This document shows, piece by piece, positions 1 to 64,000 of a DNA stretch of 64,000 nt; the stretch's first letter is position 1; every line of letters begins with the position of its first letter. Below the pieces are notes generated by a model. The model worked only from the letters and a program-made list of their open reading frames with translations, was not told where the DNA came from and made no database searches. Made by a program: the position numbers and the translations under genes. The stretch spans positions 1 to 64,000 of the forward strand of contig JAGXGM010000032.1 of NCBI GenBank assembly GCA_024636675.1. The letters run 5' to 3'. The DNA comes from Hydrogenophilales bacterium. GTDB taxonomy: Bacteria > Pseudomonadota > Gammaproteobacteria > Burkholderiales > Thiobacillaceae.

Positions 1-372
1 CGCCGGCAACGCCGCCGTCAACAGCGCATCGAAACCCAGTGCGGTCCAGCTGCCGCGCCCGAAGGCCGCGTTCGCCAGCAGGATCAGCACGCCGGCAAAG
101 GTGGCGCGCCAGAACCCGAACATCAGCGTCAGCGCCGCCACGCCATAAAAGTGGAATGTAAGACCCGGCTTGATGCCGGTGCGGATCTGCCACAGCGCCA
201 GCATCGCCACCGTGGCGGCCAGAAACAGGTTCAGCCGCGCCGGCTCGGCAAGCCGGCGCCAGTCGCCCGACATCAGCCAGCGCAAGCCCAGCCAGGCCAG
301 CCCCAGCCAGCCAATCAGATAAAAGGATGCGGGCAACAGTGATGTGGACAGGCCCGGCGCGGTAAAATTCAT
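1..372 (-). CDS. ECF-type ABC transporter permease-like membrane protein (3' part outside window)
   Basis: The frame runs from the ATG at 372 off the left edge, giving the first 124 residues. It is strongly hydrophobic with three or four likely membrane segments, and the stretch GLTFHFYGVAALTLMFG resembles the uncharacterised permease-like family COG3235, annotated as energy-coupling factor transporter permease. Family assignment is from memory of the motif and the substrate is unknown. There is no Shine-Dalgarno sequence: a TAAAAT box lies only six bases before the ATG, so the mRNA may be leaderless. The gene is divergent from the UPF0149 gene, and the -10-like boxes of the two directions form the inverted repeat GTAAAAT/ATTTTAC (362-368 and 379-385). 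Confidence 0.6.
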   Translation of the reverse strand, partial: MNFTAPGLSTSLLPASFYLIGWLGLAWLGLRWLMSGDWRRLAEPARLNLFLAATVAMLALWQIRTGIKPGLTFHFYGVAALTLMFGFWRATFAGVLILLANAAFGRGSWTALGFDALLTAALPA

Positions 373-385
373 GGGTGGATTTTAC
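362..385. promoter_or_regulatory. Inverted repeat carrying divergent -10-like boxes
   Basis: GTAAAAT (362-368) and ATTTTAC (379-385) form a 7-bp inverted repeat across the start codon of the minus-strand permease gene. Each arm contains TAAAAT on one strand, so it could supply a -10 box in each direction. No -35 box was recognised. A role as promoter or operator is inference. Confidence 0.3.
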
Positions 386-419
386 GCGATGCGCCGTCCC
401 CTTTCTTCGAGTCCCAGCC

Positions 420-1103
420 ATGTCCGCCAGCCCCGTATCAAAATCCCCCAATGCCCCGCTCGGCGACGCCGAGATCGATGCGCTGGCCGACCTGGTCGAC
501 CTGATCGACGAGCGCACCGAGGTGCCGATCTCGCTGGAAGGCCTCGACGGCTTCATCACCGCGCTGGCGTGCAGCCCGCGCGCGATCGCGCCCGAAGAGT
601 ATTTCCCGGTGCTGCTCGACCGCCCCGACGGCCTCGCCACGGTGTTCGAGGACGCGGCCGACGAAGCGCGCTTTCTAGCGCTGTTCGAGCGCCGCCGCAA
701 GGAGATCGGCCGCGCGCTCGCCGCGCCGATCGAGAACCTGGCCGACCCCAAGGCGCTGTCGCCGCTGGTCATGGACTGGGACGGCCTGCTGGCCGAACTG
801 CCGCCGGCCGAGGCCAAACGCCTCAGGGACGCCGGCATTCCGCCCCATGCCCAGCTGTGGGCCGCCGGTTTCCTGCTGGCGGTGGAGCACTGGGAGGACA
901 ACTGGAGCCTGCCCGCCGGCAGCAAGGACGAAGCCTTCGTCGACGAGGTGCTCGATCCCTTCTATGTGCTGGCGGCGCCGCTCGACGAACTCAGTCCCGA
1001 AGAACTGGCCGTCCGCCGTGAAGATCACCTCGCCCTCGCTCTCTGGGGCGCCTATGAACTGCGCGAATTCTGGCTCGACCGCGGCCACGCCCCGCGCGCC
1101 TGA
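420..1103 (+). CDS. UPF0149 (YecA/YgfB-like) family protein
   Basis: A 227-residue acidic protein of the UPF0149 family, whose biochemical role is not established. Features seen are LEGLDGFITALACSPRAIAPEEYFPVL near the N-terminus and the LWAAGFLLAVEHW helix in the middle, both typical of the family. The C-terminal SEC-C zinc motif of E. coli YecA is absent, so this is a short YgfB-type member. The ATG at 420 is preferred over one at 375 because the extra 15 residues (MDFTRCAVPFLRVPA) are unlike the family and the first start overlaps the divergent promoter. It is followed 37 bases later by a HAD phosphatase on the same strand. Confidence 0.8.
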   Translation: MSASPVSKSPNAPLGDAEIDALADLVDLIDERTEVPISLEGLDGFITALACSPRAIAPEEYFPVLLDRPDGLATVFEDAADEARFLALFERRRKEIGRALAAPIENLADPKALSPLVMDWDGLLAELPPAEAKRLRDAGIPPHAQLWAAGFLLAVEHWEDNWSLPAGSKDEAFVDEVLDPFYVLAAPLDELSPEELAVRREDHLALALWGAYELREFWLDRGHAPRA

Positions 1104-1140
1104 ATATTTGTAACTTGCATCCTGTAACGTGCTTCTCGAT

Positions 1141-1806
1141 ATGAAACTCGTCCTGTTCGATCTCGACAACACCCTGCTCGCCGGCGATTCGGACTATGAG
1201 TGGGGGCAGTTCCTCATCGCCAAGGGCGCGGTCGACGGCCCCCACTACGAGGCGAGGAACCGCGCCTTCTACGAGGACTACAAGGCCGGGCGGCTCGACA
1301 TCTATGCCTTTCTCGCATTTGCCCTGCGCCCGCTCGCCACCCATTCGCGCGAGCAACTCGACGCCTGGCGCGCCGAATACCTGGAAACACGCATCAAGCC
1401 GATGATCCTCCAGGCCGCGCGCGACCTGGTCCACAGGCACCTCGACGAAGCCGACCTGGTCGCCGTCATTACTGCCACCAACAGCTTCGTCACCGCCCCG
1501 ATCGCAAAGGAGTTCGGCATTCCCCACCTGATCGCCACCGAACCCGAGGAAATTGACGGCTGCTTCACCGGTGAGGTCGCGGGCACCCCTTGCTTCCGCG
1601 AAGGCAAAGTGGTCCGCCTCGAACACTTTCTCGAAGCCCACGGCACCCGGCTGGACCGCCTCGATACCAGCTGGTTCTACAGCGACTCGCATAATGACCT
1701 GCCGCTGCTGGAAAAAGTCCGCCATCCAGTCGCGGTCGATCCCGACCCCATCCTGCTTGGCCATGCCGAGGCGCAGGGTTGGCCGGTGATTTCATTGCGT
1801 CACTAA
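1141..1806 (+). CDS. HAD-IB family phosphatase (SerB-like)
   Basis: Predicted phosphomonoesterase of 221 residues in the HAD superfamily, subfamily IB. Motif I is FDLDNTLLAGDSD, with nucleophile Asp7 and general acid Asp9. Motif II is the Thr in VITATNSF, motif III the Lys in GKVVRLEHF, and motif IV DSHNDLPLL with the Mg-binding aspartates. The helical cap between motifs I and II fits phosphoserine-phosphatase-like enzymes. The natural substrate cannot be read from sequence; relatives act on phosphoserine, histidinol phosphate or other small phosphates. The ATG at 1141 places motif I right at the N-terminus; an in-frame codon at 1129 adds four residues and is less likely. It is cytoplasmic and ends just ahead of the PDC-sensor gene. 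Confidence 0.85.
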   Translation: MKLVLFDLDNTLLAGDSDYEWGQFLIAKGAVDGPHYEARNRAFYEDYKAGRLDIYAFLAFALRPLATHSREQLDAWRAEYLETRIKPMILQAARDLVHRHLDEADLVAVITATNSFVTAPIAKEFGIPHLIATEPEEIDGCFTGEVAGTPCFREGKVVRLEHFLEAHGTRLDRLDTSWFYSDSHNDLPLLEKVRHPVAVDPDPILLGHAEAQGWPVISLRH

Positions 1807-1817
1807 TATTGAAGATA

Positions 1818-2825
1818 ATGCAGGCTGAAACCGCAGATCGATCGCCCATGTCCGCCACCACCACCCTTGCCGAAAGCGTTACCCGGCAGCGCGACGCGCT
1901 GGCCGACCTGTTGCGCGAGCCGCTGGCGCTGGCCGCCGAGGCGTGCAGCCGGGCCTGGCCCAACCGCGCCGGGCTCAACGCTGCGCTGATGCATGCGCTT
2001 ACGACGATTCCCGCATGCAAGTATCTGTACGCGCTGGACACCCGTGCGATCCAGCTCTCCGACAACATCAGCCGCGAGGGCCTGATCGAGACGGATTACG
2101 GGCGCGACCGATCCGACCGCCCTTACATGCGTGAAGCAGTGCCGAACCAGGGGTTTTTGCTGACCCAGGCCTACATCAGCCTGCGCGCCAAGCGGCCGTC
2201 GCTCACTGCGATCCAGATCGTTCGCGACGACGATGGCCGGGTGCTCGGCTTTGTCGGCGCCGACTTCGATCTGCGCGACCTGCCGATCACCGCCAAGCTG
2301 TACGACGAGCCCACCTACTGGCGCCAGATCAAGGGCGACCCGGCAATCCGCGGCGCGGTGTTCCACCAGACCCGCAGCGACAGCCAGATGGATCTCAACC
2401 TCGACACCGTGCTGAGCGTGATGGAAGAGCTGATGACGGATCACGGCATCTTCCACGGCAAACTGCATTTTTCCAGCAGCCGCGCCACCATGTGGGTGAT
2501 CGATGACCCCTATCGCTACCGCCTGCTCGATATCGAGGCGCTGACCGACCCCGACACCTGCCTGATCTATCCGCACCATGAATACCCGGCCGACGCCGTG
2601 GTGCCGCGAGAGCATGTCCGCCCGGTGCTCGACGGCCTGCGCGCGCTGCGCTTCATGGACGAGACGTTTTATCTGCGCGCCGGTTCGCTCAACATTTTCA
2701 ACGGCATGGTCGGCCTCACTTTCTCGTGCGACGGCTCGCATTACCTGCCGTGGGACGAATTCCTTTCCAAGGGTTACGACTTCTGGGCGCCGGACTACCT
2801 GTCGAACCAGAGTTGTCCGATCTGA
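1818..2825 (+). CDS. PDC sensor (Cache) domain protein
   Basis: A 335-residue protein whose first half looks like a PDC/Cache sensor domain: the stretch with GLIETDYGRDRSDRPYMREA followed by FLLTQAYISLRAKRPSLTAI and VLGFVGADFDLRDLP is characteristic. No transmembrane segment, kinase, GGDEF or methyl-accepting domain is attached, so it is a free-standing, probably cytoplasmic sensor-like protein, which is unusual for Cache domains. The second half has no family I recognise. Starts at 1818 (preceded by GAAG) and 1848 are both possible. It lies 11 bases after the HAD gene and ends before a strong terminator, so it is probably the last gene of the 420-2825 unit. Ligand and function are unknown. 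Confidence 0.7.
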   Translation: MQAETADRSPMSATTTLAESVTRQRDALADLLREPLALAAEACSRAWPNRAGLNAALMHALTTIPACKYLYALDTRAIQLSDNISREGLIETDYGRDRSDRPYMREAVPNQGFLLTQAYISLRAKRPSLTAIQIVRDDDGRVLGFVGADFDLRDLPITAKLYDEPTYWRQIKGDPAIRGAVFHQTRSDSQMDLNLDTVLSVMEELMTDHGIFHGKLHFSSSRATMWVIDDPYRYRLLDIEALTDPDTCLIYPHHEYPADAVVPREHVRPVLDGLRALRFMDETFYLRAGSLNIFNGMVGLTFSCDGSHYLPWDEFLSKGYDFWAPDYLSNQSCPI

Positions 2826-2864
2826 GCCGCGCGGAGGAAACACGGCGCCACGCTGGATCGCCCA

Positions 2865-2896
2865 TAAAAAAACCCGCCATATGGCGGGTTTTTTTA
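2865..2896. terminator. Bidirectional intrinsic terminator
   Basis: AACCCGCCAT and ATGGCGGGTT form a compact GC-rich stem, with a run of A on the left and of T on the right. It works as a rho-independent terminator both for the plus-strand PDC-sensor gene and for the convergent PEP-CTERM gene that ends at 2909. Confidence 0.9.
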
Positions 2897-2908
2897 TGCA
2901 GACGCGGC

Positions 2909-3721
2909 TCAGCCGACCATCGGCCTGCGTCGTGCACGCAGACGCAGGCCGATCAGGCCAAGCCCGGCCAGCAGCATGGCCCACTCGCCCGGTTCCGGAA
3001 CAGATGCCACCACCAGCGTGTCGCCCGAAGAAAGCCCGATGTTGAAGGTGGCGGTATTGAAGAAATTCGCCGTTCCGCTGTCACCGCCCGCGCCGGTCAG
3101 AAGTGCAGCGCCAATATAGAAAGGCGTGTCGTAGGTGAAGTCGAAGCTGCCAGCGAACAGCTGATCGATCGCTTTGATGCTATTCCCCGACACACTGTCC
3201 ACATAGTAGGCCAGCACGTTGGTGCCCCCCGGCGTGTTGAACGCATCAAGCTGGCTATTCAGCCAGCTTGATGTATTCGAGACAGTCAGGGTGGAGAAAT
3301 CGATGTCGAAGCTTGTCGGCAGCGTGCTGGAAACCGCCAGCACATAGCCGACGCCCGCGCCGGCGAAACCGCTCGATGTCAGGCCGCCATCCAGTGCCGC
3401 GGAAAAACTCGCGCTGCCTGTGCCCGAACCGCCACTGATCGTGTACTGGTCCCACCACAGGCTACCGGCGTAGGCCAGTGTATTGGTCGTCGTGCCGCTG
3501 GTGGCCTGGTTGATCCCGAAATCGGTCTGCGCCGAGGAGGTGAAGCCCGATCCGATGACGCTGACCTCGGTAGTGTCATTGGTCCAATCGGTCGCTATTC
3601 CCAAAGCACCTGCGCCCGAGATCAGGCCGTAATCCGCAAGCGCCGCAAAAGACACGGGGGAATGAAAGCCTAAAACGCCCGCAAAGAGCGCCGCGGTCAC
3701 TGTTGCATGTGACGTTTTCAT
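2909..3721 (-). CDS. PEP-CTERM sorting-domain exported protein
   Basis: A 270-residue exported protein with a signal peptide (about residues 1-27) and a Gly/Ser/Thr/Asn-rich middle of beta-rich character. Its C-terminal sorting signal is complete: Pro-Glu-Pro at residues 242-244, a hydrophobic segment at about 247-259 and a basic end (RLRARRR). In known systems such tails are recognised by an exosortase (EpsH/XrtA) and the protein goes to the surface or the extracellular polymer. No exosortase or EPS gene lies in this window, so it is an isolated substrate. GAGGAG at 3726-3731 precedes the ATG at 3721. A sigma-54-type promoter and two upstream repeats suggest PrsK/PrsR-type control. The passenger domain has no recognised function. 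Confidence 0.85.
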   Translation of the reverse strand: MKTSHATVTAALFAGVLGFHSPVSFAALADYGLISGAGALGIATDWTNDTTEVSVIGSGFTSSAQTDFGINQATSGTTTNTLAYAGSLWWDQYTISGGSGTGSASFSAALDGGLTSSGFAGAGVGYVLAVSSTLPTSFDIDFSTLTVSNTSSWLNSQLDAFNTPGGTNVLAYYVDSVSGNSIKAIDQLFAGSFDFTYDTPFYIGAALLTGAGGDSGTANFFNTATFNIGLSSGDTLVVASVPEPGEWAMLLAGLGLIGLRLRARRRPMVG

Positions 3722-3761
3722 GAATTCTCCTCAGGTTGATATGCAAACACGCAGCATTCCT

Positions 3762-3777
3762 AGCAATAATCAGTCCA
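3762..3777 (-). promoter_or_regulatory. Sigma-54-type (-24/-12) promoter of the PEP-CTERM gene
   Basis: Read on the minus strand the sequence is TGGACTGATTATTGCT. It has the invariant GG and GC separated by exactly ten bases, plus TTGCT at the -12 element and G at the seventh consensus position; positions 4-6 deviate from TGGCAC. The predicted start near 3751 leaves a leader of about 29 bases that includes the GAGGAG ribosome binding site. The upstream repeats at 3841 and 3895 are spaced as enhancer sites would be. Confidence 0.6.
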
Positions 3778-3840
3778 GTCTAAAAATACAATTGTTTATA
3801 AACACAATTAATCGAAATACCGAAGATCGATTGAATCCAC

Positions 3841-3856
3841 TGTAAAAAAACCGACA
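3841..3856 (-). promoter_or_regulatory. Candidate enhancer-binding-protein site 1 (PrsR-like)
   Basis: Minus-strand sequence TGTCGG-TTTTTTT-ACA, centred about 97 bases upstream of the predicted sigma-54 start. It is nearly identical to the element at 3895-3911. PEP-CTERM genes in several proteobacteria are controlled by PrsK/PrsR with RpoN. That this is the PrsR site is inference. Confidence 0.5.
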
Positions 3857-3894
3857 CATTTTCCCAACCAGCCCCGGATCTGTGTATTCGCCGT

Positions 3895-3911
3895 GTAAAA
3901 AAATCCGACAA
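3895..3911 (-). promoter_or_regulatory. Candidate enhancer-binding-protein site 2 (PrsR-like)
   Basis: Minus-strand sequence TGTCGGA-TTTTTTT-ACA, a second copy of the element at 3841-3856 with one extra base in the spacer. Centre to centre the two lie about 54-55 bases apart, close to five helical turns, which would put both on the same DNA face. Confidence 0.5.
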
Positions 3912-4023
3912 CACCCAGCGCCGGGGGGAATTGCGGAAGCAGCGACAGAAAATGCCTTGTACGCGCCGCCCGGAAAGCCTCTCCAGCACTCAGGGTTGAA
4001 GCACAAGCCCTCCCCGGCGGATA

Positions 4024-4626
4024 ATGCATGATTGCGTCGGGCTGCCTGCTTTGGAAACCTACATCCTCATCCTCATTTCCACGGTGTTCGTGAACAACAT
4101 CGTGATGGCCAAGATTCTCGGCCTGTGCCCTTTCATGGGGGTGTCGAAAAGACTGGAAACGTCGATCAGCATGGGGCTGGCGACGACTTTCGTGCTGACG
4201 CTGGCGTCCGGCGCGAGCTACCTCATCAACGAGTACCTGCTCGGCACCGAGTTGTTCTACCTGCGCACGCTGTCGTTCATCGTGGTGATCGCCGGCATCG
4301 TGCAGTTCACCGAGATGTTCATCCGCAAGACCAGCCCGGTGCTGTATCAGGTGCTGGGCATCTATCTGCCCTTGATCACCACCAATTGCGCGGTGCTGGG
4401 GATTCCACTCCTGAACGTGCAGGCGCAGCACGGCTTTGTCGAGTCGCTGTTTTTCGGCGCCGGCGGCGCGATCGGCTTCTCCCTGGTGCTGATCCTGTTT
4501 TCCGGCATTCGTGAGCGACTCGATACCTGCGACGTGCCGTCGCCATTCAAGGGCACCAGCATCGCCATGATCACTGCCGGGCTGATGTCGCTCGCCTTCA
4601 TGGGCTTCTCCGGGCTGGTGAAATAA
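4024..4626 (+). CDS. rnfA: RNF electron transport complex subunit A
   Basis: Integral membrane subunit of the RNF (Rsx) complex, which couples electron flow between ferredoxin and NAD(H) to ion movement across the inner membrane. Six hydrophobic segments are visible, and [14 protein letters not shown] and [12 protein letters not shown] are the family signatures; each contains a Cys of the 2Fe-2S site proposed to be shared by RnfA and RnfE. The ATG at 4024 gives 200 residues. Homologous proteins start near METY, matching a TTG codon at 4051 (191 residues), so the shorter start may be the real one. The stop overlaps the rnfB ATG by one base (TAATG). Confidence 0.95.
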
Positions 4627-5177
4627 TGCTAACCGCCATTCTGGTGATGGTCGCCCTGGCCGTGGTCATCGGCCTGGTGCTCGGCTGGTCGGCAATCCGC
4701 TTCAAGGTGGAGGGCAACCCGCTAGCGGAAAAGATCGACGCCATCCTGCCGCAGACACAGTGCGGACAATGCGGTTTCCCCGGCTGCCGGCCCTATGCCG
4801 AGGCAATCGCCAAGGGCGAGGCCGACATCAATCAGTGCCCGCCCGGTGGCGAGGACGGGGTGAAGAAACTTGCCGAACTGCTGGGGGTGGAGCCCAAACC
4901 GCTGGACGAAACCCACGGCACGCCGAAGCCGAAATCGGTCGCCGTCATCGACGAGCAGACCTGCATCGGCTGCACCCTGTGCATCCAGGCCTGCCCGGTC
5001 GACGCCATCGTCGGCGCGGCCAAGCAGATGCACACCATCGTTGCCGACGAATGCACCGGTTGCGAACTGTGCCTGCCGCCCTGCCCGGTGGATTGCATCA
5101 CCATGGTGCCGGTCGCTGAAGATCTGCCGCACTGGAAATGGAAACATCCGGTCATCATGCTCAAAGAAGTGCCATGA
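4626..5177 (+). CDS. rnfB: RNF electron transport complex subunit B (ferredoxin-type)
   Basis: The entry subunit for ferredoxin electrons: 183 residues with one N-terminal membrane anchor (about 3-24), a 4Fe-4S domain with CGQCGFPGC and a distant Cys in NQCPPGG, and two classical ferredoxin motifs, [12 protein letters not shown] and [12 protein letters not shown], binding two more 4Fe-4S clusters. Some RnfB proteins carry longer C-terminal ferredoxin extensions; this one ends soon after the second motif, like the E. coli RsxB type. It starts in the TAATG overlap with rnfA and overlaps rnfC by four bases, so the three are translationally coupled. Confidence 0.96.
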
Positions 5178-6898
5178 GCCGAACCCTCCATACTTTCAAG
5201 GGCGGTGTGCATCCGCCCGAGCACAAGTCGGAGTCGAACTCGCGTCCGATTCACGCAGCGCCCGTGCCGAGAGAGCTGGTCATCCCGATGCGCCAGCACA
5301 TGGGCTCCCCGGCCAAGCCGGTGGTCGGCGTAGGTGAGCGGGTACTGAAAGGCCAGCTGATAGGTGAGGCGGACGGTTATATTTCCTCTGCCGTCCATGC
5401 ATCGAGTTCCGGCATCGTCCGCGCGATCGGCCTCGCCGCCGTGCCGCATGTCTCGGGCCTGCCGGACGAATGCATCACGATCGAAACCGACGGCCTCGAC
5501 GAGTGGATAGACCATGCCCCGCTCGACTACCGCGCGATGGAGCCGTCCGACCTGCGCATGCGGCTGCGCGACATGGGGCTGGCCGGGCTTGGCGGCGCGG
5601 TGTTCCCCAGCGCAGTCAAGCTCGACCCCGGCGCGCGCCACCATTGCCCCACCCTGATTATCAATGGCGGCGAGTGCGAACCATGGATCACCTGCGACGA
5701 CGTGCTGATGCGCCACCATGCCGGCGACATCCTGCAGGGGGTTGCAGTGATGCGGCATCTGCTCGGCAGCACGGAAATCCTGATCGGCATCGAGGACAAC
5801 AAACCCGAAGCCATCGCTGCGATGCAGGCCGCTGCCACCATGATGGACTTCGCGGTTGAAGTCGTCACACTGCCGACGATCTACCCCGCAGGCGGCGCCA
5901 AGCAGATGATCGAGATGCTGACCGGCAAGCAGGTGCCTTCCGGCAAGCTCTCAACCGACATCGGCATCCAGGTATTCAACGTCGGCACCGCCCACGCCCT
6001 GGCGCGTGCGGTGCATCACGGCGAGCCGCTGATCTCGCGCCTGGTCACGGTCACGGGCCATGTGCTGCGCCCGCAGAACTTCGACGTGCTGATCGGCACC
6101 CCGATGCAGGTGCTGATCGACCTGGCGGGCGATCGCGACGGCAGTACCGGTGTGCTGATGGGCGGACCGATGATGGGCATGCCGATGCCGCATACGATTC
6201 CGCACGGGCTTCAGCCCGTAGCGGATCGGAGTCCCCTTGTGGGGGACTTGGGGGTGCCGGTGGTCAAGGCCACCAACTGCATCCTGGTTCAATCGAAAGA
6301 ACTGTTTCCGCCGCTGCCCAAAGCGCTGCCGTGCATCCGCTGCATCCGTTGTGCCGACGCCTGCCCGGCCGAACTGCAGCCGCAGGAACTGTTCCGCTTT
6401 GCCAAGGCTGGCGACTTTGGCCGGGCGCAGGAATACCACCTGTTCGACTGCATTGAATGCGGCTGCTGCAGCTACGTCTGCCCCAGCCATATTCCGCTGG
6501 TCGATTTCTATCGCTACGCAAAGAGCGAGATATGGACCCGCGAGAAGGAAAAACGCGCCGCCGACCTGGCGCGCGAACGCCACGAATTCCGCCAGTTCCG
6601 GCTGGAGCGCGAGAAAAAGGAAAAGGCCGAGAAACTCGCCGCCAAGGCGCAGGCCAAGCGCGCCGAACTCGCGGCGACGCCCGCGGACGAGCGTGCCGCC
6701 CCCACCGATGCTGACGCCAAGAAGGCGCTGATCGCCGCCGCGCTGGCGCGCGCGCAGGCGAAAAAGGCCGAGGCCGCGCCGAAGAACATCGAGCATCTGG
6801 CCCCCGACACACAGCGCGAGATCAATGAGATCGAGGCGCGCCGGGCTAAAATCCGCGAAATGGCGCGCCAACCGCTGGAGCCCGAAGAAAAGACGTAA
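5174..6898 (+). CDS. rnfC: RNF electron transport complex subunit C
   Basis: Peripheral subunit that exchanges electrons with NAD(H). Of 574 residues, the N-terminal part has the barrel-sandwich region (THTFKGG-like start), followed by the Complex1_51K-like FMN/NADH domain ([29 protein letters not shown]), an SLBB region, and two 4Fe-4S motifs ([12 protein letters not shown] and [12 protein letters not shown]). The C-terminal 120 residues form an Ala/Lys/Glu-rich, probably helical tail typical of proteobacterial RnfC. Odd feature: between [10 protein letters not shown] and VPVVKATNC about 16-18 extra residues ([15 protein letters not shown]) are encoded by two hairpin-forming repeats (6195-6248), an in-frame insertion. 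The ATG at 5174 overlaps the rnfB stop. Confidence 0.95.
6195..6248. repeat. REP-like double hairpin inserted in frame in rnfC
   Basis: Two adjacent imperfect palindromes. The first, 6195-6228, has CGAT-CCGC-ACGGGCT paired with AGCCCGT-GCGG-ATCG around a TC loop. The second, 6230-6248, has AGTCCCC paired with GGGGACT around TTGTG. They fall inside rnfC at a point where family members pass directly from the PMMG motif to VPVVK, and the reading frame is kept. Confidence 0.65.
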
Positions 6899-6916
6899 GG
6901 AAATGCAAAATCATTT

Positions 6917-7012
6917 ATTCCTAGTCATTGCGAACGCGGCGAGCGCGGCGGCCTTTAGCCATGAAGCTGAAGGCCATGGCGGGATGCAATCCAGAACGCC
7001 CGGAGGACATAC
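6917..7012. repeat. Interspersed palindromic repeat between rnfC and rnfD
   Basis: GTCATTGCGAACG at the left and GCAATCCAGAACG at the right are the ends of a widespread proteobacterial intergenic repeat type (TCATTGCGA...GCAATCCAG). An internal stem is formed by GGCCTT and AAGGCC around the middle. It separates rnfC from rnfD by 280 bases in an otherwise tightly packed operon. A second hairpin, CCCGCAATGCGGG, lies near 7080. No gene was found in 6899-7178. Confidence 0.5.
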
Positions 7013-7178
7013 GTGCCAGCAGTGTCCATAAACGCCGGATCGCCCGACAAGGGAACGCCGATCCACTACGCGCCGAAGTCCCGCAATGCGGGAGGGGATC
7101 GTATGCCGCGGCCCTGCGTGCCTCGCGATGCCCGGGCTAATCAGATTGCCCTTCAGGCATCAGGAAAGAAAACCATTC

Positions 7179-8216
7179 ATGCCCTCGCCATTCATCCTTG
7201 ATCGCAGCAGCGTCACCCAGGTCATGGCCTGGGTGCTGGCCGCCCTGCTGCCCGGCATCGCGGCATACGTCTGGCTGTTCGGACCCGGCATCCTGGTCAC
7301 GCTCGCCCTCGCCACCGTCACTGCGCTGGCAGGCGAAGCCGCGATGCTTAAAGCACGTGGCTATCCGGCCAAGCCCTTCCTGCTCGACCTGTCGGCCATC
7401 GTCACCGCCTGGCTGCTGGCCTTGTCGCTGCCCGCGCTTGCGCCGTGGTGGCTGATCGTCACCGGCACGCTGTTCGCCATCATCGTCGCCAAGCATCTGT
7501 ACGGCGGGCTGGGGCAGAACATCTTCAACCCGGCGATGGTCGGCTACGCGGTGCTGATCGTGTCGTTTCCGCTGCAGATGACGCAATGGCCGGGACCGCT
7601 TTCGCTCACCGACGCGCCACTCACACTGGCGCAAAGCGCGAGCGTTATTTTCGGCGGCGACCTGCCAAAGGCCGTGCTCGATGCGGTGACCATGGCCACC
7701 CCGCTGGATGCCCTGCGCACCGGCCTGCTGCAGCAATACACGGTGGACGAGATCATGACGCGGCCCATCTTCGGCCATTACGGCGGCGTCGGCTTCGAGT
7801 GGCTGGCCGGCGCCTTCCTGTTCGGCGGACTCGTGCTGTGGGCGCTGCGCATCATCAGCTGGCATGTGCCGCTGGCTTTTCTGGCCGGCATCTGGCTGGC
7901 CGCCGGCTTCCTGCACTTCTTCGACGCCGGCCGTTTCGGTGCGCCGTGGTTCCACCTGTTCGCGCCGTCGGTCATGCTGGGCGCCTTCTTCATCGCCACC
8001 GACCCGGTATCGGGTGCGACCACGCCGCGCGGCAAGCTGATTTTCGGCTTCGGCGCGGGCCTGCTCACCATCATCATCCGCACCTGGGGCGGCTACCCGG
8101 ACGGCGTGGCGTTCGCGATTCTGCTGATGAACCTCGCAGTACCGCTGATCGACCAGTACACCCAGCCGCGCGTCTATGGCACCGACACTCGTCGCAGCAA
8201 GGCGCCACCGGCATGA
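7179..8216 (+). CDS. rnfD: RNF electron transport complex subunit D
   Basis: Integral membrane flavoprotein subunit of 345 residues with about ten hydrophobic segments. KHLYGGLGQNIFNPAMVG is a family signature. The Thr in TMATPLDAL (about residue 174) sits where RnfD/NqrB proteins carry covalently attached FMN. DPVSGATTPRGKLIFG is another conserved block. The start at 7179 (MPSPFILDRSS) is supported by AGGAAAGA just upstream; an in-frame codon at 7086 would read through repeat sequence. The stop overlaps the rnfG ATG (ATGA). Confidence 0.95.
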   Translation: MPSPFILDRSSVTQVMAWVLAALLPGIAAYVWLFGPGILVTLALATVTALAGEAAMLKARGYPAKPFLLDLSAIVTAWLLALSLPALAPWWLIVTGTLFAIIVAKHLYGGLGQNIFNPAMVGYAVLIVSFPLQMTQWPGPLSLTDAPLTLAQSASVIFGGDLPKAVLDAVTMATPLDALRTGLLQQYTVDEIMTRPIFGHYGGVGFEWLAGAFLFGGLVLWALRIISWHVPLAFLAGIWLAAGFLHFFDAGRFGAPWFHLFAPSVMLGAFFIATDPVSGATTPRGKLIFGFGAGLLTIIIRTWGGYPDGVAFAILLMNLAVPLIDQYTQPRVYGTDTRRSKAPPA

Positions 8217-8941
8217 TTTCACAGATCAAGGCCGCCGGCCGCAACGCGCTGCGAACCGGGATGATCCTGCTCATCTTCGCGCTGGTCGCCACCGCGTTGC
8301 TGGCCTTCACCTTCGCCCGCACCCAGCCAATCATCGAGCGCAGCCAGCAGGCCGAAATGCTATCGCTGCTGGGCCAGGTGTTGCCGCCTGCGCTATACAA
8401 CAACGATCTGCTCGCCAGCGAGCGAAGCGTGCCGGCGGACGACCTGCTGGGCACGCGCCAGCCTTCATCGGTATGGATCGCCCGTCATGGCGAGGCGATC
8501 ACCGCAGTGGTGCTTGAAGCGATCGCGCCGGACGGCTATGGTGGAAATATTCACCTGCTTGTGGGCATCAATGTGGACGGCACCGTCACCGGTGTGCGCG
8601 TCACCGCCCACAGCGAAACCCCCGGTTTGGGCGACTATATCGTCCGCAGCAAGAGTCCGTGGATCCAGCAGTTTGTCGACAAGTCGCTTACCTCGCCCGC
8701 AGCCAAGCGCTGGAAAGTCGCCAAGGACGGCGGCGCGTTCGATGCCCGCGCTGGCGCCACCATCACCTCGCGCGCGGTGATCAAGGCCGTCCGCGGCGCA
8801 CTCGATTATTTTGCGCAGCATCGTGCAGCGCTGATCGCGCCGCCCGCCGCCGGCAAGGACGGACAAACCGAAGAGACCGCACCGGTCAAAGTCGAGCCTG
8901 CCAGGGACGCCACGCCGGTCAAGGAGAACAGCGCAAGATGA
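8213..8941 (+). CDS. rnfG: RNF electron transport complex subunit G
   Basis: Membrane-anchored periplasmic flavin subunit: one N-terminal membrane helix (about 12-34) and an FMN-binding domain containing the flavinylation motif SGAT-like AGATITSRAV, whose Thr would hold FMN as in other RnfG/NqrC proteins. HSETPGLGDYI is a second family signature. 242 residues. The C-terminal 35 residues are a Pro/Glu/Lys-rich tail beyond the usual domain. It overlaps rnfD and rnfE by four bases each (ATGA), so the three genes are translationally coupled. Confidence 0.95.
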   Translation: MISQIKAAGRNALRTGMILLIFALVATALLAFTFARTQPIIERSQQAEMLSLLGQVLPPALYNNDLLASERSVPADDLLGTRQPSSVWIARHGEAITAVVLEAIAPDGYGGNIHLLVGINVDGTVTGVRVTAHSETPGLGDYIVRSKSPWIQQFVDKSLTSPAAKRWKVAKDGGAFDARAGATITSRAVIKAVRGALDYFAQHRAALIAPPAAGKDGQTEETAPVKVEPARDATPVKENSAR

Positions 8942-9612
8942 CGATGAACGAATTCCGCACCCTGTTTCAGAACGGACTCGACAAGCAGAATGCCGGACTG
9001 GTGCAACTGCTTGGCCTGTGCCCCCTACTCGCTATCAGCAACACCCTGATCAATGCGCTATCGCTGGGACTGGCCACCATGCTGGTGATGGCGTCCGCCA
9101 GCGGCGCGGTGTCGGGTGTGCGCCATTTTGTGCCGCATGAAATCCGCATCCCGGTATTCGTGCTCATCATCGCTGCGCTGGTCACGGTGATCGACCTCCT
9201 GATGAATGCCTTCGTGCATCCGCTGTATCTGGTGCTGGGGATTTTCATTCCGCTCATCACCACCAACTGCATCGTGCTGGCGCGTGCCGATGCCTTCGCC
9301 TCGAAGAACCGTCCGTTGCACAGCGTGGTCGACGCCGTGGCGATGGGTCTGGGCCTGACGATGGTGCTGGTGGTGCTGGGCGGCATGCGCGAACTCGCCG
9401 GCCAGGGCACGCTGCTGTCGGGCATCGATCTGGTATTCGGGGAGCAATCCAAACAGTTCGTGCTGCATGTGCTGCCCAACTACCAGGGCTTTCTGCTCGC
9501 AGTCCTGCCGCCCGGCGCGTTCATCGCACTGGGGCTCTTGATCGCCGCACACAACTGGCAGAAGGCGCGCGTCGAGCAGCGCGTCCACGCCGCCGCGCCG
9601 GTGCCGGCATGA
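8938..9612 (+). CDS. rnfE: RNF electron transport complex subunit E
   Basis: Integral membrane subunit homologous to RnfA (both NqrD/E family), 224 residues with six hydrophobic segments. LVQLLGLCPLLAISNTLINAL and LGIFIPLITTNCIVLARADAFA are the signature stretches with the two cysteines proposed to join those of RnfA in a 2Fe-2S site. The ATG at 8938 overlaps the rnfG stop; a second ATG at 8944 is also possible. A 50-residue ORF follows in an ATGA overlap, then nth, as in the E. coli rsx-nth order. Confidence 0.95.
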   Translation: MTMNEFRTLFQNGLDKQNAGLVQLLGLCPLLAISNTLINALSLGLATMLVMASASGAVSGVRHFVPHEIRIPVFVLIIAALVTVIDLLMNAFVHPLYLVLGIFIPLITTNCIVLARADAFASKNRPLHSVVDAVAMGLGLTMVLVVLGGMRELAGQGTLLSGIDLVFGEQSKQFVLHVLPNYQGFLLAVLPPGAFIALGLLIAAHNWQKARVEQRVHAAAPVPA

Positions 9613-9761
9613 AACCGCCGCTGAAGCGGCGCGTACCGAAGCCGCGCAATCCTTATGTGTCACTGGTGCTTGCCCGCAAGGCCGGCGAGCATGAAAAGAC
9701 GCCGGGCGCCAAGCGCCAGGCCGGGAAGCAGGACTTGAAAAAACGCCTCGTCGAACAATGA
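9609..9761 (+). CDS. Small basic conserved-type protein between rnfE and nth
   Basis: A 50-codon ORF (MKPPLKRRVPKPRNPYV...KKRLVEQ) whose ATG overlaps the rnfE stop (ATGA) and whose TGA overlaps the nth ATG (ATGA). The double coupling is strong evidence that it is translated. It is very basic (Lys/Arg-rich), has no signal peptide and no membrane segment. Similar short KPRNP-containing proteins occur near nth in other betaproteobacteria, as far as I recall. Function unknown. Confidence 0.65.
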   Translation: MKPPLKRRVPKPRNPYVSLVLARKAGEHEKTPGAKRQAGKQDLKKRLVEQ

Positions 9762-10456
9762 ACGCCGCCAAGCGCCACCAAATCTTCAGCCGCCTGCGCG
9801 CTGCCAATCCGCACCCCACCACCGAACTCGAATACGCCACGCCGTTCGAACTGCTGGTGGCGGTGGTGCTGTCGGCGCAGTCCACCGACAAGGGTGTCAA
9901 TCTCGCCACCCGCAGGCTGTTTCCGGTGGCCCGCACGCCCGAGGCGATTCATGCGCTGGGCGAAGCGGGGCTGGCCGATTTCATCAAGACCATCGGGCTT
10001 TACAAGAGCAAGGCCCGTCACCTGATTGCCGCCTGCCGCATGCTGATCGACCTGCACGACAGCGAGGTGCCGGCCGACCGCGCCGCGCTCGAGGCGTTGC
10101 CCGGTGTCGGGCGCAAAACCGCCAACGTCATTCTCAATACCGCGTTCGGCCAGCCCACCATGGCGGTCGATACCCATATCTTTCGCGTCGCCAACCGCAC
10201 CGGCCTCGCCACCGGAAAAACCGTACTGGAGGTGGAAAAGAAACTGGTGAAAACCCTCCCGGACGAATTCCGGATCGACGCGCATCACTGGCTGATCCTG
10301 CATGGACGCTACGTGTGCCAGGCCAGAAAGCCGAAATGTACGGAATGCCTCATCGCGGATCTGTGTGAATACAAGAACAAGACCCTGTCGCCCGCCCCGC
10401 CGCTGTCCCTCAGGCGGACGGGCGCAAATGCCCGCCCCGAACCGACGAATGTTTAA
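9758..10456 (+). CDS. nth: Endonuclease III (DNA glycosylase/AP lyase)
   Basis: Base-excision repair enzyme that removes oxidised pyrimidines and cuts at abasic sites. The helix-hairpin-helix LPGVGRKTANVIL contains the catalytic Lys120, and AVDTH holds the catalytic Asp138, the same numbers as in E. coli. The 4Fe-4S loop is C187-X6-C194-X2-C197-X5-C203. At 232 residues it is about 20 longer than E. coli Nth, with a Pro/Arg-rich tail after the cluster. It overlaps the 50-residue ORF upstream and the DUF1841 gene downstream by eight bases. Confidence 0.97.
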   Translation: MNAAKRHQIFSRLRAANPHPTTELEYATPFELLVAVVLSAQSTDKGVNLATRRLFPVARTPEAIHALGEAGLADFIKTIGLYKSKARHLIAACRMLIDLHDSEVPADRAALEALPGVGRKTANVILNTAFGQPTMAVDTHIFRVANRTGLATGKTVLEVEKKLVKTLPDEFRIDAHHWLILHGRYVCQARKPKCTECLIADLCEYKNKTLSPAPPLSLRRTGANARPEPTNV

Positions 10457-10883
10457 TCCCAGCCGTGACCAGGTTCGCCAGTTCTTCTTCGATGTGTGGG
10501 CGAAATATCGCGCCGGGCAGCCGCTGACGGGCGCGGAGCAGCCAGCGCTCGACGCCGTGCTGGCGCACCCCGAATACCACGCCCTGCTCGATCATCCGGA
10601 TCGTTATGTCGAGCGGGACTACCCGCCGGAATCCGGCGAAACCAACCCCTTCCTTCACCTGTCGATCCATCTCGCAATCAGTGAGCAGCTGGCGATCGAC
10701 CAGCCGCCGGGCATCCGCGACCGCTACCAGCGCCTGCTGAAACAGCATGGCGATGCGATGGATGCCCAGCACGCGATAATGGATTGCCTGGCCGAGATGA
10801 TCTGGCAAGTGCAACGCTACCAGACGGCGTTTGATTCGGTGGCGTATCTGCGCTGTCTGGACGCAAAGCTCGGCGAAGCCTGA
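10449..10883 (+). CDS. DUF1841 family protein
   Basis: A 144-residue cytoplasmic protein that starts MFNPSRDQVRQFFFDVWAKYR and contains HPEYHALLDHP and NPFLHLSIHLAISEQL, the hallmarks of DUF1841, a family of unknown function frequent in beta- and gammaproteobacteria. The ATG at 10449 lies inside the last codons of nth. An upstream ATG at 10428 would add seven residues. About 240 bases without a recognised gene follow. Confidence 0.85.
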   Translation: MFNPSRDQVRQFFFDVWAKYRAGQPLTGAEQPALDAVLAHPEYHALLDHPDRYVERDYPPESGETNPFLHLSIHLAISEQLAIDQPPGIRDRYQRLLKQHGDAMDAQHAIMDCLAEMIWQVQRYQTAFDSVAYLRCLDAKLGEA

Positions 10884-11126
10884 CGGGCCGGCCAGCGCCA
10901 CAATCGGCGCAAGAACGGTCTTCATTTTGTCGAAAGTCTGCCGTTATCCCTGTGAACGCATGACGTTTGGCGCCTGGCAGCATCCATTGTCTGCATGCAC
11001 GCCAGGCCCTTGCTCGACCGGCCGGGACGCAGCCAACATCATTCCTTGCCGTGGCTATCGGAGCTGATTCGGTCCGCTCATCCGTAAATGACAATGCGCA
11101 TTCGCTTCATCGAAACAGGTTGATTG

Positions 11127-13025
11127 ATGGCACAGCTTGAACAACTCAGACTCAGCGGTCAGCTGCCCACGCCTCGCGGAGTCGCGCTGGCGATACTCGA
11201 GATCTCTCGGCGCGAAAATGCGACCCTGGGTGAAATTGCGCGGGTGGTGCAGACCGATCCCGCGCTGTCCGGTCGGCTGATCAAGCTGGCCAACAACGCT
11301 TCGCACATCGCACGCCCGGTGGTATCGGTGCAGGAAGCCGTGGTGCGCCAGGGCATGGCGACGGTGCGCCAGCTGGCGCTGGGGTTTTCCCTGGTGGACC
11401 AGTACCGAAACGGTTCCTGCAAGGCATTTGACTATCAGGAATACTGGTCGCATTCGCTTCTGATGGCCCTGGGCATGCAGGCGCTTGGCATGCGGGTGCA
11501 CGTGGCGGCGGCAGACGAGCTGTTTGTCTGCGGCCTGCTGGCGCAGGTGGGCCGGTTGGCGCTGGCAACCGCATACCCCGATGAGTACAACGCGGTTCTG
11601 ATGACCTATCAGGCCGACCCCGCACGGGCGATCGGCGTTCATGAGCGCGCCCGCCTGGAAACCGACCATACGGAACTGGGCATCGTCATGATGACCGACT
11701 GGGGCATGCCCAAGACCTTCATCGGGCCCCTCACCCAATACGAGTATCCGGAACAACCGAACCTCGCCCAGGACTCTCGCTCCAATACCCTGGTGCTGAT
11801 GCTGCGTCTGTCGCATCGACTGGCCAGTCTCGGACTGGCCAGTGCCGATATGCGCCCGAAGCTTTTCCAGGAATGGATGGCGCTGGCAACCGAACTCGAC
11901 ATTCCCCAGGAAGATGCCGGACACTTTATCGACGAAGTCATCGATCGCTGGCAGGAATGGGGCGAACTGCTGAAAATTCCGGCGACTGCGCTGCCGTCGT
12001 TTGCTGAAATCTGCCACGGCCAGCATGCGCACGAAGAGGAAACAACGGAAAGCGACACACCGCTGCGCATCGTGGTGGCGGATGGCAACGCCATCAACTG
12101 CCGCAAAACCATGGCGCTGCTGGCCGAGGACAGCGAGCACACCGTGTATCCGGCCGAAAACGGCAACGTCGCACTGGCGCTGGCGATGGAGGTGCTGCCC
12201 CACGTCATCATTGCGCATGTCGACCTGCCGCTGCTCGATGGCCTGGAGTTGTGCCAGGCCCTGCGCGCAACCGAAGAAGGCAGCCGCATGCATATCCTGC
12301 TGACGGCCGACGAACACGGCGAAGAACAGCTGATCCGTGCCTGCGAGGCGGGCGCCGACGGCTATGTGCCCAGCGCCATCAGCGCCAAGGGGCTGCGCAT
12401 CCGGCTGTGTGCCGCACAGCGGCTGGTGCAGCTGCAGACCGCCTGGGAAAAAGACCGCATGCAACTGCGCCAGATTGCGGCCGAGCTGGCGGTGGCCAAC
12501 CGACGGCTGGCCACCGCTGCGCTCACCGACCAGCTGACCGGACTGCCCAACCGTCGCTCGGCCATGGATCAGCTCGAACAGGCCTGGAGCGCTGCTTCAC
12601 GCTCCGGATTACAGCTTTCGGTGATGGTGGTCGACATCGATCATTTCAAGCAGATCAATGACAGCCACGGTCACGCCGCCGGCGACCTGGTGCTGCGCGA
12701 GGCGGCGGCCATCCTGCGCGCATCGGCACGCCGTGAAGACAGCGTCTGCCGCATCGGCGGTGAGGAATTCCTGGTCATCTGCCCGAACACCGACCTCAAG
12801 TCCGCCATGCTTTCAGCCGAACGTCTGCTCACGAACCTGAGCGAAAAACGGATTGCCATCGGGCCAGTAAAAAAAACGCTCACCGTGAGCATCGGGGTGG
12901 CGACGCGCGAATCCGGCATGACCGACATGGACATGCTGGTGAGTCTGGCCGACCAGGCGCTGTATGCGGCCAAGGCCGCCGGTCGCGACCAGGCCTGCAC
13001 GCGACAGCAAAATCTGTACCTCTGA
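11127..13025 (+). CDS. HDOD - pseudo-receiver - GGDEF signalling protein
   Basis: 632 residues with three parts: an HDOD domain (about 10-210; GEIARVVQTDPALSGRLIKLANN), a receiver-like domain (about 310-425) and a GGDEF diguanylate cyclase domain (about 465-625). The cyclase has an intact GGEEF at 544-548 and an RRED inhibitory c-di-GMP site ending five residues before it, so it should make c-di-GMP and be product-inhibited. The receiver domain lacks key residues: the phosphate-accepting Asp is His364, the acidic pair reads ADGN, and the conserved Lys is a Ser near 416. It should therefore not be phosphorylated. Likely input is via HDOD or a partner protein. No ribosome binding site of note. 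It stands alone, convergent with the acetyltransferase gene. Confidence 0.9.
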   Translation: MAQLEQLRLSGQLPTPRGVALAILEISRRENATLGEIARVVQTDPALSGRLIKLANNASHIARPVVSVQEAVVRQGMATVRQLALGFSLVDQYRNGSCKAFDYQEYWSHSLLMALGMQALGMRVHVAAADELFVCGLLAQVGRLALATAYPDEYNAVLMTYQADPARAIGVHERARLETDHTELGIVMMTDWGMPKTFIGPLTQYEYPEQPNLAQDSRSNTLVLMLRLSHRLASLGLASADMRPKLFQEWMALATELDIPQEDAGHFIDEVIDRWQEWGELLKIPATALPSFAEICHGQHAHEEETTESDTPLRIVVADGNAINCRKTMALLAEDSEHTVYPAENGNVALALAMEVLPHVIIAHVDLPLLDGLELCQALRATEEGSRMHILLTADEHGEEQLIRACEAGADGYVPSAISAKGLRIRLCAAQRLVQLQTAWEKDRMQLRQIAAELAVANRRLATAALTDQLTGLPNRRSAMDQLEQAWSAASRSGLQLSVMVVDIDHFKQINDSHGHAAGDLVLREAAAILRASARREDSVCRIGGEEFLVICPNTDLKSAMLSAERLLTNLSEKRIAIGPVKKTLTVSIGVATRESGMTDMDMLVSLADQALYAAKAAGRDQACTRQQNLYL

Positions 13026-13120
13026 CGCTGAATCACGCCACGGCAATGTGCCGCGCGGAAAATCCCGCCGGCAAGCACATCCTGCCTGAGCGCGCCCTGC
13101 CTTAAGCACACCCTGGCGTG

Positions 13121-15799
13121 CTACAGCGCGCGCGAAATCCTGCGCACCGCTTCATCCTCGGGATGCGGCTCGATCCGGAACCCCAGAGCTTCCACCAGCT
13201 TCAGCATGGGCCGGTTGGCTTTCAGCACTTCGCCTTCCATCACCTTCAGGCCCCGGCCGCGCGCCACATCCATCAGCACCCCCATCAGCTTGTGGCCGAT
13301 TCCCTGCTTCTGCCACTGGTCGTTGACCACCAGCGCGAATTCGCAGGACGCCCCATCCGGATTGATGGCATAACGCGCCACGCCGAGTTCCACTTCGCGG
13401 CCGTCGATCTCGGTCAGCGCCAAGAGCGCCATTTCGCGCGTGTAGTCGATCTGGGTCAGGCGCGCCAGTGCAACCTGGGACAGCTCGCTGACTGTGTCCA
13501 TGAAACGGAAATATTTGGATTCCGCGGACAGGCTCTTCACGAAGCCCTGGGTCAGTTCGGCATCCTCGGGGCGAATCGGACGGATGACGACGTCGTGGCC
13601 GCTCGGCAATTGCCAGTGCGCCACCAGATGCGCCGGATAGGGATGGATCGCCATATGGCCGTAGCGGTCGGCCATCGGCACGCGCGGCGCGATGACGATG
13701 CGCGCATCCAGCGCCAGCGCGCCGTGCTCGTCCACCAAGAGCGGGTTGATGTCGAGCTCCGCCAGCCAGGGCAGTTCGCACACCATTTCCGACAGCCGCA
13801 GCAGCACGTTCTCCAGCGCGTCCATGTCGACCGGCGGGCGGTTGCGGAACGAACCCAGCAGCGTGGCGACGCGGGTGCGCTGGATCAGGTCGCGCGCCAG
13901 ATAGCGGTTGAGCGGCGGCAGGGTCACCGCGCGGTCGCGGAAGGCTTCGACATCGACACCGCCGGCGCCGAACACGATCACCGGCCCCAGCACCGGGTCG
14001 GAGGTCATCCCCAGCAGCACCTCGCGTGCGTGCGGGCGGGCCGCCATGGGTTCGATGACGATGCCTTCGAGGGTGGCGTCGGGGCGCAGCCGCTTCACAT
14101 CGGCCAGCATCTCGCCAAAGGCGGAGCGCACCGCCTGTCCGCTCGACAAGCCCAGGCGCACACCGTTGACGTCGGATTTGTGGGTGATGTCCGGAGAATT
14201 GATTTTCATCGCCACCGGAAAGCCCATCTGCTGCGCCATCAGCATCGCTTCCATCGGATCGCGCGCGATCAGGGTCTGCGCGATCGGAATGTGGAAAGAC
14301 GCCAGCAACGCTTTCGATTCCACCTCGTTCAGCAGGTGGCGGCCGTGTGCCAGGGCACTTTCGATGATCAGGCGCGCGCCTTCCACGTCCGGCGCGGCCT
14401 GCTGCGACAGCGGCCCCGGCGTCTGCATCAGCAGGCGCTGGTTCTCGTAAAAGGCGGACAGGAAGGAAAACACCTCGACCGCCGGTTCCGGCGTGGTGAA
14501 GTAGGGAATGCCGGCCTGCTTGAACAGACGGCGGCCTTCGAATACCTGGGCCTCGCCCATCCAGCAGGTCAGCACCGGCTTGCTCGAATTTTTCGCCACC
14601 TCGATCACGGCCCCGGCCGCCTCGGTCGGCCGCGTCATCGCCTGCGGCGTCAGCATCGCCAGCACGCCGTCGACGTTGTCGTCGGCGAGGCACGCCTCTA
14701 CCGCCACACGATACCGGTCGGCGGAGGCGTCGCCGATGATGTCGAGCGGATTGGCGTGCGACCAGTTGGCTGGCAACACGGCATTGAGCGTTTCGATCGT
14801 CGCCGGCGACAGCTCGGCCATGCGCACCCCCATGTCGATGGCGAGGTCGGTCGCCATCACGCCGGGGCCACCGCCGTTGGTGACGATAGCCAGCCGGTTG
14901 CCGGTGGGCTTGATGTGGGTGGACAGTGCCCGTGCCGAGGCGAACAGCTGCAGGATGGTGTTGACCCGCACCACCCCGGCACGCCGCACCAGGGCGTCGA
15001 ACACCGCGTCCGATCCGACCAGCGCGCCGGTATGCGACTGCACCGCTTTCGAGCCGGCCTCGTGGCGCCCCACCTTAACCATGACGACGGGCTTGAAGCG
15101 GGAGATTGCGCGCAGCGCGCTCATGAAATGCCGCGCATCGCGAATGCCCTCGATGTACAGCAGGACGCCGCGGGTCTGCGTATCTACGGCGAGGTAATCG
15201 AGTATCTCGCCGAAATCGAGGTCGGCCGACGCGCCGGTAGAGATCACGCTGGAAAAGCCGATGCCATTGGTTTCCGCCCAGTCGAGCATGGCGGTGCAGA
15301 TCGCGCCGGACTGCGACACCAGCGCGAGGTCGCCCGACAGGGTCGCGCCCTGGCTGAAGGTGGCGTTGAGCCCGATGGACGGCCGCTGGATACCCAGGCA
15401 GTTGGGGCCAATGAAGCGGATGCCGTGCTTTTTGGCCGCTGCCTTCACGCTGTCTTCCAGCGCCGCCCCCTTCTCGCCCACCTCGCGAAAACCGGCCGAC
15501 AGCACAATGGCATGGCGGATGCCGCGCTGGCCGCATGTCTCCATGATCTGCGCCACCGTCGGCGCCGGCGTGGCGATCAGTGCCAGCTCCGGCACCGCCG
15601 GCAATTCGCCGGCCGACGCATAGCAGCGCACCCCGAACACCGTCTCGTGCTTCGGGTTAACCGGGTAGACCTCGCCCGTGTAACCGGCGGTGCGCAGGTT
15701 GCGGAACAGAATGCCGGCGACCGAATCCTCGCGTTCGCTGGCGCCGAACACCGCCACCGAGCGGGCATTGAACAGGGAGTGCAGGGAGTGTTGGGTCAT
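13121..15799 (-). CDS. Acyl-CoA synthetase (NDP-forming)-type / GNAT protein acetyltransferase
   Basis: An 892-residue fusion in the order CoA-binding domain (about 8-135, SVAVFGASEREDSVAG), succinyl-CoA-ligase-like domains (LALVSQSGAICTAMLDWAE), ATP-grasp domain (about 480-700) and a C-terminal GNAT acetyltransferase (about 735-890, VVNDQWQKQGIGHKLMGVLMD with the acetyl-CoA loop). This is the architecture of Pat/PatZ (YfiQ) lysine acetyltransferases, which inactivate acetyl-CoA synthetase; in those the ligase part is catalytically dead and senses acetyl-CoA. It is divergently transcribed from an AcuC/HDAC-type deacetylase, which supports a reversible acetylation role. An active acetate-CoA ligase cannot be excluded from sequence alone. 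Confidence 0.9.
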   Translation of the reverse strand: MTQHSLHSLFNARSVAVFGASEREDSVAGILFRNLRTAGYTGEVYPVNPKHETVFGVRCYASAGELPAVPELALIATPAPTVAQIMETCGQRGIRHAIVLSAGFREVGEKGAALEDSVKAAAKKHGIRFIGPNCLGIQRPSIGLNATFSQGATLSGDLALVSQSGAICTAMLDWAETNGIGFSSVISTGASADLDFGEILDYLAVDTQTRGVLLYIEGIRDARHFMSALRAISRFKPVVMVKVGRHEAGSKAVQSHTGALVGSDAVFDALVRRAGVVRVNTILQLFASARALSTHIKPTGNRLAIVTNGGGPGVMATDLAIDMGVRMAELSPATIETLNAVLPANWSHANPLDIIGDASADRYRVAVEACLADDNVDGVLAMLTPQAMTRPTEAAGAVIEVAKNSSKPVLTCWMGEAQVFEGRRLFKQAGIPYFTTPEPAVEVFSFLSAFYENQRLLMQTPGPLSQQAAPDVEGARLIIESALAHGRHLLNEVESKALLASFHIPIAQTLIARDPMEAMLMAQQMGFPVAMKINSPDITHKSDVNGVRLGLSSGQAVRSAFGEMLADVKRLRPDATLEGIVIEPMAARPHAREVLLGMTSDPVLGPVIVFGAGGVDVEAFRDRAVTLPPLNRYLARDLIQRTRVATLLGSFRNRPPVDMDALENVLLRLSEMVCELPWLAELDINPLLVDEHGALALDARIVIAPRVPMADRYGHMAIHPYPAHLVAHWQLPSGHDVVIRPIRPEDAELTQGFVKSLSAESKYFRFMDTVSELSQVALARLTQIDYTREMALLALTEIDGREVELGVARYAINPDGASCEFALVVNDQWQKQGIGHKLMGVLMDVARGRGLKVMEGEVLKANRPMLKLVEALGFRIEPHPEDEAVRRISRAL

Positions 15800-15867
15800 G
15801 GTTGGTTTCCGGCGAATGTACGCAGCGTCGATGGGGTACTGAACAAGCTATGCTAGGTCATCCCCTG

Positions 15868-15896
15868 TTACCGCGCCATCACGCCGGGCGTATAGT
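15868..15896 (+). promoter_or_regulatory. Candidate sigma-70 promoter of the deacetylase gene
   Basis: TTACCG at 15868-15873 and TATAGT at 15891-15896 with a 17-base spacer, 28 bases before the ATG at 15925. The -35 match is weak (three of six). Confidence 0.35.
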
Positions 15897-15924
15897 TTGT
15901 TTATTGCCCCGGACTTCCCGCGCC

Positions 15925-16851
15925 ATGCCTACCGCCTATATCACCCACCCCAGCTTTCTCCTGCACAGCATGGGAAGCTGGCATCCGGAAAGTCCCGAGC
16001 GGCTGCGCGCCATCGATGATCGGCTGCACGCCGCCGCCCAGCTGTTCGACTTCCTGACGCATCTCGAAGCCCCGCCGGTGCAGCGCAGCCAGCTGCTGCG
16101 GGTGCACGACGCTGCCTATATCGACTTCGTCGAAGCCGCCTCGCCCCGCGAAGGCTCCCACGCGCTGGATCCCGACACCAGCATGAACCCGCACACCCTG
16201 GACGCCGCCCGGCATGCCGCAGGCGGCGCCGTCATGGCGGTGGATAGCGTGATGCGCGGCGAAGCGGACAACGCCTTCGTCGCCTGCCGCCCGCCCGGCC
16301 ACCATGCCACCCGCAACCAGGCCATGGGCTTCTGCTTCTTCAACAACGTCGCCGTCGCCGCCGCGCATGCGCTGGAAGCGCACGGCCTCGCGCGGGTCGC
16401 GATCGTCGATTTCGACGTCCACCACGGCAACGGAACCGAGGCCATTTTCACCGACGAGCCGCGCGTGATGCTGTGCTCCACCTTCCAGCATCCCTTCTAC
16501 CCCCACTGCGGTGCGGACACCGCCAGCGCGCACATCGTCAACGTGCCGCTGCCCGCCGGCACCACCGGCCATGCCTACCGCGAGGCGTTCACCGAACGGA
16601 TCATGCCGCGCCTGGAAGCGCACCGCCCGCAGATGCTGTTTTTCTCCGCCGGCTTCGACGGCCATCGCGAAGACGACATGGCGCAGTTCGGCCTGGTCGA
16701 AGCGGATTACGTCTGGATCACCGAGCAGGTGATGGGCGTGGCCGCGCGCCATGCCGAAGGCCGCATCGTCTCGCTGCTCGAAGGCGGCTACGACCTCGAT
16801 TCCCTGGGACGCAGCGCGGCGGCGCACATCAGGACGCTGGCTGCGCTGTGA
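15925..16851 (+). CDS. Histone deacetylase family protein (AcuC/class II HDAC-like)
   Basis: A 308-residue zinc deacetylase. Signatures are RPPGHHATRNQAMGFCFFNN, with the catalytic His pair, VDFDVHHGNGTEAIF, with zinc-ligand Asp and His, FSAGFDGHREDDMA, with the third ligand Asp, and the closing LLEGGYDLDSLG. Bacterial relatives deacetylate lysines (AcuC on acetyl-CoA synthetase) or small acetylamines. The neighbouring divergent Pat-type acetyltransferase suggests the protein-lysine role. The start at 15925 gives the usual MPTAYITHPSFLLH N-terminus; a longer frame upstream is promoter sequence. Confidence 0.9.
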   Translation: MPTAYITHPSFLLHSMGSWHPESPERLRAIDDRLHAAAQLFDFLTHLEAPPVQRSQLLRVHDAAYIDFVEAASPREGSHALDPDTSMNPHTLDAARHAAGGAVMAVDSVMRGEADNAFVACRPPGHHATRNQAMGFCFFNNVAVAAAHALEAHGLARVAIVDFDVHHGNGTEAIFTDEPRVMLCSTFQHPFYPHCGADTASAHIVNVPLPAGTTGHAYREAFTERIMPRLEAHRPQMLFFSAGFDGHREDDMAQFGLVEADYVWITEQVMGVAARHAEGRIVSLLEGGYDLDSLGRSAAAHIRTLAAL

Positions 16852-16868
16852 GCCGCGCCCTGTTTATC

Positions 16869-18203
16869 TCAGCCCTCGTTTTTCAGCAGGTTCTCCTCGT
16901 CTGAACTGCGCAGGTCATTCGCCAGCTGGTCGTCGATCGTCCGATCGGCCGTGACGTCAGCTTTTTCGGCACCCGCGGGGGGCGCTGGCAACGGGCGCTC
17001 GCCATCGATCCTCGCGGCAGGCCCCGGCGCCGGGCTTGCCGCCTCGCGCAGATGAACCCGGTAGATGGGTTCCGGCATTTCGATTCCAGCCGCATCGAAG
17101 GCGCACTTCACCAGCCGGATTCCTTCGCTGCGTGCCTTCAGGAAATCGGTTTCGCGCTGGTCGATCCAGCCGAAGAACTTCAGCTGCACCGTGCTGTCGC
17201 CGAGTTCCGAGATCAGGATCTGCGGTCCGGGATCGGACAGGACGCCCTTCATCTGCCGTAGCGTCGAAATGCCAAGCTCACGGGCAGCGACGATATCGAT
17301 ATCCACGGAGATGCCGACCCTGAACTCGAAGCGGCGCAGCGGATTGCGCGAGAAATTCGTCATCGTGGAGGTGATGATGTCGCTGTTCGGAATGCGCAGG
17401 TGATTGCCGTCCGGGGTCATCAGAACAGTATCCCGCGAGGTCAGCCGGACGACCTTGCCGGTGAATTCTTCGATCTGCACCAGGTCGCCGACTGCAAACG
17501 GATTGCGGGCGCTGAGCAGCACGCCCGCAAGATAGTTTTCCGCGATGTTGCGAAAGGCGAAGCCGAGCGCGATTCCGGCGATTCCGGCGGCGCCGAGCAG
17601 GGCGCCGACGATGGCGGTGGCATCCAGGATTTCAAGGGCGACCAGGATGCCGATGCCAATGACCAGCAGCCGGATGATGCGGCGTACCAGATTCGCGGAA
17701 AGTTCGGACAATCCGGCGTGGCGCAGCCAGTTGACGCGATTGCCCGCCCATTGGCCGAAAAACCAGAACAGGATGACGACCGTCAAGGCGATCACAGCCA
17801 CCGGCAGCACCCGAAGCGCGGCCGCGCCCAGTTCGTTGAACTTGCGGGTGGCCGGCCGCAACCGGCCGGCGACGTCCGCTTCTTCGTCCAGGCGGTTCAG
17901 CACGTGGACCACGCCCTCGGTCCGGCCTGCGATGTCGAGGGCCTCGCGGGCCGCCCGCGAATTGGGTACCTCGCCGGCCAGGGTGACGACGCCCGAGGTG
18001 ACCTCGACCTCGACGTTCTCAAGGTCGTCGATCGCACCCAGCACCGCAACGAGGCGGCTGCGGATTGCGGCATCGTCCGGCGCGCCCTGAACGACGATCG
18101 CGGGCGCCTTGCCCGCCGTTTGCGGCGCGGGAAGTTCCTGACCCGACGCCGGCGGGTTCCACCCCGTGAAAATCAGAACAGCGATTGCCAGCGCTCGTTT
18201 CAT
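16869..18203 (-). CDS. MscS-type mechanosensitive channel with BON domain
   Basis: A 444-residue inner-membrane protein: signal peptide (about 1-21), periplasmic BON domain (about 35-105, VTLAGEVPNSRAAREALDIA), three membrane helices (about 130-215) with the glycine-rich pore helix GALLGAAGIAGIALGFAFR, and the beta and alpha/beta MscS domains (FAVGDLVQIEEFTGKVV, LRIPNSDIITSTMTNFSRN). The C-terminal 60 residues are Pro/Ala/Asp-rich and likely disordered. BON-MscS fusions are known, and the role is release of solutes on hypo-osmotic shock. The ATG overlaps the stop of the phosphatidylserine-synthase remnant (ATGA). Confidence 0.92.
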   Translation of the reverse strand: MKRALAIAVLIFTGWNPPASGQELPAPQTAGKAPAIVVQGAPDDAAIRSRLVAVLGAIDDLENVEVEVTSGVVTLAGEVPNSRAAREALDIAGRTEGVVHVLNRLDEEADVAGRLRPATRKFNELGAAALRVLPVAVIALTVVILFWFFGQWAGNRVNWLRHAGLSELSANLVRRIIRLLVIGIGILVALEILDATAIVGALLGAAGIAGIALGFAFRNIAENYLAGVLLSARNPFAVGDLVQIEEFTGKVVRLTSRDTVLMTPDGNHLRIPNSDIITSTMTNFSRNPLRRFEFRVGISVDIDIVAARELGISTLRQMKGVLSDPGPQILISELGDSTVQLKFFGWIDQRETDFLKARSEGIRLVKCAFDAAGIEMPEPIYRVHLREAASPAPGPAARIDGERPLPAPPAGAEKADVTADRTIDDQLANDLRSSDEENLLKNEG

Positions 18204-18586
18204 GGGTCGTAAGGTCCTGTGTTGGTCGTGGGAAAATCCACCGCAAAGCGTTTCGGAATGTGCAGGGTCCGGCTGATCACCAGGGAGCCGGACAGTGCGG
18301 ACATCAGCACGAGCGGGTGAAGTTGCCTGGAGCCGATCTGGATCACCCCGAACCAGAGATCGTCGCCGACCGCACCGGTCCCGGCGGCGTGGGCAATGAC
18401 AATGACGAGCAGCGGCGAACCGGGGATCGGCGTGCCCTCGAAACCTCTCTCTTTGTCGCTTCCCTGCACCAGCGTTTCGGCGGTAACGTAGCGAGCCAAG
18501 CGGCTCACGCCGCAGGCAACGAAGTAGATCAGAATCGCTGCGCGATGGAAACTGCGGATCATCAACAGATGCTTGGTTGGCTTCAT
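18200..18586 (-). pseudogene. Remnant of CDP-diacylglycerol-serine phosphatidyltransferase
   Basis: A 128-codon ORF whose sequence SRLARYVTAETL followed by EGTPIPGSPLLVIVIAH and ending SLVISRTLHIPKRF looks like the C-terminal half of PssA-type CDP-alcohol phosphatidyltransferases. The N-terminal half with the catalytic DG-x2-AR-x8-G-x3-D-x3-D motif is missing. Upstream the frame only continues as antisense of the lipase gene and shows no homology. The fragment keeps an ATG (18586) and its stop overlaps the mscS ATG, so it may still be transcribed and translated, but it cannot be catalytic. A divergent small membrane protein is a weaker alternative. Confidence 0.55.
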
Positions 18587-18707
18587 TGGGGGTCTCGGAA
18601 GGACGCTGGTCCCAAGTATGTAGGTGAGGGGCGCGGAAACAGCTTCCGCACCGCTAAGGCCCGGCAAAGGAGACATATCGGCCCGCAAGAGACTGCCTGA
18701 CACCGGC

Positions 18708-19694
18708 TTACGGTTGACCCCGGGCGCAAAACGCTTGCCAGCCCGCCGCTTCGCGCCCGGAAGGCAGGGGCGCGGCCGGGTCCGCCAGCCAGGCGGCCAG
18801 GTCCTGCAGCACGATTCCGGCACCAAGGTCGCGGGTGAGCATGTGGTAACCGTTGGGGTAGATGGCGACCCGGGCCGAGGCAGGCAGGGCGTCGAGCATC
18901 CGGCAGGCGGGGCGCCGCGGAATGATTTCGTCATGCTCGCCATAAAGGACCAGGATGGGCATCGTCAACCGGGGCGCGGCAGCGAACGCTTGGTCCATCA
19001 GCCTGGTCAGCCCCCACAGGGTATCCGCCCGGGCTTCCTTGATCATCAACGGGTCCTCGCCCAGCGCGCGTAACATCGCCTCATTGTCGGAGGCCGTAAT
19101 GCCCAGCCCGCGGCCGGAGAGCCGCATTCCCGGAACGCTGTGCGCCAGCAGCCACAGCGCGGCGCGCGGCAGCGGATTCATGGCCGCCCGGCCCCATACT
19201 GCGGCGGCTACCAGTGCCGCGCCGTCGGCCGTCGCGGGTGTTTCAGCAAGGACGCTCATGGCCACCGCGCCCCCCATGCTCTCCCCCAGCAGGTAAAGCG
19301 GTCGGCCTGGATAGGCCTGGCGCAGCAGTGCCGCCACCATCCTGGCATCGTCCGCGAGCTGCGCCGAGCCAGGCCAGATGCCGCGCTGGGCGGTAGCGCC
19401 GAAGCCGCGCTGGTCGTAGGCATAGGTAGCGATGCCCCGGGCGGCCAGGAAAGGCCCCAACTCGGCGAAGGCCTGCCGGTAATCGTTGAAACCATGCAGG
19501 GCAAGGACCACTGCGCGCGGGAGGCCTTGCGGCCGCCAGCTGCTCAACGGCAACGCTGCGCCGTCGGCGGCGACTACGCGGTCGGCCTGAAGGCGCGGAG
19601 CTGTCGGATGCGCCCCGCGCTGCTGCACCAAAGGGGTGGCGCAGCCAGCCAGCCCTGCCATCAACATCAGGATGGCACCGACCCGGATGCTCAC
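18708..19694 (-). CDS. Alpha/beta hydrolase lipoprotein (lysophospholipase-like)
   Basis: A 328-residue outer-membrane or periplasmic lipoprotein: the GTG at 19694 gives a compact signal ending in LAGC (lipobox). The hydrolase domain follows with the HGF oxyanion-side motif in LALHGFNDYRQAF, the nucleophile elbow GESMGG, the acid in LYGEHDEIIP and the catalytic His in YPNGYHMLTRD. Relatives are monoacylglycerol lipases and lysophospholipases (hydrolase_4 family). A start at 19721 is possible but would spoil the signal peptide. GTG 19694 overlaps the stop of a 49-residue ORF (GTGA), which supports the shorter form. Confidence 0.88.
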   Translation of the reverse strand: MSIRVGAILMLMAGLAGCATPLVQQRGAHPTAPRLQADRVVAADGAALPLSSWRPQGLPRAVVLALHGFNDYRQAFAELGPFLAARGIATYAYDQRGFGATAQRGIWPGSAQLADDARMVAALLRQAYPGRPLYLLGESMGGAVAMSVLAETPATADGAALVAAAVWGRAAMNPLPRAALWLLAHSVPGMRLSGRGLGITASDNEAMLRALGEDPLMIKEARADTLWGLTRLMDQAFAAAPRLTMPILVLYGEHDEIIPRRPACRMLDALPASARVAIYPNGYHMLTRDLGAGIVLQDLAAWLADPAAPLPSGREAAGWQAFCARGQP

Positions 19695-19840
19695 TGAACC
19701 GACCCCGGGCCGCTGTCGCAAAAGGCGAGCGCTCTGCAGCCGCAGCGCCGCTCGTGGCGAACGATGCAGGTCGCATCCTCGCCCAGGCGCTTGAAATAAC
19801 GGGCGTCCCGCCCGTCCTGTCTATCCACAAGCGCTTTCAT
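19691..19840 (-). CDS. Small cysteine-containing ORF coupled to the lipase gene
   Basis: 49 residues (MKALVDRQDGRDARYFKRLG...CDSGPGSVQ) with four cysteines in the second half (CIVRHERRCGC...FC), perhaps a metal or disulfide knuckle. Its TGA overlaps the GTG start of the lipoprotein hydrolase gene by four bases (GTGA). No homologue recognised and only a weak ribosome binding site, so expression is uncertain. Confidence 0.35.
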   Translation of the reverse strand: MKALVDRQDGRDARYFKRLGEDATCIVRHERRCGCRALAFCDSGPGSVQ

Positions 19841-20389
19841 CGCGCCCCCCGGACGGACCGAGAGGCAGGACAGGGGGATGGGGCTCGCCGCCGTGGTCCG
19901 ACCGGTCAGCCACCCGGACAGGAAAGGGCATGGGCTTCTCCTCGGTGTTTCTGAAGGTATAGCACCGGCAGAGAACATGGCTCGGAAAGATGCGGGAATG
20001 AAGCATCGCAGCGGGCCAGCGGAAATCTGCAATGCCGCCCCCTTGCGTATCCCGACTCGCACTTCATTCATGCAGACGAGTGGACAAATCGTTCCGCAAT
20101 ATGCCCGCCTCGCCGCATCCAGCGGCCAGCGTACAGCAGCCACCACCAAGGGCGCCACGCCGATGGACAGCACGCATCGTGCCGACCGGGCTGCCTCAGC
20201 ATCATGGCGAATGTGGGTACGCAGGGCACACAGCAGGTCAGATAGACCAGAAAGGCGGAATCTGCGTGGTGTCGAGCGGTCACCCGCCGCACGCGTTGGT
20301 CTGACATGGGCGTGGTTGCCCATCCTTTGAGCTCAGCGGTAACCGTTTGGCGACGAATTTACGCTTGCCGCATCCGGTTTCGGATAGCC
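19841..20389. other. Region without a supportable gene
   Basis: About 550 bases with open frames on both strands, none of which shows a family signature, a convincing start or a ribosome binding site. Codon patterns in the longest frames (20068-20307 minus; 19878-20330 plus) look random, rich in Arg, Cys and Trp. A decayed gene is possible but I could not name it. Confidence 0.5.
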
Positions 20390-20417
20390 AAAAAAAACGC
20401 GGCCTGGTTGGCCGCGC
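20390..20417 (-). terminator. Intrinsic terminator of the cytochrome c pair
   Basis: Read on the minus strand, CGCGGCC-AACCA-GGCCGCG is followed by a run of eight T. It lies 21 bases after the stop of the second cytochrome gene. Confidence 0.88.
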
Positions 20418-20437
20418 TTTCCTGCCGCACCGTCCAA

Positions 20438-20761
20438 TCAATACTTCAGGTACAGGCCTTTCTGCTCGGAGAAATAAAGCGCCAGATCATGCATATCGGC
20501 ATCGGACAGCGCCTCCACCTGACTGGCCATGAGCGGGTTGTTGCGCTTGCCCAACTTGTAGTCCTTCAGCGCCTGATAAAGGTAGTCGCGGTGTTGGCCC
20601 GCCAGCTTGGGGAAAGAAGACACGGTGCTGTTGCCGTCCTCGCCGTGACAGGCGGCGCAGGTAGTCGATTTGGCCTTTCCCGCTTCATAATTGTCTTTTG
20701 CGTGAACCGGCAGTGAAGCACTCAGCGCGACCGCAGCGAGGATAAACAATGTTTTTTTCAT
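20438..20761 (-). CDS. Class I c-type cytochrome (c553/c4-like), second of tandem pair
   Basis: Periplasmic monohaem cytochrome of 107 residues: signal peptide about 1-21 (ending VHA), haem site CAACH in STTCAACHGEDGNS, a PKLAGQHRDYLYQALKDYK block and a methionine-containing segment (NPLMASQVEALSD) likely to supply the sixth ligand. The sequence matches one half of a dihaem cytochrome c4. It lies 17 bases downstream of a paralogue (20779-21114), with a strong terminator after it. Such proteins shuttle electrons between sulfur or sulfide oxidases, bc1 and terminal oxidases; the exact partner is not shown. Confidence 0.9.
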   Translation of the reverse strand: MKKTLFILAAVALSASLPVHAKDNYEAGKAKSTTCAACHGEDGNSTVSSFPKLAGQHRDYLYQALKDYKLGKRNNPLMASQVEALSDADMHDLALYFSEQKGLYLKY

Positions 20762-20778
20762 GGTGCCATCCTCAGTCG

Positions 20779-21114
20779 TCAATTGGCGGGGCCGGTGTAG
20801 GACGATGCGTAATACGCAGCGAGATCTTCCATGTCCTGCTCGGACAGGCTGCTGGCAATCGCCACCATGCTGGGATGGCTGCGCTCGCCGTTCTTGTAGG
20901 CTTTGAGCGCCACGACCATATATTCTGCATGCTGTCCGCCCAGCTTGGGAACGCTGTATACGGCAGGGTAGGCGGTGCGCCAGCCTGGAATGCCGTGGCA
21001 GCCTGCACACATCGAGGTTTTGAGTTGCCCGGCCTTGGGGTCGCCCGCTGCCTGTACCGGCATGGCCAACGCCATCAGCACGGACGCGCACAACGTCATC
21101 GTGATGGTTTTCAT
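20779..21114 (-). CDS. Class I c-type cytochrome (c553/c4-like), first of tandem pair
   Basis: Periplasmic monohaem cytochrome of 111 residues with a signal peptide (about 1-22, ending VQA), haem motif CAGCH, PKLGGQHAEYMVVALKAYK and the Met-bearing HPSMVAIASSLSEQDM region. It is similar to the next gene in length and motifs, so the pair probably arose by duplication and may act as the two halves of a c4-type carrier. A -35/-10 pair (21176-21204) lies upstream, divergent from the SulP gene. Confidence 0.9.
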   Translation of the reverse strand: MKTITMTLCASVLMALAMPVQAAGDPKAGQLKTSMCAGCHGIPGWRTAYPAVYSVPKLGGQHAEYMVVALKAYKNGERSHPSMVAIASSLSEQDMEDLAAYYASSYTGPAN

Positions 21115-21175
21115 CTTCCTCGCTCTCTCTGGTTATGTTGCCATTAGCCCCTGTCTAACGCAGGGTTTGGGGGCA

Positions 21176-21204
21176 ATTATAAAGCCGGAGACCCCGCTTG
21201 ACGA
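21176..21204 (-). promoter_or_regulatory. Sigma-70-type promoter of the cytochrome c pair
   Basis: On the minus strand TCGTCA (21204-21199), a 17-base spacer and TATAAT (21181-21176). The -10 box is perfect and the -35 matches four of six. It leaves a leader of about 55 bases before the ATG at 21114. Confidence 0.6.
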
Positions 21205-21278
21205 ACGCACCCGAAACTAAAAATCCTTTTATACCAACGAGTTATAGTATTATTCACTAATATGCTTCTGGAGCTCGT

Positions 21279-23108
21279 GTGATCAATTTCAAGACCTGCC
21301 CACTCTGGCTTTATCGCCTGTTACCCTTTTTGCGCTGGTGGCCCAACGTCACGCCGCAAACCTTCAGGGCCGACGTCATCGCAGCGTTCACCGGCGCGCT
21401 CATCGTGTTGCCGCAGGCAGTGGCGTTTGCCACTATTGCCGGGCTGCCGCCCGAATACGGTCTATATGCGGCGATGGTGCCGGCCATCATCGCGGCGCTG
21501 TGGGGGTCGAGCTGGCATCTGGTATCGGGCCCGACGACCGCCATTTCGATCGTGGTGTTTGCCTCGATCAGCCCGCTGGCCGAGCCCGGCAGCCCGCAAT
21601 TCATCGGCCTGGTGCTCACGCTTACGCTGCTGGCCGGCCTGATCCAGCTGGCAATGGGCCTGGCGCGGCTCGGCGCACTGGTCAATTTCATCTCGCATAC
21701 GGTCATCATCGGCTTTACTGCGGGCGCGGCAATCCTCATCGCTGCCAGCCAGATCAAGAACTTCTTCGGGCTCGACATGCCGCGCGGCGCTCATTTCCAC
21801 GAGGTGCTGATCCAGTTCGGCAGCCACTTCACCGACATCCAGCCGTGGGTGCTGGTGGTCGGCATGATCACGCTGGTTACAGGCATCCTCGCCAAGCGCT
21901 ATCTGCTCAAGCTGCCCTACATGATCGTTGCCATGGTGGTGGGCAGCGTGGTGGCGGCGATCCTCAACGCCCAATTCGGCAATGATGCGACCGGCATCCG
22001 CACCGTCGGCGCGCTGGTAGCGTCGTTCCCGCCACTGTCGCGACCCGATTTTTCGCTTGCCGCCCTCCATCAGACCCTGTTTCCCGCCACCATCATCGCG
22101 ATTCTGGCGCTGACCGAGGCAGTGGCGATCGCGCGTTCGATCGCCACCAGATCCGACCAGCGCATCGACAGCAATCAGGAATTCATCGGCCAGGGCTTGT
22201 CCAATATCGCCGGCAGCTGGTTCTCCGGCTATGCCGCCAGCGGCTCGTTCAACCGCAGCGGCGTGAATTATGCCTCTGGCGCCCGGACACCGCTGGCCGC
22301 CGCCCTGTCTGCGGTATTCCTGCTTTTGATCGTGCTGCTGGTCGCGCCGCTCGCGGCCTACCTCCCGGTGGCCTCGATGGCAGCAATCCTGTTCATCGTG
22401 GCGTGGAACCTGATCGACTTCCACCACATCGGCGAAATCATCAAGCGCCACAAGCGCGAGCGCATTGTGTTCGCACTCACCTTCGTCGGCACGCTGATCG
22501 ATCTGGAAAAAGGCATTTTTCTCGGCATTCTGGTGTCGCTGATGTTCTATCTGTATCGCACTTCACAGCCGTCGATCCGCGAACTGGTGCCATCTCACGT
22601 CAACCGCGACAACCCGCGCCGCAAGTTCGTGGCGGCCGACGCCGATACGCCGGGGTGCCCACAGCTGAGCATACTGCGCGTCGAGGGCTCGATCTTCTTC
22701 GGCGCCGTCGAGCACGTGCAGAAGTATTGCCGCAACGTCGACGAATTTGACCCGCAGAAAAAGCATCTGCTGCTGAACTCGCGTGCGATCGGCTTCATCG
22801 ATCTGGCCGGTGCCGAGCTGCTGGCCAAGGAAGCCACGCGACGACGCAAGCTGGGCGGCAGCCTGTATCTGATGGGGGTGCAACCCGATCTGTGCGCGAT
22901 GCTGCGTCGCAGCGGCCAGGTTGATACCATTGGCGAAGAGCAGATTTTCCACCACAAGGGCGACGCTATCCAGACGATTTACTCACGGCTGGACAGCGAG
23001 ATCTGCCGCACCTGCACGGCACGGGTTTTCCGCGAATGCCATATCGCGCTGCCGGACGGCACGCCGCGCGCCGACGAACCGGAACCGGCTACAGGCAGCA
23101 GCACCTAG
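21279..23108 (+). CDS. SulP family anion transporter with STAS domain
   Basis: A 609-residue inner-membrane permease: the transmembrane domain (about 20-430) contains VLPQAVAFATIAGLPPEYGLYAA and GSFNRSGVNYASGARTPLAA, both SulP signatures, and a cytoplasmic STAS domain (about 450-565, ILRVEGSIFFGAVEHVQ, AIGFIDLAGAELLAKEA) follows. The last 45 residues include CRTCTARVFRECH, a Cys/His cluster that could bind a metal. SulP proteins move sulfate, bicarbonate or dicarboxylates; in a sulfur oxidiser, sulfate or bicarbonate are both plausible. It starts with GTG at 21279 after GGAG and is divergent from two cytochromes. Its stop overlaps that of the convergent nuclease gene. Confidence 0.92.
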   Translation: MINFKTCPLWLYRLLPFLRWWPNVTPQTFRADVIAAFTGALIVLPQAVAFATIAGLPPEYGLYAAMVPAIIAALWGSSWHLVSGPTTAISIVVFASISPLAEPGSPQFIGLVLTLTLLAGLIQLAMGLARLGALVNFISHTVIIGFTAGAAILIAASQIKNFFGLDMPRGAHFHEVLIQFGSHFTDIQPWVLVVGMITLVTGILAKRYLLKLPYMIVAMVVGSVVAAILNAQFGNDATGIRTVGALVASFPPLSRPDFSLAALHQTLFPATIIAILALTEAVAIARSIATRSDQRIDSNQEFIGQGLSNIAGSWFSGYAASGSFNRSGVNYASGARTPLAAALSAVFLLLIVLLVAPLAAYLPVASMAAILFIVAWNLIDFHHIGEIIKRHKRERIVFALTFVGTLIDLEKGIFLGILVSLMFYLYRTSQPSIRELVPSHVNRDNPRRKFVAADADTPGCPQLSILRVEGSIFFGAVEHVQKYCRNVDEFDPQKKHLLLNSRAIGFIDLAGAELLAKEATRRRKLGGSLYLMGVQPDLCAMLRRSGQVDTIGEEQIFHHKGDAIQTIYSRLDSEICRTCTARVFRECHIALPDGTPRADEPEPATGSST

Positions 23109-23620
23109 CGATCGCCCGGCTGCTGGCGCCGCCACACCCACGGCGGCGTCGGCGCGGCGTCCTGCCACAGCCCGATCCGCTCGCGCTGCGCCTCACGCTG
23201 CAACGCCGATATGTCATGGCGATTTCCACCGCGTGTTGATGTCCACGCAAACCCGCGCCGCACCAGCTCCCGGTTGACCTCAACCGTGCCCGCCCGGATG
23301 CGCGCGAGACTGCGGCCGTAGGCATCGATGGCGACCGTATCGACTTCAACCCGCTGATTCATCACCAGCGCCGACAGCGCGCGCGTAGCGGCCTCGCCAT
23401 ACGGCTGATCGGTTTCCGGCGCGTCGAGGTCGGCCAGGCGAAGCTTCAGGAAGGCCCGCGACCCGGGGGAATAGTGGTCGGGTTTGAACAGCACGGTGTC
23501 GCCGTCGATCACCACGAAGACGACGCCCGCAACTGGAGCAGCACCGGCAGGAGCCGCCAGCGCGAACAGCAGGCACAGGGCCAAGACCGCCCGCAAAGGG
23601 TACGCCGGCGGGTGCCTCAC
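23105..23620 (-). CDS. Thermonuclease (SNase) family protein
   Basis: Exported nuclease of about 171 residues. After a signal peptide (LRAVLALCLLFALAAPAGA) the staphylococcal-nuclease fold shows VIDGDTVLF, with a Ca-site Asp, LRLADLDAPETDQPYGEAA, with the catalytic Arg, and YGRSLARI plus VNRELVRRGFAW. Start: GTG at 23620 preceded by GGAAGG, or GTG at 23692, which overlaps the recN stop (GTGA) and would add 24 residues ahead of the signal peptide. It ends in a CTAG shared with the convergent SulP gene. Confidence 0.82.
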   Translation of the reverse strand: MRHPPAYPLRAVLALCLLFALAAPAGAAPVAGVVFVVIDGDTVLFKPDHYSPGSRAFLKLRLADLDAPETDQPYGEAATRALSALVMNQRVEVDTVAIDAYGRSLARIRAGTVEVNRELVRRGFAWTSTRGGNRHDISALQREAQRERIGLWQDAAPTPPWVWRRQQPGDR

Positions 23621-23688
23621 TGCTGCGCAGCGATCCTTCCGCAGTGTCTGGAGGCGTATGCTTTGCAGAAAGCGTCCGGACAGGCCGC

Positions 23689-25344
23689 TCACCCGGCGAG
23701 CATTTCCGCGGCATGCTGCCGCGTCGTGTCGGTGATCTTGAGCCCGCCCAGCATGCGCGCGAGCTCTTCCACCCGCGCGTCCGCATCCAGCGATTCGATG
23801 TTGGAGGACACAAAGCCGCCGCTGGCCTGCTTGGCGACCCGCAAGTGCTGGGTGCCGCGCGCGGCCACCTGCGGCAGGTGAGTGATCACCAGCACCTGGC
23901 GGGTTTCACCGAGTTTCGCCAGCCGCCGCCCGACTGCCTCGGCCACACTGCCGCCGATGCCGACATCGACCTCGTCGAAGATCAGCGTCGGTACCCCGGC
24001 CACGCCCGACAGCGCGGTCTGGATCGCCAGGCTGATGCGCGACAACTCGCCGCCTGAGGCCACCTTGCCGAGCGGGCCCGGCGCCAGGCCGGGATGGCTG
24101 GCGACAAAAAAGCCGACGTCCTCCAGGCCATGCGCGCGCGGTTCGCTCACCGGCACAAACTGGATGTCGAACGTGCCGCCGGCCAGCGCGAGTTCGTGCA
24201 TCGCCGCCGTCACTTCTTTCGACAAGGCTGTCGCGGCCTTGCGGCGCATCGCGCCGAGCTGGCCAGCCGCCGCCTGGTACCGTGCCCAGGCGGCATCTTC
24301 ATGCGCCTGCAGTGCGTCGAGGTCGTCGCTGGCGACGAGTTCGGCCAGCCGCGCCTCGAACTGCTGCAGCAACGCGGCCAGCGCGTCCGGCTGCACCCGG
24401 TGCTTGCGCGCCAGCCGGTGCATGTCGCCCAGGCTGCGATCGAGCTCGGCCAGGCGCTCCGGATCGAGGTTCAGATTGCCCGCATAACGGCGCAGCGCAT
24501 GCACCGCTTCGGCCAGATCGGCACTGGCCGAATTCAGCAGGGCGGAGACTTCGCGCAAACTGTCGTCGACTGCCTGCATGGCGTCGAGCCGCGTGCTCAT
24601 CTCGCCGAGGCGCCCGGACACTGCAGTTTCGCCCTCGTCCAGCCCATGGATCAGCGCCTGGCTGCCTTCGAGCAGCGTAGTGACATGCGCCAGCCGCGCG
24701 TGTTCGATCTGGATATCGTCCCAGCGCGCGAGATCGTCGCCGAGCACGCGTAATTCTTCCACGGCCAGATTCAGGCCCTCGCGTTCGATCTGTCGCGCCT
24801 GGCCGCTGGATTCGGCATCGCGGCGCTGTTGCCGTGCTGCCTGCCAGGCATGCCAGGCAGCGTCGACTGCGGCGGCCTGTGGTTGCGCGCCGGCATAGGC
24901 GTCGAGCACTTCGCGTTGAGCCTGGGGGCGCAACAACGCGTGATGCGCGTGCTGGCCGTGGATATCGAGCAAAAATTCGGCGGCATCCTTCAGTTGCGCC
25001 AGCGGCGCGGCGCTGCCGTTGATGAAAGCGCGCGAACGACCGCCGGCGTCGATCACGCGACGCAGGATCAGCGTGCCATCGTCCGATGCGAAGCCGGCGT
25101 CATCAAGCCACTTTGCCAACCGCGGCAGGCCGACGATCACGAATTCGGCGGCAATCTCGGCACGCGGCGCGCCCTGGCGCACCATACCGCTCTCGGCGCG
25201 GTCGCCCAGCGCCAGCGCCAGCGCGTCGATCAGGATTGACTTGCCAGCGCCGGTCTCGCCGGTAAGCACGGTGAGCCCCGGTGCGAAATCGAGTTCGACC
25301 GATTCGACCAGCAGGTAATTGCGGATGGATAAATGAATGAGCAT
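23689..25344 (-). CDS. recN: DNA repair protein RecN
   Basis: SMC-like ATPase for double-strand-break repair, 551 residues. The Walker A is GETGAGKS at 29-36. A long coiled-coil middle (about 160-360) follows, with the ABC signature LASGGELSRISLAIQ (read KVASGGELSRISLA), Walker B TLIFDEVDVGIGG and a D-loop/H-loop (VITHLPQVAARG). The start at 25344 (MLIHLSIRNYLLVE) matches the family N-terminus. It follows nadK by seven bases, the usual nadK-recN order of proteobacteria, and is followed by the thermonuclease gene. Confidence 0.97.
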   Translation of the reverse strand: MLIHLSIRNYLLVESVELDFAPGLTVLTGETGAGKSILIDALALALGDRAESGMVRQGAPRAEIAAEFVIVGLPRLAKWLDDAGFASDDGTLILRRVIDAGGRSRAFINGSAAPLAQLKDAAEFLLDIHGQHAHHALLRPQAQREVLDAYAGAQPQAAAVDAAWHAWQAARQQRRDAESSGQARQIEREGLNLAVEELRVLGDDLARWDDIQIEHARLAHVTTLLEGSQALIHGLDEGETAVSGRLGEMSTRLDAMQAVDDSLREVSALLNSASADLAEAVHALRRYAGNLNLDPERLAELDRSLGDMHRLARKHRVQPDALAALLQQFEARLAELVASDDLDALQAHEDAAWARYQAAAGQLGAMRRKAATALSKEVTAAMHELALAGGTFDIQFVPVSEPRAHGLEDVGFFVASHPGLAPGPLGKVASGGELSRISLAIQTALSGVAGVPTLIFDEVDVGIGGSVAEAVGRRLAKLGETRQVLVITHLPQVAARGTQHLRVAKQASGGFVSSNIESLDADARVEELARMLGGLKITDTTRQHAAEMLAG

Positions 25345-25351
25345 GAAATGC

Positions 25352-26224
25352 TCAGAGTTTCTTGCCCCAATGCAGCTTCTGCCGCAGGGTGTCGTAGTAG
25401 CTGTAGGAATGCGGATGCAGCAGGGTGACCGTGCGGCTGGCGCGGGTGATCCACACGTGGTCGCCGCTGAGCAGGTCGAAATGATGCTGGCCGTCGAAGT
25501 GGACGCGGGCGTCGTCGGCATAGGTCAGGTGCAATTCGATGCGCGAATGGCTGCTGACGACGATCGGGCGCGCCGACAGGGTATGCGGGCAGATCGGCAC
25601 CAGCGCGAAAGCTTCCAGCGTGGGATGCACGATGGGACCGCCGGCCGACAGCGCGTATGCCGTGGTGCCGGTGGGGCTGGTCACCACCAGACCGTCGGCC
25701 CGCTGGCTGTAGACGAACTCGCTGTTGATGGCGATTTCCAGATCGATCAGACGGCCCGATCCCCCCTTGCCCACCACCACATCATTGAACGCAGTGGCCT
25801 CGAACACGTTCTCGCCGCCCCGGCGGACCTGCCCGTTCAGCAGGATGCGCTCTTCCGCCACGTACTGCCCGCTGAGGATCTCGGCGACGGCGTCGAACAT
25901 GTCGTCGATCATGACGTCGGTGAGAAAACCGAGCCGACCCTGGTTGACGCCGATCAGCGGCGCGCCGTGCGGCGCCAGTTCGCGCGCGATCGACAGCATG
26001 GTGCCGTCGCCGCCCAGCACGACGACGGCATCACTCTCGGTCGCCAGGTCGTGCAGGCCGCGACGGGGGAAATCCTTGATCCCCAGATGCTCCGCGGTCT
26101 GGATAGCCAGCAGCACGACATGCCCGCGCGCGCGCAGAAACTCCCCCAGCGCGCGCACCGACGTGCCCATGTTCTGGTTATCGTATTTGCCGACGAGGCC
26201 GATGGTGTGGAAAGGGGTTTTCAT
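25352..26224 (-). CDS. nadK: NAD kinase
   Basis: Makes NADP from NAD with ATP, 290 residues. The signature GGDGT is at 71-75, followed by [13 protein letters not shown], and the glycine-rich [20 protein letters not shown] contains the substrate-binding stretch. It heads a minus-strand unit with recN. The TATAAT box on the minus strand (26238-26233) ends eight bases before the ATG with no Shine-Dalgarno sequence between them, so the message may be leaderless. It is divergent from hrcA, which shows the same arrangement. Confidence 0.97.
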
Positions 26225-26232
26225 AGGGAACG

Positions 26233-26238
26233 ATTATA
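26233..26238 (-). promoter_or_regulatory. -10 box of nadK, candidate leaderless promoter
   Basis: Minus-strand TATAAT followed by CGTTCCCT and the ATG of nadK. A start site six or seven bases after the box would fall within two bases of the ATG. No -35 box recognised. Confidence 0.45.
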
Positions 26239-26330
26239 AAGGGACGCGAGCCCGGGCGTCGGGATTCGGGAATCTGCTGCGCGTTTTTTGGTCAGTTTTG
26301 TGCGTTCCCCGCCCGCTACCGTTCACCCTA

Positions 26331-26336
26331 TATAAT
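26331..26336 (+). promoter_or_regulatory. -10 box of hrcA, candidate leaderless promoter
   Basis: TATAAT followed by CCTTGC and the ATG at 26343; transcription would start at or next to the A of the ATG. No Shine-Dalgarno sequence, no -35 box and no CIRCE palindrome are visible in 26225-26342. Confidence 0.45.
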
Positions 26337-26342
26337 CCTTGC

Positions 26343-27359
26343 ATGCTCAACGACCGCGCCCGAATCCTGCTGAAAGCCCTGGTGGAACGCTACATCACCG
26401 ACGGTGAACCAGTAGGATCGCGCACCCTGTCGAAGCACGCCGGCCTCGATCTGTCGTCTGCCAGCATTCGCAACATCATGTCCGACCTCGAGGAACAGGG
26501 CTTTGTCAGTAGCCCGCACACCTCGGCCGGGCGGGTGCCGACGCCGCTCGGTTACCGCTTCTTTGTCGATACGCTGCTGACAATCCGCCCGCTTGAGCAA
26601 AGCGCGGTCAGCCAGCTTGAAAGCAGCCTGACGCCCTCCGACCCGCAACGGCTGATGACCGCGGCGTCGACCCTGCTGTCCGACCTCAGCCAGTTTGCCG
26701 GGCTGGTGATGACGCCGCGCCGCAATCCGGCGTTCCGCCAGATCGAGTTCCTCAGCCTGTCGGACAAGCGCATCCTGCTCATCATCGTCACGCTGGAAGG
26801 CGAGGTCGAGAACCGCGTCATCCTCACCGACCAGCCCTACAGCGCCTCCGCACTGACCGAGGCCGCGAACTTCTTCAACAAGAATTTTGCCGGCCACAGC
26901 TTTGACCAGGTGCGCGGCAAGCTGCGCGACGAACTCGGCCGCATGCGCGACGACATCACCCGACTGATGGCCGCCGCGGTCGACGCCGGCAGCAAGGCGC
27001 TCGACGGCAGCCAGGAAAGCGTGGTGGTGTCGGGTAGCCGCAAACTGCTCGACGTGCAGGAGCTCTCCAGCAACATGGGGAGCCTGCGCCGTCTGTTCGA
27101 CGCTTTCGAGCAGAAAACCGGGCTGCTGCAACTGCTCGACCGCTCGCGCAACGCCACCGGCGTGCAGATTTTCATCGGCGGCGAATCTGACATGCTGCCG
27201 TTCGACGAATGCAGCCTGGTCAGCGCGCCCTACTCGGTCGACGGTCAGGTGGTCGGCACGCTCGGCGTCGTCGGGCCCACCCGCATGGCCTACGAACGCG
27301 TGGTACCAATTGTCGACATCACCGCAAAACTTTTATCAAGCGCGTTATCCCACCACTGA
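26343..27359 (+). CDS. hrcA: Heat-inducible transcription repressor HrcA
   Basis: Repressor of chaperone genes that binds CIRCE elements and needs GroEL for activity. 338 residues with the N-terminal winged helix ([34 protein letters not shown], so recognised in pieces: VGSRTLSK and [13 protein letters not shown]), then HTSAGRVPT, and the GAF-like dimerisation part ([36 protein letters not shown]). No groE, dnaK or grpE gene and no CIRCE lies in the window. The hemH ATG overlaps its stop (TGATG). Confidence 0.97.
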
Positions 27360-28462
27360 TGAACGACTTCAAAGAACCTGATTACAGCCACGGCCAGCAG
27401 GCACGTACCGGTATCCTGCTGGTCAACCTGGGCACCCCCGAGGCGCCCACGGCCAAGGCGCTGCGGCCTTACCTGAAGGAGTTTCTGTCCGACCCGCGCG
27501 TGGTGGAAATTCCGCGCGCGGTATGGTGGCTGATACTCAACGGCATCATCCTCAACACCCGGCCGAAAAAATCGGCCGCGAAATACGCCGCGATCTGGAC
27601 TGCAGACGGCTCGCCGCTGAAGGTCCACACCGAAAAACAGGCCAAGCTGCTGAAAGGCTGGCTCGGTGAAAACATCGCCTCGCCCCTCATGGTCGAATAC
27701 GCGATGCGCTACGGCAATCCGTCGGTGTCCGACACCCTGGCGCGGATGAAAGCCGCCGGCTGCGACCGCATCCTGATCCTGCCGTCCTATCCGCAATACG
27801 CCGCCTCCAGCACCGCCACCGCGTTCGACGCCGCCTTCACCTGGCTGTTGAAAACGCGCAACCAGCCGGCGCTGCGCACCCTCAAGCACTACCACGACCA
27901 CCCTGCCTACATTCATGCGCTGGCCGCCAACATCCGCGACTACTGGCAGATGCACGGCCGCCCCGACGTATTGCTGATGAGCTTTCACGGCGTGCCGCGC
28001 TACACGCTCGACAAGGGCGACCCCTACCACTGCGAATGCCACAAGACCGGGCGTCTGCTTGCCGAGGCGCTCGGACTGGAGCCGAAGCAGTTCCGCCTCA
28101 CCTTCCAGTCGCGCTTCGGCCGCGCCGAATGGCTGCAGCCCTACACCGACAAGACGCTGGAAGCCCTCGGACGCGAGGGCGTGGGCCGCGTCGACGTGGT
28201 CGCGCCCGGCTTCACCGCCGACTGCCTGGAAACCCTGGAGGAACTCGCGATGGAAGGCCGCGCCAGTTTTCTTCAGGCCGGCGGCAAGGAATTCCACTAC
28301 ATCCCCGCACTCAACGAGCATCCGCAATGGATCGCTGCACTGGGCCGGATCGCGCTGGACAACCTGGGCGGCTGGGTCAGCGAAACCTGGGATCGCGATG
28401 CCGACGAACAGGCGCGCCGGACCAGCAAGAATCTGGCGCTGAACCAGGGTGCCCAGTGTTAA
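27359..28462 (+). CDS. hemH: Ferrochelatase
   Basis: Last step of haem synthesis: inserts Fe(II) into protoporphyrin IX. 367 residues. Signatures are [14 protein letters not shown] at the N-terminus, [28 protein letters not shown] with the metal-site His, [19 protein letters not shown], and the C-terminal catalytic region [17 protein letters not shown] with the conserved Glu. The start overlaps the hrcA stop by one base. The stop codon lies inside a 16-bp tandem duplication (28458-28489). The many c-type cytochromes of this region need its product, though the linkage may be accidental. Confidence 0.97.
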
Positions 28463-28489
28463 ATAGACTAGGCGTTAAATAGACTAGGC
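28458..28489. repeat. 16-bp perfect tandem duplication at the hemH stop
   Basis: GTTAAATAGACTAGGC occurs twice back to back (28458-28473 and 28474-28489). The first copy carries the TAA of hemH; the duplication repeats this stop out of the gene. Confidence 0.9.
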
Positions 28490-28555
28490 TTTAAAAAAAC
28501 CCTTCCGTACGCTGCAAAGCGCGTGGAAAGGCGGCGCTAGATACGCGCCTGCTGG

Positions 28556-28584
28556 TTGACAAGCTTATTCCACTACGCCAGCAT
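28556..28584 (+). promoter_or_regulatory. Candidate sigma-70 promoter of fccAB
   Basis: A perfect TTGACA at 28556-28561, then a 17-base spacer and CAGCAT (three of six matches to TATAAT). The leader to the fccA ATG is about 100 bases. The weak -10 suggests an activator may be needed. Confidence 0.35.
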
Positions 28585-28690
28585 GGGATATGTGGATTAC
28601 TGGTTTGCAGGACTGCCAGAGCCCGCCGGTTAAAAAGGCTTCCGGGGAGGTCCCTCCCCGTTTCTGTCCCTCAATTCCATGGAGGAGTCT

Positions 28691-28993
28691 ATGAACAAGA
28701 AAACCACCCTGGCGCTTGCCGGCTTTTTTGGCCTCGCGCTTTCCGGCATTGCCGGCGCTGCGGATGTCCATACCCGATTGATCTCATCCACCTGCATGTC
28801 CTGCCACGGCCCCGGCGGCAAGAGCCTGGGCGCCATCCCCAGCATCGCCGGGCTGGACAAGGATTACTTCGTGAAGTCGATGCGGGACTTCAAGGCCGGC
28901 ACGCGTGCCGCGACCATCATGAAACGCCACGCATCCGGCTACACCGACGCCGAGTTCGAGGCCATGGCCGCGTATTTCGCCAGCCTGAAGTAA
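28691..28993 (+). CDS. fccA: Flavocytochrome c sulfide dehydrogenase, cytochrome subunit
   Basis: Periplasmic haem subunit that accepts electrons from the flavoprotein subunit FccB. 100 residues with a signal peptide (about 1-23) and one haem site: Cys35-Met-Ser-Cys38-His39. The methionine ligand is probably in the C-terminal TIMKRHASGY segment. With one haem it matches the small Chlorobium/Thiobacillus-type subunit and not the dihaem Allochromatium form. GGAGGAG at 28681-28687 precedes the ATG at 28691. fccB follows after 21 bases. Confidence 0.9.
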   Translation: MNKKTTLALAGFFGLALSGIAGAADVHTRLISSTCMSCHGPGGKSLGAIPSIAGLDKDYFVKSMRDFKAGTRAATIMKRHASGYTDAEFEAMAAYFASLK

Positions 28994-29014
28994 GCCATTG
29001 AGGAGACCAATAAC

Positions 29015-30292
29015 ATGACCCATAACATGACCCTGAATCGTCGCGACTTTCTGAAAATCACCGGTGTGGGGGCAGCGGCAGTGCTCACCGGCTGCGCCAC
29101 CCTTCCCGGCGCCTCGGCAGCCCGTTCCCACGTCGTCGTGGTCGGCGCCGGCTTCGGCGGCGCCACCTGCGCCAAGTATCTGCGCCAGTGGGGCCCCAAT
29201 ATCGATGTCACCCTGATCGAGCCGAACGACAAGTTCGTCTCCTGCCCTATTTCGAACTGGGTGCTGGGCGGCCTGCGCAGCATGGACGACATCACCCACG
29301 GCTACGACAATCTGTCGCGGCGTGGCATCAAGATGGTCAAGGACTACGTAACCGGCGTCGATACCGCCAAGCGCGTGGTCACCACCCGGGGCGGCGCCAC
29401 CATCAGCTATGACCGACTGGTGCTCTCCCCTGGCATCGAAATCCTCACCGATACCGTGCGCGGCTTCAAGGAAGCCGAGGCCGCCGGCAAGGTCGTTCAC
29501 GCCTGGAAAGCCGGCCCGCAGACTGCGCTGTTGCGCAAGCAGCTCGAAGCCATGCCCGACGGCGGCACCTTCGTCATGTCGGTGCCGACCGCGCCCTACC
29601 GCTGTCCGCCCGGACCCTACGAGCGCGCCTGCATGGTCGCCCACTACTTCAAGCAGGCCAAGCCCAGGTCGAAGATCATCCTGCTCGACGGCAACCCCGA
29701 CATCGCCTCCAAGAAGGCCCTGTTCACCGATGCCTGGAACACCTTCTACCCGGGCATGATCGACTACCGCCCCAACAACGCCCCGCTCGCGGTGGACGGC
29801 AACCGGATGGTCGTTACCACTGAGTTCGATGAGGTCAAGGGCGACGTGCTGAACGTCGTGCCGCGCCAGCGGGCAGGCGAAGTCTGTGCGCTGGCCGGCG
29901 CACGCAACGACAGCGCCGGCAACTGGTGCACGGTCAACCTCGCGACCTTCGAGTCGACCACCGTGCCTAACGTCCACATCATTGGCGACTCGATCCTGGC
30001 CGCCCTGCCGAAGTCCGGCCACATGGCAACCAACCACGCCAAGGTGTGCGCCTCCGCCATCGTCGAGCTTCTGGCAGGCCGTCAGCCCGACCCCACTCCG
30101 GTGATCGCCAACACCTGCTACTCGGCCACTTCCGACACCACGTCCGGCTATGTCGCCAACGTGTACCGCTACGAAGCCGGCAAGGGCTATGTCAGCCAGC
30201 CCGAAGGCGGCGCTACCCCCAAGGGCAGTGAGCTCATTTTCAAATACAACGCCTCCTGGGCGGAAAACATCTGGGCCGAAATGCTGGGCTGA
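29015..30292 (+). CDS. fccB: Flavocytochrome c sulfide dehydrogenase, flavoprotein subunit
   Basis: Oxidises sulfide to sulfur in the periplasm and passes electrons to FccA. 425 residues. A Tat signal (RRDFLKITG, Arg9-Arg10) exports it folded with FAD. After VVVGAGFGGATCAKYL (FAD-binding), Cys77 in SCPISNW fits the Cys that links FAD covalently. Cys197 (YRCPPGPYERA) and Cys372 (ANTCYSA) are spaced like the redox disulfide at 161 and 337 of the mature Allochromatium enzyme. These matches favour true FCSD over the related membrane sulfide:quinone reductases. A start at 29030 would trim five residues. An 18-bp-arm terminator follows. Confidence 0.93.
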   Translation: MTHNMTLNRRDFLKITGVGAAAVLTGCATLPGASAARSHVVVVGAGFGGATCAKYLRQWGPNIDVTLIEPNDKFVSCPISNWVLGGLRSMDDITHGYDNLSRRGIKMVKDYVTGVDTAKRVVTTRGGATISYDRLVLSPGIEILTDTVRGFKEAEAAGKVVHAWKAGPQTALLRKQLEAMPDGGTFVMSVPTAPYRCPPGPYERACMVAHYFKQAKPRSKIILLDGNPDIASKKALFTDAWNTFYPGMIDYRPNNAPLAVDGNRMVVTTEFDEVKGDVLNVVPRQRAGEVCALAGARNDSAGNWCTVNLATFESTTVPNVHIIGDSILAALPKSGHMATNHAKVCASAIVELLAGRQPDPTPVIANTCYSATSDTTSGYVANVYRYEAGKGYVSQPEGGATPKGSELIFKYNASWAENIWAEMLG

Positions 30293-30304
30293 CTGGGCTG
30301 ATGC

Positions 30305-30344
30305 AGCCAACAAAAACGGGGCTGCGGCCCCGTTTTTGTTGGCT
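30305..30344. terminator. Bidirectional terminator between fccB and the UspA gene
   Basis: Perfect 18-base arms AGCCAACAAAAACGGGGC and GCCCCGTTTTTGTTGGCT around a TGCG loop. The inner GC stem plus T run acts in both directions, ending fccAB on the plus strand and the convergent usp gene on the minus strand. Confidence 0.92.
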
Positions 30345-30348
30345 CATT

Positions 30349-30816
30349 TCAGGCCGACGGTCGCTCTTGGGGTGAAGGAATCAGCAGAACCGGCCCGGGT
30401 GAGCGCCGCACCGTCTGTTCCGCCACGCTGCCGAGTATCAGGTGCTGGAAACCGCGGCGGCCATGGGTGCCCATCACCAGCAGGTCTGCGCCCCAACGCA
30501 CGGCTTCCCGGGCAATCGTCTCGGCAACCTGCTGGGCCGGGGTTTCGGTTTCGATCAGAACGGCCTCTGCCTCGACCCCGGCCGCCTTGGCAGTATCCTG
30601 CGCTATGTCGATGATTTTTTCGCCCACGCCGCGCCGTGCCGTAATCAGCTCTCCGGTATCGATCGCCACCTCCGGGCCGATCGGCAACCAGCCCATGTCC
30701 AGCACATGGACCATGCGCACGCTGGCCGACAGCTGTATGGCCAGATCGATCGCCTGTTGCAATGCGTGCCGGGACGTCTCGCTTTCGTCCACTGCCACCA
30801 GAATCTTCGCGTACAT
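30349..30816 (-). CDS. Universal stress protein (UspA family)
   Basis: Cytoplasmic single-domain Usp of 155 residues. The N-terminus ILVAVDESETSRHAL and the C-terminal GTHGRRGFQHLILGSVAEQTVR carry the nucleotide-binding pattern G-2X-G-9X-G-S/T, so it should bind ATP. The ATG at 30816 fits the family start; a longer frame upstream belongs to the decayed aminotransferase gene. It converges with fccB and shares its terminator. Specific stress role unknown. Confidence 0.92.
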   Translation of the reverse strand: MYAKILVAVDESETSRHALQQAIDLAIQLSASVRMVHVLDMGWLPIGPEVAIDTGELITARRGVGEKIIDIAQDTAKAAGVEAEAVLIETETPAQQVAETIAREAVRWGADLLVMGTHGRRGFQHLILGSVAEQTVRRSPGPVLLIPSPQERPSA

Positions 30817-30835
30817 GGCATTCCTCCCTTTTATG

Positions 30836-31287
30836 TCAGCAATGTGCGAGCGCATCGATAAAGCGCCGATTCTCTTCGGGCAGCGCCGTGGTGATGCGCA
30901 TGAAGCCCGGTCCCAGCGCCGCATCGTTCACAGGCTTGATCCGGATGTCGCGGTTCAGAGGCGTGATCCGGATGTCGCGGCGGCGCAGCTGCTCGGCGAT
31001 CGCAGCCGCGTCGTGTGGCGCCAGATCGGCGAGGAAGAAATAGCCATGGGTCGGAAAAGTGCGCACACCCAATGCACGCAGTTCTGCCGCGAGCGCCACG
31101 GTCCAGCCATGCCGCTGCGCGGTGCAGGCATGGATCTGGTCTTCGTGCTTGAGCGTGGCAATCGCCGCCGCCGCCTGGCTGGGGCGGGCAAGCGGATAAG
31201 CGTCGTTGTGGGGGGCAGCGGGTTTTCGCACAGCCAGAGCTTGATGCCGTGGAAGCTGCCGCCGCCTTTTTCCGAAACGATGCTCAT
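30836..31287 (-). pseudogene. Decayed HisC-like PLP aminotransferase
   Basis: Two pieces in different frames. The start (31287 downward) reads MSIVSEKGGGSFHGIKLWLCENPLPP, like the N-terminus of histidinol-phosphate-aminotransferase-like enzymes. After about position 31205 the other frame gives DAYPLARPSQAAAAIATL, FPTHGYFFLADLAPHD and PGFMRITTALPEENRRF, the C-terminal domain. The central part of some 180 residues with the PLP lysine is gone, and a 27-bp in-frame duplication (30937-30980) repeats nine residues (DIRITPLNR/DIRIKPVND). It cannot be an active enzyme. Confidence 0.75.
30937..30980. repeat. 27-bp-period duplication in the aminotransferase remnant
   Basis: TGATCCGGATGTCGCGG occurs at 30937-30953 and again at 30964-30980, a direct repeat of period 27 that duplicates nine codons. 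Confidence 0.85.
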
Positions 31288-31346
31288 GCATCTCCCTTCC
31301 CACCCCTGTTGCGCCTCGCTTATTCAGCGTAGTCCACACACAAGCA

Positions 31347-31368
31347 AAACGGGGCCGCGGCCCCGTTT
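31347..31368. terminator. Perfect palindromic terminator after the YjdM gene
   Basis: AAACGGGGCCG and its exact complement CGGCCCCGTTT make a 22-base palindrome; on the minus strand it is followed by TTGC and T residues. It lies about 30 bases after the stop of the YjdM gene. Confidence 0.75.
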
Positions 31369-31398
31369 AATGGATGATCCAGCCGGACGCCGGACGCC

Positions 31399-31737
31399 TT
31401 ACGCCTTCCTCACGAACTCCGACTTCAGTTGCATCGCGCCGATACCATCGATCTTGCAGTCGATATCGTGATCGCCCTCGACGATGCGGATGTTCTTGAC
31501 CTTGGTGCCCACCTTGACGACCGATGACGAGCCCTTGACCTTCAGGTCCTTGATCACCGTCACCGTGTCGCCGTCCGCAAGCACATTGCCGTTGGCGTCG
31601 CGCACCACCCGTGCGTCATCCGCGGCTGCGGGCGCATCCTTCGGCCATTCATGTGCGCATTCTGGACACACCACCATCGTGCCGTCTTCGTAGGCGAATT
31701 CCGAACCGCACTGCGGGCACTTGGGCACACCGCTCAT
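31399..31737 (-). CDS. yjdM: YjdM/PhnA-type zinc-ribbon protein
   Basis: A 112-residue cytoplasmic protein. The N-terminal zinc ribbon [21 protein letters not shown] has two CxxC pairs, and the C-terminal beta domain ([29 protein letters not shown], seen in parts) is the classic PhnA/YjdM fold. The old name links it to alkylphosphonate use, but no phosphonate genes are near and the function is not established. The ATG at 31737 follows GGAG; a start four codons earlier is possible. Confidence 0.92.
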
Positions 31738-31841
31738 GCCGCACTCCATTGCGCGGTTGTGTTGTCGTCTTTCACCTTCATTCTGTTGCCTTTAGCCATT
31801 CAAGCAAGAATAGCCGCAATCCCATCCTGCTGGACGCAGCC

Positions 31842-32342
31842 CTACACCCGCTCATACACCACAAAATCAAACCTCAGCGCATCGCCCTTTTCGCCCGTGT
31901 GCGGCTCGCGCGAGACTTCCCTGAACGCGCTGCGGTCGTAGTCGGGGAAGCAGGCATCACCCTCGGCTTCGATGTCGACTTCGGTGAGATACAGGCGGTC
32001 GGCGAGCGGGATGGTCTGGGCGTAGAGTTCGGCGCCGCCGATGAAGAAGATTTCATCGCCATCCCCACACAGCGCGATCGCGGCGGGGATGGAGTCGGCG
32101 ACCACGCAGCCTTCCGGCTTGTAGTCAGGGTTGCGGGTGATGACGATGTTAGTGCGCCCGGGCAGCGGGCGGCCAAGCGACTCGAAGGTCTTGCGGCCCA
32201 TCAGGATGGGGTGATTGAGCGTGAGCGCCTTGAAGTGGGCGAGGTCTTCCGGCAGCCGCCACGGCAGGCGGTTTTCGATGCCGATGACGCGGTTTTTGGC
32301 GAGCGCGGCGATGACGCTGATGCGCGGCTTTCTGGCGCTCAT
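31842..32342 (-). CDS. folA: Dihydrofolate reductase
   Basis: Reduces dihydrofolate with NADPH, 166 residues. [31 protein letters not shown] carries the substrate loop and the catalytic acidic residue (Glu/Asp after LPWRLP). [23 protein letters not shown] is the NADPH-binding signature, and [13 protein letters not shown] follows. The ATG overlaps the thyA stop (ATGA), so dihydrofolate made by ThyA is recycled by the coupled gene product. Confidence 0.97.
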
Positions 32343-33133
32343 ACCGCCACCGGCGCCTTGATCGCCGGGTGCGGATCGTAGCCGCTCAAGGTGAAGTCCT
32401 CGAAGCGGAACGCGAAAATATCCTTCACCTCCGGATTCAGCGTCATCGTCGGCAGCGGGCGCGGCGCGCGGGAGAGCTGCTCGCGCGTCTGATCGAGATG
32501 ATTCAGATACAGGTGCGCATCGCCCAGGGTGTGGACGAAATCGCCGGGCTTCAAGCCCGTGACCTGCGCCATCATCAGCGTCAGCAGCGCGTAAGAGGCG
32601 ATGTTGAACGGCACGCCGAGGAAGATGTCGGCGCTGCGCTGGTACAGCTGGCAGGAGAGCTTGCCGTCGGCGACGTAGAACTGGAAGAAGGCGTGGCACG
32701 GCGCCAGCGCCATTTTGTCGAGATCCGCCACATTCCATGCCGAGACGATGATGCGGCGCGAGTCGGGGTTGGTCTTGAGCGTTTTCACCGCTTCGCTGAT
32801 CTGGTCGATGGTGCCGCCGTCGGGCTTGGCCCAGCTGCGCCACTGGTGGCCGTAGACCGGGCCGAGGTCGCCGTTCTCGTCGGCCCATTCGTCCCAGATC
32901 GAAACGCCGTTTTCCTTCAGGTATTTGATGTTGGTGTCGCCCTGCAAAAACCACAGCAGCTCGTGGAGGATCGAGCGCAGGTGACATTTCTTGGTGGTGA
33001 CCAGCGGGAAGCCTTCGGCGAGGTTGTAGCGCATCTGCCAGCCGAACACCGACAGGGTGCCGGTGCCGGTGCGGTCGTCTTTTCGGGTGCCGTGCTCGAG
33101 CACGTGGCGCATCAGGTCGAGGTAGGGTTTCAT
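32339..33133 (-). CDS. thyA: Thymidylate synthase
   Basis: Methylates dUMP to dTMP with methylene-tetrahydrofolate. 264 residues, the same length as E. coli ThyA. The active-site Cys is in [40 protein letters not shown] and [20 protein letters not shown] are the other signatures. The gene sits 12 bases after the metallopeptidase lipoprotein gene and is coupled to folA. Confidence 0.98.
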
Positions 33134-33145
33134 GGCGAGGCGGGG

Positions 33146-33988
33146 TTAGGGTTGTGCGGGTGCGGCCTGGACCGCCTGATTATCGTATGTTGCTGTCGTT
33201 TCGCTGAGCGCGCCGTCGAAAAATCCCGCGAGCCGGGTGGCGGGCGCCTGGCCGTAGACATTCCAAAAGGCGATCTCGAAGTCGGTGTTGTCCTGCACGG
33301 CGAGCGCCAGCTCGCGAAAGCGCGCTGCGTCCTGCGTCCGCAGCCAGCCAATCAGCAGCATGGACTGGCGGTAGAACTCGAAGATATTGAGACGGGATGC
33401 GGCTGCGCGGTGCCGCTTGCCGGGGGTATCGCGTGCGCCGAGATTGACCCGGCGGCCAGCGCGGATGGCCGCGTAGGCCTGGGCATCGGTGGCGTATTCG
33501 GCGCCGCCGCCGTCGGCCGTCAGCGAGGCCCAGCCTTCGTGGAACCACACCGGCAGCGTGCTGTGATAGTGGCCGATGCGCTGGCCCAGATGCAGGTGCG
33601 CGAGTTCGTGCGTCAGCAGGGCCGGCAGGCGGTGCGTCTCGCGGCCGTCGAGATTGGGCGACAGGATGAGGCGGTTGTCCGGGATGACGGCGGCGGACAG
33701 TTTGGGGGTCAGCACATAGCGCCTGAAGCAGGCTGCGCTGCCGCACACATGCACGCGTGGTGCGCGGGCAAACGGCAGATAGTGCGCCGCTTCGACCGCA
33801 GCAATGGCCTGTGGCAAGACCCGGGCAACGCGCTCGCCATACCGCTCGAAACCCGGCTCGACCCACACCCGCGAATCGCTTGCCAGCGGGGCAAAGCTTT
33901 CAAGCGGCGTGAGCGCGCGCGGATTGCTCACGGTCAGCGCGCAGCCCTGAAGCGTCGCCAGCAGGAGGGCCAGGACCCACAGCTTCAT
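33146..33988 (-). CDS. Lipoprotein with gluzincin-type metallopeptidase motif
   Basis: A 280-residue predicted lipoprotein (signal 1-15, lipobox LQGC). The middle has HELAH at 127-131, an HExxH zinc motif, and HEGWA at 150-154, whose Glu is placed to be the third ligand as in peptidase MA-like gluzincins. Cys82 and Cys87 could form a disulfide. Substrate unknown; bound to the periplasmic face of a membrane. The ATG at 33988 overlaps the stop of bpt (ATGA). A longer frame upstream is antisense of nothing known and lies inside bpt. Confidence 0.8.
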
Positions 33989-34707
33989 GCGTCGAGCACC
34001 TGCCACTGGCCGTCGACCAGCCCTTCCAGCGGCGGGTACTGTTTCTTGTAGGCCATCTTGCGGCTTTCGGCGATCCAGTAGCCGAGATAGAGATAGGGCA
34101 GCTCCAGCCGCTTCGCCAGTTCGAGCTGCCACAGCACGCCGTAGACGCCGAGGCTGTCGCGGTCGCGCGCGGGATCGAAGAAGGTATAGACGGCGGAAAT
34201 GCCGTCGTCGATCTGGTCGATGACCGAGACCATGACGAGTTCATCGCCGTCGCGGAATTCGACCATGATGCTGTCGACGTTGGACGACAGCAGGAACTGG
34301 GTGTACTGGTCGGGACCGTCGCGGTCCATGCCGCCGCCGGCATGACGGCTGCCGAGGTAGCTGCGATACAGCGCGTAATGCTCGTCCTTGAAATCGAGCG
34401 GCAAAAAACGGGCGCTGAAGTGCTGGTTGCGCTTGAGGCAGCGGCGCTGGGTGCGGTTAGGCACAAAGCGGGCGACTTCGACCCGCACCGGCACGCAGGC
34501 ATGGCAGTGCTCGCAATGCGGGCGATAGGTGAACTGGCCGCTGCGGCGAAAGCCCATGCGTATCAGCGCGCTGTAGGCATCGCCATCGATCAGATGGGTG
34601 GGCGTGGCGACCTGCGAGCGCGCCTGTCGACCCGGCAGGTAGCTGCAGTCGTATTGCGCGGTCAGGTAAAACTGGATGCGCTGGAAGGGTGGCTCAGTCG
34701 GGTGCAT
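33985..34707 (-). CDS. bpt: Aspartate/glutamate leucyltransferase (Bpt)
   Basis: Puts leucine from Leu-tRNA on proteins with N-terminal Asp or Glu, marking them for ClpS/ClpAP. 240 residues. The N-terminal ATE_N region has CSYLPGR and the Cys pattern C-x2-CHAC in [15 protein letters not shown]; the C-terminal ATE_C part has [26 protein letters not shown]. The ATG at 34707 ([16 protein letters not shown]) fits the family; 34728 is an alternative. It is followed by a coupled lipoprotein gene and preceded by aat. Confidence 0.93.
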
Positions 34708-34800
34708 GGTTCTAGAAACAGGGGGCATCCGTGCGAACGGAGCATCGAACCTGACTGGAGTTCCGGTCAGGGGCAGGCAGGCCCGTCTCGATGTGCGGTT

Positions 34801-35517
34801 TCATGATGGCTTTGATCGATCAACGACGATTTCCGGATTGAACACCCAGGGGCCAGGCAGGTGGGGCAATTTTACCAACTCCGCCAGCCGCGCTGCGAAC
34901 GCCTTGCGCGGCATGGTGCGCGCGCCCATGCTGGCCAGATGCGGTGTTTCCATCTGGCAGTCGATCAGGCCGAACGCCCACTGCTGCAGCTGCTGCGCCA
35001 GCCGAACCAGCGCCACCTTGGAGGCGTCGGGTTCGCGGCTGAACATCGATTCGCCGTAGAACATGCGGCCGATCGCCACGCCGTAGAGGCCGCCGACCAG
35101 CCGGCCGTCGCGCCAGGTTTCCACCGAATGCGCGTAGCCGGCATCGAACAGCTGGGTGTAGGCCGCGATCATCTCCGGGGAAATCCAGGTGCCGGCCTCT
35201 CCGTCTCGTGGCGTGGCGCAGGCGCGCATCACGTCGGCGAACGCGGTGTCGACGCGCACCTCGAAACCGGCATTGCGGATGCGCTTGGCCAGCGAACGGG
35301 GGATGCGCACCTCGCCCGGCACCAGCACCATGCGCGGGTCGGGACTCCACCACAGGATCGGTTCACCGGGGCTGAACCAGGGAAAAATGCCGTGTCGGTA
35401 GGCCTCCAGCAAGCGCGCCAGCGACAGATCGCCGCCCATGGCCAAGAGGCCGTTCGGCTCGGCGAGCGCGGTCTCGACCGGAGGGAAGCAAGGGGTGCTT
35501 TTGAGTCGTTCACTCAT
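34801..35517 (-). CDS. aat: Leucyl/phenylalanyl-tRNA-protein transferase
   Basis: Transfers Leu or Phe to proteins with N-terminal Lys or Arg for N-degron proteolysis. 238 residues. Signatures are FPPVETALAEPNGLLAMGGDLSLARLLEAY (in parts), GIFPWFSPGEPILWWSPDPRMVL and GLYGVAIGRMFYGESMFSREPDASKVAL. With bpt 93 bases downstream, both bacterial N-degron transferases are encoded together. It is divergent from the ccoI region. Confidence 0.97.
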   Translation of the reverse strand: MSERLKSTPCFPPVETALAEPNGLLAMGGDLSLARLLEAYRHGIFPWFSPGEPILWWSPDPRMVLVPGEVRIPRSLAKRIRNAGFEVRVDTAFADVMRACATPRDGEAGTWISPEMIAAYTQLFDAGYAHSVETWRDGRLVGGLYGVAIGRMFYGESMFSREPDASKVALVRLAQQLQQWAFGLIDCQMETPHLASMGARTMPRKAFAARLAELVKLPHLPGPWVFNPEIVVDRSKPS

Positions 35518-35720
35518 ATCGCCATGGTAGCGGATTCATTCCGGCTTGCATCTGCCGACCCCACCATATTATGATATACGCATCTTCAATACTGCTAAGA
35601 CGCTTTGGCACAAGAGTGAGCGCGGGCTCAAACCCACTCTCTTTTATAATGCCGGATTAACGGCCTGGCCCCGAAACCCCTCGGGGCGCATTGCAGCGCC
35701 GAGACCAGGCAGTAGGAAGA
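35518..35720. other. Intergenic region between aat and the ccoI unit
   Basis: AT-richer than its surroundings near 35562-35600. A TATAAT box is at 35645-35650, about 70 bases before the small ORF that leads into ccoI, but no -35 box fits. AGAGT (35614-35618) and ACTCT (35636-35640) can pair just ahead of it. No FNR-type TTGAT-N4-ATCAA site was found. No other gene seen. Confidence 0.4.
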
Positions 35721-35930
35721 ATGGCCATACCGAACACGACGTCAACACAGTCCGCATCGACGCTGAAGCCACAAGCATCCGCGTCCGGCTTGCCAGCCCG
35801 GCCATCCACCCGATGGTGCGGGGTGGCAGTTGCGGACCATGCAAAAAAGCGGTGCCCGACGCCGGCGGCCGGTCCGACCTCTCTCCCGGGCTTGTCGCCT
35901 GATGGCGTCCTTCTGCGGGGCGATTCGTGA
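35721..35930 (+). CDS. Hypothetical 69-residue ORF coupled to ccoI
   Basis: MAIPNTTSTQSASTLK... is rich in Ser, Thr, Pro and Ala, with two cysteines (WCGV, KKRCP) and no membrane segment. AGGAAGA lies just before the ATG at 35721, and its TGA overlaps the GTG start of ccoI (GTGA). No family recognised. It may be a leader peptide that couples ccoI translation, or a chance ORF. Confidence 0.3.
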   Translation: MAIPNTTSTQSASTLKPQASASGLPARPSTRWCGVAVADHAKKRCPTPAAGPTSLPGLSPDGVLLRGDS

Positions 35931-38434
35931 GCACCTCGGGGCTCACGGACGCCCCGTCTTTTTCGGGCTGCTTTCACTGCGGCCTGCCGGTGCCGGACGG
36001 CGCCCACTACCCCATCCAGTTCGAAAACCAGACCAAACAGGCCTGCTGCCGCGGCTGCCAGGCGGTGGCGCAGACCATCATCGACAGCGGCCAGGGCGCG
36101 TATTACACCCACCGCACCGTGCTGCCGGCCACCCCACAGCAGGCCGAGGCCGAGCTGGCGCAGATGGGTCTGTACGACCTGCCGGAAATCCAGGAAAGCT
36201 TCGTCAGGACGGAATCGGAGAACATCCGCGAGGCCGCGCTGATCCTGGAAAACATCGTCTGCGCCGCGTGCATCTGGCTCAACGAGCGCCACATCGCCGG
36301 CCTGCCCGGCGTGCTGTCGGTGGAGATCAACTACGCCACCCGCCGCGCGCGGGTGCGCTGGGACAACAGCCGCATCCAGCTGTCGGCGATCCTGAAGGCA
36401 GTGTCCGACATCGGCTACATCGCCCACCCGTTCGACCCCGGCCGCTCCGATGACATCTACCGGCGCGAGCGCAACACCGCAATCAAGCGGCTGGCGATTG
36501 CCGGGCTCGGCATGATGCAGGTGATGATGTACGCGCTGCCGACCTACACCGCCACCGACATGACCGCCGACATCCGCCTGCTGATGAGCTGGGCGAGTCT
36601 GGTGCTCACCATCCCGGTAGTGCTGTATTCGGCGTGGCCCTTCTTCATTGGCGCCTGGCGCGACGTCAAGCGCCGCATGCTGGGGATGGACGTGCCGGTC
36701 GCGCTCGGCATCGGCACCGCCTTCGTCGCCAGCGTCTACAGCACGTTTTCCGGCCACGGCGAGGTGTATTACGACTCGGTCACCATGTTCGTCTTTCTGC
36801 TTTTGACGGGGCGCTTTCTCGAAATGAACGCGCGCCGCCGCGCCGGCGCCGCGGTGGAGGAACTGGTGAAGCTCATTCCTGCCGCCACCACCCGGCTGCC
36901 CCACTGGCCAATGCGCAACGAGGAGCAGGTACCGGTGGCGCGCCTCGCCGTGGGCGACCACGTGCTGGTGCGTCCCGGCGAGACGCTGCCCGCCGACGGC
37001 GAGGTGGTCGAGGGCGACAGCGCGGTCAGCGAGGCGATGCTGACCGGCGAATCGCTGCCGGTGTCGAAGAGCGTGCATGCGAAAGTGGTCGGCGGCAGCC
37101 TCAACCAGGCGAGTCCGCTGGTGGTGCGCGTGGAGAAGCTCGGCGCCGACACGCGGCTGGCCTCCATCGTGCGCCTGCTCGACCGCGCGCAGAGCGAGAA
37201 GCCGCGCATCGGCCAGCTGGCCGACCGCGCCGCCGCCTGGTTCGTCGGCCTGCTGCTCGTAATCACCTTCTTCGTCGGCCTGGCGTGGTACGTCATCGAC
37301 CCATCACGTACCCTGTGGATCGTGGTGTCGATCCTGGTCGTCACCTGCCCCTGCGCGCTGGGCCTCGCGACCCCCGCCGCGCTCACCACCGGTACCGGCC
37401 GGCTGACGAGGCTGGGCCTGCTGACCACGCGCGGCCACGCGCTGGAAACTCTGGCGCGCGCCACCGACCTGGTGTTCGACAAGACCGGCACCCTCACCCA
37501 CGGCCGCCTCTCCGTGCGCCGCGTGCTGCCGCTGGGCGACCGCAGCGCCGAAGAAGTCAGCCGGATCGCCGCCGCACTGGAAGCGGGATCCGAGCATCCC
37601 ATCGCGCGCGCCTTGCGCGAAGCCGGATCGGCAAGCCTCACCGCCAGCAACGTCCACAATACACCGGGGCGCGGCGTCGAAGGCACGATCAATGGCCTGT
37701 CCTATCGCCTGGGCTCGCCGCGCTACGCCGCCGCTGGCGAAATGCCGCCTGAATCCGACAGCAGCGCGAGTTGGGTGGCGCTGGCGCAAGGCAGCGAAAC
37801 CATCGCCTGGTTCGCGCTGGCCGACTCGCTGCGCGCGGACGCCTCCGCTGCGCTCGTCGCATTGCAGGAACTGGGCGTGCGCCTGCACCTGCTGTCGGGC
37901 GACGCCGAGCCTGCGGTGAAGGCGGTGGCGCAGCAGCTCGGCATTGTCGAGTGGCACGCCGGCGCGCTGCCGGAAGACAAGCTCGCCTACGTCAAGGCGC
38001 TGCAGCAGCAGGGGCGCATCGTCGCCATGGTGGGCGACGGCATCAACGACGCCCCGGTGCTGGCTGGCGCGCAGGTGTCGATCGCGATGGGCGAAGGCGC
38101 CGACGTCGCGCAGGCCGCGGCAGACATGGTGATGCTCGGTAGCCGGCTCGGCACCCTGTCAGAAGGCGTGGCGCTGGCACGCAAGACGCAGCACATCATC
38201 CGCCAGAATCTCGGCTGGGCGCTTGGCTACAATGTCATTGCCATCCCTGCCGCCGCCCTCGGCTACGTCACGCCCTGGATGGCCGGCATCGGCATGTCGG
38301 CCAGTTCCCTGCTGGTGGTGCTGAACGCGCTGCGGCTGTCCGACTTCAAATCCAGCGAATCAGAGATCAGGATTCAGGACTCGGAGAAAAAGCCCCGCGA
38401 GGCCACGGCCCTGAACCTGACCCCTGACCCCTGA
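35927..38434 (+). CDS. ccoI: Copper-transporting P-type ATPase for cbb3 oxidase assembly (CcoI)
   Basis: An 835-residue P1B ATPase with eight likely membrane helices. The N-terminus has extra cysteines typical of CcoI (C15xxC18, C40-C41xxC44) and a heavy-metal domain with CAAC. TGES lies in the actuator domain, the CPC ion site is at 474-476, DKTGT with Asp518 is phosphorylated, and GDGINDAPVL closes the catalytic core. Such pumps supply copper for cytochrome cbb3 oxidase. GTG start at 35927. The last 25 or so residues (ESEIRIQDSEKKPREATALNLTPDP, in part) are encoded by a repeat element (38367-38436) and are not part of the usual protein. ccoS follows after 11 bases. Confidence 0.95.
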   Translation: MSTSGLTDAPSFSGCFHCGLPVPDGAHYPIQFENQTKQACCRGCQAVAQTIIDSGQGAYYTHRTVLPATPQQAEAELAQMGLYDLPEIQESFVRTESENIREAALILENIVCAACIWLNERHIAGLPGVLSVEINYATRRARVRWDNSRIQLSAILKAVSDIGYIAHPFDPGRSDDIYRRERNTAIKRLAIAGLGMMQVMMYALPTYTATDMTADIRLLMSWASLVLTIPVVLYSAWPFFIGAWRDVKRRMLGMDVPVALGIGTAFVASVYSTFSGHGEVYYDSVTMFVFLLLTGRFLEMNARRRAGAAVEELVKLIPAATTRLPHWPMRNEEQVPVARLAVGDHVLVRPGETLPADGEVVEGDSAVSEAMLTGESLPVSKSVHAKVVGGSLNQASPLVVRVEKLGADTRLASIVRLLDRAQSEKPRIGQLADRAAAWFVGLLLVITFFVGLAWYVIDPSRTLWIVVSILVVTCPCALGLATPAALTTGTGRLTRLGLLTTRGHALETLARATDLVFDKTGTLTHGRLSVRRVLPLGDRSAEEVSRIAAALEAGSEHPIARALREAGSASLTASNVHNTPGRGVEGTINGLSYRLGSPRYAAAGEMPPESDSSASWVALAQGSETIAWFALADSLRADASAALVALQELGVRLHLLSGDAEPAVKAVAQQLGIVEWHAGALPEDKLAYVKALQQQGRIVAMVGDGINDAPVLAGAQVSIAMGEGADVAQAAADMVMLGSRLGTLSEGVALARKTQHIIRQNLGWALGYNVIAIPAAALGYVTPWMAGIGMSASSLLVVLNALRLSDFKSSESEIRIQDSEKKPREATALNLTPDP

Positions 38435-38436
38435 TT
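38367..38436. repeat. Terminal-inverted-repeat element, copy A (end of ccoI)
   Basis: It begins TCAGGATTCAGG and ends CCTGACCCCTGACCCCTGA, ends that are roughly inverted to each other. The same TCAGGATTCAGG start, with CCCCTGAATCCTGG at the far end, occurs at 53626-53719 between glgB and glgA. In copy A the element supplies the last codons and the stop of ccoI. Confidence 0.5.
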
Positions 38437-38445
38437 CCCCCCGCA

Positions 38446-38619
38446 ATGGACATCCTGATCCTGCTGATCCCCCTGAGTATCGTCCTTGTCGGCGTCATCG
38501 CCTGGATCATGCTGTGGGCGGCCAGGAGCGGGCAGTTCGACGACCTCGAAGGCCCGGCGCACAGCATCATCATGGACGACGACAACCCGCCCGAATCCGA
38601 CGACGCGCCCAAGCCCTAA
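38446..38619 (+). CDS. ccoS: Cbb3-type cytochrome oxidase assembly protein CcoS
   Basis: A 57-residue membrane protein: MDILILLIPLSIVLVGVIAW forms one helix, followed by FDDLEGPAHSIIMDDD, the CcoS signature. It is needed for cofactor insertion into cbb3 oxidase and is nearly always next to ccoI. The ATG at 38446 lies 11 bases after the ccoI stop. No ccoNOQP genes are in the window. Confidence 0.93.
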   Translation: MDILILLIPLSIVLVGVIAWIMLWAARSGQFDDLEGPAHSIIMDDDNPPESDDAPKP

Positions 38620-38659
38620 GCAACGCCGGACCACGCCGCGCGGACGGAATGCGTCCTGG

Positions 38660-39262
38660 TCAGAAGCCGTCCACCCGCACCACCTCGTCCAGGGGAAGCT
38701 GGCCTGCTCGGGGCCACGGTTCCCGAACCCGCTTGCCAAGGGCGACGAACATCGACACGACATGCCCCTCGGGCAAGCGGATCAATTTCGCGACCTCATC
38801 GAAATCCGCCAGGTCCATCGGGCACGAGTCGTACCCCATCTCCTTCGCGGCCAGCATCAAGGTCTGGGCGGCCATGCCGCATGAGCGCATCGCTTCATCG
38901 CGCTGCGTCTGGGGCCGCCCGTGGTAATACTCGCCAATGGCGGCGACCACGCCCTCGCGGACGTCAGCGGACGCATTGCGCCAATAGCGCTCGGGCTCCT
39001 TTTGCCACGCATTGACGTCCGCGCAAATAACCACCAGCAACGAAGCTTCCGTTATTTGGGGCTGCATCCATGACACGGCACGAATGGCTTCGCGCAATGC
39101 CGGATTTCGCACCAGAACGAATCGCCAGTGCTGGAGGTTGAACGCCGTCGGGGAAAGCACGGCCAAGGCCATGAGTGCGTCGATTTCCTGCTCGGTCATC
39201 ACGTGGCCGGGATCGAATTGCTTGATCGCGCGCCGTGTTTCGATTGCGGTTCTCACATCCAT
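38660..39262 (-). CDS. Nitroreductase family protein
   Basis: FMN-dependent NAD(P)H oxidoreductase of 200 residues. RRAIKQFDPGHVMTEQEIDAL with the FMN-phosphate arginines, PTAFNLQHWRFVLV, and the C-terminal GYDSCPMDLADFDEVAKLI are family features. Likely substrates are quinones or nitroaromatics. AAGGAG precedes the ATG at 39262. It is divergent from an HxlR-type regulator, and the operator-like palindrome between them fits control by that regulator. Confidence 0.9.
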   Translation of the reverse strand: MDVRTAIETRRAIKQFDPGHVMTEQEIDALMALAVLSPTAFNLQHWRFVLVRNPALREAIRAVSWMQPQITEASLLVVICADVNAWQKEPERYWRNASADVREGVVAAIGEYYHGRPQTQRDEAMRSCGMAAQTLMLAAKEMGYDSCPMDLADFDEVAKLIRLPEGHVVSMFVALGKRVREPWPRAGQLPLDEVVRVDGF

Positions 39263-39323
39263 GCTGCTCTCCTTGGTGACAGGGCTCGATGCCGGAAGCC
39301 ATGCTATCGGAGGGATTCCATCT

Positions 39324-39358
39324 ATGTAAGTATGCACATTCATGTCATGTACTTACAT
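39324..39358. promoter_or_regulatory. Operator-like palindrome between nitroreductase and hxlR-type genes
   Basis: ATGTAAGTA (39324-39332) and TACTTACAT (39350-39358) are perfect 9-bp inverted arms separated by 17 bases. GTAAGTA/TACTTAC half-sites resemble those of HxlR/YodB-type repressors. It lies between the two divergent genes, 22 bases before the regulator ATG, where a bound repressor would block both promoters. Confidence 0.65.
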
Positions 39359-39380
39359 TTTGTATACCAAGGAGATTCCG

Positions 39381-39734
39381 ATGCGCCACAAGCGTTACGA
39401 CTGCGACTTTGGGTGCCCGGTCGAGGCCTGCGTCGAGGTGATCGGCGGCAAATGGAAGGGGGTCATCCTGTTTCACCTGCTGGGCGGCACCAAACGATTC
39501 AATGAACTGTCACGGTTGATGCCTGCGGTGACGCAAAGAATGCTGACCCGGCAGTTGCGGGAACTGGAAGCTGATCAGGTCGTGGCGCGCAAGGTCTATC
39601 CGGAAGTCCCGCCCAAGGTCGAGTACTCGCTGACGACGTTCGGCAAGACGCTTGAGCCGGTGCTGAGAACGCTTCAGGGTTGGGGCATAAACTATCTGGG
39701 GCAGATCACCCGAATCAGACAGGAGCGCGCATGA
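39381..39734 (+). CDS. HxlR family transcriptional regulator
   Basis: A 117-residue winged-helix dimer-type regulator: CVEVIGGKWKGVILFHLLGG, RFNELSRLMPAVTQRMLTRQLRELEAD and a wing with VPPKVEYSLTTFG. Three cysteines near the N-terminus (Cys8, Cys12, Cys17) suggest a thiol switch for quinones or electrophiles, as in YodB/HypR. AAGGAG precedes the ATG at 39381. It probably represses itself and the divergent nitroreductase through the palindrome at 39324. Confidence 0.92.
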   Translation: MRHKRYDCDFGCPVEACVEVIGGKWKGVILFHLLGGTKRFNELSRLMPAVTQRMLTRQLRELEADQVVARKVYPEVPPKVEYSLTTFGKTLEPVLRTLQGWGINYLGQITRIRQERA

Positions 39735-39824
39735 CCGGCGCCCCCAACGCCTCATCCGAAGCGGTGGGCGATCACAGAGAGGCCATCGTGCAATGAGCAG
39801 TCAACGCTCGCTTCCAGGTTCCAC

Positions 39825-40445
39825 ATGAGCACCCCCATCCTCTGGTATTTCGCCGACCCCATGTGTTCGTGGTGCTGGGGCTTTTCGCCGGTGATCGAAA
39901 CCCTGCGCGACGCCTACCGCGGCCGCATGAAAATCGCGCTGGTGCTGGGCGGCCTGCGACACGAAACCGCGCCGATAACGGCGGCCGGGCGCGAGGATAT
40001 CCTGCATCACTGGCAGCAGGTGCACGCCCGCACCGGCCAGCCCTTCCGTTTCGACAATGCACTGTCGGAAGGTTTCGTGTATGACACCGAACCCGCCTGC
40101 CGCGCGGTGGTCAGCATGGGCGGCATTGATCCCATGCTGATCTTCCCCTTGTTCAGGGCGATCCAGAATGCCTTTTATGCCGAGGGTCGCGACGTCACCC
40201 GGCCGGACGTGCTGGCCGACCTGGCGGCGGAACTCGGTGTCGCCAGGGATGCGTTTCTGCGGGCGTTCGACAGCGACGCTGCGCGCGCCAAAACCCAGGC
40301 GCATTTCAGACAGACGCGCCAGGCTGGCGTGCGCGGCTTTCCCGCGCTGATCCTGCAGCAGGACACGCTGCTGACTCCGGTCAGCAGCGGCTGCCAGCCG
40401 CTCGACACGGTGCGCGCTGCGATCGAAGCCGGCCTCGCCGCATGA
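39825..40445 (+). CDS. DsbA family (FrnE-like) thiol oxidoreductase
   Basis: A 206-residue protein without a signal peptide. The thioredoxin-fold active site is Cys14-Ser-Trp-Cys17 in FADPMCSWCWGFSP, with a helical insert and the cis-Pro loop in GVRGFPALIL. CSWC-type DsbA relatives are mostly cytoplasmic, e.g. FrnE. Role probably thiol homeostasis or isomerisation; partner unknown. Its TGA overlaps the ATG of the next gene (ATGA). Confidence 0.88.
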   Translation: MSTPILWYFADPMCSWCWGFSPVIETLRDAYRGRMKIALVLGGLRHETAPITAAGREDILHHWQQVHARTGQPFRFDNALSEGFVYDTEPACRAVVSMGGIDPMLIFPLFRAIQNAFYAEGRDVTRPDVLADLAAELGVARDAFLRAFDSDAARAKTQAHFRQTRQAGVRGFPALILQQDTLLTPVSSGCQPLDTVRAAIEAGLAA

Positions 40446-41287
40446 TGCTGCGCGTGCTCGCCCTTCTGCTCGCGCTCGGCGGGCTCCTTGCCGCAGGCGC
40501 CGGGGCCGATTCCCTGCCGCCGATGATCGACGCCCACGCACACTATTCTGCGCCCGACGCGGCGGCGTTCACGCCGGCCGAGGTGATCGCCAGACTCGAT
40601 GCCGCCGGGGTGCGCCGGCAGGTCGTGACAAGCTCGCCGCCGCAGCTGTCGCAGCAGTTGTATCTACACGCGCCCGACCGGGTGATTCCCCTGCTCGGGG
40701 TGTACGCATCGGACCTGCACAAGGGCAACTGGGTGCACGACGCCGGCCTGCCGGCGCGGGTCGCCGCGCAGCTGGAAGACGGCGCATGGGCCGGCATCGG
40801 CGAGCTGCACCTGTTTGCCCGCGACGCGCGGCAGCCGGTGTTTACGCAACTGGTGCGGCTGGCCGCTGCGCGCCGGCTGGTCGTGATGATCCATGGCGAT
40901 GCCGAGGTGGTCGAACAGGCGTTTGCCGTGGCGCCCGGGGTGCGAGTGCTGTGGGCGCATCTCGGCACCGAGCCCCGGCCCGATTTGCTGGATGCGATGC
41001 TGGCGCGGTTTCCACAACTGTGGATCGACACCTCGGTGCGCGACGAGCGCATCGCGCCGGGCGGCGCGCTGCTGGCGGAATGGCGCGCGCTGTTCGAGCG
41101 CCATCCCGAGCGCTTCGTGGTCGCGGTCGACACTTTCAGCGTCAACCGCTGGCAACACTATGAAACCGAGGTGGCGCAAATCCGCCAGTGGGTCGACCCG
41201 CTGCCGCTGCCGTTGAAAGGCAATCTGCTGCATGACAATGCAGCCCGCCTGTTCGATTCATTCTTGCCGCAGCGCGCGCGCCGGTAA
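40442..41287 (+). CDS. Exported amidohydrolase family protein
   Basis: A 281-residue TIM-barrel metal hydrolase with a signal peptide (MMLRVLALLLALGGLLAAGAGA, residues 1-22). The metal motif is DAHAHYS. VMIHGDAE and VLWAHLG supply more ligands, and VDTFS holds the catalytic Asp. It belongs to the amidohydrolase-2 type (COG2159-like); substrate unknown. Periplasmic location is unusual for this family. Coupled to the DsbA-like gene upstream. Confidence 0.8.
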   Translation: MMLRVLALLLALGGLLAAGAGADSLPPMIDAHAHYSAPDAAAFTPAEVIARLDAAGVRRQVVTSSPPQLSQQLYLHAPDRVIPLLGVYASDLHKGNWVHDAGLPARVAAQLEDGAWAGIGELHLFARDARQPVFTQLVRLAAARRLVVMIHGDAEVVEQAFAVAPGVRVLWAHLGTEPRPDLLDAMLARFPQLWIDTSVRDERIAPGGALLAEWRALFERHPERFVVAVDTFSVNRWQHYETEVAQIRQWVDPLPLPLKGNLLHDNAARLFDSFLPQRARR

Positions 41288-41320
41288 AATCCCCACCACC
41301 TTTTGTCAGGAGTATTTTCG

Positions 41321-41983
41321 ATGACCCGCCTGTCCCTGTTTCCCGTCACCCTCTTTCTCGGCGCGCTGATGCTCGGCATCTCCGGTTGCGGCGCCAGCGA
41401 GCCCGTCACGCAAACCGTTCCCACCACACCCGCCGCCGGCCAGCCCGCCAACCCGCGCGTGCTGATCGAAACCAGCAAGGGCAACATCACGGTGGAAGTG
41501 TTCCCCGCGCAGGCGCCGCAATCGGCCGGCAACTTCCTCAATTATGTGAAGACCGGGTTTTACGACGGCCTGGTGTTCCACCGGGTGATCCCCAACTTCA
41601 TGATCCAGACCGGCGGCATGACGGCGGACATGGCGGAAAAGCCGAAAAACGCGCCGATCCAGAACGAGGCCGACAATGGCCTGAGAAACCTGCGCGGCAC
41701 CCTGGCGATGGCGCGCACCGGCGACCCGCATTCGGCCTCCTCGCAGTTCTTCATCAACGTGGCGGACAACGCCTTCCTCGACCATCGCGGAAAAACGCCC
41801 CAGGGCTGGGGCTATGCCGTGTTCGGCCAGGTGGTCGACGGCATGGACGTGGTCGACGCCATCGTCGCCGCGCCGCGCGGCAACCGCGGCCCGCACGGCG
41901 ACGTCCCCATCGAGCCCATCGTGATGAAGCGCGTCACCCTGCTGCCCGAGACGCCCACGTCCGCCGATGCCCTGAAGAAGTAA
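41321..41983 (+). CDS. Peptidyl-prolyl isomerase (cyclophilin), lipoprotein
   Basis: 220 residues. The signal ends in ISGC (lipobox), then a short Thr/Pro-rich linker and a cyclophilin domain from about 46. FHRVIPNFMIQTGG has the catalytic Arg, and RTGDPHSASSQFFINVADN and FGQVVDGMDVVDAI are conserved. It should help fold envelope proteins. CAGGAG precedes the ATG at 41321, and GGTAAAAT at 41282 may be its -10 region. Confidence 0.92.
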   Translation: MTRLSLFPVTLFLGALMLGISGCGASEPVTQTVPTTPAAGQPANPRVLIETSKGNITVEVFPAQAPQSAGNFLNYVKTGFYDGLVFHRVIPNFMIQTGGMTADMAEKPKNAPIQNEADNGLRNLRGTLAMARTGDPHSASSQFFINVADNAFLDHRGKTPQGWGYAVFGQVVDGMDVVDAIVAAPRGNRGPHGDVPIEPIVMKRVTLLPETPTSADALKK

Positions 41984-42024
41984 GGCTCGGTCTGCTTTCC
42001 TCCACCAAACTGCTGCTGCTCGGG

Positions 42025-42918
42025 TTGGCCGCGCCGGCAGCCATCGCGCTCGGCCTGATGGCCGGCACACTGCCGGCCGACCGCGAACTGGCGCTGCAGA
42101 TCCTCACCGAACTGCGCGGCCCGCGCGTGGCGGCGGCATTCGCCTGCGGCGGCCTGCTGGCACTGGCGGGCGCGCTGATGCAGACGCTGTTCCGCAACCC
42201 GCTGGCCGAACCCTACCTGCTCGGCGTGTCCGGCGGCGCGGGACTCCTGGCGCTGCTCGGCATGGCGGCAGGGCTGGCGTGGCCGTGGATATCCCTGCTT
42301 GCGTTTGCCGGCAGCCTGCTGGCGCTGGCGCTCGCCGCCGCGCTCGGCGGGCGTCTCCTGGCGCGCGACCACACCCCGCTGCTGCTCGCCGGCGTGATGC
42401 TGGCGGCGGGCTTCGGCGCCCTGATCGCGCTGGTGCTCTCGGTGACGCCGGCCGAGCGCCTGCCCGGCATGCTGTTCTTCCTGATGGGCGACCTCGCCTG
42501 GACCAGCCAGCCCGCGCTGCTATGGGCGGCGTTGCTGCTGGCGGTGGCCGCCGCGCTGGCCTTGTCGCGACGCCTCGATGTGCTGCAGCTGGCGCCGCTC
42601 AAGGCCGCTTCGCTCGGCGTGGCCGTCGCCCCCACGCGCTGGATGCTGTTCGCGCTGGCCGGCGCCTGCACCTCGCTGGTCGTCGCGCAGGCCGGCAGCA
42701 TCGGCTTCGTCGGCCTGATGGTGCCGCATGCCTTGAGAAAACTGGGCTTTGCCGGCCACCGCGCCCTGCTGCCCGCCTGCGCACTGGCCGGCGGCAGCCT
42801 GCTGGTGCTGGCCGACGCCCTGGCACGCACCGTGATCGAGCCGCGCGAACTGCCGGTGGGCGTGCTGACCGCGATGCTCGGCGTCCCCATGATGCTGTGG
42901 CTGCTGAGGAAGCCATGA
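42025..42918 (+). CDS. BtuC/FecD-type ABC transporter permease
   Basis: Membrane permease for a cobalamin, haem or iron-siderophore type importer, about 297 residues from a TTG at 42025. RGPRVAAAFACGGLLALAGALMQTLFRNPLAEPYLLGVSGGAG is the FecCD/BtuC signature (seen in parts), and GFVGLMVPHALRKLGFAGH is the coupling region that contacts the ATPase. Homology reaches upstream to about 41990, but no ATG is available there; ATG 42058 would lose the first helix. The true start is uncertain. The stop overlaps the ATPase ATG (ATGA). No substrate-binding protein or TonB receptor gene is adjacent. Confidence 0.82.
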   Translation: MAAPAAIALGLMAGTLPADRELALQILTELRGPRVAAAFACGGLLALAGALMQTLFRNPLAEPYLLGVSGGAGLLALLGMAAGLAWPWISLLAFAGSLLALALAAALGGRLLARDHTPLLLAGVMLAAGFGALIALVLSVTPAERLPGMLFFLMGDLAWTSQPALLWAALLLAVAAALALSRRLDVLQLAPLKAASLGVAVAPTRWMLFALAGACTSLVVAQAGSIGFVGLMVPHALRKLGFAGHRALLPACALAGGSLLVLADALARTVIEPRELPVGVLTAMLGVPMMLWLLRKP

Positions 42919-43649
42919 GCCTCGTCGCCCACCAACTGGCCCTGCAAACCAGCACCCGCACCCTGGTCGACTCGCTCGACCTCGCGCTTGAACCTGGCGA
43001 AGTGCTCGGCATCCTCGGCGCCAACGGCGCCGGCAAGTCGACGCTATTGAACGTGCTGGCAGGGCTCGCCATCCCCGCGTCCGGCCGCGTCACGCTCGAC
43101 GGCCATGCGCTCGCCACGATGCCGCCGCTGACGCGTGCGCAGCACATCGGCCTTTTGCCGCAGGGCGACGAGGGGGGATTTTTCGGCAGCGTCGCCGATT
43201 TTGTCGCGCTGGGACACTTTCCGTTCGGTGGCCCGGCACCCGATCTCGCGCCGCACCTCGCCAGCTGGGAATTGACCGATCTCGCCCGCCGTCCGCTCGA
43301 CACGCTGTCCGGCGGCGAACGCCAGCGCGCGCGGCTGGCGCAGCTGGCGGTGCAGGCGCCGCGCATCGCCCTGCTCGACGAGCCGCTGACGCATCTCGAC
43401 CCGGCGCATCAGGCAAAACTGCTCGCGTGGGCGCGCGGCGAGGCCGACGCCCGGCACAGCGTGGTGCTGACCCTGCATGACCCCAACTGGGCCGCCTGCC
43501 ACTGCGATCGCCTGCTGTTCCTCTACGGTGACGGGCGCTGGCAGCTGGATACCCCCGCCGAACTGCTCACCCCCGACGCGCTTGAAGCCCTGTATGGCCC
43601 CGGCACGGCTGCGCTGTGGCAACAGGGCGGCCGGGGCGAGCCTGTATAA
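42915..43649 (+). CDS. BtuD/FecE-type ABC transporter ATP-binding protein
   Basis: A 244-residue ATPase. Walker A GANGAGKST, Q-loop in GLLPQGDE, signature LSGGERQRARLAQ, Walker B IALLDEPLTHLDP and H-loop in VVLTLHDPNWAA are all intact. It forms the importer with the permease just upstream. The substrate class is cobalamin, haem or siderophore; the sequence alone does not decide. The stop codon lies inside the TATAAT box of pcnB. Confidence 0.9.
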   Translation: MSLVAHQLALQTSTRTLVDSLDLALEPGEVLGILGANGAGKSTLLNVLAGLAIPASGRVTLDGHALATMPPLTRAQHIGLLPQGDEGGFFGSVADFVALGHFPFGGPAPDLAPHLASWELTDLARRPLDTLSGGERQRARLAQLAVQAPRIALLDEPLTHLDPAHQAKLLAWARGEADARHSVVLTLHDPNWAACHCDRLLFLYGDGRWQLDTPAELLTPDALEALYGPGTAALWQQGGRGEPV

Positions 43650-43650
43650 T
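43645..43650 (+). promoter_or_regulatory. -10 box of the pcnB-pan operon
   Basis: TATAAT, 38 bases before the pcnB ATG, overlaps the stop of the ABC ATPase gene. No clear -35 box 17 bases upstream. Confidence 0.4.
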
Positions 43651-43688
43651 CACCCTCTGTTTTTAATTCACACGCCCTCGCGCACCCC

Positions 43689-45044
43689 ATGATTCGTCGC
43701 TTCATCAATAAAGTATTTGGCCTTAAGCCGCGCGGTGCTGCCTCCGGCGCAGAGATTCTGCAGCAGTCCAAACACGGCATCCGCCGCGACCAGCTCGACG
43801 ACTGCGCGCTGAAAACCTGCGAAACGCTGGCGCAGGCGGGGTTCAAGGGCTACCTGGTCGGCGGCGCGGTGCGCGATCTGCTGCTGGGCAAGACGCCCAA
43901 GGATTTCGACGTCGCCACCGACGCCACCCCGGAAGAAGTCAGGCGGCTGTTCCGCCGTTCGCGCATCATCGGACGGCGCTTCCAGATCGTGCATGTGATG
44001 TGCGGCCGCGTCACCATCGAGGTCACCACCTTCCGCGCCAACGGCCAGAAGGAAGCCGATGAGGAAGACGAGCGGCCGACCGACGAACACGGGCGTCTTT
44101 TGTCGGACAACATATTCGGCAATATGGCGGACGACGCCGCACGGCGCGATTTCACCATCAACGCGCTGTATTACGACCCCTTGAGCGAGGAAGTGCACGA
44201 CTACTTCGGCGGCGTGGCCGACTGCAAGAAGCGCGTACTGCGCATGATCGGCGACCCCGAGACGCGCTTCCGCGAGGACCCGGTACGCATGCTGCGCGCC
44301 GCCCGCTTTGCCGCCAAGCTCGACTTCCACATCGACCCCGACACCCGCCGCCCGGTCGCCACGCTGGCGCCCCTTTTGGCCAACATCCCGCGGGCGCGCA
44401 TCTTCGACGAGGCGCTGAAGCTCCTGATGTCGGGCCATGCGCTGCGCGGGGTGCACCAGCTGCGCGCCGAGGGCCTGCATCACGGCATGCTGCCGCTGCT
44501 GGACACGATCCTCGACGATTCCGTCGGCGAGCGCTTCATCACTGCCGCGCTGAAAACCACCGACGCGCGCATTGCGCAGGACAAGCCGGCCTCGCCGGCC
44601 TTCCTGTTCGGCACCCTGCTGTGGCCGCAGGTGCTGCAGCGCTGGCACGCGCTCGAAGCGGCCGGCGAGAAGCCGCAACCCGCGTTGTTCATCGCGATGG
44701 ACGAGGTGCTCGATGCGCAGCGCGGCCAGCTCGCCATCCCGCGCCGCTACGACGGCATGATCAAGGAAATCTGGGCGCTGCAGCCGCGCTTCGAGCAGCG
44801 CGGCGGGCAGCGCCCGTATCGCCTGCTGGAGCATCCGCGCTTCCGCGCCGCCTACGACTTTCTGCTGCTGCGCGCCGAATCCGGCGAAGTCGACATCGAA
44901 CTCGGCGAATGGTGGACGCGCTTCCAGGAAGTCGACGACGACGAGCGCGCCGCCATGCTGCTGATTGACAGCGCGCCCAAGCCGCGCCGCAAGCGCCGTC
45001 GCAAAAAGCCGGGCGAAGCCGCCGGCGAGACGCCGCCCGAATGA
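43689..45044 (+). CDS. pcnB: Poly(A) polymerase I
   Basis: Adds poly(A) tails to RNA 3' ends, promoting decay. 451 residues. The nucleotidyltransferase core has YLVGGAVRDLLLG and KDFDVATDA with the two catalytic aspartates, then RRSRIIGRRFQIVHV and RRDFTINALYYDP. The C-terminal end is Lys/Arg-rich (PRRKRRRKKPG), as in E. coli PcnB, and distinguishes it from tRNA nucleotidyltransferase. It heads the operon with folK, a deoxynucleoside kinase and panBCD. Confidence 0.95.
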   Translation: MIRRFINKVFGLKPRGAASGAEILQQSKHGIRRDQLDDCALKTCETLAQAGFKGYLVGGAVRDLLLGKTPKDFDVATDATPEEVRRLFRRSRIIGRRFQIVHVMCGRVTIEVTTFRANGQKEADEEDERPTDEHGRLLSDNIFGNMADDAARRDFTINALYYDPLSEEVHDYFGGVADCKKRVLRMIGDPETRFREDPVRMLRAARFAAKLDFHIDPDTRRPVATLAPLLANIPRARIFDEALKLLMSGHALRGVHQLRAEGLHHGMLPLLDTILDDSVGERFITAALKTTDARIAQDKPASPAFLFGTLLWPQVLQRWHALEAAGEKPQPALFIAMDEVLDAQRGQLAIPRRYDGMIKEIWALQPRFEQRGGQRPYRLLEHPRFRAAYDFLLLRAESGEVDIELGEWWTRFQEVDDDERAAMLLIDSAPKPRRKRRRKKPGEAAGETPPE

Positions 45045-45547
45045 GCGTGATTGCCACCATCGGGCTGGGCGCCAACCTCAACGACCCGGCGGCGCAGGTG
45101 GAATATGCGCTGGCCGAACTCGACCGCCTGCCCGGCACCCGGCTGCTTGCCCGCTCCAGCCTGTACGCCTCTGCGCCGGTCGGTTATGTCGACCAGCCTG
45201 ACTTCATCAACGCGGTGGCGCAGGTCGAGACCGACCTTGCGCCACGCGCGCTGCTGATGGCGTTGCTGGACATCGAACACCGCCATGGCCGCGCGCGCAG
45301 CTTCCGCAACGCGCCGCGCACCCTCGACCTCGATCTCTTGCTGTACGGCGACGCACATTTCCACGAAGAAGGGCTGACGCTGCCGCATCCGCGCATGACC
45401 GAGCGCGGCTTCGTGCTGCTGCCGCTGCTGGAAATCGCCCCCGAGGCCTCGATCCCCGGCCATGGCCGCGCCGCCAGCTGGCTCGCCAGCTGCGCGGACC
45501 AGAGCGTGATCGTTCTGCCCCCGCCCGTTGCCACCGCCCGCGCATGA
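45041..45547 (+). CDS. folK: Hydroxymethyldihydropterin pyrophosphokinase
   Basis: Folate synthesis: transfers pyrophosphate from ATP to 6-hydroxymethyl-7,8-dihydropterin. 168 residues. GLGANLNDPAAQVEYALAEL, SSLYASAPVGYVDQPDFINAV and the signature RNAPRTLDLDLLLYGD (with the Mg-binding aspartates) are present. Coupled to pcnB and to the kinase gene by ATGA overlaps. Confidence 0.96.
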   Translation: MSVIATIGLGANLNDPAAQVEYALAELDRLPGTRLLARSSLYASAPVGYVDQPDFINAVAQVETDLAPRALLMALLDIEHRHGRARSFRNAPRTLDLDLLLYGDAHFHEEGLTLPHPRMTERGFVLLPLLEIAPEASIPGHGRAASWLASCADQSVIVLPPPVATARA

Positions 45548-46185
45548 GTCTTTCCCGCTTTCGCTACGTCGTCGTTGAAGGCCCGATCGGTGCCGGCAAG
45601 ACCAGCCTCACCCACCGGCTGGCAGAATATATGGGAGCGGACACCCTGCTGGAAAACGCCGGCGACAACCCCTTTCTGTCGCGCTTCTATCACGAACCCC
45701 GGCGCTACGCGCTGCCGACCCAGCTGCATTTCCTGTTCGAGCGCGCACGCCAGCTGCGCGAGCTGACGCAGGGGGACCTGTTCCGCACCGGCACGGTGTC
45801 GGACTTCCTGATCGACAAGGACATGCTGTTCGCCCGCCTGAACCTGGACGACGACGAGTTCGAGCTGTATCAAAAAGTGTACGCAGACCTCGCGCCGCAG
45901 GCACCGACGCCCGACTTGGTGATCTACCTGCAGGCGCCGATCGATGCGCTGCAGGAACGCGTCAAGCGGCGCGGCGTGGAGTTCGAGCGCGGCATGGATG
46001 CGGACTACCTGCAGCGCCTGGCCAATAGCTACAGCGAGTTCTTCCATCGCTACGAGGCCGCGCCGCTGCTCATCGTCAACACCGGCAACCTCAATTTCGC
46101 CGAGAACGACGCCGACTTCGAGCTACTGCTCGAGCGCATGAGCAAAATGCGCGGCCCGCGCGAATTCTTCAACAAGGCAGCGTAA
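45544..46185 (+). CDS. Deoxynucleoside kinase family protein
   Basis: A 213-residue P-loop kinase: [20 protein letters not shown] carries the Walker A (residues 13-20), followed by a LLEN motif typical of deoxyadenosine/deoxyguanosine kinases, the ERH-like [12 protein letters not shown] and the lid arginines in [14 protein letters not shown]. It probably salvages deoxynucleosides. In many betaproteobacteria it sits between folK and panB, as here. Its stop is followed two bases later by panB. Confidence 0.88.
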
Positions 46186-46187
46186 AG

Positions 46188-46976
46188 ATGGCGATTACGC
46201 TGTCCACCCTCAAGGCGATGCGCGACCGCGCCGAAAAAATCGCCGTGCTCACCTGCTACGACGCCAGCTTCGCGCGTGTGCTCGATGCCGCAGGCGTCGA
46301 CGTGCTGCTGGTCGGCGACTCGCTCGGCATGGTGATCCAGGGCCACACCTCGACGCTGCCGGTGAAGCTTGCCGAAATGGTGTACCACACGCGCTGCGTC
46401 GCCGCCGGCACCGAACGCGCTTTCCTCGTCGCCGATCTGCCCTTCGGCAGCTACCAGCCCTCGCCCGAGCGCGCGTTTTCCGCCGCTGCGCGGCTGATGG
46501 CGGCGGGCGCACACATGGTCAAGCTCGAAGGCGGCGCGATCATGGTCGACACCGTGGCTTTCCTGACACAGCGCGGCATCCCGGTGTGCGCACACCTGGG
46601 CCTCTTGCCGCAGTCGGTGAATCAGCTCGGTGGCTACCGGGTGCAGGGACGCGAGGATGCCGCCGCGACGCAACTGGTCGCCGACGCGCGAGCGCTGGAA
46701 GTCGCCGGCGCCGGCCTGATCGTGCTGGAAATGGTGCCCGCCACGCTGGCGCAGGCCGTCACCGAGGCGCTCACCATTCCCACCATCGGCATCGGCGCCG
46801 GGGTGAATTGTTCCGGCCAGGTGCTGGTGCTGTACGACATGCTGGGACTGTATCCGCGCGCGCCGAAGTTCTCGAAAAACTTCCTCGAAGGCCGCAACGG
46901 CATCGAGGCCGCCACCCGCGCCTATGTCGCCGCGGTAAAGGACGGCAGCTTCCCGGCCGCCGACCATACGTTCTGA
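46188..46976 (+). CDS. panB: Ketopantoate hydroxymethyltransferase
   Basis: First step of pantothenate synthesis: adds hydroxymethyl from methylene-tetrahydrofolate to alpha-ketoisovalerate. 262 residues. [45 protein letters not shown] and [24 protein letters not shown] are family signatures (Mg-binding Asp in GDS, catalytic Glu near LEMVP). The stop overlaps the panC ATG (TGATG). Confidence 0.97.
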
Positions 46977-47821
46977 TGCAGGTCGTCCATACCGCAGCCG
47001 ACCTGCGCACGGCACTCGCCGGGCAAACCGGCACCGCGTTCGTGCCGACCATGGGCAACCTGCACGCCGGCCACATCTCGCTGGTCGAATTGGCCAAACA
47101 ATCCGGCCAGCCGGTGGTGGCGAGCATCTTCGTCAATCCCCTGCAGTTCGGCGCCGGCGAGGACTTCGAGCGTTATCCGCGCACCCTGCAAGCCGACTGC
47201 GACAAGCTCGCTGCCGCCGGCTGCGACTGGGTGTTTGCACCCGACGTCGCCGAGATGTATCCGGTGCCGCAGAGGTTTACCGTGCAGCCGCCCGACAGCC
47301 TGGCGAACGACCTGTGCGGCGCATTCCGCCCCGGCCATTTCAGCGGCGTCGCCACGGTGGTGCTGAAGCTCTTCAACCTGGTGCAGCCGCGCGTGGCGGT
47401 GTTCGGCAGCAAGGACTTCCAGCAACTGTTCGTCATCCGCGAACTGGTGCGGCAGTTCAACCTGCCGATCGAGATCGTGGCGGGCGCCACCCTGCGCGAC
47501 GCCGACGGCCTGGCGCTGAGTTCGCGCAACGCCTACCTCGGCGCCTCCGAACGGATCCAGGCGCCAGCCTTGCATCGTGAACTCGCCACCGTCGCAGCGG
47601 CCGTGCAGGCGGGCGAGCACGCGTTGGAGGCGCTTGCCGCCAGCGCCGCCCGCCGCCTCAAAATGGCGGGCTGGCGCGTCGACTACGTCGCATTGCGCGA
47701 CGCCACGACCCTGCTGGCGCCCACGCCCGACAGCACCCGGCTGGTGGTGCTGGGAGCGGCCTGGCTGGGCAATACCCGATTGATCGACAATATCGAGATG
47801 GCCTGGAGCAACCCGGCCTGA
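46976..47821 (+). CDS. panC: Pantothenate synthetase
   Basis: Joins pantoate and beta-alanine using ATP. 281 residues. [19 protein letters not shown] has the HxGH nucleotide motif, then [40 protein letters not shown] and [16 protein letters not shown] (KMSKS-like loop). It is coupled to panB. panD follows after 61 bases with its own -10 box. Confidence 0.97.
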
Positions 47822-47843
47822 AGTTTTACTTGTGCCCTTTGGG

Positions 47844-47849
47844 TATAAT
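47844..47849 (+). promoter_or_regulatory. -10 box upstream of panD
   Basis: TATAAT preceded by GGG, 33 bases before the panD ATG, so panD may be transcribed separately from panBC. No good -35 box. Confidence 0.4.
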
Positions 47850-47882
47850 GGCCATCCACTTTTTGTTTGTGAGGGCACCGTC

Positions 47883-48263
47883 ATGCAAAGAACGATGCTC
47901 AAATCAAAGCTGCACCGGGCGACCGTCACGCATTCCGAGCTGCACTACGAAGGCTCGTGCGCGATCGACGAAACGCTGCTGGATGCGGCCAATATCCACG
48001 AATACGAGCAGATCCAGATCTACAACGTCACCAACGGCAAGCGCTTCACCACCTATGCCATTCGCGCCGCGCGCGATTCCGGCATCATTTCGGTGAACGG
48101 CGCTGCTGCGCACAAGGCGGATCCGGGCGACCTCGTCATCATCGCCACTTTCGCGGTCTACAACGAACTGGAATTGACGCGCTATGAGCCGGAGCTGGTG
48201 TACGTGGACGCGAATAACCGCATTCTCGATAGCCGCCATACGATTCCGGTCCAGGCTGCCTGA
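47883..48263 (+). CDS. panD: Aspartate 1-decarboxylase proenzyme
   Basis: Makes beta-alanine for PanC. 126 residues. The self-cleavage site Gly24-Ser25 ([10 protein letters not shown]) generates the pyruvoyl group. Lys9 and Tyr58-type residues ([14 protein letters not shown]) are conserved. GTGAGGGC precedes the ATG at 47883; frames reaching further upstream have no homology. Convergent with the helicase gene 20 bases on. Confidence 0.97.
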
Positions 48264-48283
48264 GCGTTCACACTGTCAGCGCT

Positions 48284-49522
48284 TCAGCCTGACTCTGCGG
48301 TCTTCGCCGCCGCTCGCAACCTGTCTTTCTTGCTGGGTCGTTTCCCCTTGACGCCACCATTGCCGGGCACGGCGATAGCGGGCTGAACCGGCTCGAACCC
48401 TTCGATCTGTTCCCGTGGCAGGTTCAGGTTCTGGCGTTTTTCGATCAAGCGGAAATGCGCCTCGGTGGCGGCGCTCACCAGGCTGATGGCCAGGCCGCTT
48501 TCCCCCGCGCGGCCGGTTCGGCCGATGCGGTGAACGTAGTCATCCGCTGAGCGCGGCAAGTCGTAATTCACAATCACCGGCAGCGCCGGGATGTCGATGC
48601 CGCGTGCGGCCAGATCGGTGGTGACCAGTACGCCCCAGCGCTTGTCCTTGAATTCAGCCAGGGTCTGCTTGCGTGCCGCCTGACCCAGCCCGCCGTGAAA
48701 CGAGGTGGCGAACAGATCACCCCGATTCAGTTTGGCGGCCACGTGCTCGGCGGCATGCTGCGTGGCCACGAACACCAACACGCGTTCCCAGTCGTTGCTC
48801 TGAATCAGATGACGCAGCAGTTGCGTACGGCGCAGCGCGTCGACCCGGATCACCCGCTGCACGATCGCAGGCGCCACGCCGGGTTCAGACTCGACAGCCA
48901 CCCATTGGGGGTCATTCAGCAAACCCTGAGCCAGCGCCTGGACCGCGGGCGGGAACGTCGCGGAGAAAAACAGGTTTTGTCGCCGCTCGGGCAAAGTCGC
49001 CAGCACCTTCGCCAGCGCATCGGAAAAGTCCAGATCAAGCAGTCGATCCGCTTCGTCCAGCACCAGATACTCAACCGCCGCAAGCGACAATGCGTTGTGC
49101 TGCAGCAGGTCGAGCAAGCGCCCCGCCGTGGCGACCACCACATCGGCACCGCCACGTAGCGCCATCATTTGCGGGTTGATCGACACGCCGCCGAAGACAA
49201 CTGCCACCTTGAAAGAGGGATCCAGCTGATTTGTCAGACGCTGCAGCACGTCGCCCACCTGAGCGGCCAGTTCGCGCGTGGGCACCAGAATGAGCGCACG
49301 CACACGACCGGGCGCTGCTGCGGTGTCGGCAAGCAGACCTTGCAGCAGAGGCAAAACAAAAGCGGCGGTTTTCCCTGAGCCGGTTTGCGCGGTGGCCAGC
49401 ACATCACGACCGCTGAGAACGACGGGTATGGCCGCACGCTGGATCGGGGTGGGTGCGCTAAAGCCGAATTCCGCGGCTGCGTGGGCAAGGAGGGGTACGA
49501 GCCCGAGAGCAGAGAATGACAT
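48284..49522 (-). CDS. DEAD-box RNA helicase (RhlE-like)
   Basis: A 412-residue helicase. Q motif with GFSAPTPIQRAAIP, motif I AQTGSGKT, DEAD as LDEADRLLD, motif III SAT in FFSATFP, and motif VI HRIGRTGRAG are intact. It has only a short basic tail (KGKRPSKKDRLRAAAK), as in RhlE-type proteins, and would unwind RNA in ribosome assembly or decay. The start at 49522 (MSFSALGLVPLL) fits the family; the longer frame upstream has no homology. Confidence 0.93.
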   Translation of the reverse strand: MSFSALGLVPLLAHAAAEFGFSAPTPIQRAAIPVVLSGRDVLATAQTGSGKTAAFVLPLLQGLLADTAAAPGRVRALILVPTRELAAQVGDVLQRLTNQLDPSFKVAVVFGGVSINPQMMALRGGADVVVATAGRLLDLLQHNALSLAAVEYLVLDEADRLLDLDFSDALAKVLATLPERRQNLFFSATFPPAVQALAQGLLNDPQWVAVESEPGVAPAIVQRVIRVDALRRTQLLRHLIQSNDWERVLVFVATQHAAEHVAAKLNRGDLFATSFHGGLGQAARKQTLAEFKDKRWGVLVTTDLAARGIDIPALPVIVNYDLPRSADDYVHRIGRTGRAGESGLAISLVSAATEAHFRLIEKRQNLNLPREQIEGFEPVQPAIAVPGNGGVKGKRPSKKDRLRAAAKTAESG

Positions 49523-49580
49523 GGTGTCTGGATGCAGGTTAACGCTGCGAGTGTGCCACGCTGGCGCGCACAGCCCGCCC

Positions 49581-49618
49581 GGTTGGCCCGCTTGCCTTAT
49601 CAACGCAGGCGGGCAACC
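49581..49618. terminator. Strong hairpin downstream of glgP
   Basis: GGTTGGCCCGCTTGC and GCAGGCGGGCAACC form a stem of about 14 pairs with one bulge, around a TTATCAAC-type loop. It sits 26 bases after the glgP stop at the end of the glycogen operon. There is no T run on either strand, so it may be an mRNA-stabilising or rho-assisted structure and not an intrinsic terminator. Confidence 0.4.
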
Positions 49619-49643
49619 CGGAGGCGCAAGCGATCCCGGTTGG

Positions 49644-52145
49644 CTACGAGGGGCTGAGCTTCCAGATATCGCGGTTGTATTCGACCATGGTGCGATCGGT
49701 CGAAAAGAAGCCACTCGACGCTGTGTTGAGGATGCTCATGCGCGTCCAGTTGGCCTGGTCCTGCCAGGCCTGCGAGACCCGTTCCTGCGCATCGACATAA
49801 CTGCGGAAATCCGCCAGCACCATCCACGGGTCATGCGGGCTCAGCAAGGTATCGAGGATCATGTCGAAGATGCCTGCCTCGCACAGGTTGAAATGGCCCG
49901 ACCGCAACAGGTCGATCACTTCACGCAGTTCGGGGTCTTTTTCCACGTAGGACATCGGCTGGTAATTCGATCGCAGCGTCTCGACTTCATCGGCACGCAG
50001 GCCGAACAGGAAGAAGTTGTCCTCACCCACGGCTTCGAGGATTTCAATGTTGGCGCCATCATAGGTGCCGATGGTGATCGCACCGTTCATCATGAACTTC
50101 ATGTTGCCGGTGCCGGACGCCTCCTTGCCTGCAGTCGATATCTGCTCGGAGAGGTCGGTCGCCGGCGCGATGATTTCCATGCTGCTGACCCGGTAGTTGG
50201 GCAGGAAGGCGACCTTGAGGCGGCCATTAACGTCGGGGTCGCTGTTAACGACCTCGGCCACGCTGTTGACCAGCTTGATGATGCGTTTGGCCATGACGTA
50301 ACCTGGCGCCGCCTTGCCGCCGATCAGCACGCAGCGGTCCGCCCAGCCATCCAGCCGTCCATGGTTGATGCGGTTGTACAGATGGATCACATGAAGCACA
50401 TTGAGCAGTTGCCGCTTGTATTCGTGGATGCGTTTGACCTGGACGTCGAACAGCGCATCCGGATTGAACTCGACGTCGCACTCAGCCTTGACCAGGGTGG
50501 CGAGGCGTTCCTTGTTGGCGTGCTTGACCGCGCGCCAGTCAGCATGAAATTCCGTGTGCTTCAGGTCGGCCAGCGGCTTCAGCTTTTCCAGCTGCGACAG
50601 ATCGGCCACCCAGCCATCGCAGATCTTGCTGCTGATGAGCGCGCTCATGGTGGGGTTGGCATGCGCCATCCAGCGCCGGGGCGTGACGCCATTGGTCTTG
50701 TTGTTGAACTTGTGCGGCCACAGGTCGACGAAATCGCGGAACAGGCCTTCTTGCAGCAATTTCGAATGCAACGCGGCGACGCCGTTGACAGAGAAGCTGC
50801 CGACGATGGCCAGCCAGGCCATGCGCAGCTGCTGCTCCTGGCCCTCCTCGACGATCGACATGCGGCGCCGACGGTCGATGTCGCCCGGCCATTTCACTGC
50901 CACTTCGCGCAGGAAGCGCGCGTTGATTTCGTAGATGATTTCCAGCAGCCGCGGCAACAGGCGTTGAAACAGCGCAACCGGCCAGCGCTCCAGCGCTTCG
51001 GGCAGCAGCGTGTGGTTGGTGTAGGCCATGCAGTGCGAGGTGATCGCCCAGGCCTCATTCCATTGCATGCCTTCCTGGTCAAGCAGCAGGCGCATCAGTT
51101 CGGCCACCGCGATGGACGGATGGGTGTCGTTCATCTGGAATACGTTGAGCTCGGCAAATTTCGACAGGTCGCTGTTGCCCGCCGTATGCCACTGGCGCAG
51201 CGCATCCTGCAGACTGGCCGAGGCCAGAAAATACTGCTGGCGCAGGCGCAACTCCTTGCCATTTTCGCTGGAGTCGTTGGGATAGAGAACCATCGAGATG
51301 TGCTCGGCGTGGTTCTTGGCCTGTACCGCCTCGGAGTAGCTGCCGGCATTGAATTCACTAAGATCGAACTCGTCGGTGGCGGCGGATTTCCATAAGCGCA
51401 GCGTGTTCACCGCGCTGTTGCGATAGCCAGAAATCGGCATATCGAAAGGCACCGCCAGCACATCATTGGTGTCGACCCAGCGCGCACGATGGATCCCCGC
51501 CCGGTCGTGATAATGCTCGGTCCGGCCGCCGAACTGCACGCGACAGGTATATTCGGGTCGTTCGACCTCCCACGGATTGCCGTCGCGCAGCCAGTTGTCG
51601 GGATCTTCGATCTGGTAACCGTTTTCGATGTGCTGGCGGAACATCCCATACTCGTAGTGGATGCCATAGCCCATCACCGGCAGGTTCAGCGTGGCGCAGC
51701 TGTCCATGAAGCACGCGGCAAGCCGGCCCAGGCCACCGTTCCCCAGCCCGGCGTCGGGCTCCTCTTCGGCGAGGTTCTCCAACGTCTGGCCAAAGCTGTG
51801 CAAGGATTCGCGCGTCACCTCGTCCAGTCCCAGATTGAGCACATGGTTGGACAGGGCGCGGCCGATCAAAAATTCCAGCGACAGGTAATAGGCGCGGCGC
51901 TTGCCCGGCTGGTCGCGTGCCGCGTAGGTGTTCATCCAGTCCGACATGAGACGGTCGCGCAGCGTCCGCGCCAGAGCCTGATAGGTATAGACGGGCGGGC
52001 TGCCCAGCATGCGCCCCAGATGATAAAACTGGTAACGCTCAAGATCGTGGGTGAACGCCTTGCTACTGTTCGGCAGCGGTTTCAGGGCAACGGAACGGGT
52101 GGCTGATTTTTTGGCGGTCATAGTAGTAGTTCGGTCTGAAGTCAT
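49644..52145 (-). CDS. glgP: Glycogen phosphorylase
   Basis: Releases glucose-1-phosphate from glycogen with phosphate. 833 residues. [36 protein letters not shown] and [18 protein letters not shown] are typical, and the PLP lysine is in [15 protein letters not shown]. Its ATG at 52145 overlaps the glgA stop (ATGA); an in-frame ATG at 52121 (MTAKKSA) is possible. Last gene of the pgi-to-glgP operon, so breakdown is co-transcribed with synthesis. Confidence 0.96.
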
Positions 52146-53599
52146 AAAGAATAGAGTGCAAGATAGTGGCCGGCGCTATCCGACCAGTCGAACGACTGAC
52201 GCATGCCAGTCTGCTGCAGCCGTCGCCACTGCTTTGACTGGCGGTGAAGGTTGAGCGCGCGGCCGATAGCGTCCAGAAAGGCGGGGGCACCCGGCGTGTC
52301 GAACACGAACCCGGTGGCACTGGCGTCGTCCAATGTGGCCGCATTCGCATCGACCACGGTATCGGCCAGTCCGCCTGTTTTATAGACGATGGGCGGCGTG
52401 CCGTAATGCAGGCTGTACATTTGGTTCAAACCGCAGGGCTCGAAGCGCGATGGCATCAGGAACATATCCGCCCCGGCCTCGATCTGGTGTGCCAGCGGCT
52501 CGTCATAGCCGATTGTCACAAACAGCCGCTCGGGATGCTGTTTGGCCAGCCGCAATAATTTCTTTTCATACGCCGCCTGTCCGCTGCCCAGCAGCACCAT
52601 GCGCACATCGGTCTCGGCGAGCAGCACCGGCATCGCTGCAAGTATCCAGTCAATCCCCTTCTGCTCGACCAGCCGTCCCACCATGCCCAGCAGGGGCGCC
52701 TGCATCGCCGCATCATCGACCAGCGGCAGGAAGCGTTCGAGCAAGGCCTGCTTGTTGCGCCGCTTGCCCGGCTGGATTCGCCCCACCGAATAATGGGCTG
52801 GCAGGTGCACATCGGTGGCCGGATTCCATACTCTCGTATCGATGCCGTTGAGGATGCCATGCAGCTTGTACTGCCGGGAACGGAGCAGCCCGTCGAGTCC
52901 GCAACCGAACGCCGGTGTACAGATTTCGGTGGCATACGTGGGACTCACCGTGGTGACGACGTCGGCATACACGATGCCGGCCTTCAACATCGAAAAACCG
53001 CCGTGGAACTCCACCCCTTCGGACGACCACCAGTGGCCGGGCAGCTGCAATCGAACGAAATCACTATGGGTAAAGTTGCCGCCATAGGCCAGGTTGTGGA
53101 TGGTGAACACGGTTTTCGGGCGCGCCGGCTGCTCGGCCAGAAACGCCGCGACCAGTCCGGTCTGCCAGTCGTGCGTGTGCACCACCGCGGGGAGCCAGCC
53201 CAGTTCCAGTGCGTCCTGAGCCAGCAACGCCGCCACCCGCGCAAATACCGCAAAACGCTCGGCATTGTCCGGCCAGTCCTGGCCGCTTTCGTCGACATAG
53301 GGATTGCCTTCGCGGTCGAACAGCGCAGGGCAATCAACCACCCATAACGGAAACGCATAATCGGGATGATGCGTTTCCAGGATGCGCACTCTGACAATGC
53401 CCCTGGCGCCGCGCACCTCGAGCCAGCCAAGCATGCGCACCTGGTCGAGCTGGCGCAGCAGCGCATGATAGCCCGGCAACACCAGGCGGACATCGGCGCT
53501 GCCCGCATGCAGGGCATGCGGCAGGCTATAGAGCACGTCGCCCAGCCCGCCGGTTTTCACCAGCGGGTAGGCTTCGCTGGCCACAAACAGGATTTTCAT
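52142..53599 (-). CDS. glgA: Glycogen synthase (ADP-glucose)
   Basis: GT5 glucosyltransferase extending alpha-1,4 chains from ADP-glucose. 485 residues. [22 protein letters not shown] has the KTGGL ADP-glucose motif, [15 protein letters not shown] and [16 protein letters not shown] are conserved, and [23 protein letters not shown] holds the catalytic Glu. The start at 53599 gives the family N-terminus; 53614 adds five residues. It is separated from glgB by 132 bases that contain a repeat element. Confidence 0.96.
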
Positions 53600-53625
53600 T
53601 TTTCCGCGTTTCATTATTTTCAGGA

Positions 53626-53719
53626 TCAGGATTCAGGGGCCAGGGGTCATGAGGCTTCGGGCGGTGCGCCTTTTACCCGACGCGGCCAAGACCGCACAAA
53701 GCCTGCCCCCTGAATCCTG
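53626..53719. repeat. Terminal-inverted-repeat element, copy B (glgB-glgA gap)
   Basis: It starts TCAGGATTCAGGGGCCAGGG and ends CCCCCTGAATCCTGG, an inverted pair, and shares its ends with copy A at 38367-38436. It fills most of the 132-base gap between glgB and glgA, the widest gap of the operon. The inner part (CCTTTTACCCGACGCGGCC) differs from copy A. Confidence 0.5.
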
Positions 53720-53731
53720 GCCACTCGCTCA

Positions 53732-55939
53732 TCAACATGGCTTCAGGAAAATTGCGCCCAGCGGCGGCAACGTCACTTCAAAAGAATATTCGTACCCCAT
53801 CCACGGCAGGTTCTGCGGAAGCAAGGGCTGGCCGTTGCCGAGGTTGCTGCCGCCGTAATAGGTCGAATCGGTGTTCAGCACTTCGCACCACGCCGCGCCG
53901 GATGGAACGCCGATGCGATAGGCAGTACGCGGCACTGGGGTGAAGTTGAACAGCGCCACCATCTGTGCGGCATCTTCCTGCCCCTGGCGCACGAAGCTCA
54001 GCACCGACTGGTCGGCATCGTGGCAATCGATCCAGCGAAACCCGCGCGGGTCGAAGTCGAACTCATGCAGCGCTGCTTCGTTGCGGTACAGGTGATTGAG
54101 ATCGCGCAGCAGCGTGCGGATGCCGTCATGCGCCGGAAACTCGAGCAGCACCCAGTCAAGCTGGCCGGATTCCTGCCACTCTGTCCACTGGCCGAACTCG
54201 CTGCCCATGAACAGCAGTTTCTTGCCCGGATGCGCGTAGTGCCACGCATAGAACAGGCGCAGGTTGGCAAAGCGCTGCCAGACGTCGCCCGGCATCTTGT
54301 CGAGCAGGCTTTTCTTCATGTGCACCACTTCGTCGTGCGACAGCGGCAGCACGAAGTTTTCGGTCCACGCGTACACCTGGCTGAAGGTCAGCTGGTTGTG
54401 CTGATACTTGCGATAGATCGGTTCCTTTTCGATGTAGTCGAGGCTGTCGTTCATCCAGCCCATGTTCCATTTCATCGAAAAGCCGAGGCCGCCGAGCTCG
54501 ACCGGGCGCGACACCGCCGGCCAGGCGGTCGATTCCTCGGCGATGGTGAGGACACCGGGGAAGCGGCCGTGCACTTCGATGTTCATCTCGCGCAGAAACT
54601 CAACCGCCTCGATATTCTCGCGGCCGCCAAACTGGTTCGGCACCCATTCACCCGGCTTGCGCGAGTAATCGAGGTACAGCATCGACGCGACGGCGTCGAC
54701 GCGCAGGCCGTCAATGTGGAATTCGTCAAGCCAGTACAGCGCATTGGCGACCAGGAAGTTGCGCACCTCGTTACGGCCAAAATCGAACACCAGCGTGCCC
54801 CATTCCTGGTGCTCGCCACGGCGCGGGTCGGCATGCTCGTACACCGGCTCGCCGGTGAAGCGCGCCAGCGCCCAGTCGTCTTTGGGAAAATGCGCCGGCA
54901 CCCAGTCGAGCAGCACGCCGATATTTGCCTGGTGGCAGGCGTCGACAAAGGCGCGGAAATCGTCCGGCGAGCCGAAGCGCGCGGTCGGCGCGTAATAGCC
55001 CGATACCTGATAACCCCATGAGGCGTCGAGTGGATGCTCGGCCACCGGCATCAGTTCGATATGCGTGTAGCCGAGGTCCTGCACGTAGGGGATCAGTTCG
55101 GCGGAGATTTCATCCCAGCGATAAAAACCGCCATCGTCGTGGCGCCGCCAGGAACCGGGGTGCAGCTCGTAAATGCTGATCGGGCGATGTTGCCAGTCGA
55201 AATGCGCGCGCGCGGCGATCCAGTCGCTGTCGCCCCAGGCATGCGGCGTGTCATCAGGCACGCGGCTGGTAGTCTCGGGGCGCAGAAACATCTGTCGCGC
55301 ATAAGGATCGGTCTTTCTCACCAGCTGGCCGTGGCTGCCGAGAATTTCGTATTTGTAGGCCGGACCGGCGGCGAGGCCGGGAATGAACAATTCCCACATG
55401 CCCGAAGTGCCGCGGCAGCGCATCGGATAACGCCGGCCGTCCCATTCGTTGAAGTCGCCGACCACGCTGACGCGTTGCACTGCCGGCGCCCATACCGCGA
55501 ACAGGCAGCCCGTCACGCCGTCGATGGTCTTCAGGCGCGCGCCCAGCACTTTCCAGGCTTCAAGATGGCGCCCCTCGCCGAGCAGATGCAAATCCACCTC
55601 GCCCAGCTGCGGGGCGAAGGTGTAGGGGCATTGTGCGGTATGCCAGTCGCCCGCGCGCTTGTCCTGCCAGCGCATGACCGGATGGGCCTCGACCGGCGTG
55701 CCGGGCGGCAATAGCCGTTCAAAACAATCGGTGCCCGCCACCCGGGTCATGCGGCCGCCGGCCACCTCGACGGCTTCGGCGGCCGGCATGAAGCTTCGGA
55801 TCAGGGTGCTGCCGTCGGGCTGGGCATGAATGCCCAGCACCTCGAACGGATCGTGATGCGTGCCGGCCTGCACGCGCAGGATCGGCGGGGAGATCGCGGG
55901 CAGACTGGCGCCAGGCGGGGCTTGCGGGGACGCGTTCAT
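53732..55939 (-). CDS. glgB: 1,4-alpha-glucan branching enzyme
   Basis: GH13 enzyme that introduces alpha-1,6 branches. 735 residues: an N-terminal beta domain (about 30-120), CBM48 (about 125-225, VSVVGDFNEWDGRRYPM) and the catalytic barrel. Catalytic residues are the Asp in GLRVDAVASMLYLDYSR and Glu in TIAEEST, with LSHDEVVH as the third site. The ATG at 55939 overlaps the malQ stop (ATGA), which favours it over 55960. Confidence 0.97.
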   Translation of the reverse strand: MNASPQAPPGASLPAISPPILRVQAGTHHDPFEVLGIHAQPDGSTLIRSFMPAAEAVEVAGGRMTRVAGTDCFERLLPPGTPVEAHPVMRWQDKRAGDWHTAQCPYTFAPQLGEVDLHLLGEGRHLEAWKVLGARLKTIDGVTGCLFAVWAPAVQRVSVVGDFNEWDGRRYPMRCRGTSGMWELFIPGLAAGPAYKYEILGSHGQLVRKTDPYARQMFLRPETTSRVPDDTPHAWGDSDWIAARAHFDWQHRPISIYELHPGSWRRHDDGGFYRWDEISAELIPYVQDLGYTHIELMPVAEHPLDASWGYQVSGYYAPTARFGSPDDFRAFVDACHQANIGVLLDWVPAHFPKDDWALARFTGEPVYEHADPRRGEHQEWGTLVFDFGRNEVRNFLVANALYWLDEFHIDGLRVDAVASMLYLDYSRKPGEWVPNQFGGRENIEAVEFLREMNIEVHGRFPGVLTIAEESTAWPAVSRPVELGGLGFSMKWNMGWMNDSLDYIEKEPIYRKYQHNQLTFSQVYAWTENFVLPLSHDEVVHMKKSLLDKMPGDVWQRFANLRLFYAWHYAHPGKKLLFMGSEFGQWTEWQESGQLDWVLLEFPAHDGIRTLLRDLNHLYRNEAALHEFDFDPRGFRWIDCHDADQSVLSFVRQGQEDAAQMVALFNFTPVPRTAYRIGVPSGAAWCEVLNTDSTYYGGSNLGNGQPLLPQNLPWMGYEYSFEVTLPPLGAIFLKPC

Positions 55940-57288
55940 GGTTTGGGATTCGTCTCGCATCGGTGGGCTTTCTGTAATTTTTCAAGCAAACTGGATGCCA
56001 GATCGGGCGGCAGCGCGTCCCAGGCAAACCGCCAGGTCCAGTTGCCGTTGTCAGTGCCCGGCGTGTTCATGCGCGCCTCGGAACCCAGCCGCAACACGTC
56101 CTGCAGGGGCAGTACGGCCAGCGCGGCGCGACTTTGCAGCACCGCATCGACCATTGCGTCCGGCACCGCATCGGGGTCGCTGACGCCCAGTTTCCACATC
56201 ACATGCTGGCGTTCATGCTCGGGCCGCGTGCACCACCAGCCCAGCGTGGTGTCGTTGTCGTGCGTGCCGGTGTAGTACACGGTGTCGGGGTGCACGTTTT
56301 CGGGCTTGTGCGGATTGTCGGCGTGGTCGTCGAACGCGAATTGCAGCACGGCCATGCCGGGCAGGCCGAACTGGTGGCGCATCTCGGTGACATCCGGGGT
56401 GATGATGCCAAGGTCCTCTGCCACCAGGGGCAGTTCGCCCATTTCGTCGGCAATCGCCTGCAACAGCGCCGCACCCGGCGCCTTGACCCACTCGCCGTGG
56501 ATGGCGGTGGGTTCTTGGGCAGGGATCACCCAGGCTGCCGCCAGGCCGCGAAAATGATCGATACGCAACAAATCGAACCACTCGAAGTGCGCGGCGAGCC
56601 GTGCCCGCCACCAGGCAAAGCCGTCGGCCTGCATGACTGCCCAGTTGTAGTGCGGATTGCCCCAGCGCTGCCCCGTTTCGGAAAAATAATCCGGCGGCAC
56701 TCCCGACACCACCATGGGATGACCCGCGTCGTCCAACAGGAACAATCTGCGTTGCGCCCATACGTCGGCGCTGTCGTGGGCAACGAAAATCGGCATGTCG
56801 CCGAATAGCTGGATGCCGCGCGCCGTCGCCTGGGCGCGCAGTGCCTGCCACTGCACGGCGGCACGGTACTGTTCGGCCATTACAGCGTCCAGCTTGCCGG
56901 CGTGGGCGGCATCGAACCCGGCCAGCGTCTGCGCGTCGCGGTCGCGCAGCACGACCGGCCAGTCGGTCCAGGGCGCTCCGCCCTGCTCCGCCTTGATCAC
57001 CATGAAGCGCGCGTAATCTTCCAGCCAATGCGTCTGCTGCCGGCGCCAGTCCGCAAACCCGCTCATATCCACCGGCGCGGCGGGAAACAGCGCGGGATTG
57101 ACCGCAAATGCCGACGCGCACTGATAGGGCGACAGGCCGGTGAGCGGGATGCCCAGCGGCAGCATCTGCCACACGCAGACCCCCGCCGCCTGCAGGAAAT
57201 CCAGCCAGCGTCCGGCATCGGCCAGGGTGCCGGACGGCAGCGAGGTCGGATGCAGCAACAGGCCGGCGCGGTGGGTGTCGAAATTCAT
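55936..57288 (-). CDS. malQ: 4-alpha-glucanotransferase (amylomaltase)
   Basis: GH77 enzyme that moves maltodextrin pieces between glucans, recycling short chains during glycogen turnover. 450 residues, shorter than the E. coli MalQ (about 690) and close to the compact Thermus type. GLLLHPTSLPS, GLSPYQCASAFAVNP, LFGDMPIFVAHDSADVWAQ, LRIDHFRGL with the catalytic Asp, VAEDLG with the Glu, and YTGTHDNDTTLGWW are conserved. It follows the GH57 gene after 33 bases. Confidence 0.95.
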   Translation of the reverse strand: MNFDTHRAGLLLHPTSLPSGTLADAGRWLDFLQAAGVCVWQMLPLGIPLTGLSPYQCASAFAVNPALFPAAPVDMSGFADWRRQQTHWLEDYARFMVIKAEQGGAPWTDWPVVLRDRDAQTLAGFDAAHAGKLDAVMAEQYRAAVQWQALRAQATARGIQLFGDMPIFVAHDSADVWAQRRLFLLDDAGHPMVVSGVPPDYFSETGQRWGNPHYNWAVMQADGFAWWRARLAAHFEWFDLLRIDHFRGLAAAWVIPAQEPTAIHGEWVKAPGAALLQAIADEMGELPLVAEDLGIITPDVTEMRHQFGLPGMAVLQFAFDDHADNPHKPENVHPDTVYYTGTHDNDTTLGWWCTRPEHERQHVMWKLGVSDPDAVPDAMVDAVLQSRAALAVLPLQDVLRLGSEARMNTPGTDNGNWTWRFAWDALPPDLASSLLEKLQKAHRCETNPKP

Positions 57289-57321
57289 CCTAAATTCCTC
57301 GGCATTGAGATTCCAGGTCCA

Positions 57322-59046
57322 TCAGGCGTTCCTGCGCATGGTGCCGGCGTTTTCCACCCAGCCGCCGCCAGCGGACAGCGGCACGTCGAGCAGCGCGGGC
57401 GGCGCCACGCCGAGCAGGCGATACAGTTCGCGCAGCTGGGTGCGATACAACTGTTCGAAGTCGCTGACGCTGCCCGACGGGTTGTAGTCACCGAACCACC
57501 AGAACCAGTCTGAACCCTCACACACCGCGAGCTGACGGGTGGCCAGCGCCAGCTGGTCGGTGTTCAGTTTGCCGGCGGCCACCACGCTGTCGTAGGCCTT
57601 TTTGGCGGCGACCAGATAGTCCCAGCCACGGTTCTTGTCGTCCGATCCGATCCAGGTCGAGAAGCTGCCGTAGACCCAACTGCCGGCCGCCAGCCGCTTC
57701 ATGGCCCTGGCCGGCGCGTGCGCGGCCTGCTCGGCGAAGGTGCCGACCTTGAGGGTGGGGTGGCTGGACAGCGTCGCGTAGAGCGCGTCCAGGAAATGGT
57801 GGCCGTTGTCGGGGTAGTACTCCCAAGCGTTTTCGCCGTCGAGAATGACCGATACCACATGACGGGAGGCATCCTTGTCAAAAAAAGTAGCGATGTTCTC
57901 CAGATGCTGGACGAAGTCACCCACCGCATCGTCGGCATGCCAGTCGCTGTACTTGAAGCCGATCAGGTCCGACAGGCCGTCGTCGCGGAAAAACACCCGG
58001 GGCTTGAGGCCGTCGATGCGCACGGGCGAGAACAGCGCGTGCTTGCCCTGTATCTCCTCTTCCGGACACCCCGACTTGACGCAACTGTTGCGCCACACGC
58101 CCTCGCCCGAAGCGGTCCAGGAAAACCCCATTGCGTCGAGCTGAGCCAGAGCATCCTCGCTCACCCCGCCTTCGGACAGCCACACGCCCGCCGGCCGGAT
58201 ACCGAAATAGCGCTCGAACACCTCGACACCATGCTGCAGATGCCAGCGTGAACGCTCCGCCCCGCCGGGGTAGGCGGGCGCATCGGGAACGGGAACGTCG
58301 GGCAATGCGTCGCGCAGATTGCCGAAGTCGTTCAAGAGCGGCACGATGGGATGGCCGTAGGGCGTCATCGACAGTTCGACCTGGCCGCGCTCGGCGAGCG
58401 CCCGGTAACGCGGAATCAGCCCGGCGATGCAACGCTGTATCAGGTGCAACAATTCATGGCGGTCGGCCGCAGAGAAGCCTTTTTCCTGCGTCATCAACCG
58501 CTGCGCCAGCGGCAGTTGCCTGAGCGAGTGCCCCAGCCAGGCGAGGTGATACCAGGTCAACAGATCAAGAAAATACTGCTCGGACAGGTAGCCCAGATGC
58601 CCATGCAGGTCGGCGCTGTCCACGGCGCCCGCATCGCTGGTGCCGATCATGCGCAACAGCCGATGAAACGCGGGATAGGGATGGATCATGCGCGGCGCAT
58701 GGCAGCGCTGGCAATCCTCAACGATGCGCTGGCGACTGTCGACATCCGACGGGATGCGCTCGACGCCGGACAGCAGATTCAGCATGTGGTCCTGAGTGGG
58801 CTTGCCGTGCTTCAACAGCACATCGAGCTGCTGTGCGTAGTCATCCAGCTGCTCCAGCAGCACCGGCGCGAAATTCACCACCACGCGCATCAAGGGATAG
58901 CGCTCCAGATGCGCGGCCATGTCGCTGTAGTCCTTGATGCCATGCAGGTACACCCAGGGCAGGTGATACGCGCCCTTGAGGCCTTCGCGGTAATACGGCT
59001 GGTGCATATGCCAGCACAGCACCACGTTGAGTGGCTTAGCCGTCAT
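57322..59046 (-). CDS. Glycoside hydrolase family 57 protein
   Basis: A 574-residue alpha-glucan-active enzyme. [15 protein letters not shown] is the GH57 N-terminal signature. The nucleophile Glu is in GVWLSEGG (the GxWLxE motif), and the acid/base Asp is expected in [29 protein letters not shown] and the helical C-terminal domain follow. GH57 members include alpha-amylases, branching enzymes and 4-alpha-glucanotransferases; this one most likely trims or remodels glycogen, and the sequence alone does not say which reaction. The ATG at 59046 lies 11 bases inside the 3' end of glgC. Confidence 0.9.
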
Positions 59047-60355
59047 AGTCGTTCTGCAGTCTCGCGTACAGATTCTGGCCAAGCATTGCCGGCGTCACCA
59101 GGGTGATGCCTTCCTTGGTCACGTGAAAGCGCTTGGCGTCCTCCACCGGATCCTCGCCGATCACCGTGCCGTCTTCGATCACGCACCCCTTGTCGATGAT
59201 GGCGCGGCTGATGCGGCAATGGCTGCCGATACTGACCTTGGGCAGGATCACGCTGTCCTTGATCAGGCTGTAGTTTTCCACCGTGGTGGCGAAAAAAAGC
59301 ACCGAGCGTTTGACCCGCGCGCCCGACAGGATGCAGCCGCCGGCGATCAGCGAATCGATCGCCTCGCCGCGCCGCCCCTCGTCGTCGAGGATGAACTTGG
59401 CGGGCGGGTATTGCGGCTGGTAGGTCCAGATCGGCCAGTCGCGGTTGTACAGGTTGAGCTCGGGCTCGACCGAGCACAGCTCCATGTTGGTCTGCCAGTA
59501 GGAATACAGCGTCCCCACGTCGCGCCAGTAGGCCGGCAGCCCCTCCTTGTCGCGGAAAGGGAAAGCCATCGCACGGGCTTCGCCGATGTTGTCGGGAATG
59601 ATGTTCTTGCCGAAGTCGTGGGCAGATTGAGAATTGCTGGCATCGTCGATCAGCGTTTTGTAGAGAAAGTCCTTGGAGAAAATGTAAATCCCCATCGATA
59701 CCAGCGTGATGCCCGGTTTGCCGGGAATGCTGTCGGGTTGTGCGGGCTTTTCGGTGAATCGGGTAATGCGCATGTCCTCGTCCACCGTCATCACGCCGAA
59801 TGCGCTCGCCTCGGCCGCCGGCACCTCGATGCTGCCGACGGTGAAATCCGCGCCGGTCTGCACGTGATAGAGCAGCATTTCCGAGTAATCCATGGTGTAA
59901 ACGTGGTCGCCGCCCAGCACCAGCACATACTCCGGGTGGTGGCGCTGCATGATGTCGATGTTCTGGAACAGCGCATCGGCGGTGCCCTGGTACCACTCCT
60001 TCTTGTTGGTACGCTGCTGCGCCGGCAGGATTTCCACGAACTCGCCGATCTCGGCGCGCATGAAACCCCACGCACGCTGCAGGTGGCGAATCAGCGAATG
60101 CGACTTGTACTGGGTAAGCACGCCGATGCGGCGGATGCCCGAGTTGACGCAGTTCGATAGCGTGAAGTCGATGATGCGGTACTTGCCGCCGATCGGCACC
60201 GCCGGCTTGGCGCGCCAGGCAGTCAGGTCCTTCAGCCGTGATCCCTCGCCACCCGCCAGCACAAGTGCCAGCGTCCGGCGCGTAAGGTCGGTCGCGATCT
60301 TGGGCTCGGTGTAATAGCGATAAAGCCGCGTCTGTTCTTCCTTGGTAATGGTCAT
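59036..60355 (-). CDS. glgC: Glucose-1-phosphate adenylyltransferase
   Basis: Makes ADP-glucose, the committed step of glycogen synthesis. 439 residues. [40 protein letters not shown] (seen in parts) is the nucleotide site, GTADALFQN and [13 protein letters not shown] follow, and a left-handed beta-helix with [34 protein letters not shown] closes the protein. Allosteric control by sugar phosphates is usual in the family. The ATG at 60355 gives [14 protein letters not shown]; glk lies 52 bases upstream. Confidence 0.97.
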
Positions 60356-60407
60356 GCCCGCTCCTGGTTGCGCTGGTCTGGAATGAAAGGTGATTGGATA
60401 TGATCGA

Positions 60408-61376
60408 TCAAGGCGTGGCAAACCCGGTTGCGATTGCACCCTGTACGCCCAGCCGGTTGTTGGTGATCAGAAGAATCGGGGTGCGCTCGGCGACTCCGCG
60501 CATGCGCCCCTTGTCGGCGGCTGCAGCCATGAAGCGTGGCGACTGCATGCGCTCCCGCAGATGAACGGCGATGCCGCCCGCAACGTACAAACCGCCGCGC
60601 GGCTGGTAGAGCAGCGCCACATTGCCGATCCATGATCCATATAAATCGATGAACAGGTCGAGCGCGGCCCCGGCAGCAGAATCGCCGGCCTCGGCGCGGT
60701 CGACCAGCGCGGCACCGTCGACCGGATCGTCGGGCAGCGCGGCATGCTGTTCGGTACAACAGAAACGGTACAGGTCGTTCATCGCCAATCCCGACACCGC
60801 CCGCTCCCACGATACATGGCCATAGGACGGGCGCAATTGTTCCAGCAAACGTTGCTGCTGCGCATTGGCCGGCCCGAAGTCGACATGCCCGCCTTCGCTG
60901 GCGAAGCTGCGATAGCGACCATTGGCATCGGCCAGCATGAAAGCCAGTCCCAACCCGGTGCCGGCGCCGGTGATGGCGCGCACGCCACCTGTCTCGGTCG
61001 GCTGCGGATTGAGCGTAATCACGTCGGCGTCAGTCAGCGTCGCCACACCGGCGGCGGCGGCCTGGAAGTCGTTGATAAAGCGGACATAATCAATGCCGAG
61101 CGAAGCGCGCATGTCAGCGGCTGACAGCGTCCAGTCCAGGTTGGTGAGGGTGGCGCGCTGCGCGTCGAGCGGCCCCGGCAGTGCCAGCAACAGACGGTCC
61201 GGCCTTTTTGTCAGCTTCGAATCGGCGATGAACTGGCGAATCAGGTCGTCCGCCGTTGCGAATGCCGCACTCGGATACACCTGTTCGAAACGCAACTGCT
61301 GGACGCCGTCCGGTTCGCCCGTCATCCACGCCAGCCAGCTCTTGGTTCCGCCGATATCGCCTGCAATGAGATCCAT
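60408..61376 (-). CDS. glk: Glucokinase
   Basis: Phosphorylates glucose with ATP. 322 residues of the bacterial Glk type (not ROK): [15 protein letters not shown] is the phosphate-1 motif, [12 protein letters not shown] has the catalytic Asp, [14 protein letters not shown] and [13 protein letters not shown] are further signatures, and the C-terminal [10 protein letters not shown] fits. It feeds free glucose released from glycogen back to glucose-6-phosphate. It starts ten bases after pgi. Confidence 0.95.
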
Positions 61377-61386
61377 AAGCGAATTA

Positions 61387-63078
61387 TCAGCCAGTCGTGC
61401 GCTGGCGTATGCACCGGTACTGATTGATCAGCGAATTGGTCGAGGCGTCGTGGCTGGACACCATCGCGTCGGCATGCAGTTCTGGCAGGATGCGGCGAGC
61501 GAGCTGTTTGCCGAGTTCCACCCCCCATTGGTCGTATGAGTTCAGATTCCAGATCACGCCCTGCACGAAGATCTTGTGCTCGTAGAGCGCAATCAGCATG
61601 CCCAGGGTGTGCGGCGTGAGCGTCTGCAGCAGGATCGCATTGCTGGGATGGTTGCCGTCGAATACCTTGTGCTGCACGAACGCGCCGGCCTGGCTCGACT
61701 CCGAGCCTCCTTCAAGCGAGCCCATTTCAAGCTGCGTCTCCTCGCGCGTGCGACCGCGCATCAGCGCCTCGGTCTGCGCCAGGACGTTGGCGATCAGGAT
61801 GTCGTGATGTTCCTGCAATTCGGTCGGCGGCTCGAGCGAGACGATAAAGTCGGCCGGGACCAGCCGGGTGCCCTGGTGCAGCAACTGGTAGAACGCGTGC
61901 TGGCCGTTGATGCCGGTTGCGCCCCAGATGATGGGGCCGGTGGCGTAATCCACCCCCTTGCCGTCGCGATCGACCGACTTGCCGTTGCTTTCCATGTCGG
62001 CCTGCTGCAGATAGGCGGGCAGGCTGCGCAGGGCGTGGTCGTAAGGCAGGATGGCCTGCGATTGTGCGCCGAAAAAATTGTTGTACCAGACGCCCAGCAG
62101 CGCCAGGATCACCGGCATGTTCTGATCGGGCGGCGCCTCGCGAAAATGCGCGTCCATCGCGTGCGCGCCGGCCAGCATTTCGATGAAGCGCTCAGCCCCC
62201 ACCGCCAGCATGATCGGCAGCCCGATCGCCGACCACAGCGAATAGCGCCCACCCACCCAGTCCCAGAATTCGAACATGTTGGCGGGGTCGATGCCGAAGG
62301 CCGTCACCGCCTCGCGGTTGGTCGACACCGCGACAAAGTGCCTGGCGATGTGGCCGTCTTCCTGCGCCTGCGCCAGAAACCAGGTACGCGCATAGTGCGC
62401 GTTGGTCATCGTTTCCTGCGTGGTGAAGGTTTTCGACGCCACGATGAACAGCGTGGTTGCAGGATTCAGCGATTCCAGCGCCGCCTTCACATGGGCGCCG
62501 TCGATATTGGAAATGAAATGCAGCTTCATCTGCGGGTGGCGATAAGGCGCCAGCGCCTGGACCGCCATCTGCGGCCCCAGGTCGGAGCCGCCGATGCCGA
62601 TGTTGACCACGTCGGTGATCCGTTCGCCACTGTAGCCGCGCCATTCGCCGCTGCGCACCTGCCCGGCAAACGCACCCATCTTTTCGATCACCGCGTTGAC
62701 CTTCGGCATCACATCCTCGCCGTCGACTATCACCGGATGATTGCCGCGGTTGCGTAGCGCCACATGCAGCACCGCGCGGTTTTCAGTGTTGTTGATCTTC
62801 TCGCCGCCGAACATGCGCCCGCGCCAGCCCGTCACATCCGCTTCTTCGGCCAGTTGCATGAGCAGGCGCATGGTTTCGTCGGTGATGCGGTTTTTCGAGT
62901 AATCCAGCAGCACATCGCCTACCTGCAGCGAAAACCGTTCGGCGCGGGCCGGGTCGGCAGCAAACAGGTCGCGCATGTGCGTCGACGCCATCTGCGTCCG
63001 GTGCGTCTGCAGCACGCGAGACACCGGCCAAGGCAACGCGCCCGACTCGCCGCCAAATTTCTCTACATATAAAGGCAT
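61387..63078 (-). CDS. pgi: Glucose-6-phosphate isomerase
   Basis: Interconverts glucose-6-P and fructose-6-P. 563 residues. [46 protein letters not shown], and the C-terminal [21 protein letters not shown] with the active-site Lys are conserved. GGAGGA at 63085-63090 precedes the ATG at 63078 ([10 protein letters not shown]); nine codons further upstream are in frame but unlikely. First gene of the glycogen operon, placed about 39 bases after the predicted sigma-54 start. Confidence 0.96.
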
Positions 63079-63128
63079 TCCTATCCTCCCATTCAACGAC
63101 AACATCCGCTGTCGTTCAGCTGTTATCT

Positions 63129-63144
63129 AGCAACGCCTGTGCCA
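63129..63144 (-). promoter_or_regulatory. Sigma-54 (-24/-12) promoter of the pgi-glycogen operon
   Basis: Read on the minus strand: TGGCAC-AGGCG-TTGCT. It matches the consensus TGGCAC-N5-TTGCW at every fixed position, with GG and GC ten bases apart. Transcription would start near 63118, leaving a 39-base leader with the GGAGGA of pgi. A 16-base palindrome (63197-63212) is placed as an enhancer site. Confidence 0.72.
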
Positions 63145-63196
63145 CACACATCCGCTCCAATGTATGCCATCGCAAACCCTATTGAAGACCGGTGAA

Positions 63197-63212
63197 GCCT
63201 TGATGACAAGGC
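63197..63212. promoter_or_regulatory. Palindrome at an enhancer-site position upstream of pgi
   Basis: GCCTTG-ATGA-CAAGGC, a perfect 6-bp-arm palindrome centred about 86 bases upstream of the predicted sigma-54 start. Binding by an NtrC-family activator is inference. A second palindrome, GGTGC-CTATA-GCACC, lies at 63306-63320. Confidence 0.4.
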
Positions 63213-63348
63213 CATGAGCGCACCCAGTCAATGCAGGCTCCATCTTCTTTAAGCGTAGGGCAGAAATGATCACAATGCACCCAAATAGTGCCGCAACTAC
63301 AGGACGGTGCCTATAGCACCTGAAGGGAAATCCTGAAAGAAAACTGAT

Positions 63349-63435
63349 TGGTGCCGGGAGGGGGACTCGAACCCCCACACTGTTACCAGCGGCGGATTTT
63401 GAATCCGCTGCGTCTACCGATTCCGCCATCCCGGC
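63349..63435 (-). tRNA. tRNA-Leu (anticodon CAA)
   Basis: 87 bases with encoded CCA. The acceptor stem GCCGGGA pairs with TCCCGGC. The anticodon loop is TTCAAAA between GCGGA and TCCGC, giving anticodon CAA, which reads TTG. A long variable arm (class II) and a T loop GGTTCGAGTCC complete the cloverleaf. Base A precedes CCA. Confidence 0.97.
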
Positions 63436-63514
63436 AAGGGCCGAACGCGAACGCGTTCGGCGACAGAAGCCGCGCATTATCGCCGAATCAGGCGCCCTGC
63501 CGCAAGGCGACGGC

Positions 63515-63520
63515 TATAAT
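63515..63520 (+). promoter_or_regulatory. -10 box of queA, candidate leaderless promoter
   Basis: TATAAT followed by CGCGCCCC and the ATG at 63529. Start of transcription would fall within about two bases of the ATG; there is no room for a ribosome binding site. No -35 box. Confidence 0.45.
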
Positions 63521-63528
63521 CGCGCCCC

Positions 63529-64000
63529 ATGCTAGTTGCCGATTTTGATTTTGATCTTCCCCCTGAGCTGATCGCGCAGCTGCCGCCTGCGGTGCGCGGC
63601 GGCAGCCGGCTGCTGCACGTCGAGCCCTCAGGCGCGCTGCATGACCGCTGGTTCAGCGAGTTGCCAACCCTGCTGCGCCCGGATGACTTGCTGGTGATGA
63701 ACGACACGCGCGTGATCAAGGCGCGGCTGTTCGGCACCAAGGATTCCGGCGGCAAGGTTGAACTGCTGGTGGAACGGGTCACGGGCGAATTTGATGCGCT
63801 GGCCTTCATCCGCGCGAGCCATGCGCCCAAGCCGGGTTCCCGCATTCAGCTTGCCGAAGGCATTGCCATCGACGTGCTGGCGCGCCAGGACGACCTGACG
63901 CAGCTGCGCTTTTCGCGCCCGGTGCTGGAAGTGCTCGACCAGCTCGGCCAGCTGCCGCTGCCGCCCTACATTGAGCACACGCCGACGGCCGACGACGAGG
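63529..64000 (+). CDS. queA: S-adenosylmethionine:tRNA ribosyltransferase-isomerase (5' part)
   Basis: Queuosine synthesis: moves the ribosyl part of SAM onto 7-aminomethyl-deazaguanine in tRNA to give epoxyqueuosine. The first 157 residues are present, and the frame is open at the right edge. DFDFDLPPELIAQ at the N-terminus, LRPDDLLVMNDTRVIKARLFG and GGKVELLVERV are QueA signatures, and PLPPYIEH lies near the window edge. A tgt gene would be expected next, outside the window. Confidence 0.95.
   Translation, partial: MLVADFDFDLPPELIAQLPPAVRGGSRLLHVEPSGALHDRWFSELPTLLRPDDLLVMNDTRVIKARLFGTKDSGGKVELLVERVTGEFDALAFIRASHAPKPGSRIQLAEGIAIDVLARQDDLTQLRFSRPVLEVLDQLGQLPLPPYIEHTPTADDE

Follow-up and report, generated by a model that had tools for sequence, protein, structure and literature searches.

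The closest described systems are the promoters of the Ntr regulon (glnA, glnK-amtB, nitrate assimilation), in which a -24/-12 box is combined with an upstream enhancer of the form GCAC-N7-GTGC, a motif that we take to be the NtrC site of enteric glnA. A further point of comparison is the E. coli glycogen operon glgBXCAP, to which the operon described below is similar in being under nutrient-state control and which is assigned in the accessible part of the source to sigma-70 and sigma-38, together with CRP, PhoP-PhoQ and CsrA (PMC10819704). Sigma-54 sites have been reported for the glgA genes of Salmonella and E. coli, and the accessible texts describe them as intragenic (PMC3844500, PMC4591121). 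Neither glg nor glycogen is mentioned in the main text, as accessible, of a study on E. coli RpoN (PMC8743547). Within the accessible texts of the open PMC literature, which most subscription journals lie outside of, we found no description of a sigma-54 promoter ahead of a glycogen operon. As for a link between glycogen and nitrogen, the accessible parts of two reports state that transcripts of glgA1 and glgX1 are increased in S. meliloti under nitrogen limitation (PMC5596199), and that glg transcripts did not rise in N2-fixing cells of a distant verrucomicrobial methanotroph (PMC3404531), the latter counting against a nitrogen-limitation reading.

Our analysis of a stretch of 64,000 nucleotides (the window) points to a sigma-54 promoter of the familiar Ntr type with an unusual target, since unlike in the Ntr regulon it is a glycogen operon that lies behind it. 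Judging from sequence comparisons, we consider it likely (probability roughly 0.78) that the region 63291-63118 on the minus strand is an NtrC-activated sigma-54 promoter that serves an eight-gene glycogen operon under nitrogen limitation. This reading is built on the elements themselves, their conservation and near-fixed spacing, their joint absence from five loci, their persistence without pgi in three, and on RpoN and NtrC being encoded in the genome. The elements upstream of the operon are as follows.

63277..63291, minus strand: GCACTATTTGGGTGC, enhancer, NtrC-type site (GCAC-N7-GTGC), 147 bases above the box; conserved
63220..63234, minus strand: GCATTGACTGGGTGC, possible weak second enhancer site with 1 mismatch, 90 bases above the box
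63197..63212, minus strand: GCCTTGTCATCAAGGC, palindrome of the earlier note, overlapping the third block
63176..63209, minus strand: TTGTCATCAAGGCTTCACCGGTCTTCAATAGGGT, third block; conserved, Pho-box-like, with a -10-like end
63130..63144, minus strand: TGGCACAGGCGTTGC, -24/-12 box, sigma-54 promoter core with GG-N10-GC spacing
63118, minus strand: predicted sigma-54 transcript start, placed from spacing only

The earlier note on this DNA had described a minus-strand box TGGCAC-N5-TTGCT with GG-N10-GC spacing, and this box is indeed present at 63144-63129: TGG-N9-TGC with the GG-N10-GC spacing is matched exactly at 63144-63130, and 63129 is the next T on the minus strand after TGGCACAGGCGTTGC. 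The box also matches the E. coli RpoN consensus TGGCACnnTTnTTGC as given in the accessible text (PMC8743547). With zero mismatches TGGCAC-N5-TTGC occurs a single time in the whole window; when up to two mismatches are allowed, the window has 76 matches where 97 would be expected, which means no enrichment of the loose motif. Throughout the 2.54-Mb genome 13 exact occurrences were counted versus 7 for the reversed control, which makes a lone box mildly unusual and lets the case for it rest on conservation. The likely start codon of pgi is the ATG at 63078, about 50 bases from TGGCACAGGCGTTGC and with GGGAGGATAGGA ahead of it; the longest frame opens at 63105. A transcript beginning at about 63118 would thus have a leader of about 40 nt, in agreement with the leader of about 39 bases with an internal ribosome binding site that had been proposed before. 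A simple scan of 63000-63600 detected neither a sigma-70 consensus promoter nor an intrinsic terminator. RpoN is encoded in the same genome (464.6 bits, over cut-off). Just upstream of the pgi promoter lies a tRNA-Leu (caa) at 63349-63435; several relatives show a tRNA at the same place and others do not.

The genes behind the promoter are listed in the order of transcription, with coordinates of the longest frames unless otherwise noted.

61387..63078, minus strand: pgi, glucose-6-phosphate isomerase, family match (longest frame from 63105)
60408..61376, minus strand: glk, glucokinase, family match
59036..60439, minus strand: glgC, ADP-glucose pyrophosphorylase, family match
57322..59082, minus strand: GH57-like alpha-glucan enzyme, weak match (E 1.2e-6, far below the curated cut-off)
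55936..57288, minus strand: malQ, 4-alpha-glucanotransferase, family match
53732..55960, minus strand: glgB, branching enzyme, family match
52142..53614, minus strand: glgA, glycogen synthase, family match
49644..52145, minus strand: glgP, glycogen/alpha-glucan phosphorylase, family match

The gene order pgi-glk-glgC-GH57-like-malQ-glgB-glgA-glgP is consistent with the family matches. At six of the seven junctions the longest frames overlap or are separated by no more than 33 bases; at the remaining one, between glgB and glgA, the distance is 117 bases. Elsewhere in the genome (G000 contig C35:39605-40792) there is a further gene for a GlgC-like protein, which is distantly related (40% identity).

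Conservation of the two elements was assessed in 36 genomes of the genus (G000-G035), in 33 of which the region upstream of the glycogen operon could be read. Of the three unreadable genomes, G007 lacks a GlgC match at 1e-60, G018 has a contig that stops short of the promoter, and G024 has a GlgC fragment at the edge of a contig. A search for Pgi over 60 genomes yielded 27 orthologous pgi loci of the same genus with readable upstream regions, our own genome included, to which six loci were added, five with the operon pgi absent or reduced to a remnant and one from a second contig; since locus L036 of G030 starts within pgi, the promoter of this genome was taken from contig C144. Of the 27 orthologous loci, 21 contained TGGYA-N6-TTGC and 19 contained GCAC-N7-GTGC; 18 had both elements and five had neither. 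When the 27 regions were shuffled, the means were 0.22 (box) and 0.34 (enhancer) loci, with a maximum of three each. Box and enhancer were associated across these loci (Fisher p 0.004, with kinship ignored). As a negative control we used upstream regions of paralogous pgi genes from the same genus (20 of the 31 lower-identity Pgi rows), and these contained the box in 0/20 and the enhancer in 0/20 cases.

The earlier note had suggested looking for the same box before the pgi or glg operons of relatives, and TGGY-N7-TTGC was found ahead of the glycogen operon in 26 of the 33 readable loci of the genus. An exact box and an exact enhancer 90-160 bases apart were present in 22/33 loci versus 0/30 shuffled sets, and their distance was 142-147 bases in 20 of these 22 pairs, the others being 134 (G030) and 113 (L020). 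In 21 aligned loci the mean column identity was 0.94 for the box (a value inflated by the choice of these loci for carrying the box), 0.84 for the enhancer, 0.79 for the third block and 0.51 elsewhere. The box with correct spacing was missing in 7/33 loci, namely in five pgi loci, in G013 and in L012 (G006), where the spacer is two bases short and the enhancer intact, either through a recent loss or through an assembly error. In L014 (G022), whose box is counted among the 26, the enhancer has one mismatch and lies 183 bases above the box, with an insertion between them; a short repeated stretch between the third block and the box accounts for this shift.

Both box and enhancer are missing in L026, L029, L030, L032 and L033. 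On the Pgi tree, in which 10/26 inner branches are strongly supported, these five loci fall in three places (a clade of L026, L029 and L030, then L032, and L033). The simplest account would be that the promoter is ancestral in the genus and was lost about three times together with the enhancer. All five genomes still have RpoN matches and an NtrC over the cut-off, and among the 60 genomes RpoN was matched in 59 and NtrC in all 60 (54 over the cut-off). The operon opens with glk in G019, G026 and G032, and here the enhancer and TGGCTTGAGCCTTGCT, 146 bases apart, are found ahead of glk. G003 has TGGCACAGCCGTTGC ahead of a pgi remnant and glk, with an enhancer that carries two mismatches, and G013 has neither box nor enhancer. 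Both elements are thus kept in three genomes whose operon lacks pgi, which indicates that the promoter goes with the operon and not with pgi. The Pgi matches of G003, G013, G019, G026 and G032 (glg loci L233-L235, L237, L238) consist only of the lower-identity paralogue.

Outside the genus the arrangement appears to be different. Five genomes that belong to other genera of the family have glgB and glgC in divergent orientation and pgi adjacent to glgB or close to it, and in none of the five was a strict box found in the region between glgB and glgC. A promoter profile based on sequence only, run against 250 genomes of the order under strict filters by which weak matches are lost, gave 4 matches at E <=0.01 and left 226 genomes without a match. 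Two of the four are G000 and G035; the other two, in G107 and G112, are weak and partial and do not look like glg promoters, as GlgC is missing from G112 at 1e-60 and the match in G107 lies about 590 kb from the glgC of that genome. The box-enhancer pair was found neither in other genera of the family nor, under strict filters, in the order sample. A Pgi scan of named relatives returned at least 80 loci at <=64% identity, and 6 of the 80 listed had glg-type neighbours.

The assignment of the enhancer to NtrC was calibrated within the same genome. Two GCAC-N7-GTGC sites together with the -24/-12 box TGGAACGCTGCTTGCT are located ahead of an ammonium transporter gene (amt), two such sites together with the box TGGCACGCCTTGTGCT ahead of a TorF-family porin gene that is followed by a PII-like gene (L176, G000:C14:65000-68000, tandem sites and box at about 1306-1430; the PII-like gene was recognised by eye), and one site together with the box TGGCACAGCGATTGCT ahead of a nirB-like gene. 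These calibrating operons are three in number, with amt and nirB (a fragment) below the NCBIfam cut-offs and amt far over the Pfam cut-off. The occurrence of the motif at nitrogen-type genes of the same genome supports the NtrC-site label. The glg enhancer lies further out, 147 bases above its box versus 69-108 in the three calibrating operons, and compared with Ntr promoters there is one exact site instead of a close pair. The candidate second site GCATTGACTGGGTGC has no consistent counterpart, with a mean shuffle fraction of 0.45 over 21 loci and no significance across the genus. NtrC itself is encoded (TIGR01818, 707.6 bits, over cut-off) with its GAFTGA loop present. The palindrome GCCTTGTCATCAAGGC, which the earlier note had regarded as the place of activator binding, does exist, with perfect 6-base arms around a 4-base centre and its midpoint 86 bases upstream of the predicted start, but it is not palindromic in the aligned relatives and was rejected as an activator site; the conserved site is at 63291-63277. 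The note's wider reading, a sigma-54 promoter tied to nitrogen, is supported at the level of sequence by the conserved box and by the GCAC-N7-GTGC enhancer.

A search for enhancer and box within 90-150 bases in the 60 genomes gave 50 places, compared with 1 when the control pattern was reversed. The glycogen operon accounts for 19 of the 50, in 19 genomes of the genus, and 31 are elsewhere. Our own genome has two such places, the glycogen operon and L187 on C85 (G000 contig C85:3620-3752), where GCACCAAGCCAGTGC and TGGCACGTGTGTTGC stand ahead of a GntR/UTRA regulator; a fumarate reductase/succinate dehydrogenase-like flavoprotein also follows this pair, and places in G002, G008 and G031 have an enhancer identical or nearly so to that of L187. 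Furthermore, TGGCACAGCCGTTGC, which is also the box of several glg promoters, occurs in L185 (G000:C76) immediately ahead of the gene for an XrtA/PEP-CTERM system ATPase.

A third conserved block, in its clearest form TGTCAT-N7-TCAC-N10-TAT, is located between the enhancer and the box. This exact form was found in 8/41 genomes, all eight times before the glg operon; the copy in our own genome is a variant outside the exact form. In the clearest copies the block resembles PhoB-dependent promoters in having half-sites 11 bases apart, an N10 spacer and a -10-like TAT, but differs from them in its second half-site, which is weak while the first is good, and in that its sequence is unlike the pstS box of the genus. 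The latter reads CTGNMAT-N4-CTGTAAT in 15/20 loci upstream of pstS, with the same spacing as the glg block, whereas a strict CTGTCAT-type Pho pattern was found ahead of pstS in 0/21 loci. Our own genome has pstS. Compared with the Pho consensus, the block has a mean best score of 10.6/14 versus 9.3 in shuffles, a small excess. It may perhaps be a second, activator-dependent promoter that belongs to PhoB. In Streptomyces coelicolor glycogen catabolism is repressed by PhoP, according to the accessible part of the source (PMC4415409). That the operon integrates nutrient limitation, with an NtrC/sigma-54 and a sigma-70 (PhoB-like) promoter in one 175-base stretch, is possible but rather doubtful; if it were so, nitrogen or phosphate shortage would each turn the cell to carbon storage.

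The block could also be the main control of the operon, as an activator-dependent sigma-70 promoter, perhaps of PhoB, with the sigma-54 box being minor or conditional. Its column identity and its restriction to the glg operon in the exact form speak for this, and so does its visibility in some loci without box and enhancer, e.g. L033. We nevertheless regard it as very unlikely, in view of the small excess over shuffles, the dissimilarity to the pstS box and the poor state of the block in L029 and L032; moreover, glg and glycogen are not mentioned in the accessible part of a text on PhoB sites of E. coli (PMC3465305). Somewhat less improbable, though still unlikely, is a real sigma-54 promoter that is driven by another enhancer-binding protein and responds to a signal other than nitrogen. 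Candidates exist, as the genome encodes five further proteins in which GAFTGA and a strong sigma-54 activation domain were found, namely a PEP-CTERM response regulator over cut-off, one protein matched best by GlrR and one by NifA (both below cut-off), and two unassigned ones, yet the form of the enhancer is shared with the pairs at amt and at the porin/PII-like genes, which are of nitrogen type. A chance match of the box, finally, is hardly credible. The 13 matches in the genome, several of them within reading frames, show how such a box might arise, but conservation together with the shuffle and paralogue controls makes this improbable, and the joint loss in five loci and the retention without pgi also argue against it.

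For the NtrC-activated sigma-54 promoter the following mechanism is proposed. Under nitrogen limitation, phosphorylated NtrC would bind GCACTATTTGGGTGC and loop to the closed complex of RNA polymerase and RpoN at TGGCACAGGCGTTGC, and its ATPase would then open this complex so that the operon is transcribed. We infer that NtrC would bind here and would activate rather than repress, that transcription would start near the predicted position and read through all eight genes, and that glycogen levels would be affected accordingly: surplus fixed carbon would be directed to glycogen when protein synthesis cannot take it up. Bacteria of the genus would thus probably build their carbon store when nitrogen is short. 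If true, this would place the entire glycogen pathway, synthesis as well as breakdown, directly within the nitrogen-stress regulon, in contrast to the sigma-70/sigma-38, CRP, PhoP and CsrA controls known from E. coli, and would provide a testable rule for the timing of carbon storage in these bacteria, with the species that have the switch and their relatives without box and enhancer forming a natural experiment.
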